In this document: positions 1 to 64,000 of the stretch, piece by piece
Layout of the letters: each line of letters begins with the position of its first letter
How positions within the stretch are numbered: position 1 is the stretch's first letter
Source of the DNA: Lentzea waywayandensis
GTDB taxonomy: Bacteria; Actinomycetota; Actinomycetes; Mycobacteriales; Pseudonocardiaceae
DNA: 64,000 nucleotides
Direction: 5' to 3'
Assembly (NCBI RefSeq): GCF_900115955.1
Contig: NZ_FOYL01000006.1
Location: forward strand, 153,849-217,848
Translations under genes and position numbers: made by a program
Notes under the pieces: model-generated
Database searches by the model: none
Told to the model about the DNA's origin: nothing
The model's input: the letters and a program-made list of their open reading frames with translations, nothing else

Positions 1-87
1 GCCAACGTGCTCTACCTGTGCTTCGTGCTGTCCGCGGTGCTGGGCTCGTTGGCGAAGATCATGTTCTACCAGCGGGGGATGGCGTGA
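1..87 (+). CDS. C-terminal end of a small membrane protein (partial)
   Basis: The frame is open from the first base and ends at TGA 85-87, giving the last 28 residues. They form a hydrophobic segment (NVLYLCFVLSAVLGSL) followed by a short basic tail ending in YQRGMA, which fits the last transmembrane helix of a small membrane protein. The stop overlaps the GTG start of the next regulator, so the two are translationally coupled. Small XRE regulators of this kind are often paired with a small membrane protein. The family cannot be named from this fragment. Confidence 0.6.
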   Translation, partial: ANVLYLCFVLSAVLGSLAKIMFYQRGMA

Positions 88-308
88 AGCCGACGAAGGT
101 CACGAACTCCCTCCGCGCCCTGCGGTTCGCGCACGGCGAGATGAAGCAGGCCGATCTCGCCACGGCCGTCGGTGTGACGCGGCAGACGTTGATCGCCATC
201 GAGCAGGGGAAGTACTCGCCCTCGCTGGAAGTGGCCTTCAAGATCGCACGCGTGTTCAAGGTGTCGCTAGAAGAGGTGTTCCAGTACCCGGAGGAGGAAG
301 AGCTGTGA
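84..308 (+). CDS. Small XRE-family transcriptional regulator
   Basis: A 74-residue helix-turn-helix protein that should bind DNA and control its own operon. The HTH covers roughly residues 20-60 and includes QADLATAVGVTRQTLIAIEQ and the typical KYSPSLEVAFKIARVF continuation. The tail is acidic (PEEEEL). I place the start at GTG 84, whose last two bases overlap the TGA of the upstream membrane protein; a longer frame from 18 would run through that gene. The size and sequence resemble YozG-like regulators made only of an HTH. The 3' end overlaps the following reductase by four bases, so the three genes form one coupled operon. Confidence 0.85.
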   Translation: MKPTKVTNSLRALRFAHGEMKQADLATAVGVTRQTLIAIEQGKYSPSLEVAFKIARVFKVSLEEVFQYPEEEEL

Positions 309-1249
309 AGGCTGTCGTACAACGAAGATACGGATCGGCGGTGTTCGGTGACCTCGATGTGCCTGTGCCTGGGAAGGGCGAGGTTCTGCTGGAGGTGCGG
401 GCGGCGGGCGTCGACATGGGCGTCTGGCACCTGCTCACCGGGAAGCCGTACCTGTTGCGGTTCCTCGGTTTCGGGTTCCGCGGGCCGAAGTCCCCGGTAC
501 CGGGACGGGACGTCGCCGGTGTGGTGACGGAGATCGGGCCCGGCGTGACCGGGTTCGAGATCGGCGACGAGGTGTTCGGCACGTGCGAGGGGTCGTTCGC
601 CGAACACGCCGTCGCTCCGGTCTCCCGGCTGGCGCGCAAACCGGAGGGGATTTCCTTCACCGAGGCGGCCGCGCTCCCGATCTCGGGCGGGACGGCGCTG
701 GAGGGACTGCGCGGAGTCCAGCCGGGGCAACGGGTTCTGGTGCTCGGCGCCGGTGGCGGCGTCGGCTCGTACGGCGTCCAGATCGCGAAAGCCCTTGGCG
801 CACACGTGACAGCGGTGTGCAGCACGCGCAAGGTCGAGCTGGCCAGGTCGCTGGGCGCCGACGAGGTCTTCGACTACACGGTGGCGGACTTCACCGGCAC
901 GTACGACCTGATCCTCGACTGCGGTGGCGCCAGGCCGTTGTCCAGGCTGCGCAGGGCGACGAACGAGGGCGGCCGGATCGTGCTGGTCGGCGCGGAGACA
1001 GGGGGATCGATCACGGGAGGGTTCCACAAGTCGATCGGCGCGTTGTTCCTGAACCCGTTCTCGTCCAGGAAGTTCGTGCCGCTGATGGCGAAGGAGCTCG
1101 GCGTCGTCTTCGACGAGCTGCGTGTCATGGTCGAGGCAGGCACGCTGAAAGCCCCGGTGGGCAAGGTCTTCCCGCTGTCAGAGGCACTCGACGCGGTGGA
1201 CCACGTCTACTCGCGACGGTCGGTCGGCAAGACGGTCGTCGCGATCTGA
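305..1249 (+). CDS. Medium-chain dehydrogenase/reductase, quinone-oxidoreductase type
   Basis: A 314-residue NAD(P)-dependent oxidoreductase of the zinc-independent MDR branch (quinone reductase/enoyl reductase like). The N-terminal GroES-like half contains PGRDVAGVVTEIG. The cofactor-binding half has the Rossmann signature VLGAGGGVGSYGVQIAKALGA near residue 150. The catalytic cysteine and the four-cysteine structural lobe of zinc alcohol dehydrogenases are absent. The substrate cannot be predicted. It starts at GTG 305, overlapping the XRE gene, so it is probably the regulated enzyme of that operon. Its last 43 bases overlap the convergent amidohydrolase gene. Confidence 0.85.
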   Translation: MKAVVQRRYGSAVFGDLDVPVPGKGEVLLEVRAAGVDMGVWHLLTGKPYLLRFLGFGFRGPKSPVPGRDVAGVVTEIGPGVTGFEIGDEVFGTCEGSFAEHAVAPVSRLARKPEGISFTEAAALPISGGTALEGLRGVQPGQRVLVLGAGGGVGSYGVQIAKALGAHVTAVCSTRKVELARSLGADEVFDYTVADFTGTYDLILDCGGARPLSRLRRATNEGGRIVLVGAETGGSITGGFHKSIGALFLNPFSSRKFVPLMAKELGVVFDELRVMVEAGTLKAPVGKVFPLSEALDAVDHVYSRRSVGKTVVAI

Positions 1250-2388
1250 CCGCCCATCACCACGGTGGTCACGTGGTGCAACGCCGTGATGTCCCTCATG
1301 GGATCTCCTTGCACGGCAATGATGTCAGCATCCCAGCCAGGCTTCAGCACGCCTTTGCTGACGCTCAAAGCCTTCGCCGCCTGGCTGGTGGCACTGGCGA
1401 GCACGACCGCGTTCGGGACGCCCGCCTCGATCATCTGAGCCAGGGCGTGGGCGGTGATCCCGTGCGGCTTGCCCGCCCCGATCCCGCCATCGGTGCCGGA
1501 CACCGCCCGGACGCCGTGGTCGTGCATGCGACCCACGATGTTCAGCTTCGCCGGGATGCTCATCCCGGCACGTTCGAACGCCTCCATGACGTGCGGCGGC
1601 GGATCCTGCGTGTTGCCGAGGGTGTGGCAGACGGCGATGTCCGCCTCGGCCAGCGCGTCCATCAGCTCCACCGGCATCTGCATGCCTCGATCGGTGAGGC
1701 ACGTGCAGTGCTCGATGCCGTCCACGCCCGCGGCCACGGCCCGTTGCACCGCGGCCAGGCTGTGCGCGTGGGCGGTCACCGGCAGGCCGTGGGAGTGGGC
1801 CTCCTCCACGACCACGCGGAGCTCGTGTTCGGTGAACTGACAGTCGTCGACGGCGGTACCGGGCGTCGCGAACCCGCCGCTGGCCATGATCTTGACGACG
1901 TCGGCCTGCCGTTCGGCGCGGTCGCGCACCGCCCGGCGGAGCGCGTCGTCACCGCTGGTCTCGCCGCCCATCGACCAGCAGTGCCCGCGTGGGCAGGTGA
2001 TGGGCGGGCCGGACGCGAGGACGCGCTGACGGTGCTTGGACCGCTGCTCGAGCACAGACCACTGCCGGTCACCGAGGTCGCGGACGGTGGTCACGCCGGC
2101 CCGCAACTGGCGTTCGAGGCTGTCCTTGATGACCGCGTCCAGGTGCTCGGCGGTGAAGTCGGGCAGCCGGTCCAGCGCGCCGTTCTCACTGTCCGCGCCC
2201 AGGTGAACGTGGGTGTCGATCAGTCCGGGCAGGACGGTGGCGGTGCCGAGATCGACGACCTCGGCACCGGCGACGTCCGGATGGCCCTGCTCGACGGCCT
2301 TGATCGTCCCGTTCTCGGTGATGACCGTGACGGGTCCCGCGATCGACCGCTCACCGTCGAACGCACGCCCTGCCCGCAGCGCCAGCAT
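1207..2388 (-). CDS. Metal-dependent amidohydrolase (imidazolonepropionase-like)
   Basis: A 393-residue amidohydrolase-superfamily enzyme, likely cytoplasmic. Visible metal-centre motifs are the HxH in LIDTHVHLG (about residues 58-62), the lysine in VVKIMASGG, histidines in VTAHAHS and GIEHC, and the aspartate in SGTDGG. The N-terminal strand LALRAGRAFDG and the final WDADIIAVQGDP segment form the usual composite beta domain. Such proteins are often prolidase-like or cyclic-amide hydrolases, but the substrate is not visible. The start ATG 2388 has no strong ribosome site. The 3' end overlaps the reductase gene by 43 bases in convergent orientation. Confidence 0.85.
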   Translation of the reverse strand: MLALRAGRAFDGERSIAGPVTVITENGTIKAVEQGHPDVAGAEVVDLGTATVLPGLIDTHVHLGADSENGALDRLPDFTAEHLDAVIKDSLERQLRAGVTTVRDLGDRQWSVLEQRSKHRQRVLASGPPITCPRGHCWSMGGETSGDDALRRAVRDRAERQADVVKIMASGGFATPGTAVDDCQFTEHELRVVVEEAHSHGLPVTAHAHSLAAVQRAVAAGVDGIEHCTCLTDRGMQMPVELMDALAEADIAVCHTLGNTQDPPPHVMEAFERAGMSIPAKLNIVGRMHDHGVRAVSGTDGGIGAGKPHGITAHALAQMIEAGVPNAVVLASATSQAAKALSVSKGVLKPGWDADIIAVQGDPMRDITALHHVTTVVMGGQIATTVLPTDRRE

Positions 2389-2426
2389 CGGGACATTCTG
2401 AGCGCCACATGCTGGGAAAGCAATGG

Positions 2427-3062
2427 TCAGCGGGCATGCGGCAGCGTCGTGAACTCGTCGACCTGGGGCAGGTCGTGCCCGAGCCGGTCCCGCTTCGCCG
2501 TCAGGTAGGCGATGTTGTGGGCGTTGGGGGTCATCAACGACGGCACGCGCGCCGTCACCGAAATTCCGTGGGACTCCAGCGCCGCGATCTTGTCCGGGTT
2601 GTTGGACATCAGCCGCACGGACTGCACGCGCAGATGCTTGAGCACGCGAGCCGCGGGGGAGTAGTCGCGCACGTCGACGGGCAGACCGAGCGACGTGGCC
2701 GAGTCCAACGTGTCCAGTCCGGCGTCCTGGAGCACGTGCGTGCGAATCTTCGACACCAAACCGATTCCGCGGCCTTCGTGTCCGCGCAGGTAGACGAGGA
2801 TGCCATTGCCCTCACGCACGATGGTGTTCAGCGCGGCGTCGAGCTGCTCGCCGCACTCACAGCGCATGGCGGCGAAGATGTCTCCGGTCATGCACTCGGA
2901 GTGGATGCGCACGAGGACGTTCTCACGCAGCTTCGTCTTGCCGTAGACCAGCGCCATGTGCTCGTGACCGTCCGCGCGGAACGCGACTGCGCGGAAGGTG
3001 CCACGCCGTGTCACCAGATCGGACTCCGCAACGTCTTCCTCGTTGAAGGCCTGTTCGAACAT
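2427..3062 (-). CDS. ribA: GTP cyclohydrolase II family enzyme, predicted formamide-releasing (FAPy) type
   Basis: A stand-alone 211-residue GTP cyclohydrolase II domain without the RibB domain. The zinc ligands are intact as Cys57, Cys68 and Cys70 (SECMTGDIFAAMRCECG), followed by RGHEGRGIGL and the phosphate-binding MSNNPDKI. The residue equivalent to E. coli Tyr105 (in IRAYALQD) is His109 here (IRTHVLQD). In Streptomyces coelicolor SCO6655 that position is Met, and the enzyme stops at the formylated intermediate FAPy instead of releasing formate; by inference this protein may do the same. I chose ATG 3062 because AAGGGGACCGGAG precedes it; a longer frame to 3125 lacks such a site. It is divergent from the pterin-synthase-like gene. 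A housekeeping riboflavin role remains possible. Confidence 0.88.
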   Translation of the reverse strand: MFEQAFNEEDVAESDLVTRRGTFRAVAFRADGHEHMALVYGKTKLRENVLVRIHSECMTGDIFAAMRCECGEQLDAALNTIVREGNGILVYLRGHEGRGIGLVSKIRTHVLQDAGLDTLDSATSLGLPVDVRDYSPAARVLKHLRVQSVRLMSNNPDKIAALESHGISVTARVPSLMTPNAHNIAYLTAKRDRLGHDLPQVDEFTTLPHAR

Positions 3063-3154
3063 CTCCGGTCCCCTTGTCACCAGGCGCCTTCCGAACGTGC
3101 AGCTACGCTCGGATGGAGGTCGCACCGTAACCCGACCGCACAGCGGAGGTCATC

Positions 3155-3565
3155 CTGTTCAGCATCACCGTCCGCGATCACGTGATGATCGCCCACAGTT
3201 TCCGCGGCGAAGTCTTCGGTCCGGCACAACGTCTGCATGGAGCAACGTTCCTGGTGGACGCAACGTTCAAACGTGCTGAGCTCGATTCGGACAACATCGT
3301 CGTCGACATCGGACTCGCGACCCAGGAGCTGAACAAGGTCCTGGCCGCCTTCAACTACCGCAACCTGGACGAAGAACCCCAGTTCGCGGGCATCAACACC
3401 TCCACGGAGTGGCTCGCGAAGCACATCGCGGACCAGCTCGCGGACAAGATCTCCGAGGGTTCTCTGGGTGAGGGCGCTCACGGGATCGATGCGATCGCCG
3501 TCACACTTCACGAGTCCCATGTGGCGTGGGCCGGCTACGAACGTGCACTTCGTCCTTCCCGCTGA
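3155..3565 (+). CDS. 6-pyruvoyltetrahydropterin/6-carboxytetrahydropterin synthase-like protein
   Basis: A PTPS/QueD-fold protein of 136 residues. Family sequence starts with [15 protein letters not shown], so translation probably begins at CTG 3155, five bases after GGAGG (3145-3149); the first ATG/GTG (3182-3185) would remove a conserved strand. The active site is altered. His14 and His28 match zinc ligands, but the third (HxH) is Ala30, and the protein has no cysteine, so it lacks the usual catalytic Cys. [11 protein letters not shown] and the glutamate near the C-terminus (AGYE) are kept. Streptomyces coelicolor SCO6650 is a related PTPS homologue near SCO6655. It opens a four-gene operon with overlapping genes. 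The reaction is unknown. Confidence 0.82.
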
Positions 3566-4514
3566 CGTCGAGGATCCGGGCAGTCCCAGCGGCGGCAACG
3601 TCTACGACCTGCGCGTGAGCGCGGGCCTGAACCGTCTGACCGTCGCTGGTGACTGGCCGCGTCCGAGCGACACCACCGCGTTGTGGCAAACGCTTGCGGC
3701 GATCCCCGACGGTGACGTCGTGCTCCTCGACGGCCTGGTCGGCTGTGGAGTACCCGAAGTCGTCGTCCCTCACGCCCGACGGCTCAGGCTCGCCGTGCTC
3801 GTGCACCTGCCGCTCGCCGACGAGACAGGCCTCGACCCGGAGGTGGCCCGCGACCTCGACGCGCGGGAAGGGCAGGTCCTGAGGGCCGCGAGCGCAGTCG
3901 TCGCGACCAGTCCGACGGCCGCCCGCGACCTCGAGCGACGGCACGGGCTCGACCACGTCCACGTCGTCGTTCCCGGCACCGATCCGGCGCCCCCGGCGCG
4001 CGGCACGGACGGCGTCCACCACCTGCTCTGCGTCGCGTCCATCACACCCCGCAAAGGCCACGACCTGCTGGTCGGAGCGTTGCGGCGGATCGAACGCGAC
4101 TGGCGGCTGACCTGCGTGGGCCCGCACCGGCCGTTCCTGCGCGAACTCCCGCGAGACGAGCGCGTCAGCTTCCCCGGACCGCTCGCCGGCGAGGCTCTGA
4201 CCAGCGCGTACGACCGCGCGGACCTCTTCGTGCTGGCCTCCAGGAACGAGACCTACGGCATGGTCGTCACCGAGGCGCTCGCCCACGGTCTGCCGGTCAT
4301 CGCGAGCGCTGTCCCCGACGCGCTCGGCGACGGCGGTCTGCTCATTCCCGCCGGGGACGAAAATGCATTGGAAGCTGCACTAACGCGCTGGTTTCAAGAT
4401 CAGGATTTCCGGGCTGAACTGCGCTCGAAGGCGCTCGCCCGGCGAGCCGTTCTGTCCACTTGGGACGAATCCACAGAGGACCTGCGGAGGGTGCTGGCTA
4501 CGCTCCGGCCATGA
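3543..4514 (+). CDS. Glycosyltransferase family 4 (GT-B fold)
   Basis: A 323-residue GT-B glycosyltransferase. The start region [22 protein letters not shown] has the glycine-rich acceptor-side loop of family 4. The donor half carries [15 protein letters not shown] and the E-x7-E type motif in [23 protein letters not shown]. The enzyme should transfer a sugar from a nucleotide-sugar to an acceptor made by its neighbours. GTG 3543 is preferred because the protein then begins directly with the first beta strand; ATG 3522 in the same frame is an alternative. The start lies inside the end of the pterin-synthase-like gene (23-base overlap) and the stop overlaps the methyltransferase start by four bases, so translation is coupled. 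Confidence 0.9.
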
Positions 4515-5290
4515 CCTTCGCCCCGGAATGGCTGGCACTGCGGGAAATCGCCGACGCGACCGCACGCTCGACCGAGCTCGCTGATGTGGTCCGCGAAACT
4601 CTGGTGAACCGAAACCCCCTGACGATCCGTGACCTCGGTTGTGGAACGGGATCGATGGGACGATGGCTCGCCGGCAGGCTCGGCGGCGTACAGCACTGGG
4701 TGCTGCACGACCGCGACCCCCGGCTGCTCGGGCTGGCGGAGGCCGGCATGAGCGCCTTCGAGAACGTCACCGTCGAGACGCGTGAGGGCGACCTCACGTC
4801 ACTCAAAGCCGCCGACATCGCAGGCGCTGACCTGGTCACTTGCTCCGCGTTGCTCGACTTGCTCACTGCTAACGAGATGAACGCTCTGGCGGTTGCATGC
4901 GTAGAAGCACATGTGCCCGCTCTGTTCACGCTCTCGGTGGCAGGCCGGATCGACATCGATCCGGCCGAGCCGCTCGACGCCGCCTTCCAGGACGCGTTCA
5001 ACGCTCACCAGCGCCGCGTCGTGGACGGGCGCCGTCTGCTCGGACCTGATGCTCCTGCCGCTGCCGAAGAGGCATTCGTGGCAGCCGGCGCTTCGGTTCG
5101 GACGGCTCAGAGCCCCTGGCGGATGCACGGCGATGCCCTGCAGTCCGAGTGGCTGAAGGGCTGGGTCGACGCCGCGGTGGAGCAGGAACCCACACTCGCC
5201 ACCGAGGCCTCCGAGTACCTGCGCCGCAGGTCAACGGCCTCCGTGACGGTCCACCACGTCGACCTGCTAGCGATACCGAGGGCTGTCTGA
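4511..5290 (+). CDS. Class I SAM-dependent methyltransferase
   Basis: A 259-residue Rossmann-fold methyltransferase. Motif I is IRDLGCGTGSMGRWLAGRLGG at about residues 38-58, followed by an acidic motif II position (HDRDPRLLGLA) and DLVTCSALLDLL for the post-motif strand. The C-terminal third is probably the substrate-binding cap. The ATG overlaps the glycosyltransferase stop (ATGA), and the stop overlaps the next membrane protein (TGATG), so it is the third gene of the operon starting at 3155. Its substrate is probably the product of the neighbouring GTP-derived and glycosyl steps, which is inference from position only. Confidence 0.9.
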   Translation: MTFAPEWLALREIADATARSTELADVVRETLVNRNPLTIRDLGCGTGSMGRWLAGRLGGVQHWVLHDRDPRLLGLAEAGMSAFENVTVETREGDLTSLKAADIAGADLVTCSALLDLLTANEMNALAVACVEAHVPALFTLSVAGRIDIDPAEPLDAAFQDAFNAHQRRVVDGRRLLGPDAPAAAEEAFVAAGASVRTAQSPWRMHGDALQSEWLKGWVDAAVEQEPTLATEASEYLRRRSTASVTVHHVDLLAIPRAV

Positions 5291-6249
5291 TGAAGAAGTT
5301 CTGGCCGTGGCTTCGCCTGGTGCTGGCGTTGGCGATCCTGGTGGCCCTGGGCGTGCGCCTGGGCACCGGGGCGTTCCTCGACGGACTGCGCGCGATCGAC
5401 GCGTTCTCCGTCGCCGCCGCACTGGCGATCGGGCTCGTGACGACGGTGCTCAGCGCGGGTCGCTGGGTGCTCGTCGCGCGCCGCCTCGGCCTGTCGCTGT
5501 CCCTGAAGTCCGCGGTCAGCGACTACTACCGCGCCCAGCTCGTCAACGCCGTGCTGCCCGCGGGCGTGCTCGGTGACGTGCATCGCGCGGTCAACCACGG
5601 CCGTGAGTCGGGCGACGTCGGACGGGGTGTGCGCGCCGTGTTCTTCGAGCGCTTCGCCGGTCAGATCGTGCTCATCGGGATCGGGCTCGCGGTGCTGCTC
5701 ACGCACCCCGCGCCCGGCCTCGACCTCGCTCCGGACGGCACCACCGCCGGGCTCGTTCTCGCCGGTCTGGCCGTTGCCGCGGTCGTCGGCTGGCAGATCG
5801 GGCCGGTACGCCGCGTCCTGGTCCACACCCTCGCGGACGGCATCAGGCTCCTGTCGCTGCGGACCTGGCCCGCCGTCATCGGGCTGTCCGCCGCCACGGT
5901 CGCCGGTTACGTCGCGATGTTCCTGGTGGCCGCCCGCGCCGCCGGGTCGGACGCCACGATCGCCCAGCTCGCGCCGGTCGTCGTGCTGGCGCTGCTGATC
6001 ATGGCCATCCCGGTGAACATCGGCGGGTTCGGCCCGCGCGAGGCGTTCCTCGCGGTGGCGTTCGGTGCCGCCGGTCTGGGCGCCGCGCAGGGCTTCACCA
6101 CCGGCATCGTCTACGGCGTGCTGGCGCTCATCGCCGCGCTGCCCGGCGCGGTCGTGCTGTTCCTCTCACGCCGGAAGACCGAAAAGGTCCAGGTAGTGAC
6201 GGAACGACTCGGTCAGCCCCGCGAGCAGGAGCTCGCCCTTGCGCGCTGA
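5290..6249 (+). CDS. YbhN/UPF0104-type integral membrane protein (flippase-like)
   Basis: A 319-residue polytopic membrane protein of the lysylphosphatidylglycerol-synthase transmembrane-region family (YbhN, UPF0104). It has a signal-anchor helix (residues 6-24) and about eight hydrophobic helices. Family features are the first cytoplasmic SAGRWVLVARRLG segment, the AVLPAGVLGDVHRAV loop, the FFERFAGQ motif and the late PVNIGGFGPREAFLA loop. Members of this group are linked to lipid transport across the membrane or act as partners of glycolipid pathways. It is the last gene of the operon from 3155. Its final 84 bases overlap the convergent creatininase-family gene, an unusually long overlap. 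Confidence 0.88.
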   Translation: MKKFWPWLRLVLALAILVALGVRLGTGAFLDGLRAIDAFSVAAALAIGLVTTVLSAGRWVLVARRLGLSLSLKSAVSDYYRAQLVNAVLPAGVLGDVHRAVNHGRESGDVGRGVRAVFFERFAGQIVLIGIGLAVLLTHPAPGLDLAPDGTTAGLVLAGLAVAAVVGWQIGPVRRVLVHTLADGIRLLSLRTWPAVIGLSAATVAGYVAMFLVAARAAGSDATIAQLAPVVVLALLIMAIPVNIGGFGPREAFLAVAFGAAGLGAAQGFTTGIVYGVLALIAALPGAVVLFLSRRKTEKVQVVTERLGQPREQELALAR

Positions 6250-6855
6250 CGCGAGCGAGGGCCGCCCGATGACGCCGGAGGACGTGTACGGCGCCAGACC
6301 CAGGGTGAGCATGTGCCGCCGGTCCTCCGCCAGGTGGTCAGAGTCTTCATAACCGGGACGGATCAGATCGGGGTGCGCGTGCAGCAGGATCGAGGTCTCC
6401 AGCTCACCGGCGTGCATGTCGCTGTACGCCGAGGTCTCGATGCCGGCCTTCTCCCGCGCGAACGCCCAGTCGTCCCGTCCGGGGAACAACGCCAGACCCT
6501 CGCCCTCCTGCACGATGTTGGACAGCACGTAGTTGCCGCCGTGGCCGTTGACGAGGACCACGTTCGTGACACCGTTGCGCCGCAAGGACTCCGCGATGTC
6601 CGTGACCACTGAGATCAACGTGCTCGCGGAGATGCTGACGGTCCCGGGCCAGCCGGCGTGCTCCTGCGAGCAGGAGAACTGGATCGGCGGCAGCAGCCGG
6701 ACCGGATACCTCGCCGCGATCTCCGACGCGATGGTCCAGGCGATCACCGAGTCCGTGGCCAGCGGCAGGTGCGGGCCGTGCTGCTCGGTGCTGCCGACCG
6801 GGAGCACGGCGACGCTCCTGCCGCGGACGTCGACCGTGGTGTCACTCGGAAACAT
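6166..6855 (-). CDS. Creatininase-family amidohydrolase (candidate FAPy deformylase)
   Basis: A 229-residue metal-dependent amidase of the creatininase family. Metal and catalytic motifs are complete: PVGSTEQHGPHLPLATD near residue 20, VNGHGGN near 105 and SDMHAGELETS near 145. The family includes creatininase, MftE and the archaeal ArfB, which removes the formyl group from FAPy made by GTP cyclohydrolase III. Here it sits among a GTP cyclohydrolase II with an altered switch residue and a RibD-like reductase, so deformylation of FAPy is a reasonable inference. ATG 6855 is used; TTG 6873 in the same frame is an alternative. It is coupled to the upstream dehydrogenase by a 14-base overlap. Confidence 0.88.
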   Translation of the reverse strand: MFPSDTTVDVRGRSVAVLPVGSTEQHGPHLPLATDSVIAWTIASEIAARYPVRLLPPIQFSCSQEHAGWPGTVSISASTLISVVTDIAESLRRNGVTNVVLVNGHGGNYVLSNIVQEGEGLALFPGRDDWAFAREKAGIETSAYSDMHAGELETSILLHAHPDLIRPGYEDSDHLAEDRRHMLTLGLAPYTSSGVIGRPSLASARKGELLLAGLTESFRHYLDLFGLPA

Positions 6856-7819
6856 GAGCCTGACCGTAGTCAATCCGGTGGCACAGAGCCGGAATCTCGC
6901 TATCGGCGAGCCTCGGCATCACGTCCGGGAGCTCCTCGAACGCGCTGTGGCCCGTGATCAGCGCCTCGAACCTGTCGTCGGCCAGCAGATCGAGCGCGAC
7001 CGCCATGCGTTCGGCGTAGGTGCGGTCCGGGCGGCCGACCGTGCCGACCTGGCTGCTGCGGATCGTGAGCCGGCGCGAGTGGAAGAACTCGCCCAGCGGC
7101 ACGGAGATCTTCCTGTCGCCGTACCAGCTCAGCTCGATCACGCGGCCTTCCGGCGCGAGCAGGTTCAAAGCGGTGGTGAGGCCGGGTTCGGTCGCACTGG
7201 CGTGGAAGACCAGATCACAGCCGTCGAGAGCGTTGCCCGGCAAGGCGAACCCGACACCGAGCTTGCGGGCGATCTCCTCGCGAGCCGGATCGGCGTCCAC
7301 GAGCTCGACACGGGCACCGGGGAACGTCGCCAGCACGGCCGCGATGCTCGACCCGACCATGCCGCCGCCGACCACCGCGATCCGGTCGCCGATCAGCGGC
7401 CGCGCGTCCCACACCGCGTTGACCGCGGTCTCCACGGTGCCCGCCAGCACCGCTCGTTCGGCTGGAACGGCCTCGGGCACGAGCGTGACCGAGGTTTCCG
7501 GGACCACGTAACGAGTCTGATGTGGATAGAGGCAGAACACCGTGCGCCCGCGCAGGTTCCCGTGTTCGACGACGCCGACGTTGAGGTACCCGTACTTCAC
7601 CGGCCACGGGAAGTCGCCCTCCTGGAAGGGGGCCCGCATGACCGCGTACTGGTTCTCCGGCACGCCACCGCGGAACACGAGGGTCTCCGTGCCGCGGCTG
7701 ACGCCGGAGAACAGCGTGCGCACCTCGACCTCACCGGGACCGGGCTCGGCCAGTGTGACCTGCCGAACTTCCCCTTTTCCCGAATCATTGAGCCAAAAGG
7801 CACTCGCCGTACGTGTCAC
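6842..7819 (-). CDS. MDR-family dehydrogenase without standard catalytic zinc ligands
   Basis: A 325-residue zinc-binding-dehydrogenase-like protein. The Rossmann part is clear (RIAVVGGGMVGSSIAAVLATF, then VELVDADPAR). In the N-terminal domain the usual CGxCGTD catalytic motif reads SGVSRGTET, and no GHE motif follows, so the classical zinc site is missing. This pattern resembles BchC-like dehydrogenases. GTG 7819 is preceded by GGAGG eight bases upstream. It is divergent from the phosphatidyltransferase gene across only 41 bases and coupled to the creatininase-family gene, so its substrate is probably an intermediate of this cluster. Confidence 0.85.
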   Translation of the reverse strand: MTRTASAFWLNDSGKGEVRQVTLAEPGPGEVEVRTLFSGVSRGTETLVFRGGVPENQYAVMRAPFQEGDFPWPVKYGYLNVGVVEHGNLRGRTVFCLYPHQTRYVVPETSVTLVPEAVPAERAVLAGTVETAVNAVWDARPLIGDRIAVVGGGMVGSSIAAVLATFPGARVELVDADPAREEIARKLGVGFALPGNALDGCDLVFHASATEPGLTTALNLLAPEGRVIELSWYGDRKISVPLGEFFHSRRLTIRSSQVGTVGRPDRTYAERMAVALDLLADDRFEALITGHSAFEELPDVMPRLADSEIPALCHRIDYGQAHVSE

Positions 7820-7860
7820 TCACAACACCTCCGCCGCACGAAGTTCGTTAGGGGCACCTG

Positions 7861-8595
7861 ATGATCACACTTCAGCACACCAGGACGGCACCCGTCCTCC
7901 GGGAGCCTGCCATCTGGGCGGGACTTCAGGTCCTCGCGCTGGGCGTGGTCGCCGCCACAACCGGTCTCGGGCCGCTCGGCTGGGCGGCCGGTCTGGCCTA
8001 CGGGTTCGCCACGTGGGCGTTCCTCGGCTACGGCATGCAACGGCACCGCACCTCGGCGTTGGGACCGGCTGACCGCGTCACGCTGGCCCGTGGCCTGATG
8101 GTCGGCGCTGTGACCGCTTTGGTCGCGGACCGCGCCGGGCAGGACGTGCCGGTCGCGCTGGTCGTGACGCTGGCGGCCGTCGCGTTGTCACTCGACTGGG
8201 TGGACGGTCAGGTCGCTCGCCGCACGGGCACCTCGACCGCTCTGGGAGCCCGGTTCGACATGGAGGTCGACGCGTTCCTGATCCTCGTGCTCAGCGCGTA
8301 CGTCGCCGTGCACATGGGTCCGTGGGTGCTCGCGATCGGGCTCATGCGGTACGTGTTCGTGGCCGCTTCCTGGCGTTTCCGCTGGATGAACGCACCGCTG
8401 CCGGGTAGCTACGCCCGCAAGGTCGTGGCCGCGGTCCAGGGGATCTTCCTCGTCGTCGCGGCTTCCGGCCTGCTGCCGTACGCGGCCGTGCTCGTCGGTC
8501 TCGCGCTGGCATCGCTGGTGTGGTCGTTCGGTCGCGATGTGCTCTGGCTGTGGAACAACGCCGCTGTCCCGGTGGGACAATCCCGCCATGCCTGA
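7861..8595 (+). CDS. CDP-alcohol phosphatidyltransferase
   Basis: A 244-residue integral membrane enzyme that should transfer a phosphoalcohol from a CDP-activated donor to a polar acceptor. The diagnostic signature D-x2-DG-x2-AR-x8-9-G-x3-D-x3-D is complete as DWVDGQVARRTGTSTALGAR followed by FDMEVD (about residues 117-142). About six transmembrane helices surround it. The extra N-terminal tail (first 20 residues) is hydrophilic. It begins a two-gene operon with the DoxX-like gene, overlapping it by eight bases, and is divergent from the dehydrogenase. It suggests that the cluster product is attached to, or built into, a phospholipid. Confidence 0.9.
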   Translation: MITLQHTRTAPVLREPAIWAGLQVLALGVVAATTGLGPLGWAAGLAYGFATWAFLGYGMQRHRTSALGPADRVTLARGLMVGAVTALVADRAGQDVPVALVVTLAAVALSLDWVDGQVARRTGTSTALGARFDMEVDAFLILVLSAYVAVHMGPWVLAIGLMRYVFVAASWRFRWMNAPLPGSYARKVVAAVQGIFLVVAASGLLPYAAVLVGLALASLVWSFGRDVLWLWNNAAVPVGQSRHA

Positions 8596-8989
8596 GCAGA
8601 CCTCGACCGCGGCGAAGATCGGCAACATCGTCGTCTGGATCCTGCAGATCGCGCTCGCCGTGCAGTTCGTGATGAACGGCTACGCGTTGTTCACCGACTC
8701 GTTCGTCGCCAAGTTCGACGACATCGGCTTCGGCCAGTGGTTCCGCTACTTCACCGGTGTTCTGGAGATCGGTACCGCGATCGGCCTGCTCATCCCGCGC
8801 ATCTGCGGCCTCGCGGCGCTGGGCCTCGCGGGCATCATGGCCGGCGCGGCGCTGACCGAGCTGACCCTGGTCACCAACGGCGGGTTCGACGACGCGCTGA
8901 TGCCGCTGATCTTCATGGTGTGGGCGCTGGTGATCGCGGTCTACCGCCGCGAGCAGATCTTCGGCGTGTTCAAGCTCGTCAGGAAGTGA
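8588..8989 (+). CDS. DoxX-family small membrane protein
   Basis: A 133-residue protein with four hydrophobic helices: VVWILQIALAVQFVMNGYAL, the YFTGVLEIGTAIGLLI segment, LAALGLAGIMAGAALTEL and LMPLIFMVWALVIAVY. The spacing and the GxxxIG loop match DoxX-like proteins, whose biochemical roles are mixed and often unknown. ATG 8588 lies inside the end of the phosphatidyltransferase gene, so the two are coupled. The 3' end overlaps the convergent RibD-like gene by 11 bases. Confidence 0.85.
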   Translation: MPEQTSTAAKIGNIVVWILQIALAVQFVMNGYALFTDSFVAKFDDIGFGQWFRYFTGVLEIGTAIGLLIPRICGLAALGLAGIMAGAALTELTLVTNGGFDDALMPLIFMVWALVIAVYRREQIFGVFKLVRK

Positions 8990-9632
8990 CTTTCGGGAAG
9001 TAGCGGAGCACCGCGACGTCCCCGACTTTCGTGACGTCCTCCAGGTGGAATCGGCGTGCCGGTCCACCGGGGAATTCGGCGGGATTCACGAAACGCGGGG
9101 CCGTCGCCTGCCCGATCAGCATCGGTGCCACCGCCACCCGGATCTCGTCGGCCAGTCCGGCTTGCAGGAACGCCGTGTGAATGCTCGTGCCGCCTTCGAC
9201 CATGAGCTTTCTCACTCCGCGTGCGCCGAGATCGTCCAGAATCTCTGAGAATTCGCTGAAGGTCTTCGTTTCGGCGAGATGCCCGACCGTGGTCTCCGCA
9301 CACCGCGAGTAGACCAACCGTTCGCCGCCGCAGTGCCAGAACCGCAGGTCAGGATCTAGTTGGCCACTCCGGGTGACGGTGACTCGCAGCGGGAACTCCG
9401 GTTTGCCGTCCGCTATTCTCCGCGCGCGTCGTTCGTCGCTGTAGACGAGCAGTCGCGCGTTGTCGCGGCGCAACGTCTCGGCCCCGGCCAGAATCGCGTC
9501 CGACTCCGCGCGCATCCGGTCGACGTGATCGAAGTCCTCGTCGTTGGAAAGCGGAAACCTCTCGGTGCCGCGATCGTCGATGTGGCCGTCGAGGCTGACG
9601 GCGACGCTCAGCAGAACGTGCGGGCGGGTCAC
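8979..9632 (-). CDS. RibD-type pyrimidine reductase domain protein
   Basis: A 217-residue stand-alone RibD C-terminal (dihydrofolate-reductase-like) domain. It begins with RPHVLLSVAVSLDGHIDD and carries AGAETLRRDNARLL and KLMVEGGTSIHTAFLQ, the NADPH and substrate signature regions. The deaminase half of bifunctional RibD is absent. In riboflavin synthesis such reductases convert the ribosyl side chain of a diaminopyrimidine phosphate to ribityl. Within this cluster it could act after GTP opening and deformylation, which is inference. GTG 9632 is chosen because the conserved sequence starts there; upstream frame is non-conserved. It is divergent from the sulfatase-like gene. Confidence 0.88.
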   Translation of the reverse strand: MTRPHVLLSVAVSLDGHIDDRGTERFPLSNDEDFDHVDRMRAESDAILAGAETLRRDNARLLVYSDERRARRIADGKPEFPLRVTVTRSGQLDPDLRFWHCGGERLVYSRCAETTVGHLAETKTFSEFSEILDDLGARGVRKLMVEGGTSIHTAFLQAGLADEIRVAVAPMLIGQATAPRFVNPAEFPGGPARRFHLEDVTKVGDVAVLRYFPKVTS

Positions 9633-9711
9633 GAGAACCGATGGTAGAGCAGGTGAACCGTTCGCGGGCCGCGCCGCGTTTACCTCATAGGGTCCGGAAA
9701 GGGGAATCTCG

Positions 9712-11292
9712 GTGAGGATGTTGCTGCGGCGGACGGTCACGGTCCTGGCAGGGCTGTTCGTGTTGTTCGTGCTCATCGCACCGAGCGACCTCGAGAAGTT
9801 CTCCTTCGAGTCGTTCCTGCGCGTGCCGCTCGAAGGTCTCATCGGCGTGATGGTGCTGGTGCTGCTGCCGGACCGGTTCCGCAAGCCCGCGGCCATCGTC
9901 GGTGGCATCGCGCTGGGCCTGTTCACGGTCGTGAAGATCATGGACATCGGCTTCGACATGGTGCTGTACCGGCCGTTCGACCTCGTGCTGGACTGGCCGC
10001 TGCTGGTGCCGGCCATCGACTTCGTGGACGTGACGTTCGGCCGCTTCGCCTCGGTCCTGGCCGTCGCGCTCGCGGTCGCACTGGTCGCCGGGATCGTGTT
10101 CCTGGCGGCGATCTCGGTGCAGCGCCTCAGTTCGGTGGCCGCCGGACGGCGCCCGATCGCGATCCGCGCCGTGGCTCTGGTCGCCGTCGCCTGTGTTTCG
10201 CTTGCGGTGCCTGGGGTTCCGGTCTACTCCGACGCCGCCGCCACCTCGTTGGTGGATCACGCGCGCCGCGTGCAAGCCGGTCTGAACGACCGGGAGGTGT
10301 TCGCGGCGGAGGCTTCGGTCGACGCGTTCCGCGGCCACCCCGGGCTGCTGTCCTCGTTGCAGGGCAAGGACGTCGTCTTCACGTTCGTGGAGAGCTACGG
10401 CAAGTCGGCCCTCGACATGCCGGACGTCGCGGCCAAGCTCGCTCAGGGAAACGATCGCCTGAAGGCGGCCGGTTACTCGGCCCGCTCCGCGTACCTGACC
10501 TCGCCGACCGCGGGCGGTGGCAGCTGGATGGCGCAGGCGACGTTGCTGTCCGGGCTGTGGATCGACAACCAGCAGCGCTACCGCAACCTCGTGGCCTCCG
10601 ACCGGCTGACGCTGCCGCGGGCGTTCCGCGAGTCGTCGTGGCGCTCGGTCGGTGTCGTCCCCGGCATCACGCAGGCGTGGCCGGAAGGCGACTTCTTCCA
10701 CTACAACCAGATCTACGCCGCCCAGGACCTCGGCTACAAGGGCCCGCGCTTCGGCTACGCGACGACGCCAGACCAGTTCACCTTGGAGTCGTTCCAACGC
10801 AACGAGCGCTCGAAGGCCCACGGCCCGGTGATGGCGGCGATCCCGATGGTGTCCTCGCACGCGCCGTGGTCACCGACGCCGGACTCGGTGGAGTGGGACA
10901 AGCTGGGCGACGGCTCGATCTACTCGACCATGCCCGCCTCGAACGACCCGCCGGAGTCGATCTTCGGCCGCGACCCGGCGGCCGTGCGCGCCGACTACGC
11001 GCACTCCATCTCGTACTCGCTGGAGTCCGTGCTCTCCTACGTCGAGAAGTACGGCGACGAGAACCTGGTGATGGTGTTCCTCGGCGACCACCAGCCCGCG
11101 CAGATGGTGACCGGCGAAGGAGCGTCGCGGGACGTGCCGATCACCATCGTCGCCAAGGACCCGGCCGTGATGGACCAGGTCGCGGGCTGGAAGTGGGACG
11201 ACGGGATCAAGCCGGGAGGGTCGGCCCCGGTGTCGCGGATGAGCGACTTCCGGGACCAGTTCCTCTCGACCTTCAGCCCGCCGAACGACTAG
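9712..11292 (+). CDS. Membrane-anchored sulfatase/phosphoglycerol-transferase-like protein
   Basis: A 526-residue protein with about four N-terminal helices (residues 1-165) and an extracytoplasmic alkaline-phosphatase-superfamily domain. Seen in it are VVFTFVESYGKSAL near residue 225 (metal and nucleophile region), TSPTAGGGSWMAQATLLSG and the late metal motif VFLGDHQPAQ near residue 460. Relatives include LTA synthase and OpgB-like phosphoglycerol transferases as well as sulfatases. An outer-face transfer or hydrolysis of a phospho-group on a lipid-linked product would fit the neighbouring phosphatidyltransferase. The frame starts at GTG 9712, with an alternative ATG at 9718, behind GGAAAGGGGAA. 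The stop overlaps the DinB gene by four bases. Confidence 0.85.
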   Translation: MRMLLRRTVTVLAGLFVLFVLIAPSDLEKFSFESFLRVPLEGLIGVMVLVLLPDRFRKPAAIVGGIALGLFTVVKIMDIGFDMVLYRPFDLVLDWPLLVPAIDFVDVTFGRFASVLAVALAVALVAGIVFLAAISVQRLSSVAAGRRPIAIRAVALVAVACVSLAVPGVPVYSDAAATSLVDHARRVQAGLNDREVFAAEASVDAFRGHPGLLSSLQGKDVVFTFVESYGKSALDMPDVAAKLAQGNDRLKAAGYSARSAYLTSPTAGGGSWMAQATLLSGLWIDNQQRYRNLVASDRLTLPRAFRESSWRSVGVVPGITQAWPEGDFFHYNQIYAAQDLGYKGPRFGYATTPDQFTLESFQRNERSKAHGPVMAAIPMVSSHAPWSPTPDSVEWDKLGDGSIYSTMPASNDPPESIFGRDPAAVRADYAHSISYSLESVLSYVEKYGDENLVMVFLGDHQPAQMVTGEGASRDVPITIVAKDPAVMDQVAGWKWDDGIKPGGSAPVSRMSDFRDQFLSTFSPPND

Positions 11293-11807
11293 CCCATGGT
11301 CTTCTGACCGTCGATCGTCTCGCGGATGATGTCCGCGTGGCCCGCGTGCTGCGAGGTCTCGGCCACGATGTGCACGAACACGCGCCGCGCCGACCACGTC
11401 TTGCCCTCGGGGAACCACGGGGCGGCCGGCAGCGCGTGGGAGAGGTCCATGTCGACCGTCTCGACCAGCTTGTCGGTGTAGGCCGCGACCTCGTTGTAGC
11501 GGGCGATGATGCTCTCCAGCGTCTCGCCCGGCTCCATCCGGAAGTTCGCCTCGTGGTTCTCGTAGTCCTTCGACTCGGGGTCGGACTCCATCGCCGAGGT
11601 GCCGTGCTCGATGAACTTGACCCAGTTCTCCTCGACCGACGCGACGTGCTTGATCAGACCGCCGATGCTCAGCGCGCTGGCCGTCGGGCTCGACGCCGCC
11701 TGCTCGTCGCTCAGGCCCTGCGCGGTGAACGTCAGGAACCAGCGGTGCTGCTTGAGGGTCTCGAGCAGGTCCGCGCGCTCGCCGGTGAGGATCTCGGTGG
11801 TGGTCAT
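11289..11807 (-). CDS. DinB-family protein (DUF664)
   Basis: A 172-residue four-helix DinB-like protein. The metal-binding histidines typical of DUF664/mycothiol-dependent members are visible in IKHVASVEENW and in HIVAETSQHAGHADIIRETIDG near the C-terminus. Members are bacillithiol- or mycothiol-dependent transferases or unknown hydrolases. ATG 11807 lies behind an AAGGACAGAAGCG stretch. A decayed relative lies at 12730, so a DinB duplication seems to have occurred here. It converges on the sulfatase-like gene with a 4-base overlap. Confidence 0.88.
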   Translation of the reverse strand: MTTTEILTGERADLLETLKQHRWFLTFTAQGLSDEQAASSPTASALSIGGLIKHVASVEENWVKFIEHGTSAMESDPESKDYENHEANFRMEPGETLESIIARYNEVAAYTDKLVETVDMDLSHALPAAPWFPEGKTWSARRVFVHIVAETSQHAGHADIIRETIDGQKTMG

Positions 11808-12002
11808 CGCTTCTGTCCTTCGCTCGTTTGTCCCGACATGAAGGACTCTAGGACCACTTGAGGTCAGCTTGTGTCCTAGACGATGGGCCGCTCCAGCGAA
11901 ACTTGAGCGCCGCTCAAGCGATCCGCAGCTGACCTGTGGTCACGGTCCGTGAGTCAGTCGAAAGTGACGTGGTCCGCGCCGGAGATCGACCAGACTCGCG
12001 CC

Positions 12003-12719
12003 ATGCGTCTGGCCCTGTCCCTGCTGCTGGTGCTGACCGCCTGCTCGACCACGCCCGCGGACCCCGTAGCGCTGCTCCAGGAGTGGCGGCAGACCGCCCA
12101 GAGGCAGGGGTCGGTGCGGTTCGACGTCAAGATCGAGGTCGAGGGCAAGGATCCGCGCAGGCAGTCCTACGCGGGCGTGCACCACGTCGGCAGCGGCGGC
12201 GCCACGACGCAGGAGGACGTGACCGCGCACGTCGAGAACAGGTACCGCACCACCGACTACCGCTGGGTGACCGTGGGCGACGACGGCTACCTGCAGCACA
12301 GCGGGCTCACCATGCCGCCCGGGAAGACGTTCTCCAGCATGGGGCTCAACGACGCGCCCTGGGTGGGGCCGTACTCCAGCGACCTGTCGATGGCCACGCA
12401 GGACTACCACCCCGGCAACCTGTTCGGCGACATCGACCGCGACACGGTCCGCCTCACCGAACAGGATGGCGGCCGGTACGTGTTCAGCGCGGGCGGGGTG
12501 CCGCACTCGGGCGGCTACGCCAACGGCGACGTCCGGCTCGTCGTCGAGGTGGACGACGAGAACCGCGTGGTCCGGGTCGAGCAGAGCGGGCCGTCACCCG
12601 ACAAACAGCAAGCGTGTCTCACCGCCGTCTACAGCCAGTGGGGCACCGCGCCGGACGTGCTGCGGCCACCCCAGGAGACCGTGGCGAAACCGAAGGAAGT
12701 CCTCGCCGTGCAACGTTAG
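12003..12719 (+). CDS. Secreted lipoprotein of unknown function
   Basis: A 238-residue predicted lipoprotein. The signal peptide is very short (MRLALSLLLVLTACS) with lipobox LTAC and lipidated Cys13. The mature part repeats a beta-strand pattern with phrases such as VRFDVKIEVEGKDP and VRLVVEVDDENRVVRVEQSG, resembling the LppX/LprG or DUF-type beta-sheet lipoproteins of actinomycetes, though I do not assign a family. ATG 12003 is chosen because it places the signal peptide at the N-terminus; the frame extends to 11949. It stands alone, with the decayed DinB gene following ten bases later. Confidence 0.75.
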   Translation: MRLALSLLLVLTACSTTPADPVALLQEWRQTAQRQGSVRFDVKIEVEGKDPRRQSYAGVHHVGSGGATTQEDVTAHVENRYRTTDYRWVTVGDDGYLQHSGLTMPPGKTFSSMGLNDAPWVGPYSSDLSMATQDYHPGNLFGDIDRDTVRLTEQDGGRYVFSAGGVPHSGGYANGDVRLVVEVDDENRVVRVEQSGPSPDKQQACLTAVYSQWGTAPDVLRPPQETVAKPKEVLAVQR

Positions 12720-12729
12720 TGTCGACCGC

Positions 12730-13160
12730 ATGATTGCTGAGAACCTTCAGCACTACCCGCAGAACTCGCGCCACTCCATCCTGTCCTCTTTGGATGGACT
12801 CGCCGAACACGACGTGCGCCGCCCGCTCGTGCCCAGCGACACCAACCTGCTCGACCTTGGTAAACACCTGATCGGCATCGAGTTCGGCTACCTCGGCGAC
12901 AGCGCCATCCGTCCCGCGCCGATCACGCTGCCGTGGACGAGGACGGCTCGTTCTGGGAGAACGGCGACATGTGGGTCAGCCCACCGAGTCCCGCGAGTAC
13001 CTCGTCGATGTGTACTGCCAGGCCTGGAAGCACTCCGGCGAGTCGATCACGCAGCTGCCTCGCCCAACAACCCACTTCGGGCGCCCCGGCGCTTCCCTCG
13101 GGGGAGCACTCTGCCTGTACTGCCTACTCGTTCAAAACACAGTCCGGCGCGGACAACCCA
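12730..13160 (+). pseudogene. Frameshifted DinB/DUF664 gene remnant
   Basis: The start encodes a good DUF664 N-terminus (MIAENLQHYPQNSRHSILSS, then NLLDLGKHLIGIEFGYLGD). Near 12933 the family sequence continues in a second frame (DEDGSFWENGDMW) and near 12975 in a third (PTESREYLVDVYCQAWKHS). The expected C-terminal HAGHADI region is not intact in any frame. At least two frameshifts therefore separate pieces of one ancestral gene, so I call it a pseudogene. Sequencing error could explain one shift but hardly both plus the degraded end. Confidence 0.75.
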
Positions 13161-13168
13161 GACGGTTA

Positions 13169-14296
13169 CTACGACCTGGTCCTGAGCATGGCGAGCGCGC
13201 CGATCACCGGGCCGGGTACGAGCAGCAGGAACGCGTAACGCCAGGTCACGACCTCGGCGAGCAGCGGAACGAGCTGGATGCTGACCACGGTCAGGCCGAA
13301 CCCGACGGCGGTCAGCGCGGTGAGGGCCGTCCCGACGTAGCGCGGGTCGGCGACCTCGCTCAGCGACGCCGAGAACACCCCGGAGTCCGCGATCACCGAG
13401 GCGCCCCAGACCGCGCAGAACGCGATCAGCAGCGGCGTGCCCCAGACCAGGGGCGAGAGCAGGCAGCAGAGTCCGCTCACCGTCAGGGCTCCGACGGCGG
13501 CGGGTGCGCGGCCGAACCTGTCCGCCGCCCAGCCGCCCACGAGACAGCCGACGAACCCCGCCACGCCCATCGTCAGGAACACGGTGAGGCCAACGGGTTC
13601 CCGTGAGCTCAGCAGGAACGTCGGCAGCCACGTCCACAGCGCGTACAGCTCCCACATGTGGCCGAAGTAGCCGAGGTTCACCAGCCGAGGCTTGCGCTCG
13701 CGGAACATCTGCACGGCATAACGCGGGTTGAGCTGTGCGGTCGTCCCACTCACGTACGGCCCCGGCCGCACGAACAGAAGCGCGACCACGGCACCGAGAA
13801 ACGCGATCAGGGCGGCAGCGACGAGCACCTCGCGCCACGGCAGCTGCCCGAACACGTGGGGGAGTGCCGACCCCAGAGTCAGCGCTCCGATCAGCACACC
13901 CAGGGCACGGCCGCGGGTGCGGGTCTCCGACCAGGACGCCATCAGCTTCATGCCCACCGGGTAGACGCCCGCGAGCGCCACCCCGGTCAGGAACCGCAAC
14001 GGGATCGCGGCGGCCAGCCCGTCCACGAACAGCCCGAGCACCAGCGTGAACGCCGCGCCGGCCGCCGCGCAGCACGCGATCAGCAGGTGCGGGCGGACGC
14101 GGTCGGCCAGGTTGAGCACCGTGGCCCCGACCGCGCCGACCACGAACCCGAGCTGCACGGACGCGGTCAGCCACACCGCCGCGCCCGCGCTGATGCCCCA
14201 CTCGACCCGCAGAGAAGGAACGACGGCGGACATCGAGAACCACACGGCCAGGCCGAGGACCTGGACGAGTGCGATGGCCGCGCGCCGGATCAGCAC
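13169..14296 (-). CDS. MFS transporter (CynX/NarK-like 12-helix type)
   Basis: A 375-residue major facilitator with about twelve hydrophobic helices. The loop after helix 2 is LNLADRVRPH, and a conserved sequence RFLTGVALAGVYPVGMKLMA lies in helix 4. SWSETRTRGRALGVLIGALT follows, and GCLVGGWAADRFGR marks the second-half repeat of the MFS loop motif. The substrate is unknown. GTG 14296 overlaps the end of the truncated YeeE/YedE gene, so the two are probably co-translated. The 3' end runs up to the decayed DinB gene. Confidence 0.85.
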   Translation of the reverse strand: MLIRRAAIALVQVLGLAVWFSMSAVVPSLRVEWGISAGAAVWLTASVQLGFVVGAVGATVLNLADRVRPHLLIACCAAAGAAFTLVLGLFVDGLAAAIPLRFLTGVALAGVYPVGMKLMASWSETRTRGRALGVLIGALTLGSALPHVFGQLPWREVLVAAALIAFLGAVVALLFVRPGPYVSGTTAQLNPRYAVQMFRERKPRLVNLGYFGHMWELYALWTWLPTFLLSSREPVGLTVFLTMGVAGFVGCLVGGWAADRFGRAPAAVGALTVSGLCCLLSPLVWGTPLLIAFCAVWGASVIADSGVFSASLSEVADPRYVGTALTALTAVGFGLTVVSIQLVPLLAEVVTWRYAFLLLVPGPVIGALAMLRTRS

Positions 14297-14760
14297 ACCG
14301 AGTCGCTCGGTTGCGGGTTCGCGAGCCCGAACAACGGCCGCAGCCTCAGCCCGATCCACGTGCCGGCCAGCGCGAACACGCCCCACAGCCACCCGTGCAG
14401 CGACCCGACGGAGATGCCGCCGAGGTACGCGCCGATGTTGCAGCCACCGGCGAGCCGAGCCCCGATGCCCATCAGCACACCTCCCAGCACGGCCGCGAGC
14501 GCCGTCCTCCACGGAACACTGCTGTGAATCTTCCACGCTCCGGCCGCCGCCGCAGCGATGGCGGCGCCGATCATGATGCCGATGTTCGTGAGCGACGTCT
14601 TGTCCGTCCAGATCGGAGCGGCGAGCGCCTTGGCGTTGGCCGGCGTCTGCCAGAACTCCCACGCCTCGGGGTGCAGCCCGAGCAGCTGCACGACCTTCGC
14701 GCCGTGGCGGACCTTGTCGAAAGTCAGGTCCGATCGGTTCCGAACGGCAGGGGCGCTCAC
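14290..14760 (-). CDS. N-terminally truncated YeeE/YedE-type sulfur transporter
   Basis: A 156-residue frame matching only the second half of YeeE/YedE (DUF395) thiosulfate or sulfur-compound transporters, which are usually near 350-400 residues. The C-terminal signature GGVLMGIGARLAGGCNIGAY with its conserved cysteine, then GGISVGSLHGW, is present. The first half with its own GxGC motif is missing, and the region upstream of 14760 belongs to the divergent PAP2 gene. It could be a decayed remnant or a half-size protein needing a partner. The stop overlaps the MFS start. Confidence 0.7.
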   Translation of the reverse strand: MSAPAVRNRSDLTFDKVRHGAKVVQLLGLHPEAWEFWQTPANAKALAAPIWTDKTSLTNIGIMIGAAIAAAAAGAWKIHSSVPWRTALAAVLGGVLMGIGARLAGGCNIGAYLGGISVGSLHGWLWGVFALAGTWIGLRLRPLFGLANPQPSDSVC

Positions 14761-14786
14761 GCCGCGGCCTTCGTAGGTTCGGCTGA

Positions 14787-15275
14787 GTGACTTGGCTGAC
14801 TGTGGGTACCGACGCGGTGCTCGGTGTGTTCGCGCTGATGTTCTTGTTGCTGTGGTTCAAACACAGGCTGCGGGCGTTCCTCGCCGGAGCCGGTGTGGTG
14901 GTGGCCTACGCGATCAGCGAGGTCATCAAGCTCGTGGTGCAGGAGGAACGGCCCTGTCGTACCGCGCCGTCGATCGCGGAGTGCCCGGAGCCGGGTGACT
15001 GGTCGTTTCCCAGCAACCACTCGGTGATCGCCGGTTCGTCCGCGATGGCGATCTGGGCGCTGCACCGGACCTACGGGTGGGTGGCGGCCGTCTGCGCGAT
15101 CGCGGCGGCGGCTTCGCGGGTCGTCGTGGGTGTCCACTATGTACACGACGTCCTGGCCGGGCTGGCGCTGGGAGCGTTGGTGTCGTGGGGGATCGCGGTG
15201 TTGCTGGACAAGCGGCAGCGCAGGGCGGTGACCAACGCCGACGCGCCGACCGTGGTGATGCAGCGACTGCGATGA
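14787..15275 (+). CDS. PAP2-family membrane phosphatase
   Basis: A 162-residue phosphatase of the undecaprenyl-pyrophosphatase/PgpB type with about five helices. The three catalytic motifs are complete: KLVVQEERP, PSNHS and SRVVVGVHYVHD. The active site should face the cell exterior and remove phosphate from a lipid pyrophosphate or lipid phosphate. It begins at GTG 14787. The stop overlaps the following sensor kinase start (ATGA), so it may supply or report on the lipid state sensed by that kinase, which is inference. Confidence 0.9.
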   Translation: MTWLTVGTDAVLGVFALMFLLLWFKHRLRAFLAGAGVVVAYAISEVIKLVVQEERPCRTAPSIAECPEPGDWSFPSNHSVIAGSSAMAIWALHRTYGWVAAVCAIAAAASRVVVGVHYVHDVLAGLALGALVSWGIAVLLDKRQRRAVTNADAPTVVMQRLR

Positions 15276-16753
15276 TGGGTGCCGTGTGGGCTCGGCTGAT
15301 TCTGTGGTTCTGCGCGGCGTCGCTGGTGGTGGCCGCGGCGGCGACCTCGCGACCCGGCCGGCTCGCGGTCTGGGAAGTGGTGCTGTACCTGGCCGTGCTC
15401 GCGGTGGCGTTCAAGGTCGTGCCGCGCCGGCCGGCGGTGGCGCTCGGTCTCGCACTGGGCGCGTGGCTGGTCTGCTATCTCGTCCGGGTCGAGTTCGACA
15501 GCGCCACCGGCGTGATCGCGCTGGCACCCGCGCTCGCCATCACGAGCTTCCTCGCCGGGCGGCACGCGCAGGACCCCCGCGCGACCGCGATCACCTTGGC
15601 CATCGGGGAGATCGCCGGTGTCGTCGTGGCGCTGACCGAGCGCGGCGGATCGGACACCGCGCTCGCCGTCACGTCCGGCATCGGCGTGCTCAGCGTGGTG
15701 CCGTGGGCGGTCGGCCGGTTCCGCCGGCGCTACTGGGAACTCCAGGAGGTCGGCTGGGAGCACGCCTCCTTGCTGGAACGGGACGTCGACAACGCGCGCA
15801 ACGCCGAACGGGCCCGGCTCGCGGGCGAGATGCACGACCTGGTGGGGCACGAACTCGCGCGAGCCGCGTTGCTGACCGGTGCGCTGGAACTCGAACCCAC
15901 GCTCACCGCACAACAACGCGAGGCCGCCAAGACCGCCCGTGCCAGCGTCACGGCCGCGGCGGAACGGCTGGCCGACGTCATGCAGGTGCTGCGGGCCGAC
16001 GAGGACGAACCCGTCGCGACGATCGAGGAGGTCGTTGCCAGAAGCGGACTCGACGCCGAGCTCACCAACGGCCGCAAGACCGCGATCGATGGCATCATCG
16101 CGCGGACCGTGCACCGGGTGACCGCCGAAGCGCTGACGAACGTGATCAAGCACGCCCCCGGCGCGAAGGTCACCGTCAGCCTGACCGCGAACCTCGAACT
16201 GCGGATCACGAACGGCCCGGCGCCGAAGACCCACGCGGTCGGCAGCGGCAAAGGACTGGTGGGCCTGGCCGAACGCGTCGCGCTCGTCGGCGGCTGGTTC
16301 GAGGCGGCGCCCTCGGACGACGGCGGCTTCGAGGTCAGGGCCAAGCTTCCGGAACGGCCACGCGCGCGGAACACGCCCACGCACGTGCGTCGCGAACGCA
16401 CCGAGAAGGAACTCCGCAAGAGCGCTCGCAGGACCGTGCTGATCACATCGGTCGTGTGCGCGGGGATCGCGTTCGGCGTGCCGGGCTACATGGTGTTCGA
16501 CGCGGTGACGTCCGTTCTCACGCCGCAGCAGTTCGAACGGGCAGAACTCGGGCAGAACGAGGACGACATGGACCTGCCGCTGCGCACCCGCGTCGACAAC
16601 CCGCTCGGCGTCACCGCGCCGCCCGGCACCGAGTGCCGCTACTACAGCACGCACCCCAACCCGTTCGACGGCGACCGCCACGACCTGCACCAGCTGTGCT
16701 TCCGGGATGATCGGCTCGTGTCCAAGCAGTGGCTCGCCAGGAGGAGCGGTTGA
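15272..16753 (+). CDS. Sensor histidine kinase (HisKA_3) with a C-terminal extracytoplasmic tail
   Basis: A 493-residue kinase. Residues 5-150 hold about five transmembrane helices. The phospho-acceptor is His188 in ERARLAGEMHDLVGHELAR (HisKA_3). An HATPase part follows with ALTNVIKHA (N box) and GSGKGLVGLAERV (G box). After the ATPase, residues 389-409 form an extra hydrophobic helix and 410-493 a tail with Cys455 and Cys476 that should lie outside the cell. NarL-type kinases normally end after the ATPase domain, so this arrangement is unusual. It overlaps the PAP2 gene and the response regulator. Confidence 0.9.
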   Translation: MMGAVWARLILWFCAASLVVAAAATSRPGRLAVWEVVLYLAVLAVAFKVVPRRPAVALGLALGAWLVCYLVRVEFDSATGVIALAPALAITSFLAGRHAQDPRATAITLAIGEIAGVVVALTERGGSDTALAVTSGIGVLSVVPWAVGRFRRRYWELQEVGWEHASLLERDVDNARNAERARLAGEMHDLVGHELARAALLTGALELEPTLTAQQREAAKTARASVTAAAERLADVMQVLRADEDEPVATIEEVVARSGLDAELTNGRKTAIDGIIARTVHRVTAEALTNVIKHAPGAKVTVSLTANLELRITNGPAPKTHAVGSGKGLVGLAERVALVGGWFEAAPSDDGGFEVRAKLPERPRARNTPTHVRRERTEKELRKSARRTVLITSVVCAGIAFGVPGYMVFDAVTSVLTPQQFERAELGQNEDDMDLPLRTRVDNPLGVTAPPGTECRYYSTHPNPFDGDRHDLHQLCFRDDRLVSKQWLARRSG

Positions 16754-17400
16754 TCAGGGTCGTGCTCGCCGACGACGAACCGGTGGTCAGGTTCGGCGTG
16801 AAGGCCGTGCTCGCGACCGCCGGAGACGTCGAGGTGGTCGCGGAGGCCGAGAACGGCAGCCAGGCGATCGACCTCGTCGCCCGGCACCGGCCCGACGTCG
16901 CCGTGCTCGACATCCGCATGCCCGTGTTCGACGGGCTGGACGCGGCCAAGGTGATCCGCGAGTGCCATCCGGGCACGAAGACGCTGGTGCTGACGACGTT
17001 CGCGGACGACGCGTACATCAGCCGGGCGCTGGGGGAGGGCGCTGCGGGGTTCGTGCTGAAGACCGGCGACCCGCAGGAGATCATCTCCGGGGTCCGCGCG
17101 GTCGCGAGCGGTGGCGCGTTCCTGTCTCCCGTCGTGGCCAAGCGGGTGGTGGACCAGCTCTCCCGCGCACACCCGCGACCGCTTGCGACGCAACGGATCG
17201 AGGTGCTCACCGCACGGGAACGCGAGGTGCTCGGCCTGGTCGGCGCCGGCCTGTCCAACGCGGAGATCGCGGCCCGCATCCACGTCGTCGAGGGCACCGT
17301 GAAGGTCTACGTCAGCACGATCTTCCGCCAGCTGGGCGTCCGCAACCGCGTGCAGGCCGCGATCATCGCCCACGAGTCCGGGATCATCCCCGCCGGATAA
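16750..17400 (+). CDS. NarL/LuxR-type response regulator
   Basis: A 216-residue response regulator: receiver domain with phospho-acceptor Asp54 (VAVLDIRMPVFDGL) and the lysine in VLKTGDPQE, then a LuxR helix-turn-helix (LTAREREVLGLVGAGLSNAE followed by VEGTVKVYVSTIFRQLGV). It starts at TTG 16750, overlapping the kinase stop (TTGA) and preceded by AGGAG. It is the partner of the kinase at 15272. Confidence 0.93.
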   Translation: MIRVVLADDEPVVRFGVKAVLATAGDVEVVAEAENGSQAIDLVARHRPDVAVLDIRMPVFDGLDAAKVIRECHPGTKTLVLTTFADDAYISRALGEGAAGFVLKTGDPQEIISGVRAVASGGAFLSPVVAKRVVDQLSRAHPRPLATQRIEVLTAREREVLGLVGAGLSNAEIAARIHVVEGTVKVYVSTIFRQLGVRNRVQAAIIAHESGIIPAG

Positions 17401-17444
17401 GTCCGAGGTGGGTGAATGTCTTGCAGCACAAGCGAAATCACTCG

Positions 17445-19025
17445 CTAGGTGCGGGCGCCGATACCGGAGATCGCCCGCACCTCCATCTCGGCGGCCTTGG
17501 CTGTCATCTCCGGCTCGCGCTTGGAGAAGATCGTGGCGAGGAACCCGCACAGGAACGAGAACGGGATCGACACGAGACCGGGGTTGCCGAGCGGGAACCA
17601 CGCGAAGTCGATGTCCGGGAAGATCGACGTCTTCGCGCCCGACATCACCGGCGAGAAGATGATCAGCACCAGGCACGAGCCCAGACCGCCGTAGATGCTC
17701 CACAGCGTGCCGATGGTGTTGAAGCGCCGCCAGAAGATCGTGTAGAGGATCGTCGACAGGTTCGCCGAGGCGGCCAGCGCCAGTGCCAGCGACACGAGGA
17801 ACGCGACGTTCTGCCCGTTCGCCGCGATACCGCCGATGATCGACAGGATGCCGACGACGACGGCCGTCAGCCGGGCGACGCGGATCTCCCTGCGCGGCTC
17901 GGCGTTTCCGCGCTTGATCACGTTCGCGTAGACGTCGTGGGCGAACGAGGCGGAGGCCGCCAGGGTCAGGCCCGCGACGACCGCGAGGATCGTGGCGAAC
18001 GCGACGGCGGACACGATGCCGAGCAGCACCGCGCCACCGATCTCGAACGCGAGCAGCGGCGCGGCGGAGTTCTCGCCACCCGGTGCCGCGGCGATCTTGT
18101 CGGTGCCGACCAGTGCCATCGCGCCGAAGCCGATCACCAGCGTGCACAGGTAGAAGATGACCATCGTCCACGTGGCCCAGACGACCGAGCGGCGGGCCTC
18201 GGAGGCGTTCGGCACGGTGTAGAAGCGCATCAGCACGTGCGGCAGGGAGGCGATGCCCAGCACCAGTGACAACGCCAGCGAGACGAAGTCCAGTTTGGAC
18301 ATAGCGCTGAAGCCGTACTTCGCGCCGGGGTCCAGCACGGCCTCGCCGAGCTTGTTGTTCTCGGTGGCCTGCTGCATGATCGCCGACAGGCTGAAACCGA
18401 ACTTGCCCAGCAGGAACACGCTCATCAGCGTCACGCAGAGCAGCAGCAGGACGGCCTTGATGATCTGCACCCAGGTCGTGCCCTTCATGCCGCCGACCAG
18501 CACGTAGAGCACCATCACCATGCCCACCAGGGCGATCAGGATCGCCTGGCCCCACTTCGAGGTCACGTTGAGCAGCAACGCGATCAGGCCGCCGGCGCCC
18601 GCCATCTGCGCGATCATGTAGAAGAACGAGATCACCAGCGTCGCGTTCGCCGCGGCCGCGCGCACCGGGCGTTGCCTCATCCGGAACGCCAGCACGTCGC
18701 CGACGGTGAAGCGGCCGGTGTTGCGCAGGCCCTCCGCGATCAGCAGCAGGCCGACGAGCCACGCGACGACCCAGCCGACGGAGTAGAGGAACCCGTCGTA
18801 GCCGTGTGCCGCGATACCGCCGGAGATGCCGAGGAACGACGCGGCGGACAGGAAGTCACCGGACAGCGCCACACCGTTCTGGGCGCCGGTGAACGAGCTG
18901 CCGGCGGCGTAGTAGTCCGACGCCGTCACGTTCCGGCTCGAAGCGCGGTAGACGATGTAAAGGGTGATCAGGACGAACACCGCGAAGACGCTGAGGTTCA
19001 GCACCGGGTTGCCGGTGGTGGGCAT
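17445..19025 (-). CDS. actP: Sodium:solute symporter, cation/acetate symporter type
   Basis: A 526-residue SSS-family transporter with about thirteen helices. It matches acetate/pyruvate permeases of the ActP group: ASDYYAAGSSFTGAQNGVALSG near the N-terminus, DFLSAASFLGISGGIA for the sodium site, and GIASLPHVLMRFYTVPNA in the middle. The gene follows the DUF485 gene by three bases (stop TAA, then ATG), and the ribosome site GAGGAG lies inside that gene, so both are made together as in the yjcH-actP pair. It probably imports acetate or another short monocarboxylate with sodium. Confidence 0.9.
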   Translation of the reverse strand: MPTTGNPVLNLSVFAVFVLITLYIVYRASSRNVTASDYYAAGSSFTGAQNGVALSGDFLSAASFLGISGGIAAHGYDGFLYSVGWVVAWLVGLLLIAEGLRNTGRFTVGDVLAFRMRQRPVRAAAANATLVISFFYMIAQMAGAGGLIALLLNVTSKWGQAILIALVGMVMVLYVLVGGMKGTTWVQIIKAVLLLLCVTLMSVFLLGKFGFSLSAIMQQATENNKLGEAVLDPGAKYGFSAMSKLDFVSLALSLVLGIASLPHVLMRFYTVPNASEARRSVVWATWTMVIFYLCTLVIGFGAMALVGTDKIAAAPGGENSAAPLLAFEIGGAVLLGIVSAVAFATILAVVAGLTLAASASFAHDVYANVIKRGNAEPRREIRVARLTAVVVGILSIIGGIAANGQNVAFLVSLALALAASANLSTILYTIFWRRFNTIGTLWSIYGGLGSCLVLIIFSPVMSGAKTSIFPDIDFAWFPLGNPGLVSIPFSFLCGFLATIFSKREPEMTAKAAEMEVRAISGIGART

Positions 19026-19028
19026 GCC

Positions 19029-19445
19029 TTACTCCTCGACGCCTGTCATCTCTGCGAGCAATTGGCGCTGCGGGTCCAGCCGTCGCTTTGCGTAACGGGC
19101 ATAACCGAGCGTGATGATGATCGAAGTCACAAACTGTCCGAGGCCCAGCAGGATCCCGAGGTTGATCACCCCGATCACCTTGGTGCTGACGAAGTCTTTC
19201 GCGTACGCGGACAGCAGTACGAACGTCAGGTACGACGAGAGGAAAAGCGCGGTCATCGGGAAGATGAACGTCGTGAGTCGTCGACGCAGGACGCGGAATT
19301 CGTCGGTCTGCCGAATGAGCTCGAACTTCGGGTTGCCGTCGGAATCGACGTACGACAAAGTCTCGGGGTCGTCGAACGACGCGAAACCCCGTATTTCCCG
19401 GTACTCGTGCTGCGCTTCGCCAGGCGACCTCATCGCCTTGGTCAT
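19029..19445 (-). CDS. DUF485 membrane protein (YjcH-like partner of the symporter)
   Basis: A 138-residue protein with a soluble N-terminal part and two helices (TTFIFPMTALFLSSYLTFVL and GVINLGILLGLGQFVTSIII), ending in the conserved YARYAKRRLDP. DUF485 proteins stand in front of ActP-type symporters and probably assist them. ATG 19445 is chosen because GGGGCAGGGG precedes it; ATG 19433 is a possible second start. The upstream region up to 19741 is shared with the divergent OFA transporter. Confidence 0.88.
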   Translation of the reverse strand: MTKAMRSPGEAQHEYREIRGFASFDDPETLSYVDSDGNPKFELIRQTDEFRVLRRRLTTFIFPMTALFLSSYLTFVLLSAYAKDFVSTKVIGVINLGILLGLGQFVTSIIITLGYARYAKRRLDPQRQLLAEMTGVEE

Positions 19446-19521
19446 GTACCCCTGCCCCTCGTGTGCGGCGCCTACTGTAGCGCTCTCACGTGTGCAGTCA
19501 ACGTCGCAGAGTGCGCGGAAA

Positions 19522-19578
19522 CGGACGAAACCGGACCAATGCCGGGCACTGATCGGACTGAAACCGGACTGAAACCGG
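19522..19578. repeat. Short direct repeats in a divergent control region
   Basis: Two perfect tandem copies of CGGACTGAAAC occupy 19554-19564 and 19565-19575 and are followed by CGG. A related CGGACGAAAC lies at 19522-19531. They sit between the DUF485/symporter operon and the divergent OFA transporter. Such arrays can be regulator sites. The rest of 19446-19741 shows no gene, and no convincing promoter hexamers. Confidence 0.5.
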
Positions 19579-19741
19579 GTAACCATTCGTCTCAAATGGT
19601 ACGTCCCGGGCTTTGTCTCAAGTGGAGAGTCCGAGGTTGCGTCGTGTGCAACACCTGAAGCCTTGGTCAAGCCCGTTGTCGCACGTGTGCACCTGGCCTA
19701 GGATCGATCGGTCCGCGTATTTGGTGACGGTTGGGGATAAA

Positions 19742-21199
19742 GTGGGGTTCTTAGCGCGCGAACGCCAAGTCGCGCCTCCCGGATGGAACCGCTGGCTCGT
19801 TCCGCCCGCAGCACTGGCGATTCATCTCTCCATTGGCCAGGCCTACGCCTGGAGCGTCTTCAAGACTCCCCTGGAGAAAACTCTCGGCATCACCGGGACG
19901 CAGTCCGCACTGCCGTTCCAGCTCGGCATCGTGATGCTGGGACTCTCCGCCGCGGTGCTCGGCACGACGGTCGAGCGCAGGGGTCCGCGCTGGGCCATGC
20001 TGATGTCCCTGATCGCGTTCTGCTCCGGCCTGCTGATCTCGGCGGTCGGCGTGTGGGCCGGTCAGTACTGGGTCGTCGTCCTCGGCTACGGCCTCGTCGG
20101 CGGTATCGGTCTCGGCATCGGCTACATCTCGCCGGTGTCCACGCTGATCAAGTGGTTCCCCGACCGGCCGGGCATGGCGACCGGCATCGCGATCATGGGC
20201 TTCGGCGGCGGAGCGTTGATCGCGTCACCGTGGTCGACCTCGATGCTGACGGCGTTCGGCGCCACGTCGACGTCGGGCATCGGCAAGGCCTTCCTCGTGC
20301 ACGGCATCGCCTACGCGGTCTTCATGAGCGTCGGCGTGCTGCTGATCCGCCTGCCCTCCAAGGAGTTCACGGCGGAGAAGGAGGCGCTGCTCAAGGACCG
20401 GCCGAAGGCCACCGTGGGCTTCAACGTCTCCGCGAACAACGCGATCAAGACGCCGCAGTTCTGGCTGCTGTGGGTCGTGCTGTGCTTCAACGTCACCGCG
20501 GGCATCGGCATCCTGGAGAAGGCCGCGCCGATGCTGGTCGACTTCTTCAAGGAGTCCTCGACGCCCGTGGCCGCGACCGCCGCCACCGGTTTCGTCGCAC
20601 TGCTCTCCGCCGCGAACATGGCCGGCCGGTTCATCTGGTCGTCCACTTCGGACATCGTGGGCCGCAAGAACATCTACCGCCTCTACCTCGGCGTCGGCGC
20701 GCTGCTCTACCTGGTGCTGCTGACCGTCGGCTCGACCAGCACCCCGCTGTTCGTGATCGCGGCGATGGTGATCCTGTCGTTCTACGGCGCGGGCTTCGCG
20801 ACCGTCCCGGCGTACCTGCGCGACCTGTTCGGCACCTACCAGGTCGGCGCGATCCACGGTCGCCTGCTGACCGCGTGGTCGGTGGCGGGCGTGCTCGGGC
20901 CGCTGATCGTCAACGCCATCGCGGACGCGGGCAAGAAGGCCGGGCACGTCGGTCCTGACTTGTACGCGACGTCGTTCTACATCATGATCTCGCTGCTGGT
21001 CGTCGGTTTCGTCGCGAACGAGTTGATCCGCCCGGTCGACCCGAAGTTCCACGAGCCGAAGGCGGCCGAGGAGACCGAGAAGCCCTCGCCCAAGGACGAC
21101 GACGAGGCCACGGTCGCGAAGTGGAACGAAGCCGAGGCCGCCGACGTTGCCGAGACGGCTGCTGACAAGGAAGACGCGGAAGGCGTGGTGAAGAAGTGA
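19742..21199 (+). CDS. OFA-family MFS transporter (oxalate/formate antiporter type)
   Basis: A 485-residue major facilitator of the OFA group. It has the family opening PAALAIHLSIGQAYAWSVFK, the long conserved GFGGGALIASPW in helix 5, and ANMAGRFIWSSTSDIVGRKN as the central MFS motif. The hydrophilic C-terminal tail (about 45 residues) is acidic and lysine-rich. I use GTG 19742 behind GGGGAT; an upstream GTG at 19730 is possible. The fourth codon is TTA (19751-19753), a rare leucine codon in such genomes. A 41-residue partner gene overlaps its stop. It probably moves a small carboxylate. Confidence 0.88.
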   Translation: MGFLARERQVAPPGWNRWLVPPAALAIHLSIGQAYAWSVFKTPLEKTLGITGTQSALPFQLGIVMLGLSAAVLGTTVERRGPRWAMLMSLIAFCSGLLISAVGVWAGQYWVVVLGYGLVGGIGLGIGYISPVSTLIKWFPDRPGMATGIAIMGFGGGALIASPWSTSMLTAFGATSTSGIGKAFLVHGIAYAVFMSVGVLLIRLPSKEFTAEKEALLKDRPKATVGFNVSANNAIKTPQFWLLWVVLCFNVTAGIGILEKAAPMLVDFFKESSTPVAATAATGFVALLSAANMAGRFIWSSTSDIVGRKNIYRLYLGVGALLYLVLLTVGSTSTPLFVIAAMVILSFYGAGFATVPAYLRDLFGTYQVGAIHGRLLTAWSVAGVLGPLIVNAIADAGKKAGHVGPDLYATSFYIMISLLVVGFVANELIRPVDPKFHEPKAAEETEKPSPKDDDEATVAKWNEAEAADVAETAADKEDAEGVVKK

Positions 21200-21321
21200 G
21201 CTCACCCCTGGAGAACCGATCGAGCACGGTGCTGCTGATCGGCGCGTGGCTGTGGGTGGGCCTGCCGCTCGCCTACGGCCTGTACCGGCTCTTCCTGAAC
21301 GCGGCCAAGCTCTTCGTCTGA
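21196..21321 (+). CDS. Small membrane partner of the OFA transporter
   Basis: A 41-residue protein beginning SSPLENRSSTVLLIGAWLW and containing one transmembrane helix (about residues 11-33), then YRLFLNAAKLFV. GTG 21196 overlaps the transporter's TGA, and its own TGA overlaps the conservon start (TGATG). Short single-helix proteins of this kind are regularly found right after OFA-type MFS genes and are annotated as MFS small subunits. Its role in transport is not known to me from experiment. Confidence 0.82.
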   Translation: MSSPLENRSSTVLLIGAWLWVGLPLAYGLYRLFLNAAKLFV

Positions 21322-23399
21322 TGTTCAACGCGCTCGTCAACTGGCGCAACTGGCGCCTGCCGGTGAAGCTCGCCGCGGTGTTGATCGTTCCGGTCACCAT
21401 CGCGGTGGGCTCCGGCGTACTGCAGATCAATTCACAGATTGATCGTGCCGAGTCCTACGCGGCACTCCAGCGACTGGTGAAGGTCCGCGCCGCTCTGATC
21501 CCCGTGATCGAGGGCGTGCAGGCGGAACGGCGGATCGTCGCCGAGGGCGTCGGCCCGCAACTCCTCGCCGAACAGGCCAAGCGCACCGACGACGCCCGCG
21601 CGGCGTTGCGCGACGAGATCGCGAAGACCTCGCTCGGCGAGGTCGTGACCGCCCGCATGAGCGACGTGCAGGGCAGGATCGGCGACCTGGCGGCGTTGCG
21701 CGAGCGGACCGACGACGTTCCCGCCGTGATCAAGACCTACAGCGAGCTCACCGAGTCGTTGCTCGACGTGGACGAGGTGATCGCCAGCGAGTTCGGCGAC
21801 GCCGCGCTGCTGCGCACGGCCATGGGTCTGCACCACGTCGTGCACGTGCGGGACCAGGTCCTCTACCAGCAGGCGGTCGTGCTGTCCGGGCTCACCCGCG
21901 GCCAGCTGACGACCGCCGAGGTGCGGGCGCTGGTCGAGTCGAACGTCAAGCTCGGCTACATCGCGGGCGAGTTCGCCGCGCTCGCGACCTCGGACCAGCT
22001 CAAGACCTACGGCAAGAACTTCAACGGCCCGGACATCGAGGCCCAGCGCACGATGCTGGCCGCCGCGGTGCTGCACCCGACCTCGGACGCGCCGAGCACC
22101 GGCAACAACAGGCCGAGGCCGTTGCCGATCGCGGCGGCGGACTGGACCAAGGCGTCGGGCGCCGTCGTGACGTCGATGGACGGCGTGGTGCAGGGTCTGC
22201 AGAACGACCTGCGCGACACCGCGAACCGCCTGCGCGACGAGAGCAGCGACGCGGCCGGAACGGCGTCCGCGATCCTGTTCGCCAGCCTGATCCTGGCCGG
22301 CACCATCGGGTTCGTCGTCGGCCGCTACCTGCTGCGCTCGCTGAACGCGCTGCGCCGCTCCGCGCTCGACGTGGCGTGGGAGAAGCTTCCCGAGATGGTC
22401 GCGACCGGACGCGGCAGCACCGAGATCGAGCGCGTGCCGGTGGACACCACCGAGGAGTTCGGCCAGGTGGCGCGCGCGTTCGACGAGGTGCACCAGCAGG
22501 CCGTCAAGTCGGTCATCGAACAGGCCGGCATGCGCGCGAACATGCGCAACATCTTCGTGAACCTCTCGCGGCGCAGCCAGAGCCTCGTCGAACGCCAGCT
22601 CAAGCTGATGGAGGAGCTGGAGAAGTACGAGGAGGACCCGGACCAGCTCGCGAACCTCTTCAAGCTCGACCACCTCGCCACCCGCATGCGCCGCAACAAC
22701 GAGAACCTGATGGTGCTCTCCGGCGGCGACGTGGCCCGGCGGTTCCACAAGCCGATCCCGCTCACCGACGTGCTGCGCGCGGCGGCCGCGGAGATCGAGC
22801 AGTACCAGCGGGTCATGGTGCACACGGCGCCCAACGCCGAGGTCGTCGGTTATGTGGCGAGCGACCTCGTTCGACTGCTGGCCGAACTTCTTGACAACGC
22901 GACGGCGTTCTCGCCGCCGCACACCCAGGTCTCGATCAGCGCGTCGATCGAGGCGGGCGACATCGTGCAGATCGACGTGGTCGACCACGGCATCGGCATC
23001 GACCCCGAGGCACTCGCGGGCGTGAACCAGCGCCTGGAGGCCGCAGGGGAGGGCATGGACGTCCAGGTGTTCCGCGAAATGGGACTTTTCGTCGTCGGCA
23101 GGCTCGCCGCACGCCACCAGATCGTGGTACGTCTGGACGCCAAACAGGGCCAAGGGACTCGCGCGATCGTGTTGGTTCCGGCCGAACTGGCACCAAGGCG
23201 GGAAGAGTCCTGGGAGTCTTTCCGAGGGGAGACGATCGAACGGCAGCAGGCTTCGTGGTTCCAGCAGACGACGCCGGCCGCCGCACCGCCGCCTCCCCCC
23301 GCACCCGCACGTCAGACGCCGGAATCGGCCCGGGGCTTCCTCGACGCCTTCCAGCGTGGTGTGCAGCGCGGCCTTCCCGACCACCAGGAGAGTCGATGA
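21321..23399 (+). CDS. cvnA: Conservon sensor-kinase-like protein CvnA
   Basis: A 692-residue membrane protein with the conservon A layout. Helix 1 is VKLAAVLIVPVTIAVGSGVL, followed by an extracytoplasmic nitrate/nitrite-sensor-like helical domain (about 40-310), helix 2 (ILFASLILAGTIGFVVGRYL), a HAMP-like linker, and NIFVNLSRRSQSLVERQL. A GHKL ATPase comes next with LAELLDNATAFSPP and VVDHGIGIDPE. The final 70 residues are proline-rich and probably disordered. CvnA proteins look like kinases but work in a membrane complex with B, C and D. ATG 21321 overlaps the preceding stop. Confidence 0.9.
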   Translation: MFNALVNWRNWRLPVKLAAVLIVPVTIAVGSGVLQINSQIDRAESYAALQRLVKVRAALIPVIEGVQAERRIVAEGVGPQLLAEQAKRTDDARAALRDEIAKTSLGEVVTARMSDVQGRIGDLAALRERTDDVPAVIKTYSELTESLLDVDEVIASEFGDAALLRTAMGLHHVVHVRDQVLYQQAVVLSGLTRGQLTTAEVRALVESNVKLGYIAGEFAALATSDQLKTYGKNFNGPDIEAQRTMLAAAVLHPTSDAPSTGNNRPRPLPIAAADWTKASGAVVTSMDGVVQGLQNDLRDTANRLRDESSDAAGTASAILFASLILAGTIGFVVGRYLLRSLNALRRSALDVAWEKLPEMVATGRGSTEIERVPVDTTEEFGQVARAFDEVHQQAVKSVIEQAGMRANMRNIFVNLSRRSQSLVERQLKLMEELEKYEEDPDQLANLFKLDHLATRMRRNNENLMVLSGGDVARRFHKPIPLTDVLRAAAAEIEQYQRVMVHTAPNAEVVGYVASDLVRLLAELLDNATAFSPPHTQVSISASIEAGDIVQIDVVDHGIGIDPEALAGVNQRLEAAGEGMDVQVFREMGLFVVGRLAARHQIVVRLDAKQGQGTRAIVLVPAELAPRREESWESFRGETIERQQASWFQQTTPAAAPPPPPAPARQTPESARGFLDAFQRGVQRGLPDHQESR

Positions 23400-23794
23400 G
23401 CACGCAGGTGGACCAGTTCGGCTGGCTGGTCACCAACTTCGCCGAACGCACACCAGGCATCGAGCACGCCGTGGTGATCTCGGCCGACGGCTTGGTGTTG
23501 ATCTCGTCCTCGAAGCTGCCCGAACACGTCGCACCGCAGTTCGCGGCGATCGTGGCGGGCGTGGTCTCGCTGGCCGACTCCGCGTCGAAGTGCTTCGCCG
23601 GTGAGTCGGTCGTGCGCACCGTCGTGCAGATGGACCGGGGCGTGATGCTGTTGTCGGCGATCAGCGACGGCTCGGTCCTCGCGGTGCTGGCGTCGTCCTC
23701 GGCGGACGTCGCGCAGATCGCGTACGAGATGACCGTGGTCGTGCGGCAGGTGGGCCAGCTGCTCACGCCGGAACTGCGGGCAGAGCTGGCATGA
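23396..23794 (+). CDS. cvnB: Conservon roadblock/LC7 protein CvnB
   Basis: A 132-residue roadblock/LC7 domain protein (VDQFGWLVTNFAERTPGIEH, then VVISADGLVLISSS and LADSASKCFAGESV). In conservons CvnB forms the MglB-like partner that acts with the GTPase CvnD. The ATG overlaps the cvnA stop and the stop overlaps the next gene, so the three are coupled. Confidence 0.92.
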   Translation: MSTQVDQFGWLVTNFAERTPGIEHAVVISADGLVLISSSKLPEHVAPQFAAIVAGVVSLADSASKCFAGESVVRTVVQMDRGVMLLSAISDGSVLAVLASSSADVAQIAYEMTVVVRQVGQLLTPELRAELA

Positions 23795-24324
23795 GCAGAG
23801 AGCCTGACGATCAGGTCAACTTCGGTGATCTGATCAGCGGTTTCAGCTTCGACAGCGAACGGATCCGCAAGCGCGGCAAGAAGAAGGGCCAGCGCGCACC
23901 GGAACCCCCGCCGGAGCAGCCGGACCCGTACGCCACGGCGCCGTTCGAACCGGTCCCGCCGCTGCCGTCGATCGAGGACGGCATCGACACGTCGTCGTCG
24001 ATCGTGCGCGCCTACGCGTGGACGGGCGGCCGCACCACGTCCGACGTGCATCTGGAGATCGAGACGCTGGTCTCGGTCAACGAGTTCTCGGCCACCGCCG
24101 TGCGCCCGGAGCACCAGGACGTGCTGGCCCTGTGCTCGCAGCCGCGTTCGGTGGCGGAGATCGCCGCCCTGCGCGGGCTGCCGCTGGGCGTCACCAAGGT
24201 GCTGCTCGGTGACATGGCCGGGCACGGGCTGATCGACGTGCACCGCACGGCGTCGTCCTACGGCGGCGACCGGCCGGACGGGATGCTGCTCGAACGCGTG
24301 CTGGCGGGTCTGCGGAGGCTCTAG
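23791..24324 (+). CDS. cvnC: Conservon DUF742 protein CvnC
   Basis: A 177-residue protein whose second half is the DUF742 domain (IVRAYAWTGGRTTSDVHLEI through LPLGVTKVLLGDMAGHGLID, which resembles a winged helix). The N-terminal 50 residues are charged and proline-rich (GKKKGQRAPEPPPEQP). It ends the conserved trio. The next gene in a normal conservon, the small Ras-like GTPase cvnD, does not follow; a nitroreductase gene does after 57 bases. Confidence 0.9.
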   Translation: MSREPDDQVNFGDLISGFSFDSERIRKRGKKKGQRAPEPPPEQPDPYATAPFEPVPPLPSIEDGIDTSSSIVRAYAWTGGRTTSDVHLEIETLVSVNEFSATAVRPEHQDVLALCSQPRSVAEIAALRGLPLGVTKVLLGDMAGHGLIDVHRTASSYGGDRPDGMLLERVLAGLRRL

Positions 24325-24381
24325 CCCTCGGGGACGGCCCGGCCGCTGATACGGTCGTGGCTCGACTATCTGGGGGTAGCG

Positions 24382-24969
24382 ATGGAGTTCCAGGACGTGG
24401 TCCGCCGCCGGCGGATGGTGCGCAAGTTCACCGACGAGCCGGTCAGCGAGGAGAGCGTTCAGCGGATCATGCGCAACGCCGTGCGCGGCCCGTCCGCCGG
24501 GTTCTCGCAGGGCCAGGGCTTCCTCGTCCTGCAGGGGGAGCCGCTGAAGCGGCTCGCCGAGATGTTCGAGTGGTGGGGCGGGGAAGAGGCGAAGACGGCC
24601 CCGGTCGTCGTCATCCCGTTCTCGTCCAAGCAGGTCTACCTCGACCGGTACGCGCAGCCCGACAAGGCCTGGGCCGGTCTCACCGAGGAACGCTGGCCCG
24701 TGCCCTACTGGGACATTGACACCGGCATGGCCGCGTTGCTGATCCTGCAGACGGCCGTGGACGAGGGGCTGGGTGCGGTGTTCTTCGGCACGGAGAAGGA
24801 GACGTGGCCGGAGTTGCGCGCGGCGTTCGGCGTGCCGGACACGTACGTGCCGATCGGCATGATCGCGATCGGGCACTCGGCGGAGGAGGGCGTCTCCGAG
24901 GGTGCCTCGCCGCTGCGGCGCAAGCGCAAGGCGTTCGACGAGGTCGTGCACTGGGGTCAGTGGACGTGA
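24382..24969 (+). CDS. Nitroreductase-family protein
   Basis: A 195-residue FMN-dependent oxidoreductase-like protein. The N-terminal MEFQDVVRRRRMVRKFTDEPV is the classical nitroreductase start that binds FMN phosphate; RGPSAGFSQGQGFLVL and AALLILQTAVDEGLGAVFFG follow. A WPVPYWDIDTGMA insertion replaces part of the usual lid. Related proteins of this length appear near F420 or nitroreductase groups, and the substrate is unknown. It overlaps the AfsR-like gene by four bases. Confidence 0.88.
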   Translation: MEFQDVVRRRRMVRKFTDEPVSEESVQRIMRNAVRGPSAGFSQGQGFLVLQGEPLKRLAEMFEWWGGEEAKTAPVVVIPFSSKQVYLDRYAQPDKAWAGLTEERWPVPYWDIDTGMAALLILQTAVDEGLGAVFFGTEKETWPELRAAFGVPDTYVPIGMIAIGHSAEEGVSEGASPLRRKRKAFDEVVHWGQWT

Positions 24970-27893
24970 GATCGTTCGGCCTGCTCGGGCCGCTGGACGT
25001 GGTGCTCGACGGGCGCCACGTCCACATCCCGCCCGGTAAACGGCGGGTGGTGCTCGCAGCCTTGTTGCTGCGCCCCGGTCAGGTCGTCGGGGTGGACGAG
25101 CTCGTCGAGTTGGCCGGTGGCTCGCGCAACGCCCTGCAGACCACCGTCGGCCGGCTGCGCGAGGTGTTGCCGGGGCTGGTGCTGACCAAGCCGGGCGGAT
25201 ACCTGCTGGACGTGCTGCCCGACGAGGTCGACGTGCACCGGTTCGACCGGCTGGAGCCACGCGAGGCGCTGGCGCTCTGGCGCGGGCGCCCGTTCGCGGA
25301 CATCGGCAGCGACGCACTCGAACGCGACCACGTGCCCGCGTTGACCGAGAAGTACCTCGCGACGTTGGAAGCGCGGATCGAGACCGACCTGCGCGACGGC
25401 GAGCACGAGCGGCTGGTGCCCGAACTGCGCTCGCTCACCCGCCAGAACCCGACCAGGGAACGGATGTGGGCCCAGCTGATCGTGGCGCTGCACCGCTGCG
25501 ACCGGCAGACCGAGGCGTTGCAGGCCTACGACGACATCCGCGGCAGGCTCGCCGGGGAGCTCGGCCTCGATCCCGGCAAGGACCTGCAGAAAGCCCACCA
25601 GCAGGTGCTCACGGCCGACAACCGCCCGCGTGCCCGCAACGACCTGCCCGGCGACATCGCCGACTTCGCGGGCCGCGCCTCCGACCTGGACGAGATCCTC
25701 GCCGCCGTGCCGTCCGGGTGCGTCGCGATCACCGCGATCGACGGCATGGCGGGCATCGGCAAGACCACGATCGCGGTCCGCGCCGCCCACCGGCTGGCCG
25801 CCCGCTTCCCCGACGCGCAACTGTTCGTGGACCTGCACTCCTACACCGCGGGCGTCGAGCCGCGCACCCCGTCCGACGCGCTGCTGGCGTTGCTGACCGC
25901 ACTCGGCGTGCCCGCGCAGGACATCCCGGACGGCCTGGACGCCCGCGCCGCCCGGTGGCGGGCGGAAATGGCGCACCGCAAGGCACTCGTCGTGCTCGAC
26001 AACGCGGGCAGCACCTCCCAGGTCCGCCCGTTGCTGCCCGGCACCGGCCTGGTGCTCGTCACCAGCAGACGCCGGCTCGTCGACCTGGACGCCGCGCACA
26101 CGATCTCACTGGACGTGCTGTCGGAAGCGGACTCCCTGAACCTGCTCGCGAGCATCATCGGCCGCGCGAAGCTCGACCAGGACGTGGACTCCGCGCGCGA
26201 GATCGTCCGGCTCTGCGGCTACCTGCCCCTGGCCGTCCGGATCGTCGGTGCCCGCTGGCGCACCAGACCCGCGTGGTCCGCGCAGGACCTGACCCGCCGC
26301 CTCACCGGGCAACGGCTGAGCGAGCTGACCGCGGGCGAACGCAGCGTCGCGGACGCGTTCACCCTGTCCTACCAGCAACTCACGCCCGAGCAGCAACGCC
26401 TGTTCCGGCGCCTCGGCCTGCACACCGGCGAGGACTTCGACGCCTACCTGGCCGCGGCGGTCGTCGGCACGACGCGGGCCGAGGCCGAACGGCTGCTGGA
26501 AGAGCTCCTGGACGCACATCTCGTGCAGCAGAAGGAGAACGGTCGCTACCGGTTCCACGACCTCCTGGCGGACCACGCCAAAGCCAGCGTGGAGGAGGAC
26601 GAGAGGGTAGAGGCCGTCACCCGCGTCCTAGACCACTACCTGCACAACGCCGCCGCTTCCGCACAGAAGATCGCGCCCGGCCGCCCGCAGATCCATTCGG
26701 CCGCCACGTACGTGCCGGTCGACCCACCCTTGTTCGCCACGCCGGTCGAGGCACTGGCGTGGCAGGAGACGGAGCGGTCGAACCTCAGGGCCGCCGTCTA
26801 CCTGGCCGCGTACGAGGGGTACTACCAGCACGCTTGGCAGCTGCCGCACCACTTCGCGCACTTCCTGCTCCTGCGCGGATCCGGCCGTGAACGAGTCGAG
26901 GTGCAGAGCGTCGCGCTGGCGGCCGCACGCCACCTCGGTGACCTCAAGGCACGCGCGGAAGCGTTGCGGGGCTTGGGATCGGCGTACAAGGACGACAACA
27001 ATCCGAAGGCGGAGGAGCACCTGCGCGAGGCACTCGGCCTGATGCGGCAGATCGGCGACCTGCGCGGTGAGGCGTCGACGCTGGGGTTGCTCGGCATGAT
27101 CGCGCGAGAACGGCGCGAGTACGACAAGGCGATGCTGTACTTCGAACGCGGTGTCGTGCTGATGCGGCATGTGGGCGCTCAGACCGGGGAAGCGAACGCG
27201 CTGCACAACATCGGCATCGTCCACGCCGAGCGCGGAGAGACCGGCCAGGCCCTCGCGCACCTGCAGGAGGCGGTCACCCTGCTGGAAGCGCACGGCGACG
27301 TCCGGGCCTCCGCGATGACGTTGCACGACATGGCCCACGTGCACTTCGACGCGTTCAACGACGAAGAGAGCCTGAACTTCTCGGAGCGGTCGCTGGCCGC
27401 CTACCGGGAGTCCGGGGACCGGCGTGGTGAAGCGCTCGCTCTGGCCGACTTCGCGTACTGGCGGTACGCGATGGGCGACCTCGCCGCCGCCGGCAGGACG
27501 GCGCGTGAGGTGGGCAGGCTGTGCCGGGCGTACATGATCCTGCCGGACGACCACGCAGTGCTGGCCGCGATGGAGGACGTGCGCGACCACTTCGGCCAGG
27601 TCGCGCTGCTCGTGTCCCTGTCGCTCGACGCACACGCGGCGGGCCGGTTGTCCGAGGCGCTCGGCCACGTCCGGCGGTGTCTGGCCGTGGTCAGGTCGAC
27701 CAGCCAGTGGTGGAGCGAGAACCGCCTGCTCGGGCAGCTCTCCACCCTGCACTTGGCGCTCGGCGATCGCGACGCCGCCGTGCGGTACGGCGAGAAGGCG
27801 GTCACGGCCGCCGAGCAGCTGGGTCAACCCAGGGCCGTCGCCGTGGCGAAGCAGGCCCTCGCTACAGCGTCAGCCCCAGCGCCACCAGCGTGA
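24966..27893 (+). CDS. AfsR/SARP-type transcriptional regulator with NB-ARC and TPR domains
   Basis: A 975-residue multidomain regulator. Residues 1-85 form the OmpR-like DNA-binding domain (VRSFGLLGPLDVVLDGR, TVGRLREVLPG). Residues 90-220 form the bacterial transcriptional activator domain. An NB-ARC ATPase follows with Walker A DGMAGIGKTTIA (259-270), KALVVLDNAG and the CGYLPLAVRIVGARW motif. The C-terminal third has repeated TPRs (about residues 650-960). Such proteins activate secondary metabolism or development. GTG 24966 overlaps the nitroreductase stop (GTGA). No adjacent large biosynthetic cluster is obvious apart from the terpene synthase at 31187. Confidence 0.92.
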   Translation: MRSFGLLGPLDVVLDGRHVHIPPGKRRVVLAALLLRPGQVVGVDELVELAGGSRNALQTTVGRLREVLPGLVLTKPGGYLLDVLPDEVDVHRFDRLEPREALALWRGRPFADIGSDALERDHVPALTEKYLATLEARIETDLRDGEHERLVPELRSLTRQNPTRERMWAQLIVALHRCDRQTEALQAYDDIRGRLAGELGLDPGKDLQKAHQQVLTADNRPRARNDLPGDIADFAGRASDLDEILAAVPSGCVAITAIDGMAGIGKTTIAVRAAHRLAARFPDAQLFVDLHSYTAGVEPRTPSDALLALLTALGVPAQDIPDGLDARAARWRAEMAHRKALVVLDNAGSTSQVRPLLPGTGLVLVTSRRRLVDLDAAHTISLDVLSEADSLNLLASIIGRAKLDQDVDSAREIVRLCGYLPLAVRIVGARWRTRPAWSAQDLTRRLTGQRLSELTAGERSVADAFTLSYQQLTPEQQRLFRRLGLHTGEDFDAYLAAAVVGTTRAEAERLLEELLDAHLVQQKENGRYRFHDLLADHAKASVEEDERVEAVTRVLDHYLHNAAASAQKIAPGRPQIHSAATYVPVDPPLFATPVEALAWQETERSNLRAAVYLAAYEGYYQHAWQLPHHFAHFLLLRGSGRERVEVQSVALAAARHLGDLKARAEALRGLGSAYKDDNNPKAEEHLREALGLMRQIGDLRGEASTLGLLGMIARERREYDKAMLYFERGVVLMRHVGAQTGEANALHNIGIVHAERGETGQALAHLQEAVTLLEAHGDVRASAMTLHDMAHVHFDAFNDEESLNFSERSLAAYRESGDRRGEALALADFAYWRYAMGDLAAAGRTAREVGRLCRAYMILPDDHAVLAAMEDVRDHFGQVALLVSLSLDAHAAGRLSEALGHVRRCLAVVRSTSQWWSENRLLGQLSTLHLALGDRDAAVRYGEKAVTAAEQLGQPRAVAVAKQALATASAPAPPA

Positions 27894-27957
27894 TCACGGC
27901 CGCCGCCAGCACGGCGAAGGCCACCCACTGCCGCACCCTGTCACCTGTCGTGCGCAT
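27862..27957 (-). CDS. Possible 31-residue single-helix membrane protein
   Basis: A short frame from ATG 27957 to TAG 27862 encodes MRTTGDRVRQWVAFAVLAAA followed by a further hydrophobic run, a basic N-terminus and one transmembrane helix. GAGGGGAG lies about eight bases upstream and is part of the right arm of a perfect hairpin (27967-27991). It overlaps the 3' end of the AfsR-like gene by 32 bases. Length and hydrophobicity suggest a real small protein, but chance cannot be excluded. Confidence 0.4.
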   Translation of the reverse strand: MRTTGDRVRQWVAFAVLAAAVITLVALGLTL

Positions 27958-27966
27958 CCCCGGCTC

Positions 27967-27991
27967 CCCTCGGTGGTGTTGCCACCGAGGG
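27967..27991. terminator. Perfect 10-bp hairpin downstream of the AfsR-like gene
   Basis: CCCTCGGTGG (27967-27976) and CCACCGAGGG (27982-27991) form a perfect 10-bp stem with loop TGTTG. It lies 73 bases after the AfsR-like stop and can act as its terminator. There is no T-run. On the opposite strand it covers the ribosome site of the small frame ending at 27862, so a translational role is also possible. Confidence 0.55.
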
Positions 27992-28102
27992 TCGTGAAGC
28001 CCGTCCCCATCTCGTCCCCACCGCGATCACACGGCCGGTGAAGCCGCGGGAATTCTGTGTGAAACTGAATTCCGACTGACGGTCTCCGGCGAAGGGAGCG
28101 GT

Positions 28103-30133
28103 GTGCAGACCGCGCTGTTCCCACGCCCCCACCAGCTCCCCGCGGCTGTCGCCGACTTCGTGGGGCGGGAGGAACTGCTCCAGTCCGTCGTCGACCGGAT
28201 CATCCCGTTTGCGCAGGTGGTGCTGCTGACCGGACCGGTCGGCACCGGCAAGACGACGCTCGCCGTGCACGCCGCGCACCGGGTCGCGAACGGTCACTTC
28301 CCGGACGGTCAGCTGTTCGTGCGGCTGCGCGGCACGACGCCGTACGAGGTGCTAGGCCGGTTCCTCACCGCGTTCGGGCTGCCCGCTCCCGGAGATTTCG
28401 CCGCCCGGCTGAGCGCCTATCGAGACGCTGTCGTGCGCCAGTCGCTTCTGCTGGTGCTGGACGACGCGACGTGCGTCGACCAGGTGAAGCCGTTGCTGCC
28501 GCACGCACCTGGATGCGCGGTGCTCGTGACTTCCCGGCACACCTTGAAGTTGCCCCACGTCGTCGAGGTCGGTCCGTTGGAGCCCGCGCAGGCGATGATG
28601 TTGCTGGGCAACCAGATCGGCCCTGACCGGCTGGCCGCCCAGGACGCCGGGGAACTGGTGGCCGCTTCGGACTGCCTGCCGCTCGCGGTGCGGATCGCCG
28701 GCGCGGTGCTCGCGGCCCGTCCGCACTGGCCTCTCGCCCTGCTGACCGACCGGCTGCGCGAATCGCGGCTGGAAGCCTTGTCGTACGGCGGTTTGTCGGT
28801 CCGGGCGAGGCTGGAGGAGACGGCGGGGGACCTGAGCCCGCCCGCCCGCCGGCTGCTCGGTCTGCTCGCGGACGTGGGCGCGCGGCGGTTGCCGTCCTGG
28901 GCGCCGGTGGCGGCGTTCGGTGACGTGCGCGGACAGTCCGCTGTGGACGAACTGGTGTCGGCGCACCTCGTCTCGGTCAGCGAGGACGGCTACGCGGTGC
29001 CGGAGCTGGTGCGGGAGTTCGCGGCGGGCCGGTCCGACGCCGGCGAGGCCCTGCGGCGCGTGCTCGGTGGCTGGCTGTACCTGCTGGACCAGGCCCGCAC
29101 AGCGTTGTATGGCGGCGACTTCTCCGTCATACGCGGCTGTTCGGCACGCGAGGTGGTGCGGCCGGATCGGGCCCTCCGGGCCGATCCGCTGGCATGGCTG
29201 GAGTCCGAACGGGAAAGCCTGTGCGACGCGGTCGACCTGGCCGCCGAGGCCGACCTGGACGAACCGGCCTGGGAACTGGCGCACCGGCTGGTGACGTTCT
29301 TCGAGGCGCGCACCGACTTCGAAGGCTGGCAGCACACGCACGACATCGCGCTGGCGGCGTGCGAGAGGGCGGGCAACCGGCGCGGCGCGGCCGTACTGCA
29401 CTGCTCGCTCGCCTCGTTGCACATCAGCCAGAGCCGCTACGACCTCGCGCACGAGATGACCTTGCGGGCCAAGGACTTCTTCGAGGACCACGACGATCTT
29501 GCCGGCCTCGGGCTCGTCTACCGCAACCTCGGCATCGTCGCCCGCTCGTCCGGCGAGCTCGCCGCCGCCCGCCGCTGGTACCAGCGCGCGCTCGCGGTCT
29601 ACGAGCGGTTCACCGACCCGGTCGGCGAGGCGTCCGTGCTCCAGAACCTCGCCCAGATCGACCTGTACGACGGGGACCCCGCCGGTGCGCGGGAACGCCT
29701 GAGCGCCGCGCTGGCCGCGTGCGACGGAGCCGGACCCGCGCGGGTCCTGGCGCAGATCAACTACCGCCTGGGCAAGCTGCTGGCCGTGGACGGACGGCAC
29801 GACGAGGCGTTCGACGTGCTGACCGTCGCGCTCGACCTGGCCCGCACCGCACGGGACCGGCGCGGTGAGAGCTTCGTGCTGTACGCGTTGGGGCGCAACG
29901 AGTTCGCGCGCTGCCGGATGGGACCGGCGCGCACCCTTCTGCGCGAGGCGGCGGCCCTTTGCGAGGCGAACTTCGACGTCGTGGGCGCGGCCAGGGCACG
30001 ACTGGAGCTGTCCCGCGTGCACCAGGCCTGTGGCGAGGTTCAACTCGCTGCCGAGCTGGAAGCGGCCGCCCGTGCGGTTTACTCGGAATTCGGTCTGAAA
30101 CCGGTGCTGGGCGATTTGATCTTTCAGCCATAA
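28103..30133 (+). CDS. NB-ARC/TPR protein related to AfsR but lacking the DNA-binding domain
   Basis: A 676-residue protein that begins almost directly with the NTPase domain: VADFVGREELLQSVV, Walker A LLTGPVGTGKTTLA (42-55), SLLLVLDDATCVDQV and LPLAVRIAGAVLA. The C-terminal half contains TPR-like repeats (GLVYRNLGIVARSSGELAAA, then YQRALAVYERF). The SARP DNA-binding and activator domains of the upstream paralogue are absent. It may act as a STAND-type signalling ATPase. GTG 28103 lies behind GAAGGGAG. Confidence 0.88.
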   Translation: MQTALFPRPHQLPAAVADFVGREELLQSVVDRIIPFAQVVLLTGPVGTGKTTLAVHAAHRVANGHFPDGQLFVRLRGTTPYEVLGRFLTAFGLPAPGDFAARLSAYRDAVVRQSLLLVLDDATCVDQVKPLLPHAPGCAVLVTSRHTLKLPHVVEVGPLEPAQAMMLLGNQIGPDRLAAQDAGELVAASDCLPLAVRIAGAVLAARPHWPLALLTDRLRESRLEALSYGGLSVRARLEETAGDLSPPARRLLGLLADVGARRLPSWAPVAAFGDVRGQSAVDELVSAHLVSVSEDGYAVPELVREFAAGRSDAGEALRRVLGGWLYLLDQARTALYGGDFSVIRGCSAREVVRPDRALRADPLAWLESERESLCDAVDLAAEADLDEPAWELAHRLVTFFEARTDFEGWQHTHDIALAACERAGNRRGAAVLHCSLASLHISQSRYDLAHEMTLRAKDFFEDHDDLAGLGLVYRNLGIVARSSGELAAARRWYQRALAVYERFTDPVGEASVLQNLAQIDLYDGDPAGARERLSAALAACDGAGPARVLAQINYRLGKLLAVDGRHDEAFDVLTVALDLARTARDRRGESFVLYALGRNEFARCRMGPARTLLREAAALCEANFDVVGAARARLELSRVHQACGEVQLAAELEAAARAVYSEFGLKPVLGDLIFQP

Positions 30134-30493
30134 GGTTGGTGTGAGGTATTGCTCCAACCGAGTGCTTGGCTCGCCCGTAAGATTCCGTTAGGGTCGCATT
30201 CGCGGACAATTGGCAGGGCGGGCGACGTTATCAAAAATCGCCCGAAAATTGATCAAAAATTAGTCACTTGTTCGTTTGCAACCATGACGCTGCTCCGTCT
30301 GGGTGGTGCCTTCCACGGCAGGACCAGCCGCTGCTCACCCTGCGGGACGGTGTTGACGGAGACGTGTGCGTGCAGTGGTGTGGGGTCGGCCAAAAGGGGC
30401 TTGCGAGTCGTGAGAATCGGACCAGTCTTGTCTAATGGCATCGCCGGTATCCGTCCGGCGGACAGTGGCCTCGACACGGGGGTGGAACGCACC
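30134..30493. other. Intergenic region with an AT-rich block
   Basis: No gene is supported in these 360 bases. Around 30225-30275 the sequence is unusually AT-rich for this genome (runs such as TCAAAAATCG and TCAAAAATTAG), which fits a regulated promoter region of the Uma2 gene or a transferred segment. I see no clear terminator for the upstream gene. Confidence 0.4.
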
Positions 30494-31042
30494 ATGGGTG
30501 GTGTCCCTACGTTTCCCCACGGCAGACCACTGACGTGGGCGGACCTGGAGGCGATGCCTGATGACGGGCACCGTTTCGAACTCGTCGACGGGGTGCTCGT
30601 CATGAGCCCCTCACCCCGCCCCGTGCACCAGCGGGTAGTCGCCCGACTGCTGGTGGCGCTGACCGCTGTCTGCCCACCGGAGCTGGAGGTCCTTCCCGCT
30701 CCGGTCGACGTCGTGCTCGCCGACGACACGGTCTTCATCCCCGACCTGGTGGTGGGCCGCCGCGAGCAGTTCTCGAAACAGGCGCTCATCGGGCCGCCGG
30801 TGCTGGCGGTCGAGGTCCTGTCGCCGCGCACGCGACACGTGGACCTCGAACTCAAGCGCGCGAAGTTCCAGGAAGTCGGCTGCGAGAACTACTGGATGAT
30901 CGACTACGACAGTCCGTGGCTGCGGTGCCTGCACCTGGAGAACGGCGTCTACGTCGAACAGGCGAGGTCCGACGGCGAAGAGATCATCGAGTTGCAGTTC
31001 CCGTTCGCGGTGAAACTGAGCGCCCAGTCACTGGTGCGCTGA
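30494..31042 (+). CDS. Uma2-family (DUF820) putative restriction-endonuclease-fold protein
   Basis: A 182-residue PD-(D/E)xK-like protein. Family hallmarks are FELVDGVLVMSPSPRPVHQRV near the N-terminus, FIPDLVVGRREQ, LAVEVLSPRTRHVDLELKRA and GCENYWMIDY; the aspartate of IPDLVV, the glutamate of VEVLS and the lysine of LKRAKF match the catalytic pattern. Uma2 proteins occur in many copies in actinomycetes and are of unknown biological role. ATG 30494 is used; the open frame further upstream is non-conserved. Confidence 0.85.
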   Translation: MGGVPTFPHGRPLTWADLEAMPDDGHRFELVDGVLVMSPSPRPVHQRVVARLLVALTAVCPPELEVLPAPVDVVLADDTVFIPDLVVGRREQFSKQALIGPPVLAVEVLSPRTRHVDLELKRAKFQEVGCENYWMIDYDSPWLRCLHLENGVYVEQARSDGEEIIELQFPFAVKLSAQSLVR

Positions 31043-31072
31043 GTGTTCGCCGGTCGAAACCGACTGGGCTGA

Positions 31073-33340
<2,268 letters not shown>

Positions 33341-33347
33341 TCGCTGT

Positions 33348-33388
33348 CAGGCGCTGACCGCCGACGGTCAGTGGACGGTCAGCGCCTG
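33348..33388 (+). terminator. 13-bp stem-loop after geosmin synthase
   Basis: CAGGCGCTGACCG (33348-33360) pairs perfectly with CGGTCAGCGCCTG (33376-33388) across a 15-base loop, eight bases after the geosmin synthase stop. There is no T-run, as is common in actinomycete terminators. An operator for the next gene is less likely. Confidence 0.7.
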
Positions 33389-33430
33389 CCCGCACCTTGT
33401 GAGCAACACCGACTCACAGGGGGCAACACC

Positions 33431-34519
33431 ATGAAGAACGTCCTGATCTCCGGCGCCAGCATCGGCGGACCCGCGCTCGCCTACTGGCTGCGCCGCAACG
33501 GTTTCAGCGTCACCGTGGTGGAGCGGTCGCGCGGCATGCGGCCCGGCGGGCAGGCCATCGACGTGCGCGGCCCGGCGCTGGAGGTCATCGAGCGCATGGG
33601 GCTCGGCGACCAGTTGCGGTCGTTCAGCACCAACATGCGCGGCATGAACGTGGTCGACGCAGACGGCAACGAGCTGTTCCGCTCCACCACGCACACCCTG
33701 AGCGGCGGCGACCTGTCGAGCCCCGACGTGGAACTCCTGCGCGACGACCTCGCCCGGATGCTCTTCGACGCGGCGGACGGCGTCGAGTACCTGTTCGACG
33801 ACACGATCACCTCGATCGACGGCACCCGCGTCACGTTCGAGAAGGCGGCACCGCGCGACTTCGACGTCATCGTCGGCGCGGACGGCCTGCACTCCAACGT
33901 CCGCAGGCTCGTGTTCGGACCCGAGTCGGAGTTCATCACCCACCTCGGCATGAACCTCGCCGTCTTCACCGCGCCGAACTTCCTCGGGCTCGACCACTGG
34001 CAGACGTTCCAGCAGGGCGAGGTCGTCGGCGGCGGCATCATGAGCGCCCGGTCGAACGCGGAATGCCGTGTCTACATGGGTTTCAACGGCGTGACCGACT
34101 TCGACCACCGCGACGTCGACGCTCAGCGCACCCTGATCGCGGAGAAGTTCGCCGACGCCGGCTGGGCGTGGCCGACCGCGCTCAAGCACATGTGGGAGGC
34201 GCCGGACTTCCACTTCGACTCGATGAGCCAGATCCGGATGGACTCCTGGTCACGCGGCAACGTCGTGCTGCTCGGCGACGCCGGCTACTGCGGTTCGCCG
34301 TTGTCCGGGCAGGGCACCAGCATGGCCCTGGTCGGCGCGTACGTGCTCGCCGGTGAGCTCGCCAAGGACCCGTCGACCGCCTTCCAGCGCTACGAGGAGA
34401 TCCTGCGGCCGTACGTGATCGCCAACCAGGACATGGCGTTGAAGAACCAGGCGAACGGCGGCGCGCCCACCGAGGAGTTCACGGACGTCGTCAACAGCCT
34501 CACCCTTCCGGCCTACTGA
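33431..34519 (+). CDS. FAD-dependent monooxygenase (PheA/TfdB-type)
   Basis: A 362-residue aromatic-hydroxylase-like flavoprotein. The FAD fold starts VLISGASIGGPALAYWLRRN (GxGxxG-type) with VVERS for the ribose-binding acidic residue; DVIVGADGLHSNVRRLV is the DG motif and VVLLGDAGYCGSPLSGQGTS the GD motif. It is a single-component enzyme that would use NAD(P)H and oxygen, similar to tetracycline-degrading or polyketide-tailoring hydroxylases. It is not in an obvious biosynthetic cluster. ATG 33431 is behind CAGGGGG. Confidence 0.9.
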   Translation: MKNVLISGASIGGPALAYWLRRNGFSVTVVERSRGMRPGGQAIDVRGPALEVIERMGLGDQLRSFSTNMRGMNVVDADGNELFRSTTHTLSGGDLSSPDVELLRDDLARMLFDAADGVEYLFDDTITSIDGTRVTFEKAAPRDFDVIVGADGLHSNVRRLVFGPESEFITHLGMNLAVFTAPNFLGLDHWQTFQQGEVVGGGIMSARSNAECRVYMGFNGVTDFDHRDVDAQRTLIAEKFADAGWAWPTALKHMWEAPDFHFDSMSQIRMDSWSRGNVVLLGDAGYCGSPLSGQGTSMALVGAYVLAGELAKDPSTAFQRYEEILRPYVIANQDMALKNQANGGAPTEEFTDVVNSLTLPAY

Positions 34520-34537
34520 GCACGTCTCGAGCAAAGA

Positions 34538-34553
34538 ATTGGCTCAGACCATT
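34538..34553. promoter_or_regulatory. DasR-responsive element (dre)-like site before the hexosaminidase gene
   Basis: ATTGGCTCAGACCATT matches the dre core TGGTCTAGACCA in 9 of 12 positions. It lies 67 bases upstream of the GTG of a chitin/GlcNAc-type hexosaminidase, a known kind of DasR target. DasR represses until GlcN-6-P or GlcNAc-6-P is present. Confidence 0.55.
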
Positions 34554-34620
34554 GACGACAAAAGGGATGTTTGAGCAGGCTGAAGGCAGGGCCGCCGCCC
34601 CCGACTCGTGAGGAGGAGCC

Positions 34621-36348
34621 GTGAGAACTCGCGCTCTCGCCGCGGTCATCGCTGTCACGGCAGCGTTGTCCGTCAGTGCGCAGTCGCAAGCCGCGGAACC
34701 ACTGCAGAGCCTGGTGCCGGTCCCGGTGTCGGTGCAGGCCAGAAGCGGTGTCACGCACACCCTGACGGCAGCCACGAAGATCTACACAGCCCCTGCCGCG
34801 CGCGACGTCGGCACCTTCCTCGCCGGAGTCCTGCGGCCCTCGACCGGCTACGCCCTGCCGGTGTCCGACGCGACAGGAACCCCGGCGGACGGAATCTCGC
34901 TGCTGCTCTCGGGCGCGCCGGGCACGGTCGGCGACCAGGGCTACCAGCTCGACGTCGCGGCGAACTCCATCGTCTTGCGCGCCAACACGTCCGAGGGTCT
35001 CTTCACGGGCGTGCAGACGCTGCGGCAACTGTTGCCCGCCAAGGTGGAGAGCACGACCGCGCAAACCGGTCCGTGGACCGTGCCGGGCACGGTGATCGTC
35101 GACTACCCGCGGTTCTCCTACCGCGGCGCGATGCTCGACGTGGCCCGTCACTTCCACCCGGTCTCGACGGTCAAGCGCTACATCGACCAGCTGGCGCTCT
35201 ACAAGATCAATTATTTCCACCTGCACCTGAGTGACGACCAGGGCTGGCGGATCGTGGTCGACAGCTGGCCGCGCCTCGCGACGTACGGCGGCAGCACGCA
35301 GGTCGGCGGCGGCCCCGGCGGTTACTACACCAAGGCGCAGTACAGCGAGATCGTGCAGTACGCGGCGTCGCGCAAGATCACGGTGATCCCCGAGATCGAC
35401 ATGCCGGGCCACACCAACGCCGCGCAGGCCTCGTACGCGGAGCTCAACTGCAACGGCCAGGCTCCGCCGCTGCGCACGGACATCGAGGTCGGCTATTCCT
35501 CGTTGTGCGTCAACAAGGAGATCACCTACCAGTTCGTCGAGGACGTGGTGCGCGAGATCGCGGCGCTCACGCCCGGCCCGTACTTCCACATCGGCGGCGA
35601 CGAGGCCCACGCGACGTCGGACGCCGACTACCAGACGTTCATGAACCGCGCCCTGCCGATCGTGAAGAAGTACGGCAAGACCGTGCTCGGCTGGCACGAG
35701 TTCGTGAAGACCACGACCGACACCACGGCCATCCCGCAGTACTGGGGCACCTCGACGTCCAACGCGACGGTGCAGGCGGCGGTGGCGCGCGGCAACAAGG
35801 TCATCATGTCGCCCGCGAACAAGGCGTACCTGGACATGAAGTACAACTCCAGCACGCCTCTGGGCCTGTCGTGGGCCGGTCTGATCGAGGTGCAGACCGC
35901 CTACGAGTGGAACCCGGGAACGCACCTGAGCGGTGTCCCGGAGTCCGCGGTCCGCGGCGTCGAGGCTCCACTGTGGACAGAGACGCTGGTGACCGGGCGC
36001 GACATCGAGTTCATGGCGTTCCCGAGGCTCGGCGCGATCGCCGAACTGGCCTGGTCGCCGTGGTCGACGCACAACTGGGACCAGTTCAAGGTGCGCCTGG
36101 GCAACCAGGGCCCGCGCTGGACGACCATGGGCATCAACTTCTACAGGTCGACCCAGGTGCCGTGGGACACCGGCGGCCCGGGGCCCGGCCCGTGCACGCA
36201 GCCGGCGTGGGAGCGCGACAAGGTCTACACCGGCGGCAACGTGGTCTCGCACAACGGCCACAAGTGGACCGCGCAGTGGTGGACGCGGGGTGAGGAACCA
36301 GGCACCACCGGGCAGTGGGGAGTCTGGCGCGACGGCGGCGTCTGCTGA
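34621..36348 (+). CDS. Secreted beta-N-acetylhexosaminidase (GH20) with chitin-binding module
   Basis: A 575-residue secreted enzyme that should release GlcNAc from chitin oligomers. Residues 1-25 are a Sec signal peptide (ALAAVIAVTAALSVSAQSQA). A GH20b N-terminal domain spans about 28-160. The catalytic barrel has YRGAMLDVARHFHP, LHLSDDQGWR, IPEIDMPGHT and the acid pair D327-E328 in HIGGDEAHA. Residues 525-575 form a CBM5/12 chitin-binding module (WERDKVYTGGNVV, then WTAQWWTRGEEPG) after a GPGPGP linker. GTG 34621 follows GAGGAG. A DasR-like site lies upstream and a strong terminator downstream. Confidence 0.94.
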   Translation: MRTRALAAVIAVTAALSVSAQSQAAEPLQSLVPVPVSVQARSGVTHTLTAATKIYTAPAARDVGTFLAGVLRPSTGYALPVSDATGTPADGISLLLSGAPGTVGDQGYQLDVAANSIVLRANTSEGLFTGVQTLRQLLPAKVESTTAQTGPWTVPGTVIVDYPRFSYRGAMLDVARHFHPVSTVKRYIDQLALYKINYFHLHLSDDQGWRIVVDSWPRLATYGGSTQVGGGPGGYYTKAQYSEIVQYAASRKITVIPEIDMPGHTNAAQASYAELNCNGQAPPLRTDIEVGYSSLCVNKEITYQFVEDVVREIAALTPGPYFHIGGDEAHATSDADYQTFMNRALPIVKKYGKTVLGWHEFVKTTTDTTAIPQYWGTSTSNATVQAAVARGNKVIMSPANKAYLDMKYNSSTPLGLSWAGLIEVQTAYEWNPGTHLSGVPESAVRGVEAPLWTETLVTGRDIEFMAFPRLGAIAELAWSPWSTHNWDQFKVRLGNQGPRWTTMGINFYRSTQVPWDTGGPGPGPCTQPAWERDKVYTGGNVVSHNGHKWTAQWWTRGEEPGTTGQWGVWRDGGVC

Positions 36349-36355
36349 TTGAGTT

Positions 36356-36389
36356 GTGAGGGCCGCGGGACTCTTCCCGCGGCCCTCAC
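36356..36389 (+). terminator. Strong hairpin terminator after the hexosaminidase
   Basis: GTGAGGGCCGCGGGA (36356-36370) pairs perfectly with TCCCGCGGCCCTCAC (36375-36389) around a CTCT loop, seven bases after the stop codon. The 15-bp GC-rich stem without T-run is the usual actinomycete form. Confidence 0.85.
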
Positions 36390-36409
36390 CACGTTCCACG
36401 GGGGTCCTG

Positions 36410-37156
36410 ATGCGCGTGCTGGTCACCAACGACGACGGCATCGACTCGCCGGGGCTCTACGCGCTGGCCCGCGCGGCCTCGTCGCTCGGCTGGGAGGTGC
36501 TGGTCGCCGCGCCCTCGACGGAGGCGAGCGGAACCGGTACCAGCCTCGCCTCGGCCTCCGGGCGGAGCAGGATCCCGCTCGAACGACGGCAGGTCGACGG
36601 GTTCGAGGCGTTCGCCGTTCCTGGACATCCCGCGCTGATCTCGTTCATCGCCTGCCAGGGCGGCTTCGGCGAGCGGCCGGACCTGGTGCTGTCCGGTGTG
36701 AACCTCGGCGCGAACACCAGCACCGGCATCCTGCACTCCGGCACGGTCGGCGCCGCGCTGGCCGCGAGCGCGCGGGGAGTCTCGGCCCTGGCGGTGTCGC
36801 TGGACGTGGAATGGGACGGCTCCGCGCCCTTGTGGGACACGGCGACCGACGTCGCGCGGGCGGTGCTGCCGATGCTCGCGGAGATGCCGGCCGCGACCGT
36901 GCTCAACCTCAACGTGCCGAACGCCGCCACGGTCCGGGGAATCGAATGGGCGGACATCGCGCCGTCGAGCCCCTACCAGGTGCACTTCGAGTCGAACGGC
37001 GACGAGCTGAAGCTGCGGGCCGTCAAAACCGATCTGGAACCCGTGCCGGGCACCGAGATCGCGTTCCTGGCGGACGGTTACGCGGCGTTGACGCCGTTGC
37101 GCTCGGTGGCCGCCGCCTCTACGTCCGGTCTGCCTTCGCCGGCCTGGCCAGCGTGA
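36410..37156 (+). CDS. surE: 5'/3'-nucleotidase SurE
   Basis: A 248-residue metal-dependent nucleotidase. The active-site start LVTNDDGIDSPGLYALARA and the second metal motif LVLSGVNLGANTS are complete, as is STGILHSGTVGAALAA. SurE hydrolyses nucleoside monophosphates and is linked to stress survival. ATG 36410 follows GGGGTCCTG. Its 3' end overlaps the convergent small membrane protein gene by 38 bases. Confidence 0.93.
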   Translation: MRVLVTNDDGIDSPGLYALARAASSLGWEVLVAAPSTEASGTGTSLASASGRSRIPLERRQVDGFEAFAVPGHPALISFIACQGGFGERPDLVLSGVNLGANTSTGILHSGTVGAALAASARGVSALAVSLDVEWDGSAPLWDTATDVARAVLPMLAEMPAATVLNLNVPNAATVRGIEWADIAPSSPYQVHFESNGDELKLRAVKTDLEPVPGTEIAFLADGYAALTPLRSVAAASTSGLPSPAWPA

Positions 37157-37448
37157 TCACCAGCCCGATCAGGGCCGTCCGCACCTCGAGAAAACTTTCG
37201 GTCGTCACGTCGTTGAGCGAGAAGGCCAGCGTCCCGAACGACACCAGCAGGAGGATTCCGTACATCCGCGCGAGGTCGTGCCGCCACGCCATCGCGACGC
37301 CCAGCGCCCCGACCCCGATCTGGATCACGTGGTAGTTCGGGTCCAATCCGAACACGTCGAACCAACCGAACGCGAGCTGTAACAAGCCTGCCGTGAGAGT
37401 GAGCGCCTGCGGCCTCGTGAACTCGAACTGATCGCTCAACAAGGCCAT
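37119..37448 (-). CDS. Small integral membrane protein (DUF4383-like)
   Basis: A 109-residue protein with about four helices (LTAGLLQLAFGWFDVFGL, VIQIGVGALGVAMAW, MYGILLLVSFGTLAFSL and VRTALIGLVITLA). The phrase LDPNYHVIQIGVGALG resembles the GNxxHxxHL-type loop of DUF4383 membrane proteins, but I am not certain of the family. It follows the DUF5313 gene by six bases and is probably the last gene of the operon that begins with the OhrR-like regulator. Confidence 0.7.
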   Translation of the reverse strand: MALLSDQFEFTRPQALTLTAGLLQLAFGWFDVFGLDPNYHVIQIGVGALGVAMAWRHDLARMYGILLLVSFGTLAFSLNDVTTESFLEVRTALIGLVITLARPAKADRT

Positions 37449-37454
37449 AGGTCT

Positions 37455-37850
37455 CTACCCTTCGGACCGCCGCCAGACCGCGTCGTACTTCGCTTGTCGT
37501 TCGCGGTCCCGCACAGCGTGTCGATCCCGGCGACCCTGAGTCGCCGAACCCCGTGGATACCCGTACTTCGTGAGCCGGTAATCCACGCTTTCGGGTGCAT
37601 AGGAGAGCGCGAAGTACAGTCCTACAACGAAACCGAGCGCTCCGCACGCAATTGCGAGTGGCCACGCCGAGCCGAGTCCGAAGACCAGCACCAGCGTGAT
37701 GGCCGTCGTCAGCGGCGTGACCTGCACAAGGCTGCGCACCGTGAAGCGCATCAACCACTTCGGACCGGTCACGTCCTCGAAGACGAACTCCCGGTACCTC
37801 TGCGGCAGCCTGCCGCCCGCGTAGTACCAGAGCTTCAGCGCGGGGTTCAT
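37455..37850 (-). CDS. DUF5313 membrane protein
   Basis: A 131-residue protein whose start KLWYYAGGRLPQRYREFVFEDVTGP is the DUF5313 signature, followed by two adjacent helices (LVQVTPLTTAITLVLVFGLG and LAIACGALGFVVGLYFALSY) and a basic tail. The function of the family is unknown. Its ATG overlaps the stop of the OhrR-like regulator (ATGA), so it is likely under that regulator's control. Confidence 0.82.
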   Translation of the reverse strand: MNPALKLWYYAGGRLPQRYREFVFEDVTGPKWLMRFTVRSLVQVTPLTTAITLVLVFGLGSAWPLAIACGALGFVVGLYFALSYAPESVDYRLTKYGYPRGSATQGRRDRHAVRDRERQAKYDAVWRRSEG

Positions 37851-38296
37851 CGGACGGCCTTGGCGATCACCTTGTGCAGCACCTGGTTCAGCTGCGCGAG
37901 CTCTTCGAACGTCATGTCGAGCTGCTCCACGACCTTGAAGGGGATCTTCAGCGCTTCTTTTCTCAGTTCCTGCCCGGCCTCGGTCAGGGTGAGCGCGAGC
38001 GCGCGCTCGTCGGCCTTGTCCCGCTGCCGCTCGACGTACCCGATCGCCTCGAGCCGCTTGAGCAGTGGGCTGAGGGTGCCGGGGTCGAGCTGAAGGACGT
38101 TGCTCAGGTCCTTGACGGTGCGCGGCGACCGCTCCCAGAGCGCCAGCATCACCAGGTACTGGGGATGCGTGAGGTTCAGCGGCTCCAGGATCGGGCGGTA
38201 GACCGCGATGACCGTCCGGCTGGCCACGGCCAGCGCGAAGCAGACCTGCCGCTCGAGTTCGAGCGGGTTCTCCGGGATACTTGGTGTACTAATCAT
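37847..38296 (-). CDS. MarR-family regulator, OhrR-like
   Basis: A 149-residue winged-helix regulator resembling OhrR. The reactive cysteine is Cys19 in LERQVCFALAVASR, in the same context as the peroxide-sensing Cys15 of Bacillus OhrR. LTHPQYLVMLALWE, LDPGTLSPLLKRLEAIGYVER and KADERALALTLTEAG form the winged helix. It may sense organic hydroperoxides, though no Ohr gene lies beside it; the neighbours are DUF5313 and a small membrane protein. ATG 38296 has no ribosome site and overlaps repeats at 38281-38304; GTG 38308 is an alternative. Confidence 0.87.
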   Translation of the reverse strand: MISTPSIPENPLELERQVCFALAVASRTVIAVYRPILEPLNLTHPQYLVMLALWERSPRTVKDLSNVLQLDPGTLSPLLKRLEAIGYVERQRDKADERALALTLTEAGQELRKEALKIPFKVVEQLDMTFEELAQLNQVLHKVIAKAVR

Positions 38297-38304
38297 TGGT
38301 GTAC
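38281..38304. promoter_or_regulatory. Direct repeat at the start of the OhrR-like gene (possible operator)
   Basis: TTGGTGTAC occurs twice, at 38281-38289 and 38296-38304, 15 bases apart, and the second copy extends into the palindrome GTGTACAC (38299-38306). The repeats cover the start codon of the OhrR-like gene, which fits self-repression. Confidence 0.45.
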
Positions 38305-38362
38305 ACACTAACTCGGAGGCGCGCTGAGATCCAAGAGGTGTGGCGCAGTGCTCAGACGTGGA

Positions 38363-39187
38363 CTACTTCAGGGCTTCGGCGAGGACCTCGGCGGTGACGG
38401 CGGCGCCCGCGCGGGTCATCACGGTGCCGCCGTGGTCGACCTCGTTGATCAGCACGGGTTCGCGCAGAACGGGCAGCACGGTGCGGAACTCCTGCGCCTG
38501 CTCGACGGTGTAGGCGGGCGGGCTGTCCGGGCCGGTGCTCCACTCGGCGTGCACGAACCAGGTCGGCACGGTCAGTTCCTGCCAGCGCGACGTGCCGAAG
38601 ACGACGTCGGTCGCGTCGGCGATCAGGGTGTCGGCAGACAGCCTCAGGTGGCCGTCGGCGGTCAGGTCGTGGGCGAAGTACTCGTGGATCAACGGGTCGG
38701 TCGCGTCGATCAGCGGGTTCACCACGGCCTGGACGCCGAGGTACTCGTCGACGGTCCAGGTGCGTTCGCGGGCGGCCAGTTGCGGGGCGAACGCGGCTGA
38801 GAGCAGTTCCTCGGTCATCTGGGCGTGGGCGGGCATGGGGAAGCCGCCGTCCACGAGCACGAGGGTGCGCACGCGGTCCGGGTGGCGCACGGCCAGGTCG
38901 ACGGCCACGTACGCGCCCATCGACATGCCGCACACGGTGACGGTTGCGAGGTCCAGGGCGTCGAGCACGCGGACCATGTCGTCGGCGTGCTGCCTGATGG
39001 ACGCGCCGGGGACCTCGAAGCTGTCGCCGCGGCCGCGCAGGTCCGGTGCGATGAGGGAGAAGTGGTGCGCCGCCACCCAGTTCCACAGCTTGCGGCTGCC
39101 GCTGACGCCGTGGATCGCCAGCGCGGGCGGGGTGTCGCCGTCGTGGATCTCGACGGCCAGGTCGCCACCGGCTACCGGAACGAACAT
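38363..39187 (-). CDS. Alpha/beta hydrolase
   Basis: A 274-residue alpha/beta-hydrolase-fold enzyme. The oxyanion-hole motif is IHGVSGS, the nucleophile elbow is VCGMSMGAY (serine about residue 107), and the catalytic histidine is in NEVDHGGTVM near the C-terminus; an acid lies in FVHAEWSTGPD. Esterase or hydrolase, substrate unknown. It starts nine bases after the FAD oxidase gene and belongs to the TetR operon. Confidence 0.88.
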   Translation of the reverse strand: MFVPVAGGDLAVEIHDGDTPPALAIHGVSGSRKLWNWVAAHHFSLIAPDLRGRGDSFEVPGASIRQHADDMVRVLDALDLATVTVCGMSMGAYVAVDLAVRHPDRVRTLVLVDGGFPMPAHAQMTEELLSAAFAPQLAARERTWTVDEYLGVQAVVNPLIDATDPLIHEYFAHDLTADGHLRLSADTLIADATDVVFGTSRWQELTVPTWFVHAEWSTGPDSPPAYTVEQAQEFRTVLPVLREPVLINEVDHGGTVMTRAGAAVTAEVLAEALK

Positions 39188-39196
39188 GCGGACTCC

Positions 39197-40528
39197 TTAG
39201 GCCTTGCCGGGATTGAAGAGGTTCAGCGGGTCGAGCGTCTGCTTGATCGCCTGCTGCACGGCGTGGGCGCCGGGGCCGAGTTCGCGGATCATGCCGTCGC
39301 GCTTGAGCAGGCCGACGCCGTGCTCACCGGTGACGGTGCCGCCGAGGGCCAGTGCCTGGTCGATGATGTCCTCGAACGCCGCCTGCGCCGCGATCCGGGC
39401 GTTGTCGTCGCCGGGCGGGGTGATCAGCAACGGGTGCAGGTTGCCGTCGCCGGCGTGCGCGATGGTCGCGATCCGGACCTGGTGGCGCGCGCCGATCTCC
39501 TCGATGCGCGCGAGCATCGCGGGGACCGCGGACCGGGGCACGCACACGTCCTCGGTGAGCAGCGGGCCGAGGCGTTCGAGTGCCGGGTAGGTGAGGCGGC
39601 GGGCGGCGAAGAGGGCCTCGGCCTCGGTCGAGTCGGTGGACCGCTCCGTCCAGACGGCGCCCGCGTCGGTGAAGGCCGCGACCAGGCCGTCGGCGTCCTC
39701 GGGCGTTTCGGCGCGAGCCAGGAGCATGGCCTCGGTGTCCGGCTCGATGCCCAGGTGCTTCCAGTCCTCGACGGCCTGCAGGCACGCGCGGTCGATCAGC
39801 TCCAGCGCGGCGGGTTGCAGGCCTCGGCTGGTGCTCAGCGCAACGGCCTGACCTGCGGCGACGAGGCTGTCGAACGCGCCGACGACGGTGCCGGCGGGGC
39901 GCGGGGCCGGGCGGAGGCGGACGGTGATCTCGGTGACGACGCCGAGCGTGCCCTCGGAACCGACGAGCAGGCTGGTCAGGTCGTAGCCGGCGACGCCCTT
40001 CGTGGTGCGCCTGCCCAGTTGCACCGCGGTGCCGTAGGGGACAGGGCCGCCCAGCACGGCCTCCAGGCCGAGCACGTAGTCGCGCGTCACGCCGTACTTG
40101 AGGCAGCACAGGCCGCCCGCGTTCGTGGCGACGTTGCCGCCGATCGTCGACCACGGTGAGCTGGCCGGGTCCGGCGGGTACCAGAGTCCTTGCGCGGCAA
40201 CGGCTTTCTTGAGGTCGTCGTTGACGACGCCCGGCTGCACCACGGCGAGCAGGTTGTCCCGGTCGATCTCGAGGATCCGGTCCATCCGGCTCAGGTCGAG
40301 GACCAGGCAGCCGTCCGTCGCGTTGGCGCCGCCGGACAGGCCCGTGCCCGCACCTCGCGGCACGATCGGGACGTTGTGCTCGGCGCAGGCTTTCACGGCC
40401 TGCTGAACGTCCTCAGTGGACTGCGGCCGGAACGCCGCGTACGGCGTGCCCGCCGGAGCCCACTCGGCCTCGTCGTGACTGAGGCCGGCCAGCGTGTTCG
40501 GGTCGGTGATGAGTCCGGGCAGCTTCAT
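39197..40528 (-). CDS. FAD-linked oxidase (GlcD/D-lactate dehydrogenase type)
   Basis: A 443-residue FAD-binding PCMH/4 oxidase that should oxidise a D-2-hydroxy acid such as glycolate or D-lactate. FAD-binding motifs are PRGAGTGLSGGANATDG near residue 65 and GGNVATNAGGLCCLKYG near 130, then LVGSEGTLGVVTEITVRLRP. The C-terminal part has ATIAHAGDGNLHPLL and GTVTGEHGVGLLKR, with histidines typical of the substrate side. It is coupled to the TetR gene (ATGA). Confidence 0.9.
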   Translation of the reverse strand: MKLPGLITDPNTLAGLSHDEAEWAPAGTPYAAFRPQSTEDVQQAVKACAEHNVPIVPRGAGTGLSGGANATDGCLVLDLSRMDRILEIDRDNLLAVVQPGVVNDDLKKAVAAQGLWYPPDPASSPWSTIGGNVATNAGGLCCLKYGVTRDYVLGLEAVLGGPVPYGTAVQLGRRTTKGVAGYDLTSLLVGSEGTLGVVTEITVRLRPAPRPAGTVVGAFDSLVAAGQAVALSTSRGLQPAALELIDRACLQAVEDWKHLGIEPDTEAMLLARAETPEDADGLVAAFTDAGAVWTERSTDSTEAEALFAARRLTYPALERLGPLLTEDVCVPRSAVPAMLARIEEIGARHQVRIATIAHAGDGNLHPLLITPPGDDNARIAAQAAFEDIIDQALALGGTVTGEHGVGLLKRDGMIRELGPGAHAVQQAIKQTLDPLNLFNPGKA

Positions 40529-41103
40529 GACCGCTCCAACGCGCCGTGCGCGGCTTTGTGCGCGACTCGTTCCAGTTCCGCGCCCCATTCGGCGGGCGTG
40601 GTGGCGGCGTGGATCGGGACCGCGCCCATGCCCGCCACTGCGAACCGGGCGAAGAGCACCAGGTCGAAGGCCTGTTCGGGGGACGCGAGCGGGGGAGTCA
40701 GGATCGTCGCGATCTGCGCGGCACCGGTGTTGAGCTCCTGCGTGCCGGTCGCGATGAGGTCCGGTTCCTTGATGATCACCGCGCGGCGGCCGAGTTCCAG
40801 CGCCCACTGCTCGGGGGTGATCGTGTCGATGGCCGTGCGCACGGCTTTGCTCAGTGCCGCGACGGGATCCGGGTCGGGATCGAGGGCGCGGACGACCCGG
40901 CTGAGGAACGCGTCGTACCAGAAGATCGCGGCCTTGGTGCCGAACGTGCGGAACAGCGTGCGTTCGGAGACGCCCGCGCGGTCGGCGATCGCCTTGGTCG
41001 ACGTGGCGGCGAAGCCCTGGTCGAGGCACAGGACGATGGCCGCCTCCTGGATCGCGAGGCGGGTGCGCAGGTCCTTCGCGGCGCGCGTGGTCAAGGTGTC
41101 CAC
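40525..41103 (-). CDS. TetR-family transcriptional regulator
   Basis: A 192-residue TetR repressor. The N-terminal HTH is AIQEAAIVLCLDQGFAATST followed by IADRAGVSERTLFRTFGTKA. The ligand domain ends with a basic KAAHGALERS tail. It starts at GTG 41103, 17 bases downstream of a 43-bp palindrome that is its probable operator, and it precedes the FAD oxidase and hydrolase genes in one operon, so it likely senses their substrate or product. Confidence 0.9.
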   Translation of the reverse strand: MDTLTTRAAKDLRTRLAIQEAAIVLCLDQGFAATSTKAIADRAGVSERTLFRTFGTKAAIFWYDAFLSRVVRALDPDPDPVAALSKAVRTAIDTITPEQWALELGRRAVIIKEPDLIATGTQELNTGAAQIATILTPPLASPEQAFDLVLFARFAVAGMGAVPIHAATTPAEWGAELERVAHKAAHGALERS

Positions 41104-41120
41104 GGCGCCACGGTAGCGCG

Positions 41121-41163
41121 AAGTGTCAGTTACTGCCAGAAGTTCTGGCAGTAACTGACACTT
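41121..41163. promoter_or_regulatory. 43-bp perfect palindrome before the TetR gene (probable operator)
   Basis: The arm AAGTGTCAGTTACTGCCAGA (41121-41140, plus A 41141) is repeated exactly inverted at 41143-41163 around one central G. It lies between the aminotransferase stop (41173) and the TetR start (41103), both on the minus strand. Symmetry this long fits a TetR dimer or double-dimer site. It could also end aminotransferase transcripts, but no T-run follows. Confidence 0.7.
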
Positions 41164-41172
41164 TCGAGACGC

Positions 41173-42249
41173 TCAGAGCGCGCGGACGGCCGCGCCGAGG
41201 CGGGTGATGCCCTCGTCGATCTGCTCCGGCGTGACGCCCGAGAACGCGAGGCGGAGGGCGTTGTCGCCGCCCTCCAGCAGGAAGTCCGAGCCCTTCACGA
41301 ACTCGACGCCGTGCTCCTTCGCGACCGGCACCAGCTTGTCGATCGACACGCCCGGCAGCTCGACCCACATGAAGTAGCCGCCCTGCGGCGCGGTGAAGAC
41401 GGCTTCCGGCAGCTCGCGCTGAAGCGCCGCTACGAGGGCGTCCCTGCGGGCGCGCAGCGCGGTGCGGACGTTCACGACCGACTCCTCGAGACGGCCGGAG
41501 CGGCAGTACGAGTTCACGATCGACTGCGCCACCATGTTCGGCGAGATGTACGTGGTGGTGGCGATGTCCTGGATGCTCTTGATGACGGCCTTCGGGCCCA
41601 CCAGGTAACCGCAGCGGATGCCGGGCGCCATGGTCTTCGAGAACGACGACGCGTAGACGACCTTCTCGTTCTTGTCCTGCGACAGCATCGTCGGCAGCGG
41701 CTCGCCCTCGAACCGCACCTTGACGTACGGGTCGTCCTCGAACAGCACGAAGTCGTACTTGGCCGCGAGGTCGAGCAGACGCGCGCGCTTCGCCTCGGAC
41801 AGCGTGTAGCCGGCCGGGTTGTGGAAGTTCGGGATGATGTGCGCGAGCTTCGGGCGCACACCGCTCTCCAGCAGCTTCTCGAGCGCGTCGACGTTGATGC
41901 CGTCGGTCTCCAGCTCGATCGCGTGGATCTTGGCGCCGCGCTGGCGCAGGTTCAGCAGCGTGCGGTCGTAGGTCGGCGCCTCGACCACCACGTCGTCGCC
42001 CTGCTGGACGAGCAGCTCGAACAGGAACGCGTCGGCCTGCATCGAGCCGTTGGTGACGAGCACCTGCTCCGGCGCGACACCGTGCTGCTCCGCGAGCCAG
42101 GTGCGCAGCGGTACGTAGCCGACGCTCGTGCCGTACGCGAAGGTGCCGCCGGGGTCGTCCGTGAAGGCTTTCTGCGCTGCTTCGCGCAGACCTTCCTGGT
42201 CGATGATGTCGAGAGAGGGCGCTCCGCGCGTGAACAGGATCGAGGCCAT
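41173..42249 (-). CDS. PLP-dependent aminotransferase (class I/II, 2-aminoadipate type)
   Basis: A 358-residue fold-type I aminotransferase. PLP contacts include TNGSMQADAFLF, PNFHNPAGYTLS (Asn) and EDDPYVKVRFEG (Asp, Tyr). The Schiff-base lysine is in YASSFSKTMAPGIRCGY, and the carboxylate-binding Arg in ALRLAFSGV. The sequence matches MocR-like or 2-aminoadipate/valine-type transaminases without the GntR DNA-binding domain. ATG 42249 is used; TTG 42273 is upstream in frame. The role relative to the neighbours is not evident. Confidence 0.88.
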   Translation of the reverse strand: MASILFTRGAPSLDIIDQEGLREAAQKAFTDDPGGTFAYGTSVGYVPLRTWLAEQHGVAPEQVLVTNGSMQADAFLFELLVQQGDDVVVEAPTYDRTLLNLRQRGAKIHAIELETDGINVDALEKLLESGVRPKLAHIIPNFHNPAGYTLSEAKRARLLDLAAKYDFVLFEDDPYVKVRFEGEPLPTMLSQDKNEKVVYASSFSKTMAPGIRCGYLVGPKAVIKSIQDIATTTYISPNMVAQSIVNSYCRSGRLEESVVNVRTALRARRDALVAALQRELPEAVFTAPQGGYFMWVELPGVSIDKLVPVAKEHGVEFVKGSDFLLEGGDNALRLAFSGVTPEQIDEGITRLGAAVRAL

Positions 42250-42279
42250 GCGCGGAGCGTACAACTCCCACAATCTGGG

Positions 42280-43476
42280 CTACGGCCTATATACGTATGA
42301 GTTGAGCAGGCTCACCGCTGCCTGCGCGCTGCCCAGGTGATAAAGATCGACTGCCAGGAAGTTCGGCTTCTTGCGCGCCGCGGGCTGGCAGAACTGCTGT
42401 GCCCGGTTCGCGAGCTTGCCGTTGTCCGTCGTGGCCGTGCTCGTGAACGGAACGTCCCGGAAGTGGTTCATCACGAACAAAGGCTGGAAGCTGCCCGTCG
42501 CGGTGAGCGGTTTTTCATCCCATCGGCTGTAACAGGACCAGTCGGAACTGCCCAGGCCCGAACCCATCGACCAGTAGTTCTCGACCGTCCAGTCCTTCTG
42601 GTAGAGCACGCCGCTGTCCTCGCGCCCGTCCTTGCCGTGGTCGGTGAAGATGATCAGCCGCTTGTTGCTGCTCCGCAGCTGGCTGCGGGTGGGCCACCCG
42701 TTCTGCTGCACGCCTTCCGCCCGGTACAGGACGTCGTTCAGCCCCTGCACCTTGCGGAGTTCGGCGCGCAACGTGTTCGCGTCGACGTAGTCCTCCAGGA
42801 AGACCGTGATGATCTCGCCGCGGTTGTTCTTGAGGAAGTCCACGATCCGCTGGATGTCGACGTTGAGCGCGACCGGCTTGCTCACGAGCGTGCAGCTGTT
42901 GTGGCAGAGGATCGCGCCGTCCGGCGTCTGGTGAATGTCCAGCATGAAGCCCCGGACGCCATCGCCCAGCTGCTGCACGATGCCGCGCGTCTGGTTCTTC
43001 GCGAGGTTGACGAACGGCGGCGCGAACCCGCCGTCCACGCCGTTCGCATAGGCGTTGTGGGCGGTCAGGAACGTCATCTGGTCGAGCCGCGGATCCGCCG
43101 GCATCGGCTCGGTCGGACTGCTGACCGGCGTCAGATACCAGCGCGACTCACCGCCGAGACTGAAGAATTCCCATTGATCACCGAACTGACGGGGCTCGTG
43201 AACCGTATCCCCTTGTGAACACGAACCCATGGTGAGCTGACGGGTGATGCACTGACCCGGCGAGTCGGTGTTCTCGAACCTCCCGTCGCTCAGCCGCCAC
43301 TGCTGGCGGTCCTCGTTGCCTTTGGGGCGGTGCAGTGCCAGTCCAGTGCCGCTCTGGGCGACGTTGAGTCTGGTCCTGACACTGGTGACGTAGAACGTGC
43401 CCGCGGGAGCCGCGTCGGCGGTGGCGGGCACCAGGGGAAGGAGCAGCAGGGCTGCGATGGCAGGGAGGTATCGCAT
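42280..43476 (-). CDS. Secreted PI-PLC-like phosphodiesterase with an N-terminal lectin-like region
   Basis: A 398-residue secreted protein: Sec signal peptide RYLPAIAALLLLPLVPATADA, then a ricin-like stretch (residues 28-110) with NEDRQQWRLSDG repeats and paired cysteines (QCITRQLTMGSCSQG). A PI-PLC X-type barrel follows with catalytic histidines in MTFLTAHNAYANG and ILCHNSC, plus GDGVRGFMLDIHQTPDGA and VFLEDYVDAN. It would cleave phosphoinositides or GPI-like anchors outside the cell. ATG 43476; GTG 43491 is an alternative. The gene starts 396 bases from the cold-shock gene. Confidence 0.85.
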   Translation of the reverse strand: MRYLPAIAALLLLPLVPATADAAPAGTFYVTSVRTRLNVAQSGTGLALHRPKGNEDRQQWRLSDGRFENTDSPGQCITRQLTMGSCSQGDTVHEPRQFGDQWEFFSLGGESRWYLTPVSSPTEPMPADPRLDQMTFLTAHNAYANGVDGGFAPPFVNLAKNQTRGIVQQLGDGVRGFMLDIHQTPDGAILCHNSCTLVSKPVALNVDIQRIVDFLKNNRGEIITVFLEDYVDANTLRAELRKVQGLNDVLYRAEGVQQNGWPTRSQLRSSNKRLIIFTDHGKDGREDSGVLYQKDWTVENYWSMGSGLGSSDWSCYSRWDEKPLTATGSFQPLFVMNHFRDVPFTSTATTDNGKLANRAQQFCQPAARKKPNFLAVDLYHLGSAQAAVSLLNSYVYRP

Positions 43477-43820
43477 GGTGACCAGAGTCACCCACCAGGG
43501 TGAGACATGAAACGTCTTCAGGCGTTTGGTCGTTTAACACTGTGGGTATCCACAGCATCGTGAATCGCTCTTGACGAGCAGGGGAACCAGCACGTCGCAC
43601 CACAACTCCACGGCAGCCGTCGCCCAACCGAAGGGTTAGGGCCGGTACTCGGGCGCCGCCTTCACAAGCCGCGCAGGGTTCGACTCCCTCGGTTGCCACT
43701 TGCTCCGGGTGCTTCCCGTGAGCGCACGTCGTCGACATCCCGCGGCGGCAAGTACAGGCGTCGTGGCCGACGGACCACGGCGCCTGTGTCGTGTCAGCAC
43801 CACGAAATCCGTCTGGGTAC
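43477..43820. other. Intergenic region containing a tRNA-like fragment
   Basis: No coding gene is supported between the PI-PLC-like gene and the cold-shock terminator. At 43612-43698 there is tRNA-like sequence: GGCAGCC (43612-43618) can pair with GGTTGCC (43691-43697). An AGGG/CCCT stem encloses the T-loop TTCGACT (43679-43685), and GCCC...GGGC could form a D arm. A proper anticodon stem is not found, position 8 is not T, and one T-stem pair fails. I treat it as a degenerate tRNA or tRNA-end remnant. Confidence 0.25.
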
Positions 43821-43854
43821 AAAAGAAGCCCGCCCGGCGCGTCGCCGAGCGGGC
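43821..43854 (-). terminator. Rho-independent terminator of the cold-shock gene
   Basis: On the minus strand a 12-bp GC-rich stem (43828-43839 with 43843-43854, one G-T pair, three-base loop) is followed by TTCTTTT (43821-43827). It lies 13 bases after the cspA stop, a classical intrinsic terminator, rare in this window for having a T-run. Confidence 0.9.
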
Positions 43855-43867
43855 CCCCAGAGCTGAA

Positions 43868-44071
43868 TCAGATGGCGCGGACGTCCTGCGCCTGCGGCCC
43901 CTTCTGACCCTGGCCGATCTCGAACTCCACGCGCTGCTGCTCTTCCAGCGACTTGAAGCCGGAGCCGGAAATCTGCGAGTAGTGCACGAACACGTCCGGA
44001 CCGCCGCCGTCCTGCGCGATGAATCCGAAGCCCTTCTCGCCGTTGAACCACTTCACGGTGCCCTGCGCCAT
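43868..44071 (-). CDS. cspA: Cold-shock domain protein
   Basis: A 67-residue single cold-shock domain protein. RNP1 (KGFGFIAQ) and RNP2 (VFVHYSQI) are intact within [16 protein letters not shown] and the following strand. It binds single-stranded nucleic acid and acts as an RNA chaperone. ATG 44071 follows AGGGAG. The 5' leader contains a 6-bp hairpin at 44097-44112, and a canonical terminator ends the transcript. Confidence 0.96.
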
Positions 44072-44096
44072 ACCGAATGCTCCCTAGATGTTGGTC

Positions 44097-44112
44097 CCTC
44101 GCCAAAGCGAGG
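44097..44112 (-). promoter_or_regulatory. Small hairpin in the cold-shock 5' leader
   Basis: CCTCGC and GCGAGG form a 6-bp stem with a four-base loop, 26 bases upstream of the cspA start. It could tune mRNA structure or stability with temperature. The role is inferred from position only. Confidence 0.35.
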
Positions 44113-44210
44113 TGCGCGGGCAGTCTGCCAGTCGACGGTCTCTCTCACATCGTGGTTAGCCCGGTGGTGTGACGAAGTAAGTTGAACCCGGTACCCCGAG
44201 AGGAGCAGGG

Positions 44211-45311
44211 ATGACGAACTGGCTGGACGTCGCGCACGAGGTGGCGGCGACGCTCAGGTCCGACGCGGCGGACAGGGACCGGGCCAACCAGCCACCCACC
44301 AAAGAGGTGGAACTGCTCCGGCAGAGCGGCTTGCTGAACGTCAGCGACTGGACTGTGCAGCAGCGGATCGGCCGGATCATCGGGGCCGCCGACGCCAACA
44401 TCGGGCACCTCCTCGGGTACCACTACCTGCAGATCTGGCGCAGCGGGCTGTTCGACGCGCAGTTCAGCGTCCGGCCCGACCAGTTCTGGGCAGGCGTCAG
44501 CAACCCGCTCGACGCGGCGCTCGAACTGAGCCCCGCCGGAGATGGTTTCGTCCTCAACGGTCGCAAGACGTTCGCCACCGGAGCCGCCGTCGCCGACCGG
44601 CTCGTGGTCAGCGCGACCCGTACGGACAACGGCGAGAAGCTCACGTTCCTGCTCGACGGAAAAGCCGACGGAATCACCTACCTGGACGACTGGGACAACA
44701 TCGGCCAGCGCCTCACCGCGTCCGGTGGCGTGAGCTTCGAGAACGTCGCGGTCTCCGAGATCCTCGGCGTCCAGCCGGCGAACGAGGACCCGCGGATCAG
44801 CCTCGCCGCGATCGGCTTCCAGCTCGTGCTCGCCCAGCTCTACGTCGCGATCGCGGAAGGCGCGCTGGCCGAGGCCGCCGACTACACCCGCACGAAGACC
44901 CGCCCGTGGTTCGTCAGCGGCGTCGAAGCGGCCACCGAGGACCCGTACATCGTCGCGGCCTACGGCGAGATGGTGTCGCAGACCAGGGCCGCCGGGCTGC
45001 TCGCCGACGAGGCCGCGCGGCAGCTCTGGGAGGCGTCCGAACTCGGCAGGCACCTGACCCCCGCCAAACGCGGCGAGGTCGCGGTCACGATCTCCGAGGC
45101 CAAGGTCGTCAGCACCAAGCTCGTCAACGAGGTCACCAGCCGCATCTTCGAGCAGGTCGGTGCACGCGGCACGGCGGCCAAGTACGGCGTGGACCGCTTC
45201 TGGCGCAACGCCCGCACGCTCACGCTGCACGACCCCGTCGTCTACAAGGCCCGCGAGGTCGGCGAGCACTTCCTGACCGGTGCGCGGCCCGCGCACACCG
45301 GGTACAGCTGA
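44211..45311 (+). CDS. Acyl-CoA-dehydrogenase-fold flavin monooxygenase (DszC/SfnB-like)
   Basis: A 366-residue protein of the acyl-CoA dehydrogenase fold, in the branch of reduced-flavin-dependent sulfur monooxygenases (DszC, SfnB). It shows DANIGHLLGYHYLQIW, then LNGRKTFATGAAVADRLVVSATR in the beta domain. The C-terminal helices hold KVVSTKLVNEVTSRIFEQVG and ARGTAAKYGVDRFWRNARTL. The catalytic glutamate of true acyl-CoA dehydrogenases is not obvious. It is coupled to mtnA (TGATG), so oxidation of a methylthio compound is a possible role. ATG 44211 follows GAGAGGAGCAGGG. Confidence 0.85.
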   Translation: MTNWLDVAHEVAATLRSDAADRDRANQPPTKEVELLRQSGLLNVSDWTVQQRIGRIIGAADANIGHLLGYHYLQIWRSGLFDAQFSVRPDQFWAGVSNPLDAALELSPAGDGFVLNGRKTFATGAAVADRLVVSATRTDNGEKLTFLLDGKADGITYLDDWDNIGQRLTASGGVSFENVAVSEILGVQPANEDPRISLAAIGFQLVLAQLYVAIAEGALAEAADYTRTKTRPWFVSGVEAATEDPYIVAAYGEMVSQTRAAGLLADEAARQLWEASELGRHLTPAKRGEVAVTISEAKVVSTKLVNEVTSRIFEQVGARGTAAKYGVDRFWRNARTLTLHDPVVYKAREVGEHFLTGARPAHTGYS

Positions 45312-46312
45312 TGCAGCCGGTCCTCGCCGACTCGGTGAAGCTCACCGAGAACGGCGTGCTGATCCTCGACCGCCGGCAGTTCCCGTTCGAACGGAACTGG
45401 GTGCTCTGCCGCACGGCCGAGGAGGTCGCGCGGGCCATCGAGGACATGGTCACCCAGTCCTCCGGCCCGTACTTCGCGGTGCTGTTCGCCATGGTGCTCA
45501 AGGCACGCACCCTCGAAGGCCTGCCGTTCGAGACCGCTCGCGCACAGCTGGCGGAGACCGCCCGAATGCTCGAGAACACCAGGCGCACCAACAACGCCCT
45601 GCGCAAGGCCACCAAGGTCGTCCTCGACCACGTGGACGCCGCACAGGACATCACGCACGCGTTGGGCGGTGCCGAGGAAGGCGACCGCAGGTACCGGGCC
45701 AAGAGCCAGGCGCTGGGCGAGCACACGGCGAACCTGCTGCCCGCCGACGCCACGGTCATGACCCACTGCTGGGCCGACCTGTACCTCACCGAAACGGTCA
45801 AAGCCGCGCAGGCGCAAGGCAAGCGGCTCAAGTTCTTCTGCACGGAGACCAGGCCCTACCTCCAGGGAGCCCGGCTCACCGCGGAGACGTTGATCGAGAT
45901 GGGCGTCGACACCACGCTCATCACGGACGGCATGGGCGCCGCGGTCCTGCAAAGCGGGCAGGTCGACGCGTTGGTCACGGCGGCCGATCGCGTCACCATG
46001 GACGGGCACGTCGTCAACAAGGTCGGCACACTGGGGCTGGCCGTGGCGGCGCACGCGTTCGGAGTACCGTTCCACGCCCAAGTGCAGGCACCCGATCTGC
46101 TGGCGCCGACGACGGAGCACGTCGAAATCGAGTACCGCGACGGCTCGGAAGTGTTGCAGGTCCTCGGCAGGCCCAGTGCCACGCCGAGGGTGAAAGGGCA
46201 CTACCCGGCGTTCGACGTGACACCGCCGCGCTTCGTCACGACCGTGGTGACGGACCGGGGTGTCTTCGACGCCGGCGCGCTCGACAAGTACTACGAGGGA
46301 GAACAGCGGTGA
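45311..46312 (+). CDS. mtnA: Methylthioribose-1-phosphate isomerase-like protein (eIF2B-alpha/MtnA family)
   Basis: A 333-residue eIF2B-fold isomerase, the first salvage enzyme present here. The catalytic cysteine is in TVMTHCWADLY and the catalytic aspartate in VDALVTAADRV, with HVVNKVGTLGLAVAA after it. Standard MtnA has GAPAIG in the N-terminal part and THCNAG around the cysteine; here these read GPYFAVLF and THCWAD, so the protein is a divergent member. The context (mtnC, mtnB, mtnD directly downstream with overlaps) argues for the MTR-1-P to MTRu-1-P reaction. Confidence 0.85.
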   Translation: MQPVLADSVKLTENGVLILDRRQFPFERNWVLCRTAEEVARAIEDMVTQSSGPYFAVLFAMVLKARTLEGLPFETARAQLAETARMLENTRRTNNALRKATKVVLDHVDAAQDITHALGGAEEGDRRYRAKSQALGEHTANLLPADATVMTHCWADLYLTETVKAAQAQGKRLKFFCTETRPYLQGARLTAETLIEMGVDTTLITDGMGAAVLQSGQVDALVTAADRVTMDGHVVNKVGTLGLAVAAHAFGVPFHAQVQAPDLLAPTTEHVEIEYRDGSEVLQVLGRPSATPRVKGHYPAFDVTPPRFVTTVVTDRGVFDAGALDKYYEGEQR

Positions 46313-46965
46313 GCAAGTGGGTCGTGCTCGACATCGAGGGCACGCTGAGCGCGACGGACCAGGTGCTGGTCGTCCTCTACGACTACGCCCGCCCCCGACT
46401 CGGGCCGTGGATCGAGCAGCACGGTGACGACCCGGTGGTCGCCGACGCCGTGCGGCAGATCAAGGAGCTCGCGGGCCACGACGACGTTGTCAAAGCGCTG
46501 CACGACTGGATGGACACCGACCAGAAGGTCACGCCGCTCAAGACGTTGCAGGGCCTCATCTGGCAGCAGGGCTACGCGCAGGGCGACCTGGTGGCGGAGT
46601 TCTTCCCGGACGTCGTCCCCGCGATCCGCAAGTGGCACGGCGACGGCGTGAAGCTCGCGATCTTCAGCTCCGGCTCGGTCGCGGGCCAGGTCGCGTTCTT
46701 CCAGCACACCACGGACGGCGACCTGACCCCGTTGCTGGAGCACCACTTCGACACGGTCAACGCCGGCCCGAAGCGCGAAGCCGCGTCGTACCACAAGATC
46801 GCCTCGGTGCTGAAGAGCGACGACATCACCTTCTACAGCGACGTTCCGGCCGAGCTGCACGCCGCGCAGGAGGCGGGCTGGAAGACGGTCGGCGTCGCGC
46901 GCGCCGGTGAGCCGTACGGCAACGCCGACTTCACCCCGCACCCCACGGTCTGGGAGCTGTCGTGA
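46309..46965 (+). CDS. mtnC: Enolase-phosphatase MtnC
   Basis: A 218-residue HAD-family enzyme that enolises and dephosphorylates 2,3-diketo-5-methylthiopentyl-1-phosphate to acireductone. The HAD motif I is LDIEGTLSATDQV, motif II is IFSSGSVAGQ, and the late acidic motif is TFYSDVPAELHAA. Length and the DIEGT start are typical of MtnC. GTG 46309 overlaps the mtnA stop (GTGA). Confidence 0.92.
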   Translation: MSKWVVLDIEGTLSATDQVLVVLYDYARPRLGPWIEQHGDDPVVADAVRQIKELAGHDDVVKALHDWMDTDQKVTPLKTLQGLIWQQGYAQGDLVAEFFPDVVPAIRKWHGDGVKLAIFSSGSVAGQVAFFQHTTDGDLTPLLEHHFDTVNAGPKREAASYHKIASVLKSDDITFYSDVPAELHAAQEAGWKTVGVARAGEPYGNADFTPHPTVWELS

Positions 46966-47558
46966 CGGCGGAGCTCGCCCGCGAGTGCGTCCGTTACGCC
47001 CAGATGGGCTGGATGCGCGGCACTTCAGGGAATCTTTCCGTTGTCCTGCAACGTGATCCCCTCCGGCTCGCGGTCACGGTCAGTGGCGTCGACAAGGGCG
47101 AGATCACCGCGGACGACAGCGTGGTCATCGACGTCGACGGCAACGCCGTCGACTCGCCGAAGGTCCCGAGCGCCGAAGCGGCCCTGCACGCCAGGATCGC
47201 CAACGTCTCGGGCGCCGGAGCCGTCGTGCACGTCCACGCGCTGGCAACCGTTGTCGCGGCGGAACACTGGCCCGACGGCGTGGTGCTCAAGGACCTGGAG
47301 ATGCTCAAGGGTTTCGGCCGCTACGACCACGAAGAGGTCGTCATCCCGGTCGTGCGCAACTCGCAGGACATGCTCGAACTGGGCGACGCCTTCGAGAAGG
47401 GCTTCGACCCGAAGGTCCCGGCACTGCTCGTCGCGCGCCACGGCGTGTACGTGTGGGGCGAGGACCTCATGCAGGCACGGCACCGCCTGGAATGCCTGGA
47501 GTGGTTGCTGCGCTTCAAGGTGGAGACGCGAGACATCTTTACGGGGAGGCACTCATGA
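46962..47558 (+). CDS. mtnB: Methylthioribulose-1-phosphate dehydratase MtnB
   Basis: A 198-residue class II aldolase-fold, zinc-dependent dehydratase. Motifs are MRGTSGNLSVVL, VTVSGVDKGEIT, VVHVHALATVVAA (zinc histidines) and LLVARHGVYVWGEDLMQA (third histidine). It acts between MtnA and MtnC. GTG 46962 overlaps the mtnC stop. Confidence 0.93.
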   Translation: MTAELARECVRYAQMGWMRGTSGNLSVVLQRDPLRLAVTVSGVDKGEITADDSVVIDVDGNAVDSPKVPSAEAALHARIANVSGAGAVVHVHALATVVAAEHWPDGVVLKDLEMLKGFGRYDHEEVVIPVVRNSQDMLELGDAFEKGFDPKVPALLVARHGVYVWGEDLMQARHRLECLEWLLRFKVETRDIFTGRHS

Positions 47559-48118
47559 CGCTGTTGACCGTGTGGCCGGAATCCGGCCCCGAGCAGATCG
47601 TCCTGCGCACCACCGACGCCGAGGAGATCGCCACCGCGCTCAAGGAGCACGGCGTGCGCTTCAGTCGTTGGTCCGTTGTGGACGGTGTGACCGCCGAGAA
47701 CGCCCTGGAGATCTTCGAAAAGGACATCGCCCGCGTCAGCGAGACCGAGGGCTACGGCTACGTCGACGCGATGGAGATGACCCCGGCCGACACCGACGAG
47801 TACCGCGCGAAGGCCGTCGAGTTCCGCAACAAGTTCCTCGCCGAGCACACGCACGACGACGACGAGGACCGCTACTTCGCCCGTGGCGCAGGGGTTTTCT
47901 ACCTGCACATCGGCGACAAGGTCTACGCGGTGTTCTGCACGGCGGGCGACCTGCTGAGCGTTCCGGCGAACACGACGCACTGGTTCGACATGGGCACGAC
48001 GCCCGACTACGTGTCGGTCAGGTTCTTCCACGACGACGACGGCTGGATCGGGAACTTCACCGGCAGCGACATCGCGAAGAAGTTCCCGACCTTCGACGAG
48101 ATCCGTTCAGGAATGTGA
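47555..48118 (+). CDS. mtnD: Acireductone dioxygenase MtnD
   Basis: A 187-residue cupin dioxygenase that, with iron, yields the 2-keto precursor of methionine plus formate. The metal ligands are visible: two histidines and the glutamate in EHTHDDDEDRYFARG and the last histidine in VPANTTHWFDMG. ATG 47555 overlaps the mtnB stop. The gene ends the five-gene operon. MTA phosphorylase and a final transaminase are not adjacent and must lie elsewhere. Confidence 0.93.
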   Translation: MTLLTVWPESGPEQIVLRTTDAEEIATALKEHGVRFSRWSVVDGVTAENALEIFEKDIARVSETEGYGYVDAMEMTPADTDEYRAKAVEFRNKFLAEHTHDDDEDRYFARGAGVFYLHIGDKVYAVFCTAGDLLSVPANTTHWFDMGTTPDYVSVRFFHDDDGWIGNFTGSDIAKKFPTFDEIRSGM

Positions 48119-48189
48119 AAAGTTCGCCTATCTGAACATTGTTCCGGAATTTGAACGAGGTATTGATTCCCTCCGCCTTCTGACCTCAC

Positions 48190-48205
48190 AGTGGTACAGA
48201 CCACT
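48190..48205. promoter_or_regulatory. Strong DasR-responsive element (dre)-like site
   Basis: AGTGGTACAGACCACT matches the palindromic dre form AGTGGTCTAGACCACT at 14 of 16 positions; only the two bases left of the centre differ. It lies 24 bases upstream of the GTG of a secreted polysaccharide-lyase-like gene. DasR, a GntR repressor responding to aminosugar phosphates, is the likely protein. Confidence 0.7.
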
Positions 48206-48229
48206 TATCGAAGGTCGGAGGGATTCACC

Positions 48230-48907
48230 GTGGAAACCCCTGCACTCCACAGTCGCCGCTCCCTGCTAGCCGTGGCGCTGACCGCACCTCTGCTCGTGGC
48301 CCCGGCGGCTCAGGCCCTCGCTCAGCCGCCGTCCGCGCAGTGGGTCTCGGCGCCGTACACGTACACCGTCCAGAAGCCCTACAACCTCGCGACCAGCGCG
48401 CGGTACAAGTTCGAGGGCGGCGTCCACACGATGTGGGTGTACGACTACGACCAGCCGCACACCCAGGGCAGCCCGACGGATCCGCGCACCGAGCTCCGGT
48501 TCAACCAGGAGTACTCCAGCGGTTCGCGCGCCTGGGAGGGCGAGATCTACATCCCCGCCGGCGTCAGCGGCCCGACCGTCGTGCAGATCCTGCGCGGCAG
48601 CCGCCCGGACGGCACCCGCGCCACCGACGTGATGCTCAACGTCGCCAACATCAACGGCGGCACCCTGCGCAAGGACAGCAACCAGGTCGTCGCGACCGGC
48701 ATTTACAACAAATGGTTCAAGATCCGCGTCGAGCACACCGCCGTCGCGGGCGGCCGGGGCACCGTGAAGACCTACTACAACGGCGCTCTCAAACTCACCC
48801 ACCAGGACGAGGGCCCGGCGACGCGCTACTTCAAGAACGGCGTCTACCACCACGGCAGCGGCCGCGCGGAGGCCCGCTTCCGCAACATCACCTACTGGCG
48901 CCAGTGA
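48230..48907 (+). CDS. Secreted concanavalin-fold polysaccharide lyase-like protein
   Basis: A 225-residue secreted protein. The signal sequence contains HSRRSLLAVALTAPLLVAPA, with a twin arginine that suggests Tat export, and a probable cleavage after AQALA. The mature part is beta-rich, with DPRTELRFNQEYSSGSRAWE, GEIYIPAGVSGPTVVQIL, VVATGIYNKWFKIRVEH and GRGTVKTYYNGALKL, like PL7/PL20-type alginate or glucuronan lyases and related jelly-roll proteins. GTG 48230 follows GGAGGG. The DasR-like site just upstream points to polysaccharide or aminosugar use. Confidence 0.78.
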   Translation: METPALHSRRSLLAVALTAPLLVAPAAQALAQPPSAQWVSAPYTYTVQKPYNLATSARYKFEGGVHTMWVYDYDQPHTQGSPTDPRTELRFNQEYSSGSRAWEGEIYIPAGVSGPTVVQILRGSRPDGTRATDVMLNVANINGGTLRKDSNQVVATGIYNKWFKIRVEHTAVAGGRGTVKTYYNGALKLTHQDEGPATRYFKNGVYHHGSGRAEARFRNITYWRQ

Positions 48908-48920
48908 CACCCTGAACTGA

Positions 48921-48961
48921 TCCCGCTTCCGCGCGCCACGGCGGGACGCGCGGAAGCGGGA
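48921..48961. terminator. 15-bp stem-loop after the lyase gene
   Basis: TCCCGCTTCCGCGCG (48921-48935) pairs perfectly with CGCGCGGAAGCGGGA (48947-48961) around an 11-base loop, 13 bases past the lyase stop. It separates this gene from the asparaginase gene. Confidence 0.85.
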
Positions 48962-48992
48962 CGGCACTCGACGGCGACCCTAGAGTGAGGCC

Positions 48993-49928
48993 ATGGACTC
49001 ACGGGTGGCGGTGGCCTCGCTCGGTGGCACGATCACGATGACGGGCTCCGGTGCGGTGTCACCGACCCTCGGGGCGAGAGACCTGGTCGGGGGCCTCGAC
49101 GTCGGCGAGATCGCCACCCTGGCGACGATTCCCGGCGCCTCGCTCACCTTCACGACGCTGCTGGAGGCCTTCGACTGGGCCGACGAGCAGGTGTCCGCAG
49201 GTGCGAGCGGCGTCGTGATCATCCAGGGCACCGACACCCTGGAAGAGACCGCGTACTTCTTCGACTGCCTTTGGCCGCACGAGGAACCGGTCGTGGTCAC
49301 CGGCGCGATGCGGCACCCGGGACTCCCCGGCGCGGACGGTCCCGCCAACCTCGCCGCGGCTGTTGCCGTTGCCGGAACTTCGAACTCCCGCGGGCGCGGC
49401 GCGTTGCTCGTCCTCAACGACGAGATCCACGCCGCCCGCTGGGTCCGCAAGGCGCACAGCAGCCTCATGAACGCCTTCGAGTCGTTCCCCGGCCCGCTCG
49501 GACTCCTGATCGAGGGCGCCCCGCAGTACTTCCACCCCGCGCACCGCTCACCGGCGCTGCCGCGACCTCTCGACGCACCAGCGGCTCCGCTGATCGAGGC
49601 CACTGTGGACGATGACGGCTCGATCCTGGACTGGCTCAACGTCAAGGGCGTCGTGGTCGCCGCCACCGGCGTCGGCCACGTGTCGGAGGGCATGGCGGAG
49701 GCGATCTCGCGGGCCCGGTTCCCGGTGGTGGTGGCGACGCGCACCGGCGCGGGCACCACCTTCCGCAACACCTACGGCTTCACCGGGTCCGAGTCGGACC
49801 TGATCAAGCGCGGCGCGGTCATGGCGGGCTGGTTGTGCCCGCGCAAGGCCCGCGTGCTCCTCCGCCTAGCGCTCGGCTCGGAGGGTCCGATCGAGGACGT
49901 GTTCGCCACCCGCGGGGGCGTTTTCTGA
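48993..49928 (+). CDS. L-asparaginase
   Basis: A 311-residue asparaginase/glutaminase-family enzyme. The first catalytic threonine is in VASLGGTITMTGSG, the second in GVVIIQGTDTLEETAYFFD, then VVTGAMRHPGLPGADGPANL and the lysine region VRKAHSS. It has no signal peptide, so it is cytoplasmic. It hydrolyses L-asparagine to aspartate and ammonia. ATG 48993 has no strong ribosome site. Confidence 0.92.
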   Translation: MDSRVAVASLGGTITMTGSGAVSPTLGARDLVGGLDVGEIATLATIPGASLTFTTLLEAFDWADEQVSAGASGVVIIQGTDTLEETAYFFDCLWPHEEPVVVTGAMRHPGLPGADGPANLAAAVAVAGTSNSRGRGALLVLNDEIHAARWVRKAHSSLMNAFESFPGPLGLLIEGAPQYFHPAHRSPALPRPLDAPAAPLIEATVDDDGSILDWLNVKGVVVAATGVGHVSEGMAEAISRARFPVVVATRTGAGTTFRNTYGFTGSESDLIKRGAVMAGWLCPRKARVLLRLALGSEGPIEDVFATRGGVF

Positions 49929-50670
49929 GTGCTGGTGCGGCAACTCGCCGGGCCGGAGCCGAGGTTCCGGTGTCGGCCGACGCCACGCCGCGCCACGCCG
50001 CGCCCCTGTGGGAGGACATGACGGTCGCTTGGTGAGGGCGGGTGAGACGGCCGCCGGGTCCTGTTGAGAGGTCGCAGGGGTGCTTGGTGGGGCCTGCGAG
50101 CGCTGCCGGGTTCTGGGCCGTCGGTCTGCAGTCGCTGCAGGGCCGCGCACCGGCTGCCTTGGAAGGTCCGGGGGCGCGCCTTGTGGTGCGGGCGAAGGCT
50201 GCCGGTTCCTGGGGAAGGCCCGAGGGTGCCTGCTGGCTTCGGCTGGTGGCTTGGCTGGTGGGCTTGGGCTTGGGCTTGGCTGAGGGGCTGCGGCTGGTGG
50301 GCTTGGGCTTGGCTGGTGGGCTTGGCTGAGGGGCTGCGGCTGGTGGGCTTTGGGCTGGTGGACTTTTGGCTGGTGGACTTTTGGCTGAAGGGCCGCGGCT
50401 GCGGTGTTCACGCCCCTTGGGGGATGGCGTGGGGCTGAGGCGTGGGGGTTTAGGGCCGCGGCTGCGGCCTCCGCGCCCCTGGCGGGATGGCGGGATGGCG
50501 GGATGTCGTGGGGCTGGGGCTGAGGCTGAGGCTGAGGCGTGGGGCTGGGCTGGAGCTGAGGCGTGGGGCTGGGGCATGGGCGTGGGGCGTGGGGCGTGGG
50601 GCTCGGGAGCGGCGCCGCGCGGCGTGGCGCGGCTTGGCGTGGCGCCGCGCGGCTCGGTGCGCGTGGCGCC
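49929..50670. repeat. Non-coding G-rich tract with degenerate tandem repeats
   Basis: Between two convergent genes lie 742 bases without a supported gene. From about 50200 the plus strand is G-rich and repetitive: CTGAGGGGCTGCGGCTGGTG recurs about 46 bases apart, GGTGGACTTTTGGCT occurs twice near 50350-50385, GAGGCT/GAGGCGTGGGGCT units run through 50515-50605, and GGCGCCGCGCGGC occurs at 50611 and 50641. Frames crossing it are low-complexity Pro/Ala/Ser or Trp/Gly strings without family features. The runs of G could form quadruplexes. Confidence 0.6.
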
Positions 50671-51849
50671 TTAGGCGACGTGGATTGTGTTGGTTCTTGG
50701 TCTTCGGGTTGGGTCTATGAACGTTGGCGGGCTGAAGGTCGGGCGGCCGTTGGCCATCTGGATCTGCCAGTCGGAGTGGTGGGCCAGGTCGTGGTGGCGG
50801 CGGCAGAGCAGGACCAGGTTGTCGGCGTTGGTCTTGCCGCCCTCGGACCAGAATTTGATGTGGTGGGCTTCGCAGTGTTTTGGTGGGCGGGTGCAGCCCG
50901 GGAAGGCGCAGCCCTTGTCGCGGGCGACCAGGACTCGGCGCAGGCCGGCGTTGATCGCTCTGGTCTTGCGGCCCACGTCGTAGATCTGGGAGTTGCTGCC
51001 CAGCAGGGTGGGGATGATGCCTGCGTCGCAGGCGATCTTGCGGACCTGGTTCATCGGGAGGTGCTCGCCGTTGTCGAGGAGCGCGGTGCCGATGGCCGTG
51101 CGGAGCTTGTCGTAGTCGACCGTGACCGTCAGCTGGACGCGTTCGCCGCCGTGGATCCGGTTTCCGCCGGCGCGCAGGGCGAGGTCGATCACCTCGCACA
51201 GCGCGTCGCCTTCTCGCTCCGGGGCGAAGCGCGGGTCGTTGGGCTCGGGCTTGGCCAGTGGGTCGATCAGCGCGTCGAGCTTCGCGCCCGTCTCGGCGTC
51301 CAGGTCGGCGGACAGCAGGTAGCGGCCGCCCCTCCATTGCCGTCGCACGACGTTCTTGGAGGGCGCCGGTTCCTGGTCCTTGGGTTCGGGGCCGTCCTGG
51401 TCCAGGCGGTAGGCCAGCTCCTTGCAGAACGCCTTGGCAGAGCGGGGTTCGTGCTGCCGTGCGTATTCGACCACGTGGGCCTCCGCCACAGCAGGTAGTG
51501 CGGCCATCGCCTCGGCCAGGACCTCCACGTGGTCCTCGGACAGTTCTCCCTCGGCCATCGCGGCTGCCACATCGGGCAGGGCCGGATCGATTCGAGAACC
51601 CGTGGGCGTCACCGTGGGGCACAAGGCCTGCGCCTGCTTGATTCTGCGGCGCGACACCTTCGGATCCCAGCGCAGCGTGTGCTTGAAGACCTCGATCAGA
51701 TCCTTGTACCCCAGCGTTTCCGCCGCGCCCTGCTGATCGAGCGCGCCGATGATCTCCACTACCTGGAACTGAAGCCTTTGCAGCGCACGGACTTTCCGCT
51801 TGAGCTCGTCGAGGAGCTCAAGCGGGGAAGCGAGTCCGAGGGCTGTCAT
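50671..51849 (-). CDS. DUF222/13E12-family protein with HNH endonuclease motif
   Basis: A 392-residue protein: DUF222 helical region (residues 10-300, with FKHTLRWDPKVSRRRIKQAQ and RGGRYLLSADLDAETGAKLD) and a C-terminal HNH nuclease motif. In it KGCAFPGCTRPPKHCEAHHI supplies the zinc cysteines and first histidine, and LVLLCRRHHDLAHH the last. These are multi-copy proteins of actinomycetes, including the 13E12 repeat family of mycobacteria. A LexA-like box lies 15 bases upstream of ATG 51849, so expression may rise after DNA damage. Confidence 0.9.
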   Translation of the reverse strand: MTALGLASPLELLDELKRKVRALQRLQFQVVEIIGALDQQGAAETLGYKDLIEVFKHTLRWDPKVSRRRIKQAQALCPTVTPTGSRIDPALPDVAAAMAEGELSEDHVEVLAEAMAALPAVAEAHVVEYARQHEPRSAKAFCKELAYRLDQDGPEPKDQEPAPSKNVVRRQWRGGRYLLSADLDAETGAKLDALIDPLAKPEPNDPRFAPEREGDALCEVIDLALRAGGNRIHGGERVQLTVTVDYDKLRTAIGTALLDNGEHLPMNQVRKIACDAGIIPTLLGSNSQIYDVGRKTRAINAGLRRVLVARDKGCAFPGCTRPPKHCEAHHIKFWSEGGKTNADNLVLLCRRHHDLAHHSDWQIQMANGRPTFSPPTFIDPTRRPRTNTIHVA

Positions 51850-51863
51850 GTGTTCATCTTGGC

Positions 51864-51879
51864 ATGAACAGGTGTTCGA
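51864..51879. promoter_or_regulatory. LexA/SOS-box-like site before the DUF222/HNH gene
   Basis: Read on the minus strand the site is TCGAACACCTGTTCAT, matching the actinobacterial SOS box TCGAAC-N4-GTTCGA at 10 of 12 fixed positions. It lies 15-30 bases upstream of the start codon, in position to block transcription. Confidence 0.6.
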
Positions 51880-52016
51880 ATTCTATTCCACGATCTGGTG
51901 AACGTGCAGGTCAGACCCTATGGCGCCGTGCGTGCCGCACGCGCCCATAGGGCATCACGTTTTCACCCGAACGAGCCCGTGGCATGGTTCAAATCCAAGC
52001 CATACCGTCACTGAGC

Positions 52017-52862
52017 ATGACCGCGATCATTTCCACCCCGTACAGCCGGGATCTCGGCGACGAGCTGCGCCGGCTGAGGGAGACCTGCACTCATTTCCAC
52101 GGTCGTGCGATGGCCGTCCAGCTCGGCTGGGATCCGAGCAAGGTGTCCGACATCGAACTCGGCAAGGTGCGGGCGAGCGAGATCGACCTCGTCCAGTACC
52201 TGACCACGTGTGGCAAGGACATCGACTTCATCGACGCGTTCCGCGGCCGCTACTACAACGCGTTCGACTTGTTCTTCGCGCAGCTGCCGGACGACCTGCG
52301 CACACTCGCCATGGCCGAGGCGATGGCCACGAAGATCATCAGCCTCGACATCATGACGGTGCCCGGTCTCGTGCAGGTGGAGGACTACGCGCGGGAGTTG
52401 TTCGTCGATTCCCACATCGAGGCACCGGAGGACATCGAGAAGTTCGTCCGGGCACGCATGGAGCGGCAGGCGATCATGAGGCGGCCGAGTCGTCCGGAGT
52501 GCTTGTTCTACGTGCACGAGCTGGCACTGCGGATGCAGCTGGGCAGTGCTGCTGTCCGGGAAGATCAGTACCTCCGTCTCCTCTTCAACACCCACATCCT
52601 TCGGATCGTGCCGGCACACATCACGGCTTTCCGCTCGCCGTGTGTGCTGTACGAGTTCGAGAAGGCGTTGCCGGTCGTGTACTGCGAAACCGACATGGCA
52701 AAGGTGTTCGCGCAGGACAAGACCGCTGTCGCGCGGGCGAGGAGGCTCTTTCAGCGGCTGGATGCCGTTGCCCTGGATGAGGAACAATCGCGGAGCAAGC
52801 TGATGGAGTACGTCAGCGGCCTGCGAGAGGACTCAGATGTTCCAGGAACGGACTTGGCGTAA
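52017..52862 (+). CDS. XRE-family regulator with DUF5753 (Scr1-type)
   Basis: A 281-residue regulator: N-terminal helix-turn-helix (LRRLRETCTHFHGRAMAVQL, DPSKVSDIELGKVRASEIDL) and the DUF5753 ligand-like domain (MTVPGLVQVEDYARELF, PECLFYVHELALRMQLG, IVPAHITAFRSPC). Such proteins are typically followed by a DUF397 gene, and the pairs behave like regulator/partner or toxin-antitoxin-like modules. ATG 52017 is chosen over an upstream start in frame because the HTH begins soon after. It overlaps the DUF397 gene by 26 bases. Confidence 0.9.
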   Translation: MTAIISTPYSRDLGDELRRLRETCTHFHGRAMAVQLGWDPSKVSDIELGKVRASEIDLVQYLTTCGKDIDFIDAFRGRYYNAFDLFFAQLPDDLRTLAMAEAMATKIISLDIMTVPGLVQVEDYARELFVDSHIEAPEDIEKFVRARMERQAIMRRPSRPECLFYVHELALRMQLGSAAVREDQYLRLLFNTHILRIVPAHITAFRSPCVLYEFEKALPVVYCETDMAKVFAQDKTAVARARRLFQRLDAVALDEEQSRSKLMEYVSGLREDSDVPGTDLA

Positions 52863-53010
52863 GAGCAGCTACAGCGGTGGCAGCGGCTCGGGCAACTGCG
52901 TGGAGGTCTCTCTCGCTCAGGACGCGCTCGTGCGGGACACGAAGAACGCGAGCGGTGCGGTACTCGCGTTCTCCACCCCTGCCTGGCGCGCCCTGATCAA
53001 CTCGCTCTGA
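52837..53010 (+). CDS. DUF397 protein
   Basis: A 57-residue protein with the full DUF397 pattern: RTWRKSSYSGGSGSGNCVEV, then DALVRDTKNASGAVLAFSTP and AWRALINSL. It starts inside the end of the DUF5753 regulator gene and is its usual partner. In Streptomyces such pairs (for example the Bld/WhiJ-type) tune development; here the role is inferred. Confidence 0.92.
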   Translation: MFQERTWRKSSYSGGSGSGNCVEVSLAQDALVRDTKNASGAVLAFSTPAWRALINSL

Positions 53011-53542
53011 CCACCGACGTGTTCGCGGTCGCGACCGTCACCCGGACGGTCTGAGGCGCGAGCGACTGAAGGTACTGCGCGTGGTCCGAGCCGATCGTGT
53101 CGCTGAACGCGATGAACGCCAGGTGCGGCAGTTCGAACGCGGTGGTGGCGCAGAAGTCCTCCAGGCGGTCGAACCCGCGGCGGATGCCGGTGGCGTCGAG
53201 GCCGAACGCGGCGTGCTGGTCGAGCTTGGCGGCACCGATGTCGAGCAGGTGCAACGCGTGCATGGCGTGCGTGAACGCCATCGCGCACACCTCGATGCGC
53301 GAGCACGACATCAGCAGCGTCCGCACCATCGACGGGTGCAGCGACTTGCCGGACGTGCGCAGGACGACGTCGATTCCGGCGGCGCGGAACAGTTCGACGA
53401 TCTCGAACAGGCCGGGGACTCCCAGCGGTTCCCCGCCTCCCAGCGTGACGGTCTCGGGGCGCATCGAGATGAGCGCCTGTGCGATGTGCAGCATTCGGTC
53501 GTGGCTGAGCCGCGCGTGTGCGACGTCCCAGGTGATGTCCAT
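52997..53542 (-). CDS. Radical-SAM-like protein lacking the iron-sulfur cysteines
   Basis: A 181-residue protein that looks like the front half of a radical-SAM barrel. TVTLGGGEPLGVPGLFEIVE is the GGEP motif for SAM binding and RAAGIDVVLRTSG the next strand. The preceding segment should hold CxxxCxxC but reads MDITWDVAHARLSHDRM, with no cysteine, so no cluster could bind. The length is about half of normal members. It may be a repurposed or decaying enzyme. ATG 53542 follows AAGGGGG. The 3' end overlaps the DUF397 gene by 14 bases. Confidence 0.7.
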   Translation of the reverse strand: MDITWDVAHARLSHDRMLHIAQALISMRPETVTLGGGEPLGVPGLFEIVELFRAAGIDVVLRTSGKSLHPSMVRTLLMSCSRIEVCAMAFTHAMHALHLLDIGAAKLDQHAAFGLDATGIRRGFDRLEDFCATTAFELPHLAFIAFSDTIGSDHAQYLQSLAPQTVRVTVATANTSVVRAS

Positions 53543-53619
53543 GCGATCGGGCCCCCTTCGGCGGATACGCCGATCCAAACGAGGGCGAAGTCCCGTCGTC
53601 AGGTGACCGGTGTCCCTAC

Positions 53620-54276
53620 TTAGGAGGGACTTCCCAGCCCGGCCTCGCGGGCCCGCACGATGGCCTGCGCGCGATCGGCCACCTGGAGCTTGGTGAAGAT
53701 CGCGGACACCCGGTTGCGCACGGTCTTGCCCGACAGCGAGAGCCGGTGGGCGATCGACGGGTTGTCGAGCCCGGACGCCATCAGCTCCAGCACGTCCCGT
53801 TCGCGGTCGGTGAGCTGCGGGAACAGCACCGCCTTGGACGACGAGATCGCGGTGAAGTAGCCCATCATGCGCTGGGCGATGGTGGCGCTGAAGATCGCCT
53901 CTCCGGCTCCTATCGCCTGCACCGCGCGCACGATCTCGTCGTCGTCGGTCGTCTTGACCAGGTAGCCCCGGGCTCCGGCCTTCATCGCCGCGAACACGAG
54001 TTCGTCGTCCTCGTGCATGGTCAGCACGAGGACACCGATGTCGGGCAGGACCTCCCGGATCTGCTTGGCGGCCTCGACCCCGCCCAGCACGGGCATGTGC
54101 AGGTCCATCACGACGACGTCCGGTTCCAGGTCGAGGACGACCTTCACGGCCTCCTGCCCGTCGGCGGCGTCGCCGACGACCTCGAGGCCGTCCTCGCCGT
54201 CCAGCAACGCCTTCAGGCCGCGCCGGAACACCGGGTGGTCGTCTGCGATCACAACCCGCGTCACTGCCTCACCCAC
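53620..54276 (-). CDS. NarL/LuxR-type response regulator
   Basis: A 218-residue regulator: receiver with phospho-acceptor Asp58 (VVVMDLHMPVLGG) and LVKTTDDDEI, then the LuxR helix-turn-helix (LTDRERDVLELMASGLDNPS, SGKTVRNRVSAIFTKLQVAD). GTG 54276 overlaps the kinase stop (TAGTG) and has GGAGG seven bases upstream; GTG 54264 is an alternative. It is the partner of the kinase at 54276-56150. Confidence 0.92.
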   Translation of the reverse strand: MGEAVTRVVIADDHPVFRRGLKALLDGEDGLEVVGDAADGQEAVKVVLDLEPDVVVMDLHMPVLGGVEAAKQIREVLPDIGVLVLTMHEDDELVFAAMKAGARGYLVKTTDDDEIVRAVQAIGAGEAIFSATIAQRMMGYFTAISSSKAVLFPQLTDRERDVLELMASGLDNPSIAHRLSLSGKTVRNRVSAIFTKLQVADRAQAIVRAREAGLGSPS

Positions 54277-56150
54277 TACTGGGCCTCCAACGGGATCCGC
54301 GCCACCACCCGAGTGCCGTGTGGTTCCGCGGGTCCTACTGTGCACGATCCACCCAGCTCCGCGCACCGTTCGCGCATCGAGTCGAGGCCCACGCCCGGCT
54401 TGGAATCAGCCGCGACGCCGCGCCCGTCGTCCACGATCTCGACGATCAGGTCGCCGTCGGCCCGCACTGTGATCGTGCACGTCGACGCGCCCGAGTGGCG
54501 CGCGGTGTTGGTCAACGCCTCCGCGACGATCCGGTAGGCCGCGACCTCCACGGCCGCGGACAGCCCGTCGATCTCCTCGGCGTCCACCTGAACTCGCAGG
54601 TCACCGTTGAAGCGTGCGGCCTCGTCGCGCACGGCCAGGGCCAGGCCCTGGTCGAGGATCGGCGGCCGCAGGCCGTCCACGAGGCTGCGCACCTCGCCGG
54701 CCGTCGAGTCGACGTCGCCCAGCACCGGGTCGAGCACGTCGCCCAGCGAGCGGCGCAACGCCTTGAGCTGCAACCGGATCCCGACCAGCGCCGGTCCGAC
54801 GCCGTCGTGCAGGTCGCGCCGCAACCGGAGTCGTTCCTCCTCGCGGGCGCGCACCAGCCGTTCGCGGGCGAGCTGGAGATCGGCGGTCAGCTTGATCGAC
54901 TGCGCGGCCGGGGCGGTGGAACGGGCGAGGTCGACGAGCAGGCTCAGTTCCTGATCGCTCAGCCGTTCGTCGGGCGCCCGCGGTTCCACGACGAGATCGC
55001 CGACGGAGGAACCCCGGTACGTCATGGGAAAGCGTAGCTGCGGCCAGCCGCGACTACGTCCGTGCTCGGCCAGCACCGAGCCGCCGCGAATAGCCACGTA
55101 CGGCAGCTTCAAGGACTCCGCGACGGTCTGCGCGACCGTCGGCAGCACGTCCTGCGACCGTTCGAGCTTCTCGCTCAGCGTGGACAGTGCGGCGTAAGGA
55201 TCAGAGCGCTGGCCGTACAGCCAGCGGTCGAGCTTGCGCTGCACCCAGCTGCGAATCGGCGCGAACGCGAGTCCCGCCGCGACCACGCCGATCACCTCGG
55301 CGTCGTTGGTGAACAGCTGACCCGCGCCGACCATCACGCCGAGGTAGACGAGCAGCAGCACCACGGTCAACGTGCCGTAGAGCAACGACCGGTGGATCAG
55401 CAGGCTGATGTCGTACAGGCCGTACCGCACGATCGCGATGACCGCGGCGGCCGGAAACGCCAGCACACCGACGATCCACGCGATGTGCCCGTCCGTCGTC
55501 TCCACGACGGTCGCCACACCGGCCAGCGTCAGCAGCGCGAACGCCCACACGAGCAGCCGGCGTTCGTCCCCTTCGGCTCTCCGCCACCGCAGAGCCAAGG
55601 ACACCACGGCCGCGAGCACGGAGACCCCGGCCGCGAGCACGGCGATCAGCGTGATCGTCTTCGCGAGCCCGCCGCCGCTGCTCTGCCAGAACGAGGCGGG
55701 ATCGCCCCACGACGCCCAGGCGATCCCGACCGTGCCGGCGACAGCGCTGAACAGCGAAGCGCCGATGGCGATCCACCAGCGGTTGCTCAACGGCTTGCCG
55801 CTCGGGAAGACCAGTGCCACAGCGGGCAGCAACGCGTACGTGGGCCACCAGACCCACGCCTCGACCCATCGGGCGGGATGGTCCACGGGCTGACCGGCGA
55901 CGGCGATGGCGACACCGCCGAACACGCCCATGGCCAGCAGCAACCACCCGACGGACGACCTGCGGACGTGGCCGATCACCCGCACCCCGAGCAGGGTGCA
56001 GGCGAACGCGACCAGCCAGTTCCGCGGATGCGAGACCGCGCCGGTGACCGCTGTGTGCACGACGGCGTAGAGCACACAGGCGGCCACCAACGCGCCGATG
56101 ACCCGAGCGAGGGTGACCTCGCGCCGGGTCAGTCGCTGAGCCAGTGCCAC
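54276..56150 (-). CDS. Membrane sensor histidine kinase (HisKA_3)
   Basis: A 624-residue kinase. The first 330 residues carry about ten hydrophobic helices (for example VIGALVAACVLYAVVHTAV and VEAWVWWPTYALLPAVALVF), followed by RSWVQRKLDRWLYGQRSDPY, the conserved linker of such kinases, and a GAF-like region. The phospho-histidine is in EERLRLRRDLHDGVGPALVG; ALTNTARHSG and DDGRGV belong to the ATPase. GTG 56150 lies inside the end of the small gene upstream, so translation is coupled. The signal is not evident. Confidence 0.9.
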   Translation of the reverse strand: MALAQRLTRREVTLARVIGALVAACVLYAVVHTAVTGAVSHPRNWLVAFACTLLGVRVIGHVRRSSVGWLLLAMGVFGGVAIAVAGQPVDHPARWVEAWVWWPTYALLPAVALVFPSGKPLSNRWWIAIGASLFSAVAGTVGIAWASWGDPASFWQSSGGGLAKTITLIAVLAAGVSVLAAVVSLALRWRRAEGDERRLLVWAFALLTLAGVATVVETTDGHIAWIVGVLAFPAAAVIAIVRYGLYDISLLIHRSLLYGTLTVVLLLVYLGVMVGAGQLFTNDAEVIGVVAAGLAFAPIRSWVQRKLDRWLYGQRSDPYAALSTLSEKLERSQDVLPTVAQTVAESLKLPYVAIRGGSVLAEHGRSRGWPQLRFPMTYRGSSVGDLVVEPRAPDERLSDQELSLLVDLARSTAPAAQSIKLTADLQLARERLVRAREEERLRLRRDLHDGVGPALVGIRLQLKALRRSLGDVLDPVLGDVDSTAGEVRSLVDGLRPPILDQGLALAVRDEAARFNGDLRVQVDAEEIDGLSAAVEVAAYRIVAEALTNTARHSGASTCTITVRADGDLIVEIVDDGRGVAADSKPGVGLDSMRERCAELGGSCTVGPAEPHGTRVVARIPLEAQ

Positions 56151-56401
56151 AGGTTGTGGAACGGAGAACCGGCGTCGAGGGTGGAGAGCCCACCCGGCCA
56201 GCCCTGGAACGTCATGATCCGCTGGCGAAGCTCTTCGACCGTCACCGGCTTGGCCGGCTGGTGAGCGTGATCGAAGTCGACGTCCCCAGGCGGCGCGTTC
56301 ATCGCGCGCGCCTGAAGCTCCGCGTACCAGGCGAGGAGCTCTTCGTCGGACATGTGCGAGAAGTACGGCGGTACTTCTACGTTCTGCCGGGATTTCGACA
56401 T
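56129..56401 (-). CDS. Small conserved-type hypothetical protein before the kinase
   Basis: A 90-residue soluble protein without a recognised domain. It is rich in aromatic residues (WYAELQARAMN, FHNLWHWLSD) and has no membrane helix or signal peptide. The 22-base overlap with the kinase start and the three-gene order suggest a role in that signalling system, but I cannot assign one. ATG 56401 has only a weak ribosome site. Confidence 0.6.
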   Translation of the reverse strand: MSKSRQNVEVPPYFSHMSDEELLAWYAELQARAMNAPPGDVDFDHAHQPAKPVTVEELRQRIMTFQGWPGGLSTLDAGSPFHNLWHWLSD

Positions 56402-56416
56402 GCCTGGAAGGAGTCA

Positions 56417-56446
56417 TGGGCACTCGTCTGGATACACGAGTGCCCA
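56417..56446 (-). terminator. Stem-loop after the alcohol dehydrogenase operon
   Basis: TGGGCACTCGT (56417-56427) pairs perfectly with ACGAGTGCCCA (56436-56446) around an eight-base loop, 29 bases beyond the dehydrogenase stop. It likely ends transcripts of the ABC importer operon before the next gene. Confidence 0.75.
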
Positions 56447-56475
56447 CGAACTTCTGAGAACTTTCTCGGATCAGC

Positions 56476-57465
56476 TCACGGCAGGACCTGGATCTTGCGG
56501 CCCTTACCCGCTTTGAACTGGTCCAACGCCCCCGCGTAGTCGGCCAGCGGCACCCTGTCACTGATGAAGATCTCGGGGTCCAGTACTCCGGTCGCGAACA
56601 GATCTGCCGCCCGTTCGAACGAATGCAGCACCGCCATCGAGCCGGTGATGGTGATCTCCTGGTTGTAGATCTTGTACGGCTCGATGGTCACGCGGGCCGA
56701 GTAGTCCGAGACGCCGAACTGGAGGAACGTGCCGCCCTTCGCGACCCGCCCGATCCCGTCCTGGATGGCCTTCTCGTTGCCGGTGGCGTCGATGACGACG
56801 TCCCAGCCCTGCGGCCGGTCCAGCTCGTCCGCCGAGGACGCGACCGCCGTGACGCCGAGCGTGCGGGCCGTTTCGAGGCGCTCCTGGTTCAGGTCCACGA
56901 CCTCGATCGACGACGCGCCGGTCAGCTTGCCGAGTTGGAGCATCATCAGGCCCATCGTGCCCGAGCCGTAGATCAGCACCCGCGACGCCATCTGCGACCG
57001 CAGCACGTCGTAGCCGCGCACCGCGCACGACAGCGGCTCGATCAGCGCCGCGTCCTCGGTCCGCACGTGGTCCGGCAGCTTGACGCAGTTCGCCACCGGG
57101 GCCTTCGCGAACTCCGCCGCGCCACCGGACGTCGTGACGCCGATGGCCGCCCAGCGCTCGCACAGGTTGTTCTTCCCGGAACGGCACATCCGGCACTCGT
57201 GGCAGTAGAGCGACGGGTCGACGGCCACGCGGTCGCCGACCTTCAGCTCATTGACCTGCGAACCGATCTCGACGATCGTGCCGGCGAACTCGTGGCCCGG
57301 CACGACCGGCAGGGTGGGAGCGAACTCGCCCTGCAGGATGTGCAGGTCCGTGCCGCACAACCCGCAGGCCGCCACGTCGACGACCACTTCGCGGGGACCG
57401 CAGGTGGGATCGTCCACAGTGGTCACTTCGACGGACCCGACGCCGGTGATCACTGCTGCTTTCAC
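56476..57465 (-). CDS. Zinc-dependent alcohol (polyol) dehydrogenase
   Basis: A 329-residue zinc alcohol dehydrogenase of the sorbitol/threonine-dehydrogenase type. Catalytic zinc ligands are in ACGLCGTDLHIL and VPGHEFAG, the structural zinc cysteines in CHECRMCRSGKNNLC, and the NAD fold in RVLIYGSGTMGLMMLQLG with EVVDLNQERLE. GTG 57465 overlaps the permease stop (GTGA). Last gene of the importer operon, so it probably oxidises the imported sugar alcohol. Confidence 0.92.
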   Translation of the reverse strand: MKAAVITGVGSVEVTTVDDPTCGPREVVVDVAACGLCGTDLHILQGEFAPTLPVVPGHEFAGTIVEIGSQVNELKVGDRVAVDPSLYCHECRMCRSGKNNLCERWAAIGVTTSGGAAEFAKAPVANCVKLPDHVRTEDAALIEPLSCAVRGYDVLRSQMASRVLIYGSGTMGLMMLQLGKLTGASSIEVVDLNQERLETARTLGVTAVASSADELDRPQGWDVVIDATGNEKAIQDGIGRVAKGGTFLQFGVSDYSARVTIEPYKIYNQEITITGSMAVLHSFERAADLFATGVLDPEIFISDRVPLADYAGALDQFKAGKGRKIQVLP

Positions 57466-58277
57466 TTGACTGCTCCCAACGAGAGGCCCTGGACGAGCTT
57501 GTCCTGAGCGGCGAACCCGGCGATCAGCACCGGTAGAGAGACCACGACCGCCGCGGCGCAGACCTTGGCCAGGAAGAGGCCCTGCGACGTGACGAACCCG
57601 GTCAGGTACACGGGAGCGGTACCGGCGACGACACCGGTGAGCACCCGTGCGAAGAGCAGCTCGTTCCAGCTGAAGATGAAGCAGATCAACGCCGTCGCCG
57701 CGATGCCGGGCATCGCGATGGGTGCCACCACCCTGCGCAGGATCGTGATCAGCCCGGCGCCGTCGATCGAAGCCGCCTCGAGGATCTCCTTCGGCACCTC
57801 GGACAGGAACGAGCGCATGAGCCACACCGCGATCGGCAGGTTCATCGAGCAGTACAGCAGCGTGAGGAACGAGATGTTGTCGAGCATCCCGGCGAACTGC
57901 GCGATCAGGTAGATCGGCAGCAGCGCCGCGACGACCGGCATCATCTTGGTGGACAGGAAGAAGAACAGGACGTCCGTCCACTTCTCCACCGGCTTGATCG
58001 ACAACGCGTACGCGGCCGGGATCGCCAGCAGCAGCACGATGATCGTCGATCCGATCGAGGCGCTGAACGAGTTGATCAGCGGCGGCCACGCGCCGGAGTC
58101 GAAGAACTCCGTGTAGCCGTCGAGCGTCAGCGGCGCCGCGAGCGACGGCGGGTTGGTGGCCGCGTCCGACTCGCTGTGCAGCGAGGTCAGGAACATCCAG
58201 GCGACCGGCAGGAAGAACAGGATCCCGCAGAACCAGGCGAGAACGCCCCAACTGTGTTTGATCCATTGGGAGTTCAT
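57462..58277 (-). CDS. Carbohydrate ABC transporter permease (MalG type)
   Basis: A 271-residue inner-membrane permease with six helices. The cytoplasmic EAA loop is EVPKEILEAASIDGAGLITI, followed by PIAMPGIAATALICF. It pairs with the permease encoded just upstream to form the channel. Its ATG overlaps the upstream permease stop and its stop overlaps the dehydrogenase start. Confidence 0.93.
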   Translation of the reverse strand: MNSQWIKHSWGVLAWFCGILFFLPVAWMFLTSLHSESDAATNPPSLAAPLTLDGYTEFFDSGAWPPLINSFSASIGSTIIVLLLAIPAAYALSIKPVEKWTDVLFFFLSTKMMPVVAALLPIYLIAQFAGMLDNISFLTLLYCSMNLPIAVWLMRSFLSEVPKEILEAASIDGAGLITILRRVVAPIAMPGIAATALICFIFSWNELLFARVLTGVVAGTAPVYLTGFVTSQGLFLAKVCAAAVVVSLPVLIAGFAAQDKLVQGLSLGAVK

Positions 58278-59203
58278 CGCTTCTCCTCCTTGAACAGCGA
58301 GGACACCACGCGCAACGCGAACGTCGCGATGATGATCGAACCCGCCACCACGATGACGCCGGCCGCGGAGGCCTCGCCGTACTCGTGGGCCTGGTAGAAG
58401 GTCTGGTAGATCATGTACGGCAGGTTCGCCGTGCCCAGACCGCCGGACGTGATCGTGAAGACCGCGTCGAAGTTCTGCACGATGTAGATCGACCCGAGCA
58501 GCCCGCCGAGCTCCAGGTACTGACGCAGGTGCGGGAACGTCAGGTACCGGAAGATCTGGAACGACGACGCGCCGTCGATCGTGGCGGCCTCGACCGGTTC
58601 GATGGGCTTCGACTGCAGGCCCGCCAGCAGGATCAGCATCATGAACGGCGTCCACTGCCACACCAGCGACAGCACGACGGCGCTCATCGGCATGGTGGAG
58701 ATCCAGTCCGGCTGGGCGTCGAAGCCCAGCCAGTTCAGGATTCCGTTGAACAGGCCGTACTCCGGGTTGTAGAGCACGTGCTTCCAGATCAGCGCCGCCG
58801 CCACCGGGACCACGAGAAACGGCGCGATGAGCATGGTGCGCACGAACCCGCGGCCCTTGAACTTCTTGTCCAGCAACAGGGCCAGCCCGAGTCCGAGGAT
58901 CAGGCTGATCAGCACCACCGACGCGGTGAGCACGATCGTGTTGACGACCGACGACCGCAGATCAGGATCCGTGAAGACGTTGACGTAGTTGTCGAACCCC
59001 GCGAACCCGCGGTTGGTGGGGTCGAGCGAGTTCCACTTCATGAACGAGATGACCAGCGTCGCCACGAACGGCAGCTGCGTCACGATGATCAGGAAGATGA
59101 GCGCGGGCAGCAGAGGTGCCCGCCTCGCCCACTTCGAGTAGTTCCTGCGGGGGACGGGAGGCGGCCGGTCGACGACCGACCGCTCCCGGGTCATGACCGC
59201 CAT
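58274..59203 (-). CDS. Carbohydrate ABC transporter permease (MalF type)
   Basis: A 309-residue permease with six helices and a basic N-terminal tail. The EAA loop is KPIEPVEAATIDGASSFQIF. The sequence resembles sorbitol/mannitol importers (SmoF-like). It starts 13 bases after the binding protein gene and is coupled to the second permease. No ATPase gene is found in the operon. Confidence 0.93.
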   Translation of the reverse strand: MAVMTRERSVVDRPPPVPRRNYSKWARRAPLLPALIFLIIVTQLPFVATLVISFMKWNSLDPTNRGFAGFDNYVNVFTDPDLRSSVVNTIVLTASVVLISLILGLGLALLLDKKFKGRGFVRTMLIAPFLVVPVAAALIWKHVLYNPEYGLFNGILNWLGFDAQPDWISTMPMSAVVLSLVWQWTPFMMLILLAGLQSKPIEPVEAATIDGASSFQIFRYLTFPHLRQYLELGGLLGSIYIVQNFDAVFTITSGGLGTANLPYMIYQTFYQAHEYGEASAAGVIVVAGSIIIATFALRVVSSLFKEEKR

Positions 59204-59216
59204 GTCCCAGCTCCCG

Positions 59217-60563
59217 TCACTGGCCCTTGTACTTCGCGGCGACCTTCTCGGCGAGTCCCTGACCGTTGTTCAGCGCGTCGTCCACGGACGTGGCGCCCGC
59301 GATCGCCGAGCTGATCTGCTGCGACACCTGGGTGCCGAGGTCGGTGAACTCGGGGATGCCGACGAACTGGATGCCGGGCGCCGGGCGTTCCTGCACACCG
59401 GGGTTGAGCGGCTTCGCGCCCTTGATCGCGGCCTCGGCCATCGCGGAGAAGCTGCCGGAGGACTGCTTGTACTCGGCGCGCTGGTAGGTCGACGAACGCT
59501 TGCCGTCGGGGAGCTTCGACCAGCCGAGGTTCTTGCCGACCAGTTCCTCGTAGCCCTTGCCGGACGCCCACGAGATGAACTTCCAGGCGTTGTCCTGCTT
59601 CTTCGACGCCTTCTGGATGCCGAACGCCCACGTGTAGAGCCAGCCGGAGCTGTCGGTCTTCACGACCGGCGCCTGGGTGAAGCCGAGCTTGCCCTTGATG
59701 GGGGAGTCGGCGGCCTCGAGCAGGCCGGCGGCGACTGTGGCGTCGTACCACATCGCGACCTTGCCCTGCGTCATGTTGTTGAGGCACTCGGCGAAACCGG
59801 CCTGCGGAGCGCCCGCCTCACCGTGGTTGCGGACGAGGTCGACGTAGAACTTGGTGGCCTCCTTGAACTCCGGCGCGTTGACCTGCGCCTGCCAGTCCTT
59901 GGTGAACCACGTGCCGCCGAAGGTGTTCACGACCGTCGTGAGCGGAGCCATGACCTGACCCCAGCCCGGCTGGCCGCGCAGGCAGATGCCGCGCACCTCG
60001 GGCGTCGCGACCTTCGCCGCCGCTTCCGCGACCTGCTGCCAGGTCGGCTTCTCGGGCAGAGTGACGCCCTTGGCCTCGAAGATGTCCTTGCGGTACATGA
60101 GGAACGACGACTCGCCGTAGAACGGCTGCGCGTACACCTTGCCGTCCGCCGCGGTGAGCGACTGCTTGATCGGCTCCAGGATGTCGGCCTGGTCGAACCC
60201 GCTGTCCTTGGACACGAAGTCGTCCATCGGCGCGAGCCAGCCGTTCTTGGCGTACATCGGCGTCTCGTAGTTGGAGATCGTCGCGACGTCGTACTGGCCG
60301 GCCTGGCTGGAGAAGTCCTGGCTGATCTTGTCGCGGACGTCGTTCTCCGGCAGCACGGTGAAGTTCACCTTGATGCCCGTGTCCTTGGTGAAGTTGTCCG
60401 CGGTGAGCTTCTGCAGGTCCTGCATCTGCGGGTTGTTCACCATCAGGACGTTCACCGAGTTCTCACCACCACCCCCGCCACCGGCACCCGAACAGGCGGA
60501 CGCGAGCAGCAGCACGGCGGTAGCGGCCCCGAATGTGCGAAGTGGTGTGCGAATCGACGGCAT
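59217..60563 (-). CDS. Sugar/polyol ABC transporter substrate-binding lipoprotein
   Basis: A 448-residue extracytoplasmic binding protein (family 1). Signal peptide with lipobox LASAC (TFGAATAVLLLASACSGAG), glycine-rich linker, and mature sequence typical of polyol-binding proteins: NGWLAPMDDFVSKDSG, YAQPFYGESSFLMYRKDIFE and KVAMWYDATVAAGLLE. It should deliver a sugar or sugar alcohol to the two permeases. ATG 60563 follows AAAGGAA. First structural gene of the operon behind the DeoR repressor. Confidence 0.93.
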   Translation of the reverse strand: MPSIRTPLRTFGAATAVLLLASACSGAGGGGGGENSVNVLMVNNPQMQDLQKLTADNFTKDTGIKVNFTVLPENDVRDKISQDFSSQAGQYDVATISNYETPMYAKNGWLAPMDDFVSKDSGFDQADILEPIKQSLTAADGKVYAQPFYGESSFLMYRKDIFEAKGVTLPEKPTWQQVAEAAAKVATPEVRGICLRGQPGWGQVMAPLTTVVNTFGGTWFTKDWQAQVNAPEFKEATKFYVDLVRNHGEAGAPQAGFAECLNNMTQGKVAMWYDATVAAGLLEAADSPIKGKLGFTQAPVVKTDSSGWLYTWAFGIQKASKKQDNAWKFISWASGKGYEELVGKNLGWSKLPDGKRSSTYQRAEYKQSSGSFSAMAEAAIKGAKPLNPGVQERPAPGIQFVGIPEFTDLGTQVSQQISSAIAGATSVDDALNNGQGLAEKVAAKYKGQ

Positions 60564-60584
60564 CGTCGGTTCCTTTCCAGGGTT

Positions 60585-60619
60585 TTTGGGCGCGCTTAAG
60601 AGGGGGAATCGCGCCCAAA
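60585..60619. promoter_or_regulatory. 10-bp inverted repeat between DeoR and the importer operon
   Basis: TTTGGGCGCG (60585-60594) and CGCGCCCAAA (60610-60619) form perfect arms around a 15-base spacer. The site lies between the DeoR stop and the binding-protein start. It may be an operator of the DeoR repressor, or a terminator or attenuator between the two genes. Confidence 0.5.
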
Positions 60620-60631
60620 GGGTGAGGGCGT

Positions 60632-61393
60632 TCAGGCTCTGATGACCTTGGGGCCTAGCAACGTGTAGCGGTGGGCCTCGTGGGCGGACAGGCCGCTGTC
60701 CGTGACGACCGCCTCCAGATCGGAGACCTCGGCGAACCGGTGGAAGCTGGAGACGCCGAACTTCGTGTGCGTCCCGACGAAGATCTTGCGCCGGGAAGCG
60801 TTGAGCGCCTTGGCCTTCACCGCGCCGACCGCCGGGTCCGGGGTGGTCAGGCCGTGCTCGCGGGAGATGCCGTTCGCACCGATGTAGGCGAGGTCGATGA
60901 CCATCTCGCCGAGCATCCTGGTGGTCCAGTGGTCCACAGTGGCCAGTGTGTGGCCCCTGACGCGGCCGCCCAGCAGCAGGACGGTGCACGACGGGTGCTC
61001 GGACATCGCCGCCGCGGTCGGCAGCGATGCGGTGATGATCGTGAGCGGGTTGGTCGTGGGCAACGCCTCCGCGACGAGCTGCGGCGTGTAGCCCTCGTCG
61101 ATGAAGACGGTCTCGGCGTCGTCGAGCCGTTCGGCGGCGGCCTTCGCGATGCGGCGCTTCTCCGGGACGTGCGACCCGGCGCGGAACCGGAGTCCTGTCT
61201 CGAAGCCCGCGCTCTCGACGGGGACACCGCCACCGTGCGTGCGGCGCACGAGGCCGTGTTCGTCCAGTACGCGCAGGTCGCGCCGGACCGTTTCGGGCGC
61301 GACGCGCAGTTCCTGCGCCATCTCCACCACGTCGACGCGGCCGTCGGCGCGGGCCCTGGCCAGGATGCGCCGCTTGCGTTCCTCGGCTCGCAT
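60632..61393 (-). CDS. DeoR/GlpR-family transcriptional regulator
   Basis: A 253-residue sugar-phosphate-responsive repressor. The N-terminal HTH is ERKRRILARARADGRVDVVE followed by LRVAPETVRRDLRVLDEHGL and the hallmark RTHGGGVPV. The C-terminal sugar-isomerase-like domain has FIDEGYTPQLVAEAL, IDLAYIGANGISREHGLT and DSGLS. ATG 61393 follows CAGGTGAC. It precedes the importer operon and probably represses it until the sugar phosphate appears. Confidence 0.92.
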   Translation of the reverse strand: MRAEERKRRILARARADGRVDVVEMAQELRVAPETVRRDLRVLDEHGLVRRTHGGGVPVESAGFETGLRFRAGSHVPEKRRIAKAAAERLDDAETVFIDEGYTPQLVAEALPTTNPLTIITASLPTAAAMSEHPSCTVLLLGGRVRGHTLATVDHWTTRMLGEMVIDLAYIGANGISREHGLTTPDPAVGAVKAKALNASRRKIFVGTHTKFGVSSFHRFAEVSDLEAVVTDSGLSAHEAHRYTLLGPKVIRA

Positions 61394-61443
61394 GTCACCT
61401 GCCCACTCGGCTCTCGGGTTGCCCGTTCGGGCCGTGCATAGAT

Positions 61444-61478
61444 GAAACACCCTCGAAACATTGTGGTGGGCACCACAA
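61444..61478. promoter_or_regulatory. Repeats upstream of the DeoR gene (possible operator)
   Basis: GAAACA occurs at 61444-61449 and 61455-61460, one helical turn apart, and TTGTGGTG / CACCACAA form an inverted repeat at 61461-61478. Their position 51-85 bases upstream of the DeoR start fits autoregulation. Confidence 0.4.
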
Positions 61479-61669
61479 CTGGGTGAGATCCTGCCCGATT
61501 TATGCCCGGTTCGCAGTACGTGACGACTCGTTCACGCAGGTCGACCAGACTGGGCACGCCCGAACTGCCCTCTCCGTGTGCCCGGATGGCCGCCAGAAGG
61601 CTGCTGAATTCGGTGGAACCGGGCGGAGCGGGACGAAGTCGAACAGTGGTCTACGAGGGGACGAGACGC

Positions 61670-62155
61670 ATGAAGTGGGTCGCGGGCCTGTTCGCCCTGG
61701 TGGTCCTGGCGCTCGGGCTGCTGCTCGGTCTGACCGGCTTCACGAAGTTCGATCCCACCGCGGGGACGAACTCCAGGCCCGTCACGGACCGGGGTGTCGC
61801 ACGCGTGGCCGACTGCACGAGCGAGGGACCGGTCAGCAGGCGTGGCTTCGGCACCTGGTGGACGTGCCAGGCCGACGTCGTGTGGGAGAGCGGGAGACAG
61901 ACGCGGGTGACGGCCGAACCGGACCAGCTCACGCCGTCCGACCAGGGCGCCGAGGTGCCGGTGGTGCAGCGGGGCGAGGGCAAGGTCCGCAACGGACCTG
62001 ACAACCCGCCCGTGTACCGCGCCGATTTCGAGCCGAGCGTGGTGCTGGGTCTCGGCTCGGTGCTCGGGGGTCTGGGAATCGGTGGAATCGGGGCGCTGGC
62101 CGTTCTGGGCACGGTCACTTCCCGACGTAAGAAGGCACAGGAGAGGGACTACTAG
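61670..62155 (+). CDS. DUF6346-like membrane protein
   Basis: A 161-residue protein with two hydrophobic helices at its ends (AGLFALVVLALGLLLGLTGF at residues 5-24 and LGGLGIGGIGALAVLGTV near 135-155) and an extracytoplasmic part between them that contains Cys44 and Cys60. This layout matches a small actinomycete family annotated DUF6346. The following YbaB-like gene starts directly after its stop. The role is unknown; the context suggests a secretion-associated locus. Confidence 0.7.
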   Translation: MKWVAGLFALVVLALGLLLGLTGFTKFDPTAGTNSRPVTDRGVARVADCTSEGPVSRRGFGTWWTCQADVVWESGRQTRVTAEPDQLTPSDQGAEVPVVQRGEGKVRNGPDNPPVYRADFEPSVVLGLGSVLGGLGIGGIGALAVLGTVTSRRKKAQERDY

Positions 62156-62617
62156 ATGAACCCGGCAGCAGCTGATCCCGACGCGATGATGCGTCAGTGG
62201 AACGAGCAGATCCAGGCCAAGCTTCGGCAGGCCGACGAGATGAAACAGGTCGCGAACGCGGTCAAGGTGACACAGCGTTCCTCTGACGGCTCGGTGTCCG
62301 TCACGGTCGACCAGAACGGTGTCGTCTCGGCACTGGACCTGACCGACGCGGCGTTGCGCAAGCAGCCCGCGCAGCTGTCGGCCGAGATCCTCGGCGCGAT
62401 GCGCACGGCTCAGGCGCAGATCGCGGCCAGGATGCAGGAGGTCATGGCGCCCATCATCGGCGACGACTCCGCGACCATGGGTGCGCTGATGGGCGGCTAC
62501 CACGAGCGCTTCCCGGAACCCCCGCCCGAGGACCCGAGGCCCCCGCGCCCCACCGGCCCCTCAGATGACGACGACTTCGGCGGGCACAACTTCGCCCGTG
62601 ACAACAAGGGGTGGTGA
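62156..62617 (+). CDS. YbaB/EbfC-family protein
   Basis: A 153-residue YbaB/EbfC-fold protein. The conserved core is QIQAKLRQADEMKQVANAVK, SDGSVSVTVDQNGVVSALDL and LSAEILGAMRTAQAQIAARM, followed by a proline- and aspartate-rich tail. In actinomycetes such copies are often beside WXG100/ESX-type genes rather than dnaX-recR, as here. ATG 62156 directly follows the preceding stop. Confidence 0.88.
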   Translation: MNPAAADPDAMMRQWNEQIQAKLRQADEMKQVANAVKVTQRSSDGSVSVTVDQNGVVSALDLTDAALRKQPAQLSAEILGAMRTAQAQIAARMQEVMAPIIGDDSATMGALMGGYHERFPEPPPEDPRPPRPTGPSDDDDFGGHNFARDNKGW

Positions 62618-62622
62618 GCGGC

Positions 62623-62958
62623 ATGACCGGATCGTTCAACGTCCAGACGGAGGCGATGCGCGAGCACGCCAAGCGGCTGGACGGCATCGTGCGGCAGATC
62701 GAGACCGCGCAGCAGGCCATCGGGCAGGCGCGGATCAACGGCGCCAACGCGTACGGGATCCTCTGCAGCCCGTTGCTGGAGCCGATCATGGGCACCATCG
62801 AGGCCGCCGGCACCGGTGCGGTCAACACCGCGCACGGCGTCGTCGACGCCACTGTGGACGGTGTGAACGGGATGGCCGACGTCTACGACACCGTCGACCA
62901 GAAGCTCGGCGGCAACTTCAAGAAGATCGTCGAGAAGCTGGGGGAGCTGACCTCATGA
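62623..62958 (+). CDS. EspC-like/type VII secretion-associated helical protein
   Basis: A 111-residue all-helical protein (FNVQTEAMREHAKRLDGIVR, DVYDTVDQKLGGNFKKIVEK) similar in size and pattern to ESX secretion-associated EspC (DUF2580) proteins. No signal peptide. ATG 62623 is preferred for its spacing from AAGGGG; GTG 62614, overlapping the previous stop, is possible. It overlaps the next gene by four bases. Confidence 0.75.
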   Translation: MTGSFNVQTEAMREHAKRLDGIVRQIETAQQAIGQARINGANAYGILCSPLLEPIMGTIEAAGTGAVNTAHGVVDATVDGVNGMADVYDTVDQKLGGNFKKIVEKLGELTS

Positions 62959-63830
62959 CCGCACCGAACCCGTTGGTGGCCAAGGCCCCCGACGCCCCCG
63001 GAGCCCTGGCGGGCCTCAACCTGGTCGAGCCGGCGGCGGACGCGGTCTCCGCGATCCAGCGCGGTGACTGGGCCGAGGCCGGCATCAACGTCCTGGGCGC
63101 GGGCATCGACGCGCTGGGCTTCATGACCGACCCGTTCGGCACGCTGCTGTCGTCGGCGTTCGCGTGGTTCATCGAGCACGTCGAGCCGTTGAAGTCGATG
63201 CTGGACTCGCTGGCCGGCAACCCTGGCGTGATCAACCAGAACGCCGCCACCTGGGGCAACGTCGGTGATCACCTCAAGAAGGCCGGCGAGGAGATGGCGC
63301 GCGTCGTCGACGGCGACACCAGTGCGTGGCGGGGTGCCGCGATCGACGCCTACACCGCGGTCGCCAAGGCGGAGGCGCTCGGCGTGAAGGCCGCCGGGCT
63401 CGCCGCCGAAGGTGTCGGCGCCGCGCTGACCGGTGCGGGCGTCGCCGTCGCCACGGTGCGGACGATCGTGCGTGACCTGATCTCGATGGCGATGAGCGAG
63501 CTCGTGCAGGCGCTGATCCGCTGGGCGGCCGCCGCGCTGCTCACGGTCGGGCTCGCCACGCCGGGCATCATCGCGGACGGCATCCGGCTGATCGTGAAGT
63601 GGGCCGACAAGGTATCGAAGTGGCTCGACAAGGTGATCACGACGATCCGGAACCTGTCGAAGGTCGTCAACAAGATCTTCGAGATCCTGGAGAAGTGCAA
63701 GGGCGGACTGGAGGCCATCATGCCGAAGGCCGCCGCCGGGGCCATTGTGGACACCACGGCGATCGGCGTGGTGAAGAACCTGCCGACCGAGGCCGCGAAG
63801 GCCGACGATTCTCCTTACGCCACGCGGTGA
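62955..63830 (+). CDS. WXG100-like protein with C-terminal extension
   Basis: A 291-residue protein whose middle resembles a WXG100 helical hairpin: W125RGAAIDAY is the WxG turn, with VGDHLKKAGEEMARVVDGDT before it. The second half is mostly hydrophobic helices (LIRWAAAALLTVGLATPGII, then basic helices) and might enter or cross membranes. With the EspC-like gene it looks like a type VII secretion substrate or chaperone set. No ESX ATPase gene is within the window. Confidence 0.75.
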   Translation: MTAPNPLVAKAPDAPGALAGLNLVEPAADAVSAIQRGDWAEAGINVLGAGIDALGFMTDPFGTLLSSAFAWFIEHVEPLKSMLDSLAGNPGVINQNAATWGNVGDHLKKAGEEMARVVDGDTSAWRGAAIDAYTAVAKAEALGVKAAGLAAEGVGAALTGAGVAVATVRTIVRDLISMAMSELVQALIRWAAAALLTVGLATPGIIADGIRLIVKWADKVSKWLDKVITTIRNLSKVVNKIFEILEKCKGGLEAIMPKAAAGAIVDTTAIGVVKNLPTEAAKADDSPYATR

Positions 63831-63834
63831 AGCC

Positions 63835-63859
63835 CGGGGGTGGCTCGCGGCCACCCCCG
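63835..63859. terminator. Bidirectional stem-loop between convergent genes
   Basis: CGGGGGTGGC (63835-63844) pairs with GCCACCCCCG (63850-63859) around a five-base loop, four bases after the WXG-like gene and ten bases from the convergent partial gene. Confidence 0.75.
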
Positions 63860-63869
63860 ACCCCCCGTT

Positions 63870-64000
63870 CTACTTCAGCCAGGCCGCCGCGTCGGGCGGC
63901 AACTGGCCGTTCGTAAGCGGGATGCTTGACAACGTTGGCACGCTCGGCAGATCGATCGGTTCGTCCGACAGGTTGACGACGCAGGTGTGGTCGCCGCGCT
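63870..64000 (-). CDS. C-terminal end of a GH13-type alpha-glucosidase/amylase-family protein (partial)
   Basis: The minus-strand frame enters at the window end and stops at TAG 63872-63870. It encodes GDHTCVVNLSDEPIDLPS, later LTNGQLPPDAAAWLK. This resembles the C-terminal beta domain of oligo-1,6-glucosidase and trehalose-synthase-like GH13 enzymes, where a short LPP...W end is common. Only 43 residues are visible, so substrate and exact family are open. Confidence 0.7.
   Translation of the reverse strand, partial: RGDHTCVVNLSDEPIDLPSVPTLSSIPLTNGQLPPDAAAWLK

Follow-up and report, generated by a model that had tools for sequence, protein, structure and literature searches.

A recurrent gene cluster in bacteria and haloarchaea that combines GTP-opening enzymes with glycosyl, methyl and lipid-type transferases

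The window analysed here, a 64,000-nucleotide stretch of Lentzea waywayandensis DNA, carries 11 tightly packed genes at positions 2427-11292, in which a GTP cyclohydrolase II (GCHII) and a RibD-type reductase lie among sugar, methyl and phospholipid-type transferases (Table 1). Do these genes serve one biosynthetic pathway, and what could that pathway make? The original prediction had named eleven families with genes overlapping at starts, stops and 3′ ends. Each family was confirmed by Pfam, with Sulfatase just under its cut-off (23.6 bits versus 25), and the gene calls bore out the overlaps: the MT start (4511) lies before the GT4 stop (4514), the DoxX start (8588) before the CDPAP stop (8595), and, on the minus strand, the creatininase start (about 6855) before the ZnDH stop (6842), and 3′ ends overlap between creatininase and YbhN (stops 6166 and 6249), RibD and DoxX (8979 and 8989), and an MST gene and the 'sulfatase' (11289 and 11292). 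For the PTPS-like gene, a CTG at 3155 behind GGAGG is the probable start.

Table 1 The 11 genes of the locus, with positions in the window
Product	Position	Strand	Support
GCHII (RibA-like), stand-alone	2427..3062	-	Pfam GTP_cyclohydro2 199.7 bits; NCBIfam ribA
PTPS-like protein, SCO6650 family	3155..3565	+	Pfam PTPS (PF01242) 76.2 bits; PDB 3d7j E 1.3e-59
GT4 glycosyltransferase	3519..4514	+	Pfam Glyco_trans_1_4 91.6 bits; PDB PimA/MshA-type matches
Class I SAM methyltransferase (MT)	4511..5290	+	Pfam Methyltransf_25 37.4 bits
YbhN / flippase-like membrane protein	5287..6249	+	Pfam LPG_synthase_TM 100.8 bits
Creatininase-family amidase	6166..6855	-	Pfam Creatininase (PF02633) 212.6 bits
MDR dehydrogenase (ZnDH)	6842..7819	-	Pfam ADH_zinc_N 32.5 bits
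CDP-alcohol phosphatidyltransferase (CDPAP)	7861..8595	+	Pfam CDP-OH_P_transf 49.4 bits
DoxX-like membrane protein, lineage-specific accessory	8588..8989	+	Pfam DoxX_2 50.9 bits
Stand-alone RibD_C reductase; start not fixed	8979..9650	-	Pfam RibD_C 121.1 bits
LtaS/EptA-type membrane enzyme, alkaline phosphatase superfamily ('sulfatase')	9712..11292	+	AlphaFold and Foldseek

Enzymes encoded in the window

The window GCHII scored above the NCBIfam ribA cut-off (TIGR00505, 212 versus 205.85 bits), and its zinc cysteines C62, C73 and C75 are conserved in a 20-row alignment. At the position of E. coli Tyr105, which is required for the full reaction, it carries His, whereas the genome's own RibBA has Tyr; the altered switch residue that had been noted is thus real. 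Judged from this residue, the enzyme is expected to halt at the formamidopyrimidine (FAPy) stage. The creatininase match was the only one found in the genome, and the family's metal-binding residues (E34, H36, D45, H115 and E163) are conserved in nine rows. It fell below the NCBIfam ArfB cut-off (38.9 versus 180 bits), and its best NCBIfam model, MftE, was also under cut-off (139.5 versus 172 bits); we predict that it acts as a FAPy formamide hydrolase. In the RibD protein Pfam gave RibD_C only, with no deaminase domain found. Its best NCBIfam model (TIGR01508) remained below cut-off (121.3 versus 186.45 bits), and the nearest type is the archaeal-type 2,5-diamino-6-ribosylamino-pyrimidinone 5′-phosphate reductase (PDB matches 5xv5, 6p8c and 2azn).

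Among solved structures, PDB 3d7j (SCO6650 of Streptomyces coelicolor) is nearest to the PTPS-like protein. The window motifs IAHS and HGAT (versus AAH and HGH) show the loss of one zinc His; HGH is retained in rows L111-L121 and in six Rubrobacteria-type rows, and six haloarchaeal rows have HSH. With the catalytic positions read against row L029, the window protein has Ala at the catalytic Cys column and Asn-Tyr replacing Asp-His, and other replacements occur elsewhere. The Glu of HES/WES/WED/HET is retained in all rows shown except L166, a cut-off row; in the PTPS family this Glu is the pterin anchor, which holds the 2-amino-4-oxo ring. For ZnDH, the nearest named model was BchC, far under its cut-off, and the usual catalytic-zinc Cys and His appear to be missing, as judged by eye against the family's motifs. 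The NCBIfam GT4-type matches of the glycosyltransferase were likewise all under cut-off. In CDPAP, residues D115, D118, G119, A122, R123, G132, D136 and D140 are conserved in a 27-row alignment.

The last gene had been called a membrane sulfatase-like enzyme. Like LtaS/EptA-type enzymes, its product combines membrane helices with an alkaline-phosphatase-superfamily domain. Its AlphaFold model (63 sequences; mean pLDDT 93.9; long N-terminal helices) has a predicted fold nearest to LtaS/LtaP, GacH and EptA-type enzymes rather than to true sulfatases: Foldseek placed LtaP/LtaS first, then MCR-1, GacH and EptC/EptA, with true sulfatases lower, although the TM-scores were moderate (LtaP, E 3.1e-11, query TM-score 0.40). 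LtaS/EptA-type enzymes use a Glu, a Thr nucleophile and an Asp-His metal set. Candidates for this set are E227, D459 and H460, invariant in 63 alignment rows, and T266, at least 90% conserved in them.

Recurrence of the cluster across bacteria and haloarchaea

The original prediction had proposed that co-occurrence of all eleven families would support one pathway. In 102 actinobacterial loci found by their PTPS-like gene, each with 3 to 10 families, the partners were ZnDH (99), GT4 (99), YbhN (89), CDPAP (84), MT (73), GCHII (71), RibD (67), the LtaS-like enzyme (57) and creatininase (35). Ten families thus recur as a cluster; the eleventh, DoxX, is lineage-specific, being present in 10 of the 102 loci, all with the window's family label (f1). 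Among 80 named ZnDH loci, 73 had PTPS (7 did not), 72 GT4, 58 RibD, 54 MT, 45 CDPAP, 35 the LtaS-like enzyme, 28 YbhN, 25 GCHII and 7 creatininase. In 13 control loci of other PTPS-family genes, RibD and GCHII were found in 2, and ZnDH, GT4, MT, YbhN, CDPAP, LtaS-like and creatininase genes in none. The trio ZnDH, PTPS and GT4 occurred in named loci of seven bacterial phyla, three of them represented by one metagenome bin each. All ten families are present in Wenzhouxiangella, and nine lie within about 8.8 kb on the pAt plasmid of Agrobacterium tumefaciens; the hosts include soil actinomycetes, rhizobia, Agrobacterium, Halomonas and Haloarcula. Gene order and strand differ among the loci; GT4 adjoins PTPS in most of them.

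Protein distances correlated with those of ZnDH for PTPS (r 0.92), YbhN (0.91), MT (0.89), GT4 (0.88), CDPAP (0.87), LtaS-like (0.77), RibD (0.72) and GCHII (0.53), and the best of 200 shuffles stayed below 0.18 for each family. Plain vertical descent would also yield congruent distances. Several families share one open frame: CDPAP with the LtaS-like enzyme in 27 loci, GCHII with RibD in three, GT4 with MT in three (L107, L165 and L183), and creatininase with RibD, and YbhN with the LtaS-like enzyme, in one each (the joint frame of L169 was checked with Pfam).

Eight haloarchaeal plasmid loci hold a smaller set, with PTPS next to ZnDH in 7, one of them broken, GT4 in 6, CDPAP in 5 and creatininase in 2; RibD was not found near any of them. 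In four of the eight, GTP cyclohydrolase III, which is unrelated to GCHII, replaces it directly upstream of ZnDH (Pfam GCH_III 271.7-292.7 bits). Co-occurrence over seven phyla, congruent distances, domain fusions and this haloarchaeal set together make the one-pathway claim well supported, and we regard it as almost certain that these families work together.

The GTP-opening step varies among loci. The GCHII rows stem from several lineages, one of which lost the Tyr switch. In the 102-locus set, all 34 loci with a non-Tyr GCHII have creatininase and all 36 with a Tyr GCHII lack it, but the non-Tyr enzymes form one clade, so this coupling counts as one evolutionary event (the quick GCHII tree held 33 non-Tyr rows, before L044 joined). 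Tyr GCHII and creatininase occur together in four proteobacterial loci (L143, L148, L159 and L184). Because GCHII comes from several lineages, its non-Tyr form is coupled to creatininase and archaeal loci use GTP cyclohydrolase III, the pathway very probably starts from GTP and leads to a diaminopyrimidine; the coupling and the archaeal enzyme also support the earlier claim that the first gene set opens and reduces GTP. Of the 102 loci, some of which lie at contig ends, 31 lack GCHII, 35 lack RibD and 11 lack both together with creatininase; in such loci the start must differ or be supplied from elsewhere. RibD is absent from 7 of 9 loci with a Streptomyces-like label (f5, g8; name presumed). 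The idea that the cluster stands in for GTP cyclohydrolase I in folate synthesis is not borne out: FolE was found in 19 of 20 genomes, and the remaining genome is 82% complete.

Six Rubrobacteria-type loci have RibD, ZnDH, PTPS and GT4, with MT, YbhN, CDPAP and the LtaS-like enzyme not found by HMM; a different methyltransferase follows GT4 (L025), and a FolB family (dihydroneopterin aldolase) gene lies beside them (Pfam-checked in L025).

A proposed pathway and its alternatives

We consider it somewhat probable that this locus represents a single instance of a three-module biosynthetic pathway that is widespread and so far undescribed. In the first, the non-Tyr GCHII would open GTP to the FAPy nucleotide, a step suggested by its His residue and by S. 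coelicolor SCO6655, reportedly a GCHII that stops half way. The creatininase would strip the formyl group, and the reductase would turn ribosyl into ribityl, giving 2,5-diamino-6-ribitylamino-4(3H)-pyrimidinone 5′-phosphate, whose 2-amino group would be retained because the RibD-type reductase has no deaminase domain. In the second module, the MDR dehydrogenase may oxidise the ribityl chain and the PTPS-like protein, with its Glu retained, may close or shape a pterin-like ring. These two steps are the least certain, and the chances that such a ring forms seem evenly balanced. The families of GT4 and MT suggest that a sugar and a methyl group are added, their substrates being assumed. In the third, as folds and fusions suggest, CDPAP would form the link between product and lipid phosphate, YbhN would flip the linked product, and the LtaS/EptA-like enzyme would move the phospho-headgroup to an extracellular acceptor.

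The end product had been proposed to be a nucleobase-derived glycolipid or exported molecule, and its identity is still something that we infer. Three features speak for a lipid or envelope product (the fold of the LtaS-like enzyme, its fusions with CDPAP and the presence of a flippase-like gene), and lipid linkage or surface attachment is, on balance, mildly favoured. Since the six Rubrobacteria-type loci lack these membrane genes, lipid linkage is not core everywhere; linkage and export would belong to most hosts, not all. A bolder and only tentative reading is that a pterin is made without GTP cyclohydrolase I, glycosylated, methylated, joined to phospholipid and moved to the envelope by the flippase-like and LtaS-like proteins, in bacteria and halophilic archaea alike, as a new class of redox- or light-active molecule bound to the envelope. 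Reduction of the opened ribose at C1′ by RibD, followed by oxidation at C2′ by the MDR dehydrogenase, would take the place of the Amadori step by redox chemistry, with ring closure on the PTPS-like scaffold.

Alternatively, the product could be a soluble, methylated pterin (or pyrimidine) glycoside, as in cyanobacteria and Chlorobium, with the membrane genes serving export only or a neighbouring lipid. The gene content of the Rubrobacteria-type loci, their FolB neighbour, the GT4-MT frames and the known pteridine glycosyltransferases (an excerpt of PMC5683033) speak for such a product, which we hold to be possible but doubtful given the frequency of CDPAP, its 27 fusions to the LtaS-like enzyme and its distance correlation with ZnDH. 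That a pyrimidine and a lipid pathway are chance neighbours would suit the variable order and strand and the Rubrobacteria-type loci, which hold the first without the second, but is improbable: distant phyla bring together these ten families despite that variability, and YbhN, CDPAP and LtaS-like distances track ZnDH. Still less probable is redundant riboflavin or F420 supply by extra flavin-precursor copies. The three enzyme types do correspond to the opening reactions of the archaeal-type route to flavins and F420, and Sinorhizobium riboflavin requires the creatininase-type formamidase BrbF (an excerpt of PMC9478397); however, the genome already has its separate Tyr-type RibBA elsewhere, with a 579-aa frame that matches RibD_C nearby, ZnDH, PTPS and GT4 are steadier partners than GCHII, RibD or creatininase, and neither ribH nor ribE was annotated in 11 opened plasmid loci. 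Finally, a queuosine or 7-deazapurine pathway, suggested by the PTPS/QueD fold family and by the label 6-carboxytetrahydropterin synthase that NCBI records of Agrobacterium, Streptomyces and Haloarcula carry, is hardly credible: the QueD model scored 33.9 bits versus a cut-off of 89.25, the catalytic Cys and Asp-His are absent, and neither QueC nor QueE was annotated in the same 11 loci.

To return to the three-module pathway, the persistence of such a multi-gene set in seven bacterial phyla, and in reduced form in Halobacteria, makes a useful product probable, yet the genes go by single-enzyme names that mislead (6-carboxytetrahydropterin synthase, zinc-binding alcohol dehydrogenase, sulfatase, creatininase family). 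A pterin or diaminopyrimidine product, if it does prove to be linked to lipid or envelope, would represent a new type of cell-surface molecule or cofactor, and would also account for the half-way GCHII that S. coelicolor is said to retain.

Comparison with known systems

The analysis establishes the recurrence of the cluster over phyla and, in smaller sets, in Halobacteria, the fusions and the differing GTP-opening enzymes; the open-licence literature searched yielded no description of the complete pathway, of how widely it occurs or of what it makes. SCO6650, the nearest protein of known structure to the PTPS-like one, and SCO6655, listed as GTP cyclohydrolase II in an excerpt of PMC2853524, are known as single proteins. 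In Streptomyces-like loci (name presumed), PTPS and GCHII delimit a run of six genes, which fits the numbering 6650-6655.

The archaeal ArfA-ArfB-ArfC route (GTP cyclohydrolase III, formamide hydrolase and reductase) and Sinorhizobium BrbF resemble the first module in going from GTP to FAPy, with creatininase-family deformylation and RibD-type reduction, and four haloarchaeal copies hold GTP cyclohydrolase III itself. Unlike that route, the bacterial cluster opens with GCHII and adds ZnDH, the PTPS-like protein, GT4, a methyltransferase and membrane enzymes. Pterin glycoside synthesis in cyanobacteria and Chlorobium (PTPS, sepiapterin reductase and pteridine glycosyltransferase) shares the PTPS fold, a reductase or dehydrogenase and a sugar transferase. 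The Chlorobium glycosyltransferase, described in the excerpt of PMC5683033 as GT-1 and AviGT-4-like, is possibly near GT4, a likeness drawn from description. In contrast, the present cluster has a non-canonical PTPS site, a GCHII or GTP cyclohydrolase III feeder and lipid-type genes.

The toxoflavin cluster presumably also diverts an extra GCHII and RibD from flavin to a special metabolite with methylation, but we know of no PTPS, ZnDH, GT4, CDPAP or LtaS-like gene in it. LtaS/LtaP, GacH and EptA resemble the 'sulfatase' in its predicted fold, whereas the cluster enzyme neighbours CDPAP, in one frame in those 27 loci, within a pathway derived from GTP.

Gene set around the PTPS-like gene

All eleven genes that the original prediction had placed in one tightly packed set were located in the window, in the order and orientation given in the table, within a host genome of 10.15 Mb. 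This genome also carries a separate RibBA with the usual tyrosine at the switch residue (the E. coli Tyr105 position, which is histidine in the cluster GTP cyclohydrolase II, GCHII) and further RibD_C domains besides the cluster reductase; the creatininase is a single match across the genome. The PTPS-like gene (SCO6650 family) probably starts at a CTG preceded by GGAGG, a good ribosome-binding site; in its matches, the codon aligned to this start is ATG in 52, GTG in 38, TTG in 24 and CTG in 10, with two others. Taking a later GTG as the start would remove a conserved histidine from the annotated protein. Scanning the window against Rfam and for tRNAs added nothing on the cluster. The flanking amidohydrolase and MST/DinB genes were rejected as cluster members because, of 29 clustered stretches, just the window and two loci from its genus have them beside the cluster.

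Features of the cluster, its flanks and selected related loci (window positions unless another locus is named)
Feature	Sequence	Positions	Strand
Amidohydrolase (rejected)	window	1207-2388	
Cluster, eleven genes	window	2427-11292	
1 GCHII	window		-
2 PTPS-like protein	window		+
3 GT4 glycosyltransferase	window		+
4 SAM methyltransferase (MT)	window		+
5 YbhN, flippase-like membrane protein	window		+
6 Creatininase	window		-
7 MDR dehydrogenase (ZnDH)	window		-
8 CDP-alcohol phosphatidyltransferase (CDPAP)	window		+
9 DoxX	window		+
10 RibD-type reductase	window		-
11 Sulfatase-like membrane protein (LtaS-like)	window		+
Probable CTG start of PTPS-like gene	window	3155	
Start region of PTPS-like gene	window	3155-3187	
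MST/DinB protein (rejected)	window	11289-11807	
FolB and PlsC-like acyltransferase genes	L025, Rubrobacteria-type locus	11663-12991	
Unannotated PTPS-like gene	L203, Haloarcula marismortui pHMA411	7985-8388	
ZnDH, hypothetical protein, IS5 transposase	L206, Natrarchaeobaculum sulfurireducens	6995-9455	
Gfo/Idh/MocA oxidoreductase and CDPAP	L208, Haloarcula plasmid	4569-5918	
Gfo/Idh/MocA oxidoreductase and CDPAP	L209 and L212, Haloarcula plasmids	4179-5918	

The PTPS-like protein was searched in the phylum, order and class of the window, and was found in 112/348 order genomes and 57/394 class genomes (E 1e-10) as well as in 24/24 same-genus genomes, the host included. Matches occurred in more than 160 genomes, from which we selected 101 loci so as to cover different families; together with the window, these make up a set of 102. 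Of the selected loci, 100 belong to the window's class and L018 to a different class of its phylum; two (L078 and L079) are from one genome, and several are truncated by contig ends. HMMs built from the window's families were then run on all 102 loci. The results showed ZnDH and GT4 near the PTPS-like gene in 99 loci each, followed by YbhN (89), CDPAP (84), MT (73), GCHII (71), RibD (67), LtaS-like (57) and creatininase (35). DoxX, proposed as a pathway gene, is indeed present in the window but occurs in only 10/102 loci and is thus accessory. With DoxX left out, all ten families were found together in 10/102 loci, and the minimum was three families, in two loci. In an older hit list, which assigned each reading frame a single family and thereby overlooked genes that are fused or overlap, adjacent family matches were separated by a median of 46 bases. 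As controls, thirteen loci with different PTPS-family genes were used: 12 weak matches and L029, with three of the thirteen being short stretches. According to the HMMs, these contained no ZnDH, GT4, MT, YbhN, CDPAP, LtaS-like or creatininase gene, and RibD plus GCHII were found in two of them. The predicted co-occurrence of the families is thus borne out, and it is strongly supported that the cluster is one pathway, far wider than first proposed.

No account of this pathway was found in the open-licence full-text literature, which omits most subscription papers. Judging from its spacing, SCO6652 should be the cluster methyltransferase; a published table of expression changes during development includes this gene (PMC3610822). 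The expression of SCO6655 is tabulated as anticorrelated with predicted flux, at r -0.61 (PMC2853524).

Distribution across phyla, plasmids and archaea

A collection of named species was scanned with a ZnDH alignment, which gave at least 572 confirmed loci; the best 80, ranked by likeness to a ZnDH of the Rubrobacteria type (six loci with the reduced core RibD-ZnDH-PTPS-GT4), were analyzed. Among these best 80, PTPS was found in 73, GT4 in 72, RibD in 58, MT in 54, CDPAP in 45, LtaS-like in 35, YbhN in 28, GCHII in 25 and creatininase in 7. Loci combining ZnDH, PTPS and GT4 came from Pseudomonadota, Actinomycetota, Spirochaetota and Chloroflexota as well as from Myxococcota, Gemmatimonadota and Acidobacteriota, the last three each represented by one metagenome bin, and a Wenzhouxiangella locus (L159) contained all ten families. 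Neighbour clustering of the 80 loci was dominated by antisense reading frames. Seven of the 80 (L122, L126, L129, L130, L131, L164 and L181) carry ZnDH without PTPS, and these could be a cluster variant, a decayed cluster or a different use of the enzyme. The CDPAP and LtaS-like genes are retained in two of them, L130 and L131, from Candidatus Contendobacter.

ZnDH relatives were also present in 28 plasmid records, of which 11 were opened, eight of these being haloarchaeal. Nine families stand in a row on Agrobacterium pAt, eight are on a Streptomyces fungicidicus plasmid, and seven are on a 59-kb mobilizable plasmid of Microbacterium sp. SGAir0570 (L207), near recombinase and fluoride-export genes. 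Seven of the eight haloarchaeal loci have PTPS next to ZnDH (in one of them, it is broken). GT4 was found in 6/8, CDPAP in 5/8 and creatininase in 2/8, and several carry annotated methyltransferases with weak HMM scores. These sets indicate that at least the core is present in both domains.

Individual archaeal loci showed further features. The PTPS-like gene of H. marismortui pHMA411 is unannotated and apparently frame-broken, and is open in H. sinaiiensis (L213). The Natrarchaeobaculum sulfurireducens locus looks as if cut by an insertion, with ZnDH followed by a hypothetical protein and then an IS5 transposase. In three Haloarcula plasmid loci, the CDPAP gene is overlapped by that of a Gfo/Idh/MocA oxidoreductase, which may be an extra step in archaea.

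Evidence for a start from GTP

The distance correlation of GCHII with ZnDH (older hit lists) was r 0.53, compared with 0.72-0.92 for the other families, and the GCHII rows split into several lineages in a quick tree, suggesting that the same activity was seemingly recruited more than once. In the 102-locus set, the switch residue is changed in 34 GCHII proteins (His 18, Met 13, Leu 2, Gln 1), and the creatininase is present in 34/34 of these loci and in 0/36 loci with a tyrosine GCHII. We do not count this match as independent evidence, because the tree (with 33 changed-residue rows, before L044 was recognised) needs one change only, that is, a single origin; since then, the residue has drifted and the creatininase has been retained throughout. 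The coupling fits with SCO6655, which reportedly stops at the formamidopyrimidine nucleotide (FAPy). It also fits the role reported for the creatininase-type formamidase BrbF (PMC9478397). Four proteobacterial loci, which have a tyrosine GCHII together with a creatininase, count against a strict rule. In 4/8 haloarchaeal loci, a gene for GTP cyclohydrolase III, which is unrelated to GCHII and makes FAPy, lies directly upstream of ZnDH; the creatininase loci are two others. Overall, the recruited GCHII lineages, the residue-creatininase coupling and the archaeal GTP cyclohydrolase III point to a start from GTP. Counting against this, GCHII is missing from 31 of the 102 loci and RibD from 35, and 11 lack all three of GCHII, RibD and creatininase according to the HMMs. 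RibD is also absent from 7/9 Streptomyces-like loci.

Proposed membrane stage and possible pterin chemistry

In 27 loci, a single open frame holds both the CDPAP and the LtaS-like match, which lie 0-75 residues apart. Other one-frame pairs are GT4-MT (three loci), GCHII-RibD (three), YbhN-LtaS-like (one) and creatininase-RibD (one, 109 residues between); the L169 fusion frame was checked with Pfam. On the basis of these fusions, the genes fall into three modules. A structural model of the LtaS-like protein from 63 sequences reached pLDDT 93.9 (single-sequence model, 37), and its best matches were LtaP and LtaS, then MCR-1, GacH, EptC and EptA, with sulfatases lower. Because the TM-scores are moderate (0.40 on query for LtaP), the predicted LtaS/EptA-type assignment is clear at the level of fold class only. 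In the membrane stage, the product would be linked by a phosphatidyl group and flipped, and a phospho-headgroup would then be transferred outside the cell. The Rubrobacteria-type core has no CDPAP, LtaS-like or YbhN gene according to the HMMs, indicating that the membrane stage is a later addition or that the core product is useful alone.

The best model for the cluster reductase was the archaeal-type diamino-ribosyl-pyrimidinone phosphate reductase, at a score under the model cut-off, and such reductases are among its closest PDB neighbours. No deaminase domain was found in it with Pfam, and the 2-amino group should therefore be retained; this agrees with the PTPS-like protein having kept the glutamate that presumably binds a 2-amino-4-oxo ring. 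The window-type PTPS-like protein, of the family of SCO6650 (PDB 3d7j), has no catalytic Cys or Asp-His pair, and its HGAT motif is short of one zinc His; rows L111-L121 retain HGH, as do the six of the Rubrobacteria type, and HSH is found in six haloarchaeal rows. Judged by eye against known motifs, ZnDH is missing the Cys and His that usually bind the catalytic zinc, and its nearest model is BchC, far under cut-off.

Genes for FolB and a PlsC-like acyltransferase are divergent beside the Rubrobacteria-type core in L025; both families recur by blastp in 6/6 loci of this type and were Pfam-identified in L025 alone. The FolB gene is no more than a hint of a pterin. A bypass of folate synthesis was ruled out, as FolE is present in 19/20 hosts tested. 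Beyond the diaminopyrimidine, we infer the chemistry and the nature of the product as follows: ring closure of a keto compound would give a dihydropterin, and this compound, arising by C1' reduction and then C2' oxidation, would be identical to the Amadori-step product of GTP cyclohydrolase I.
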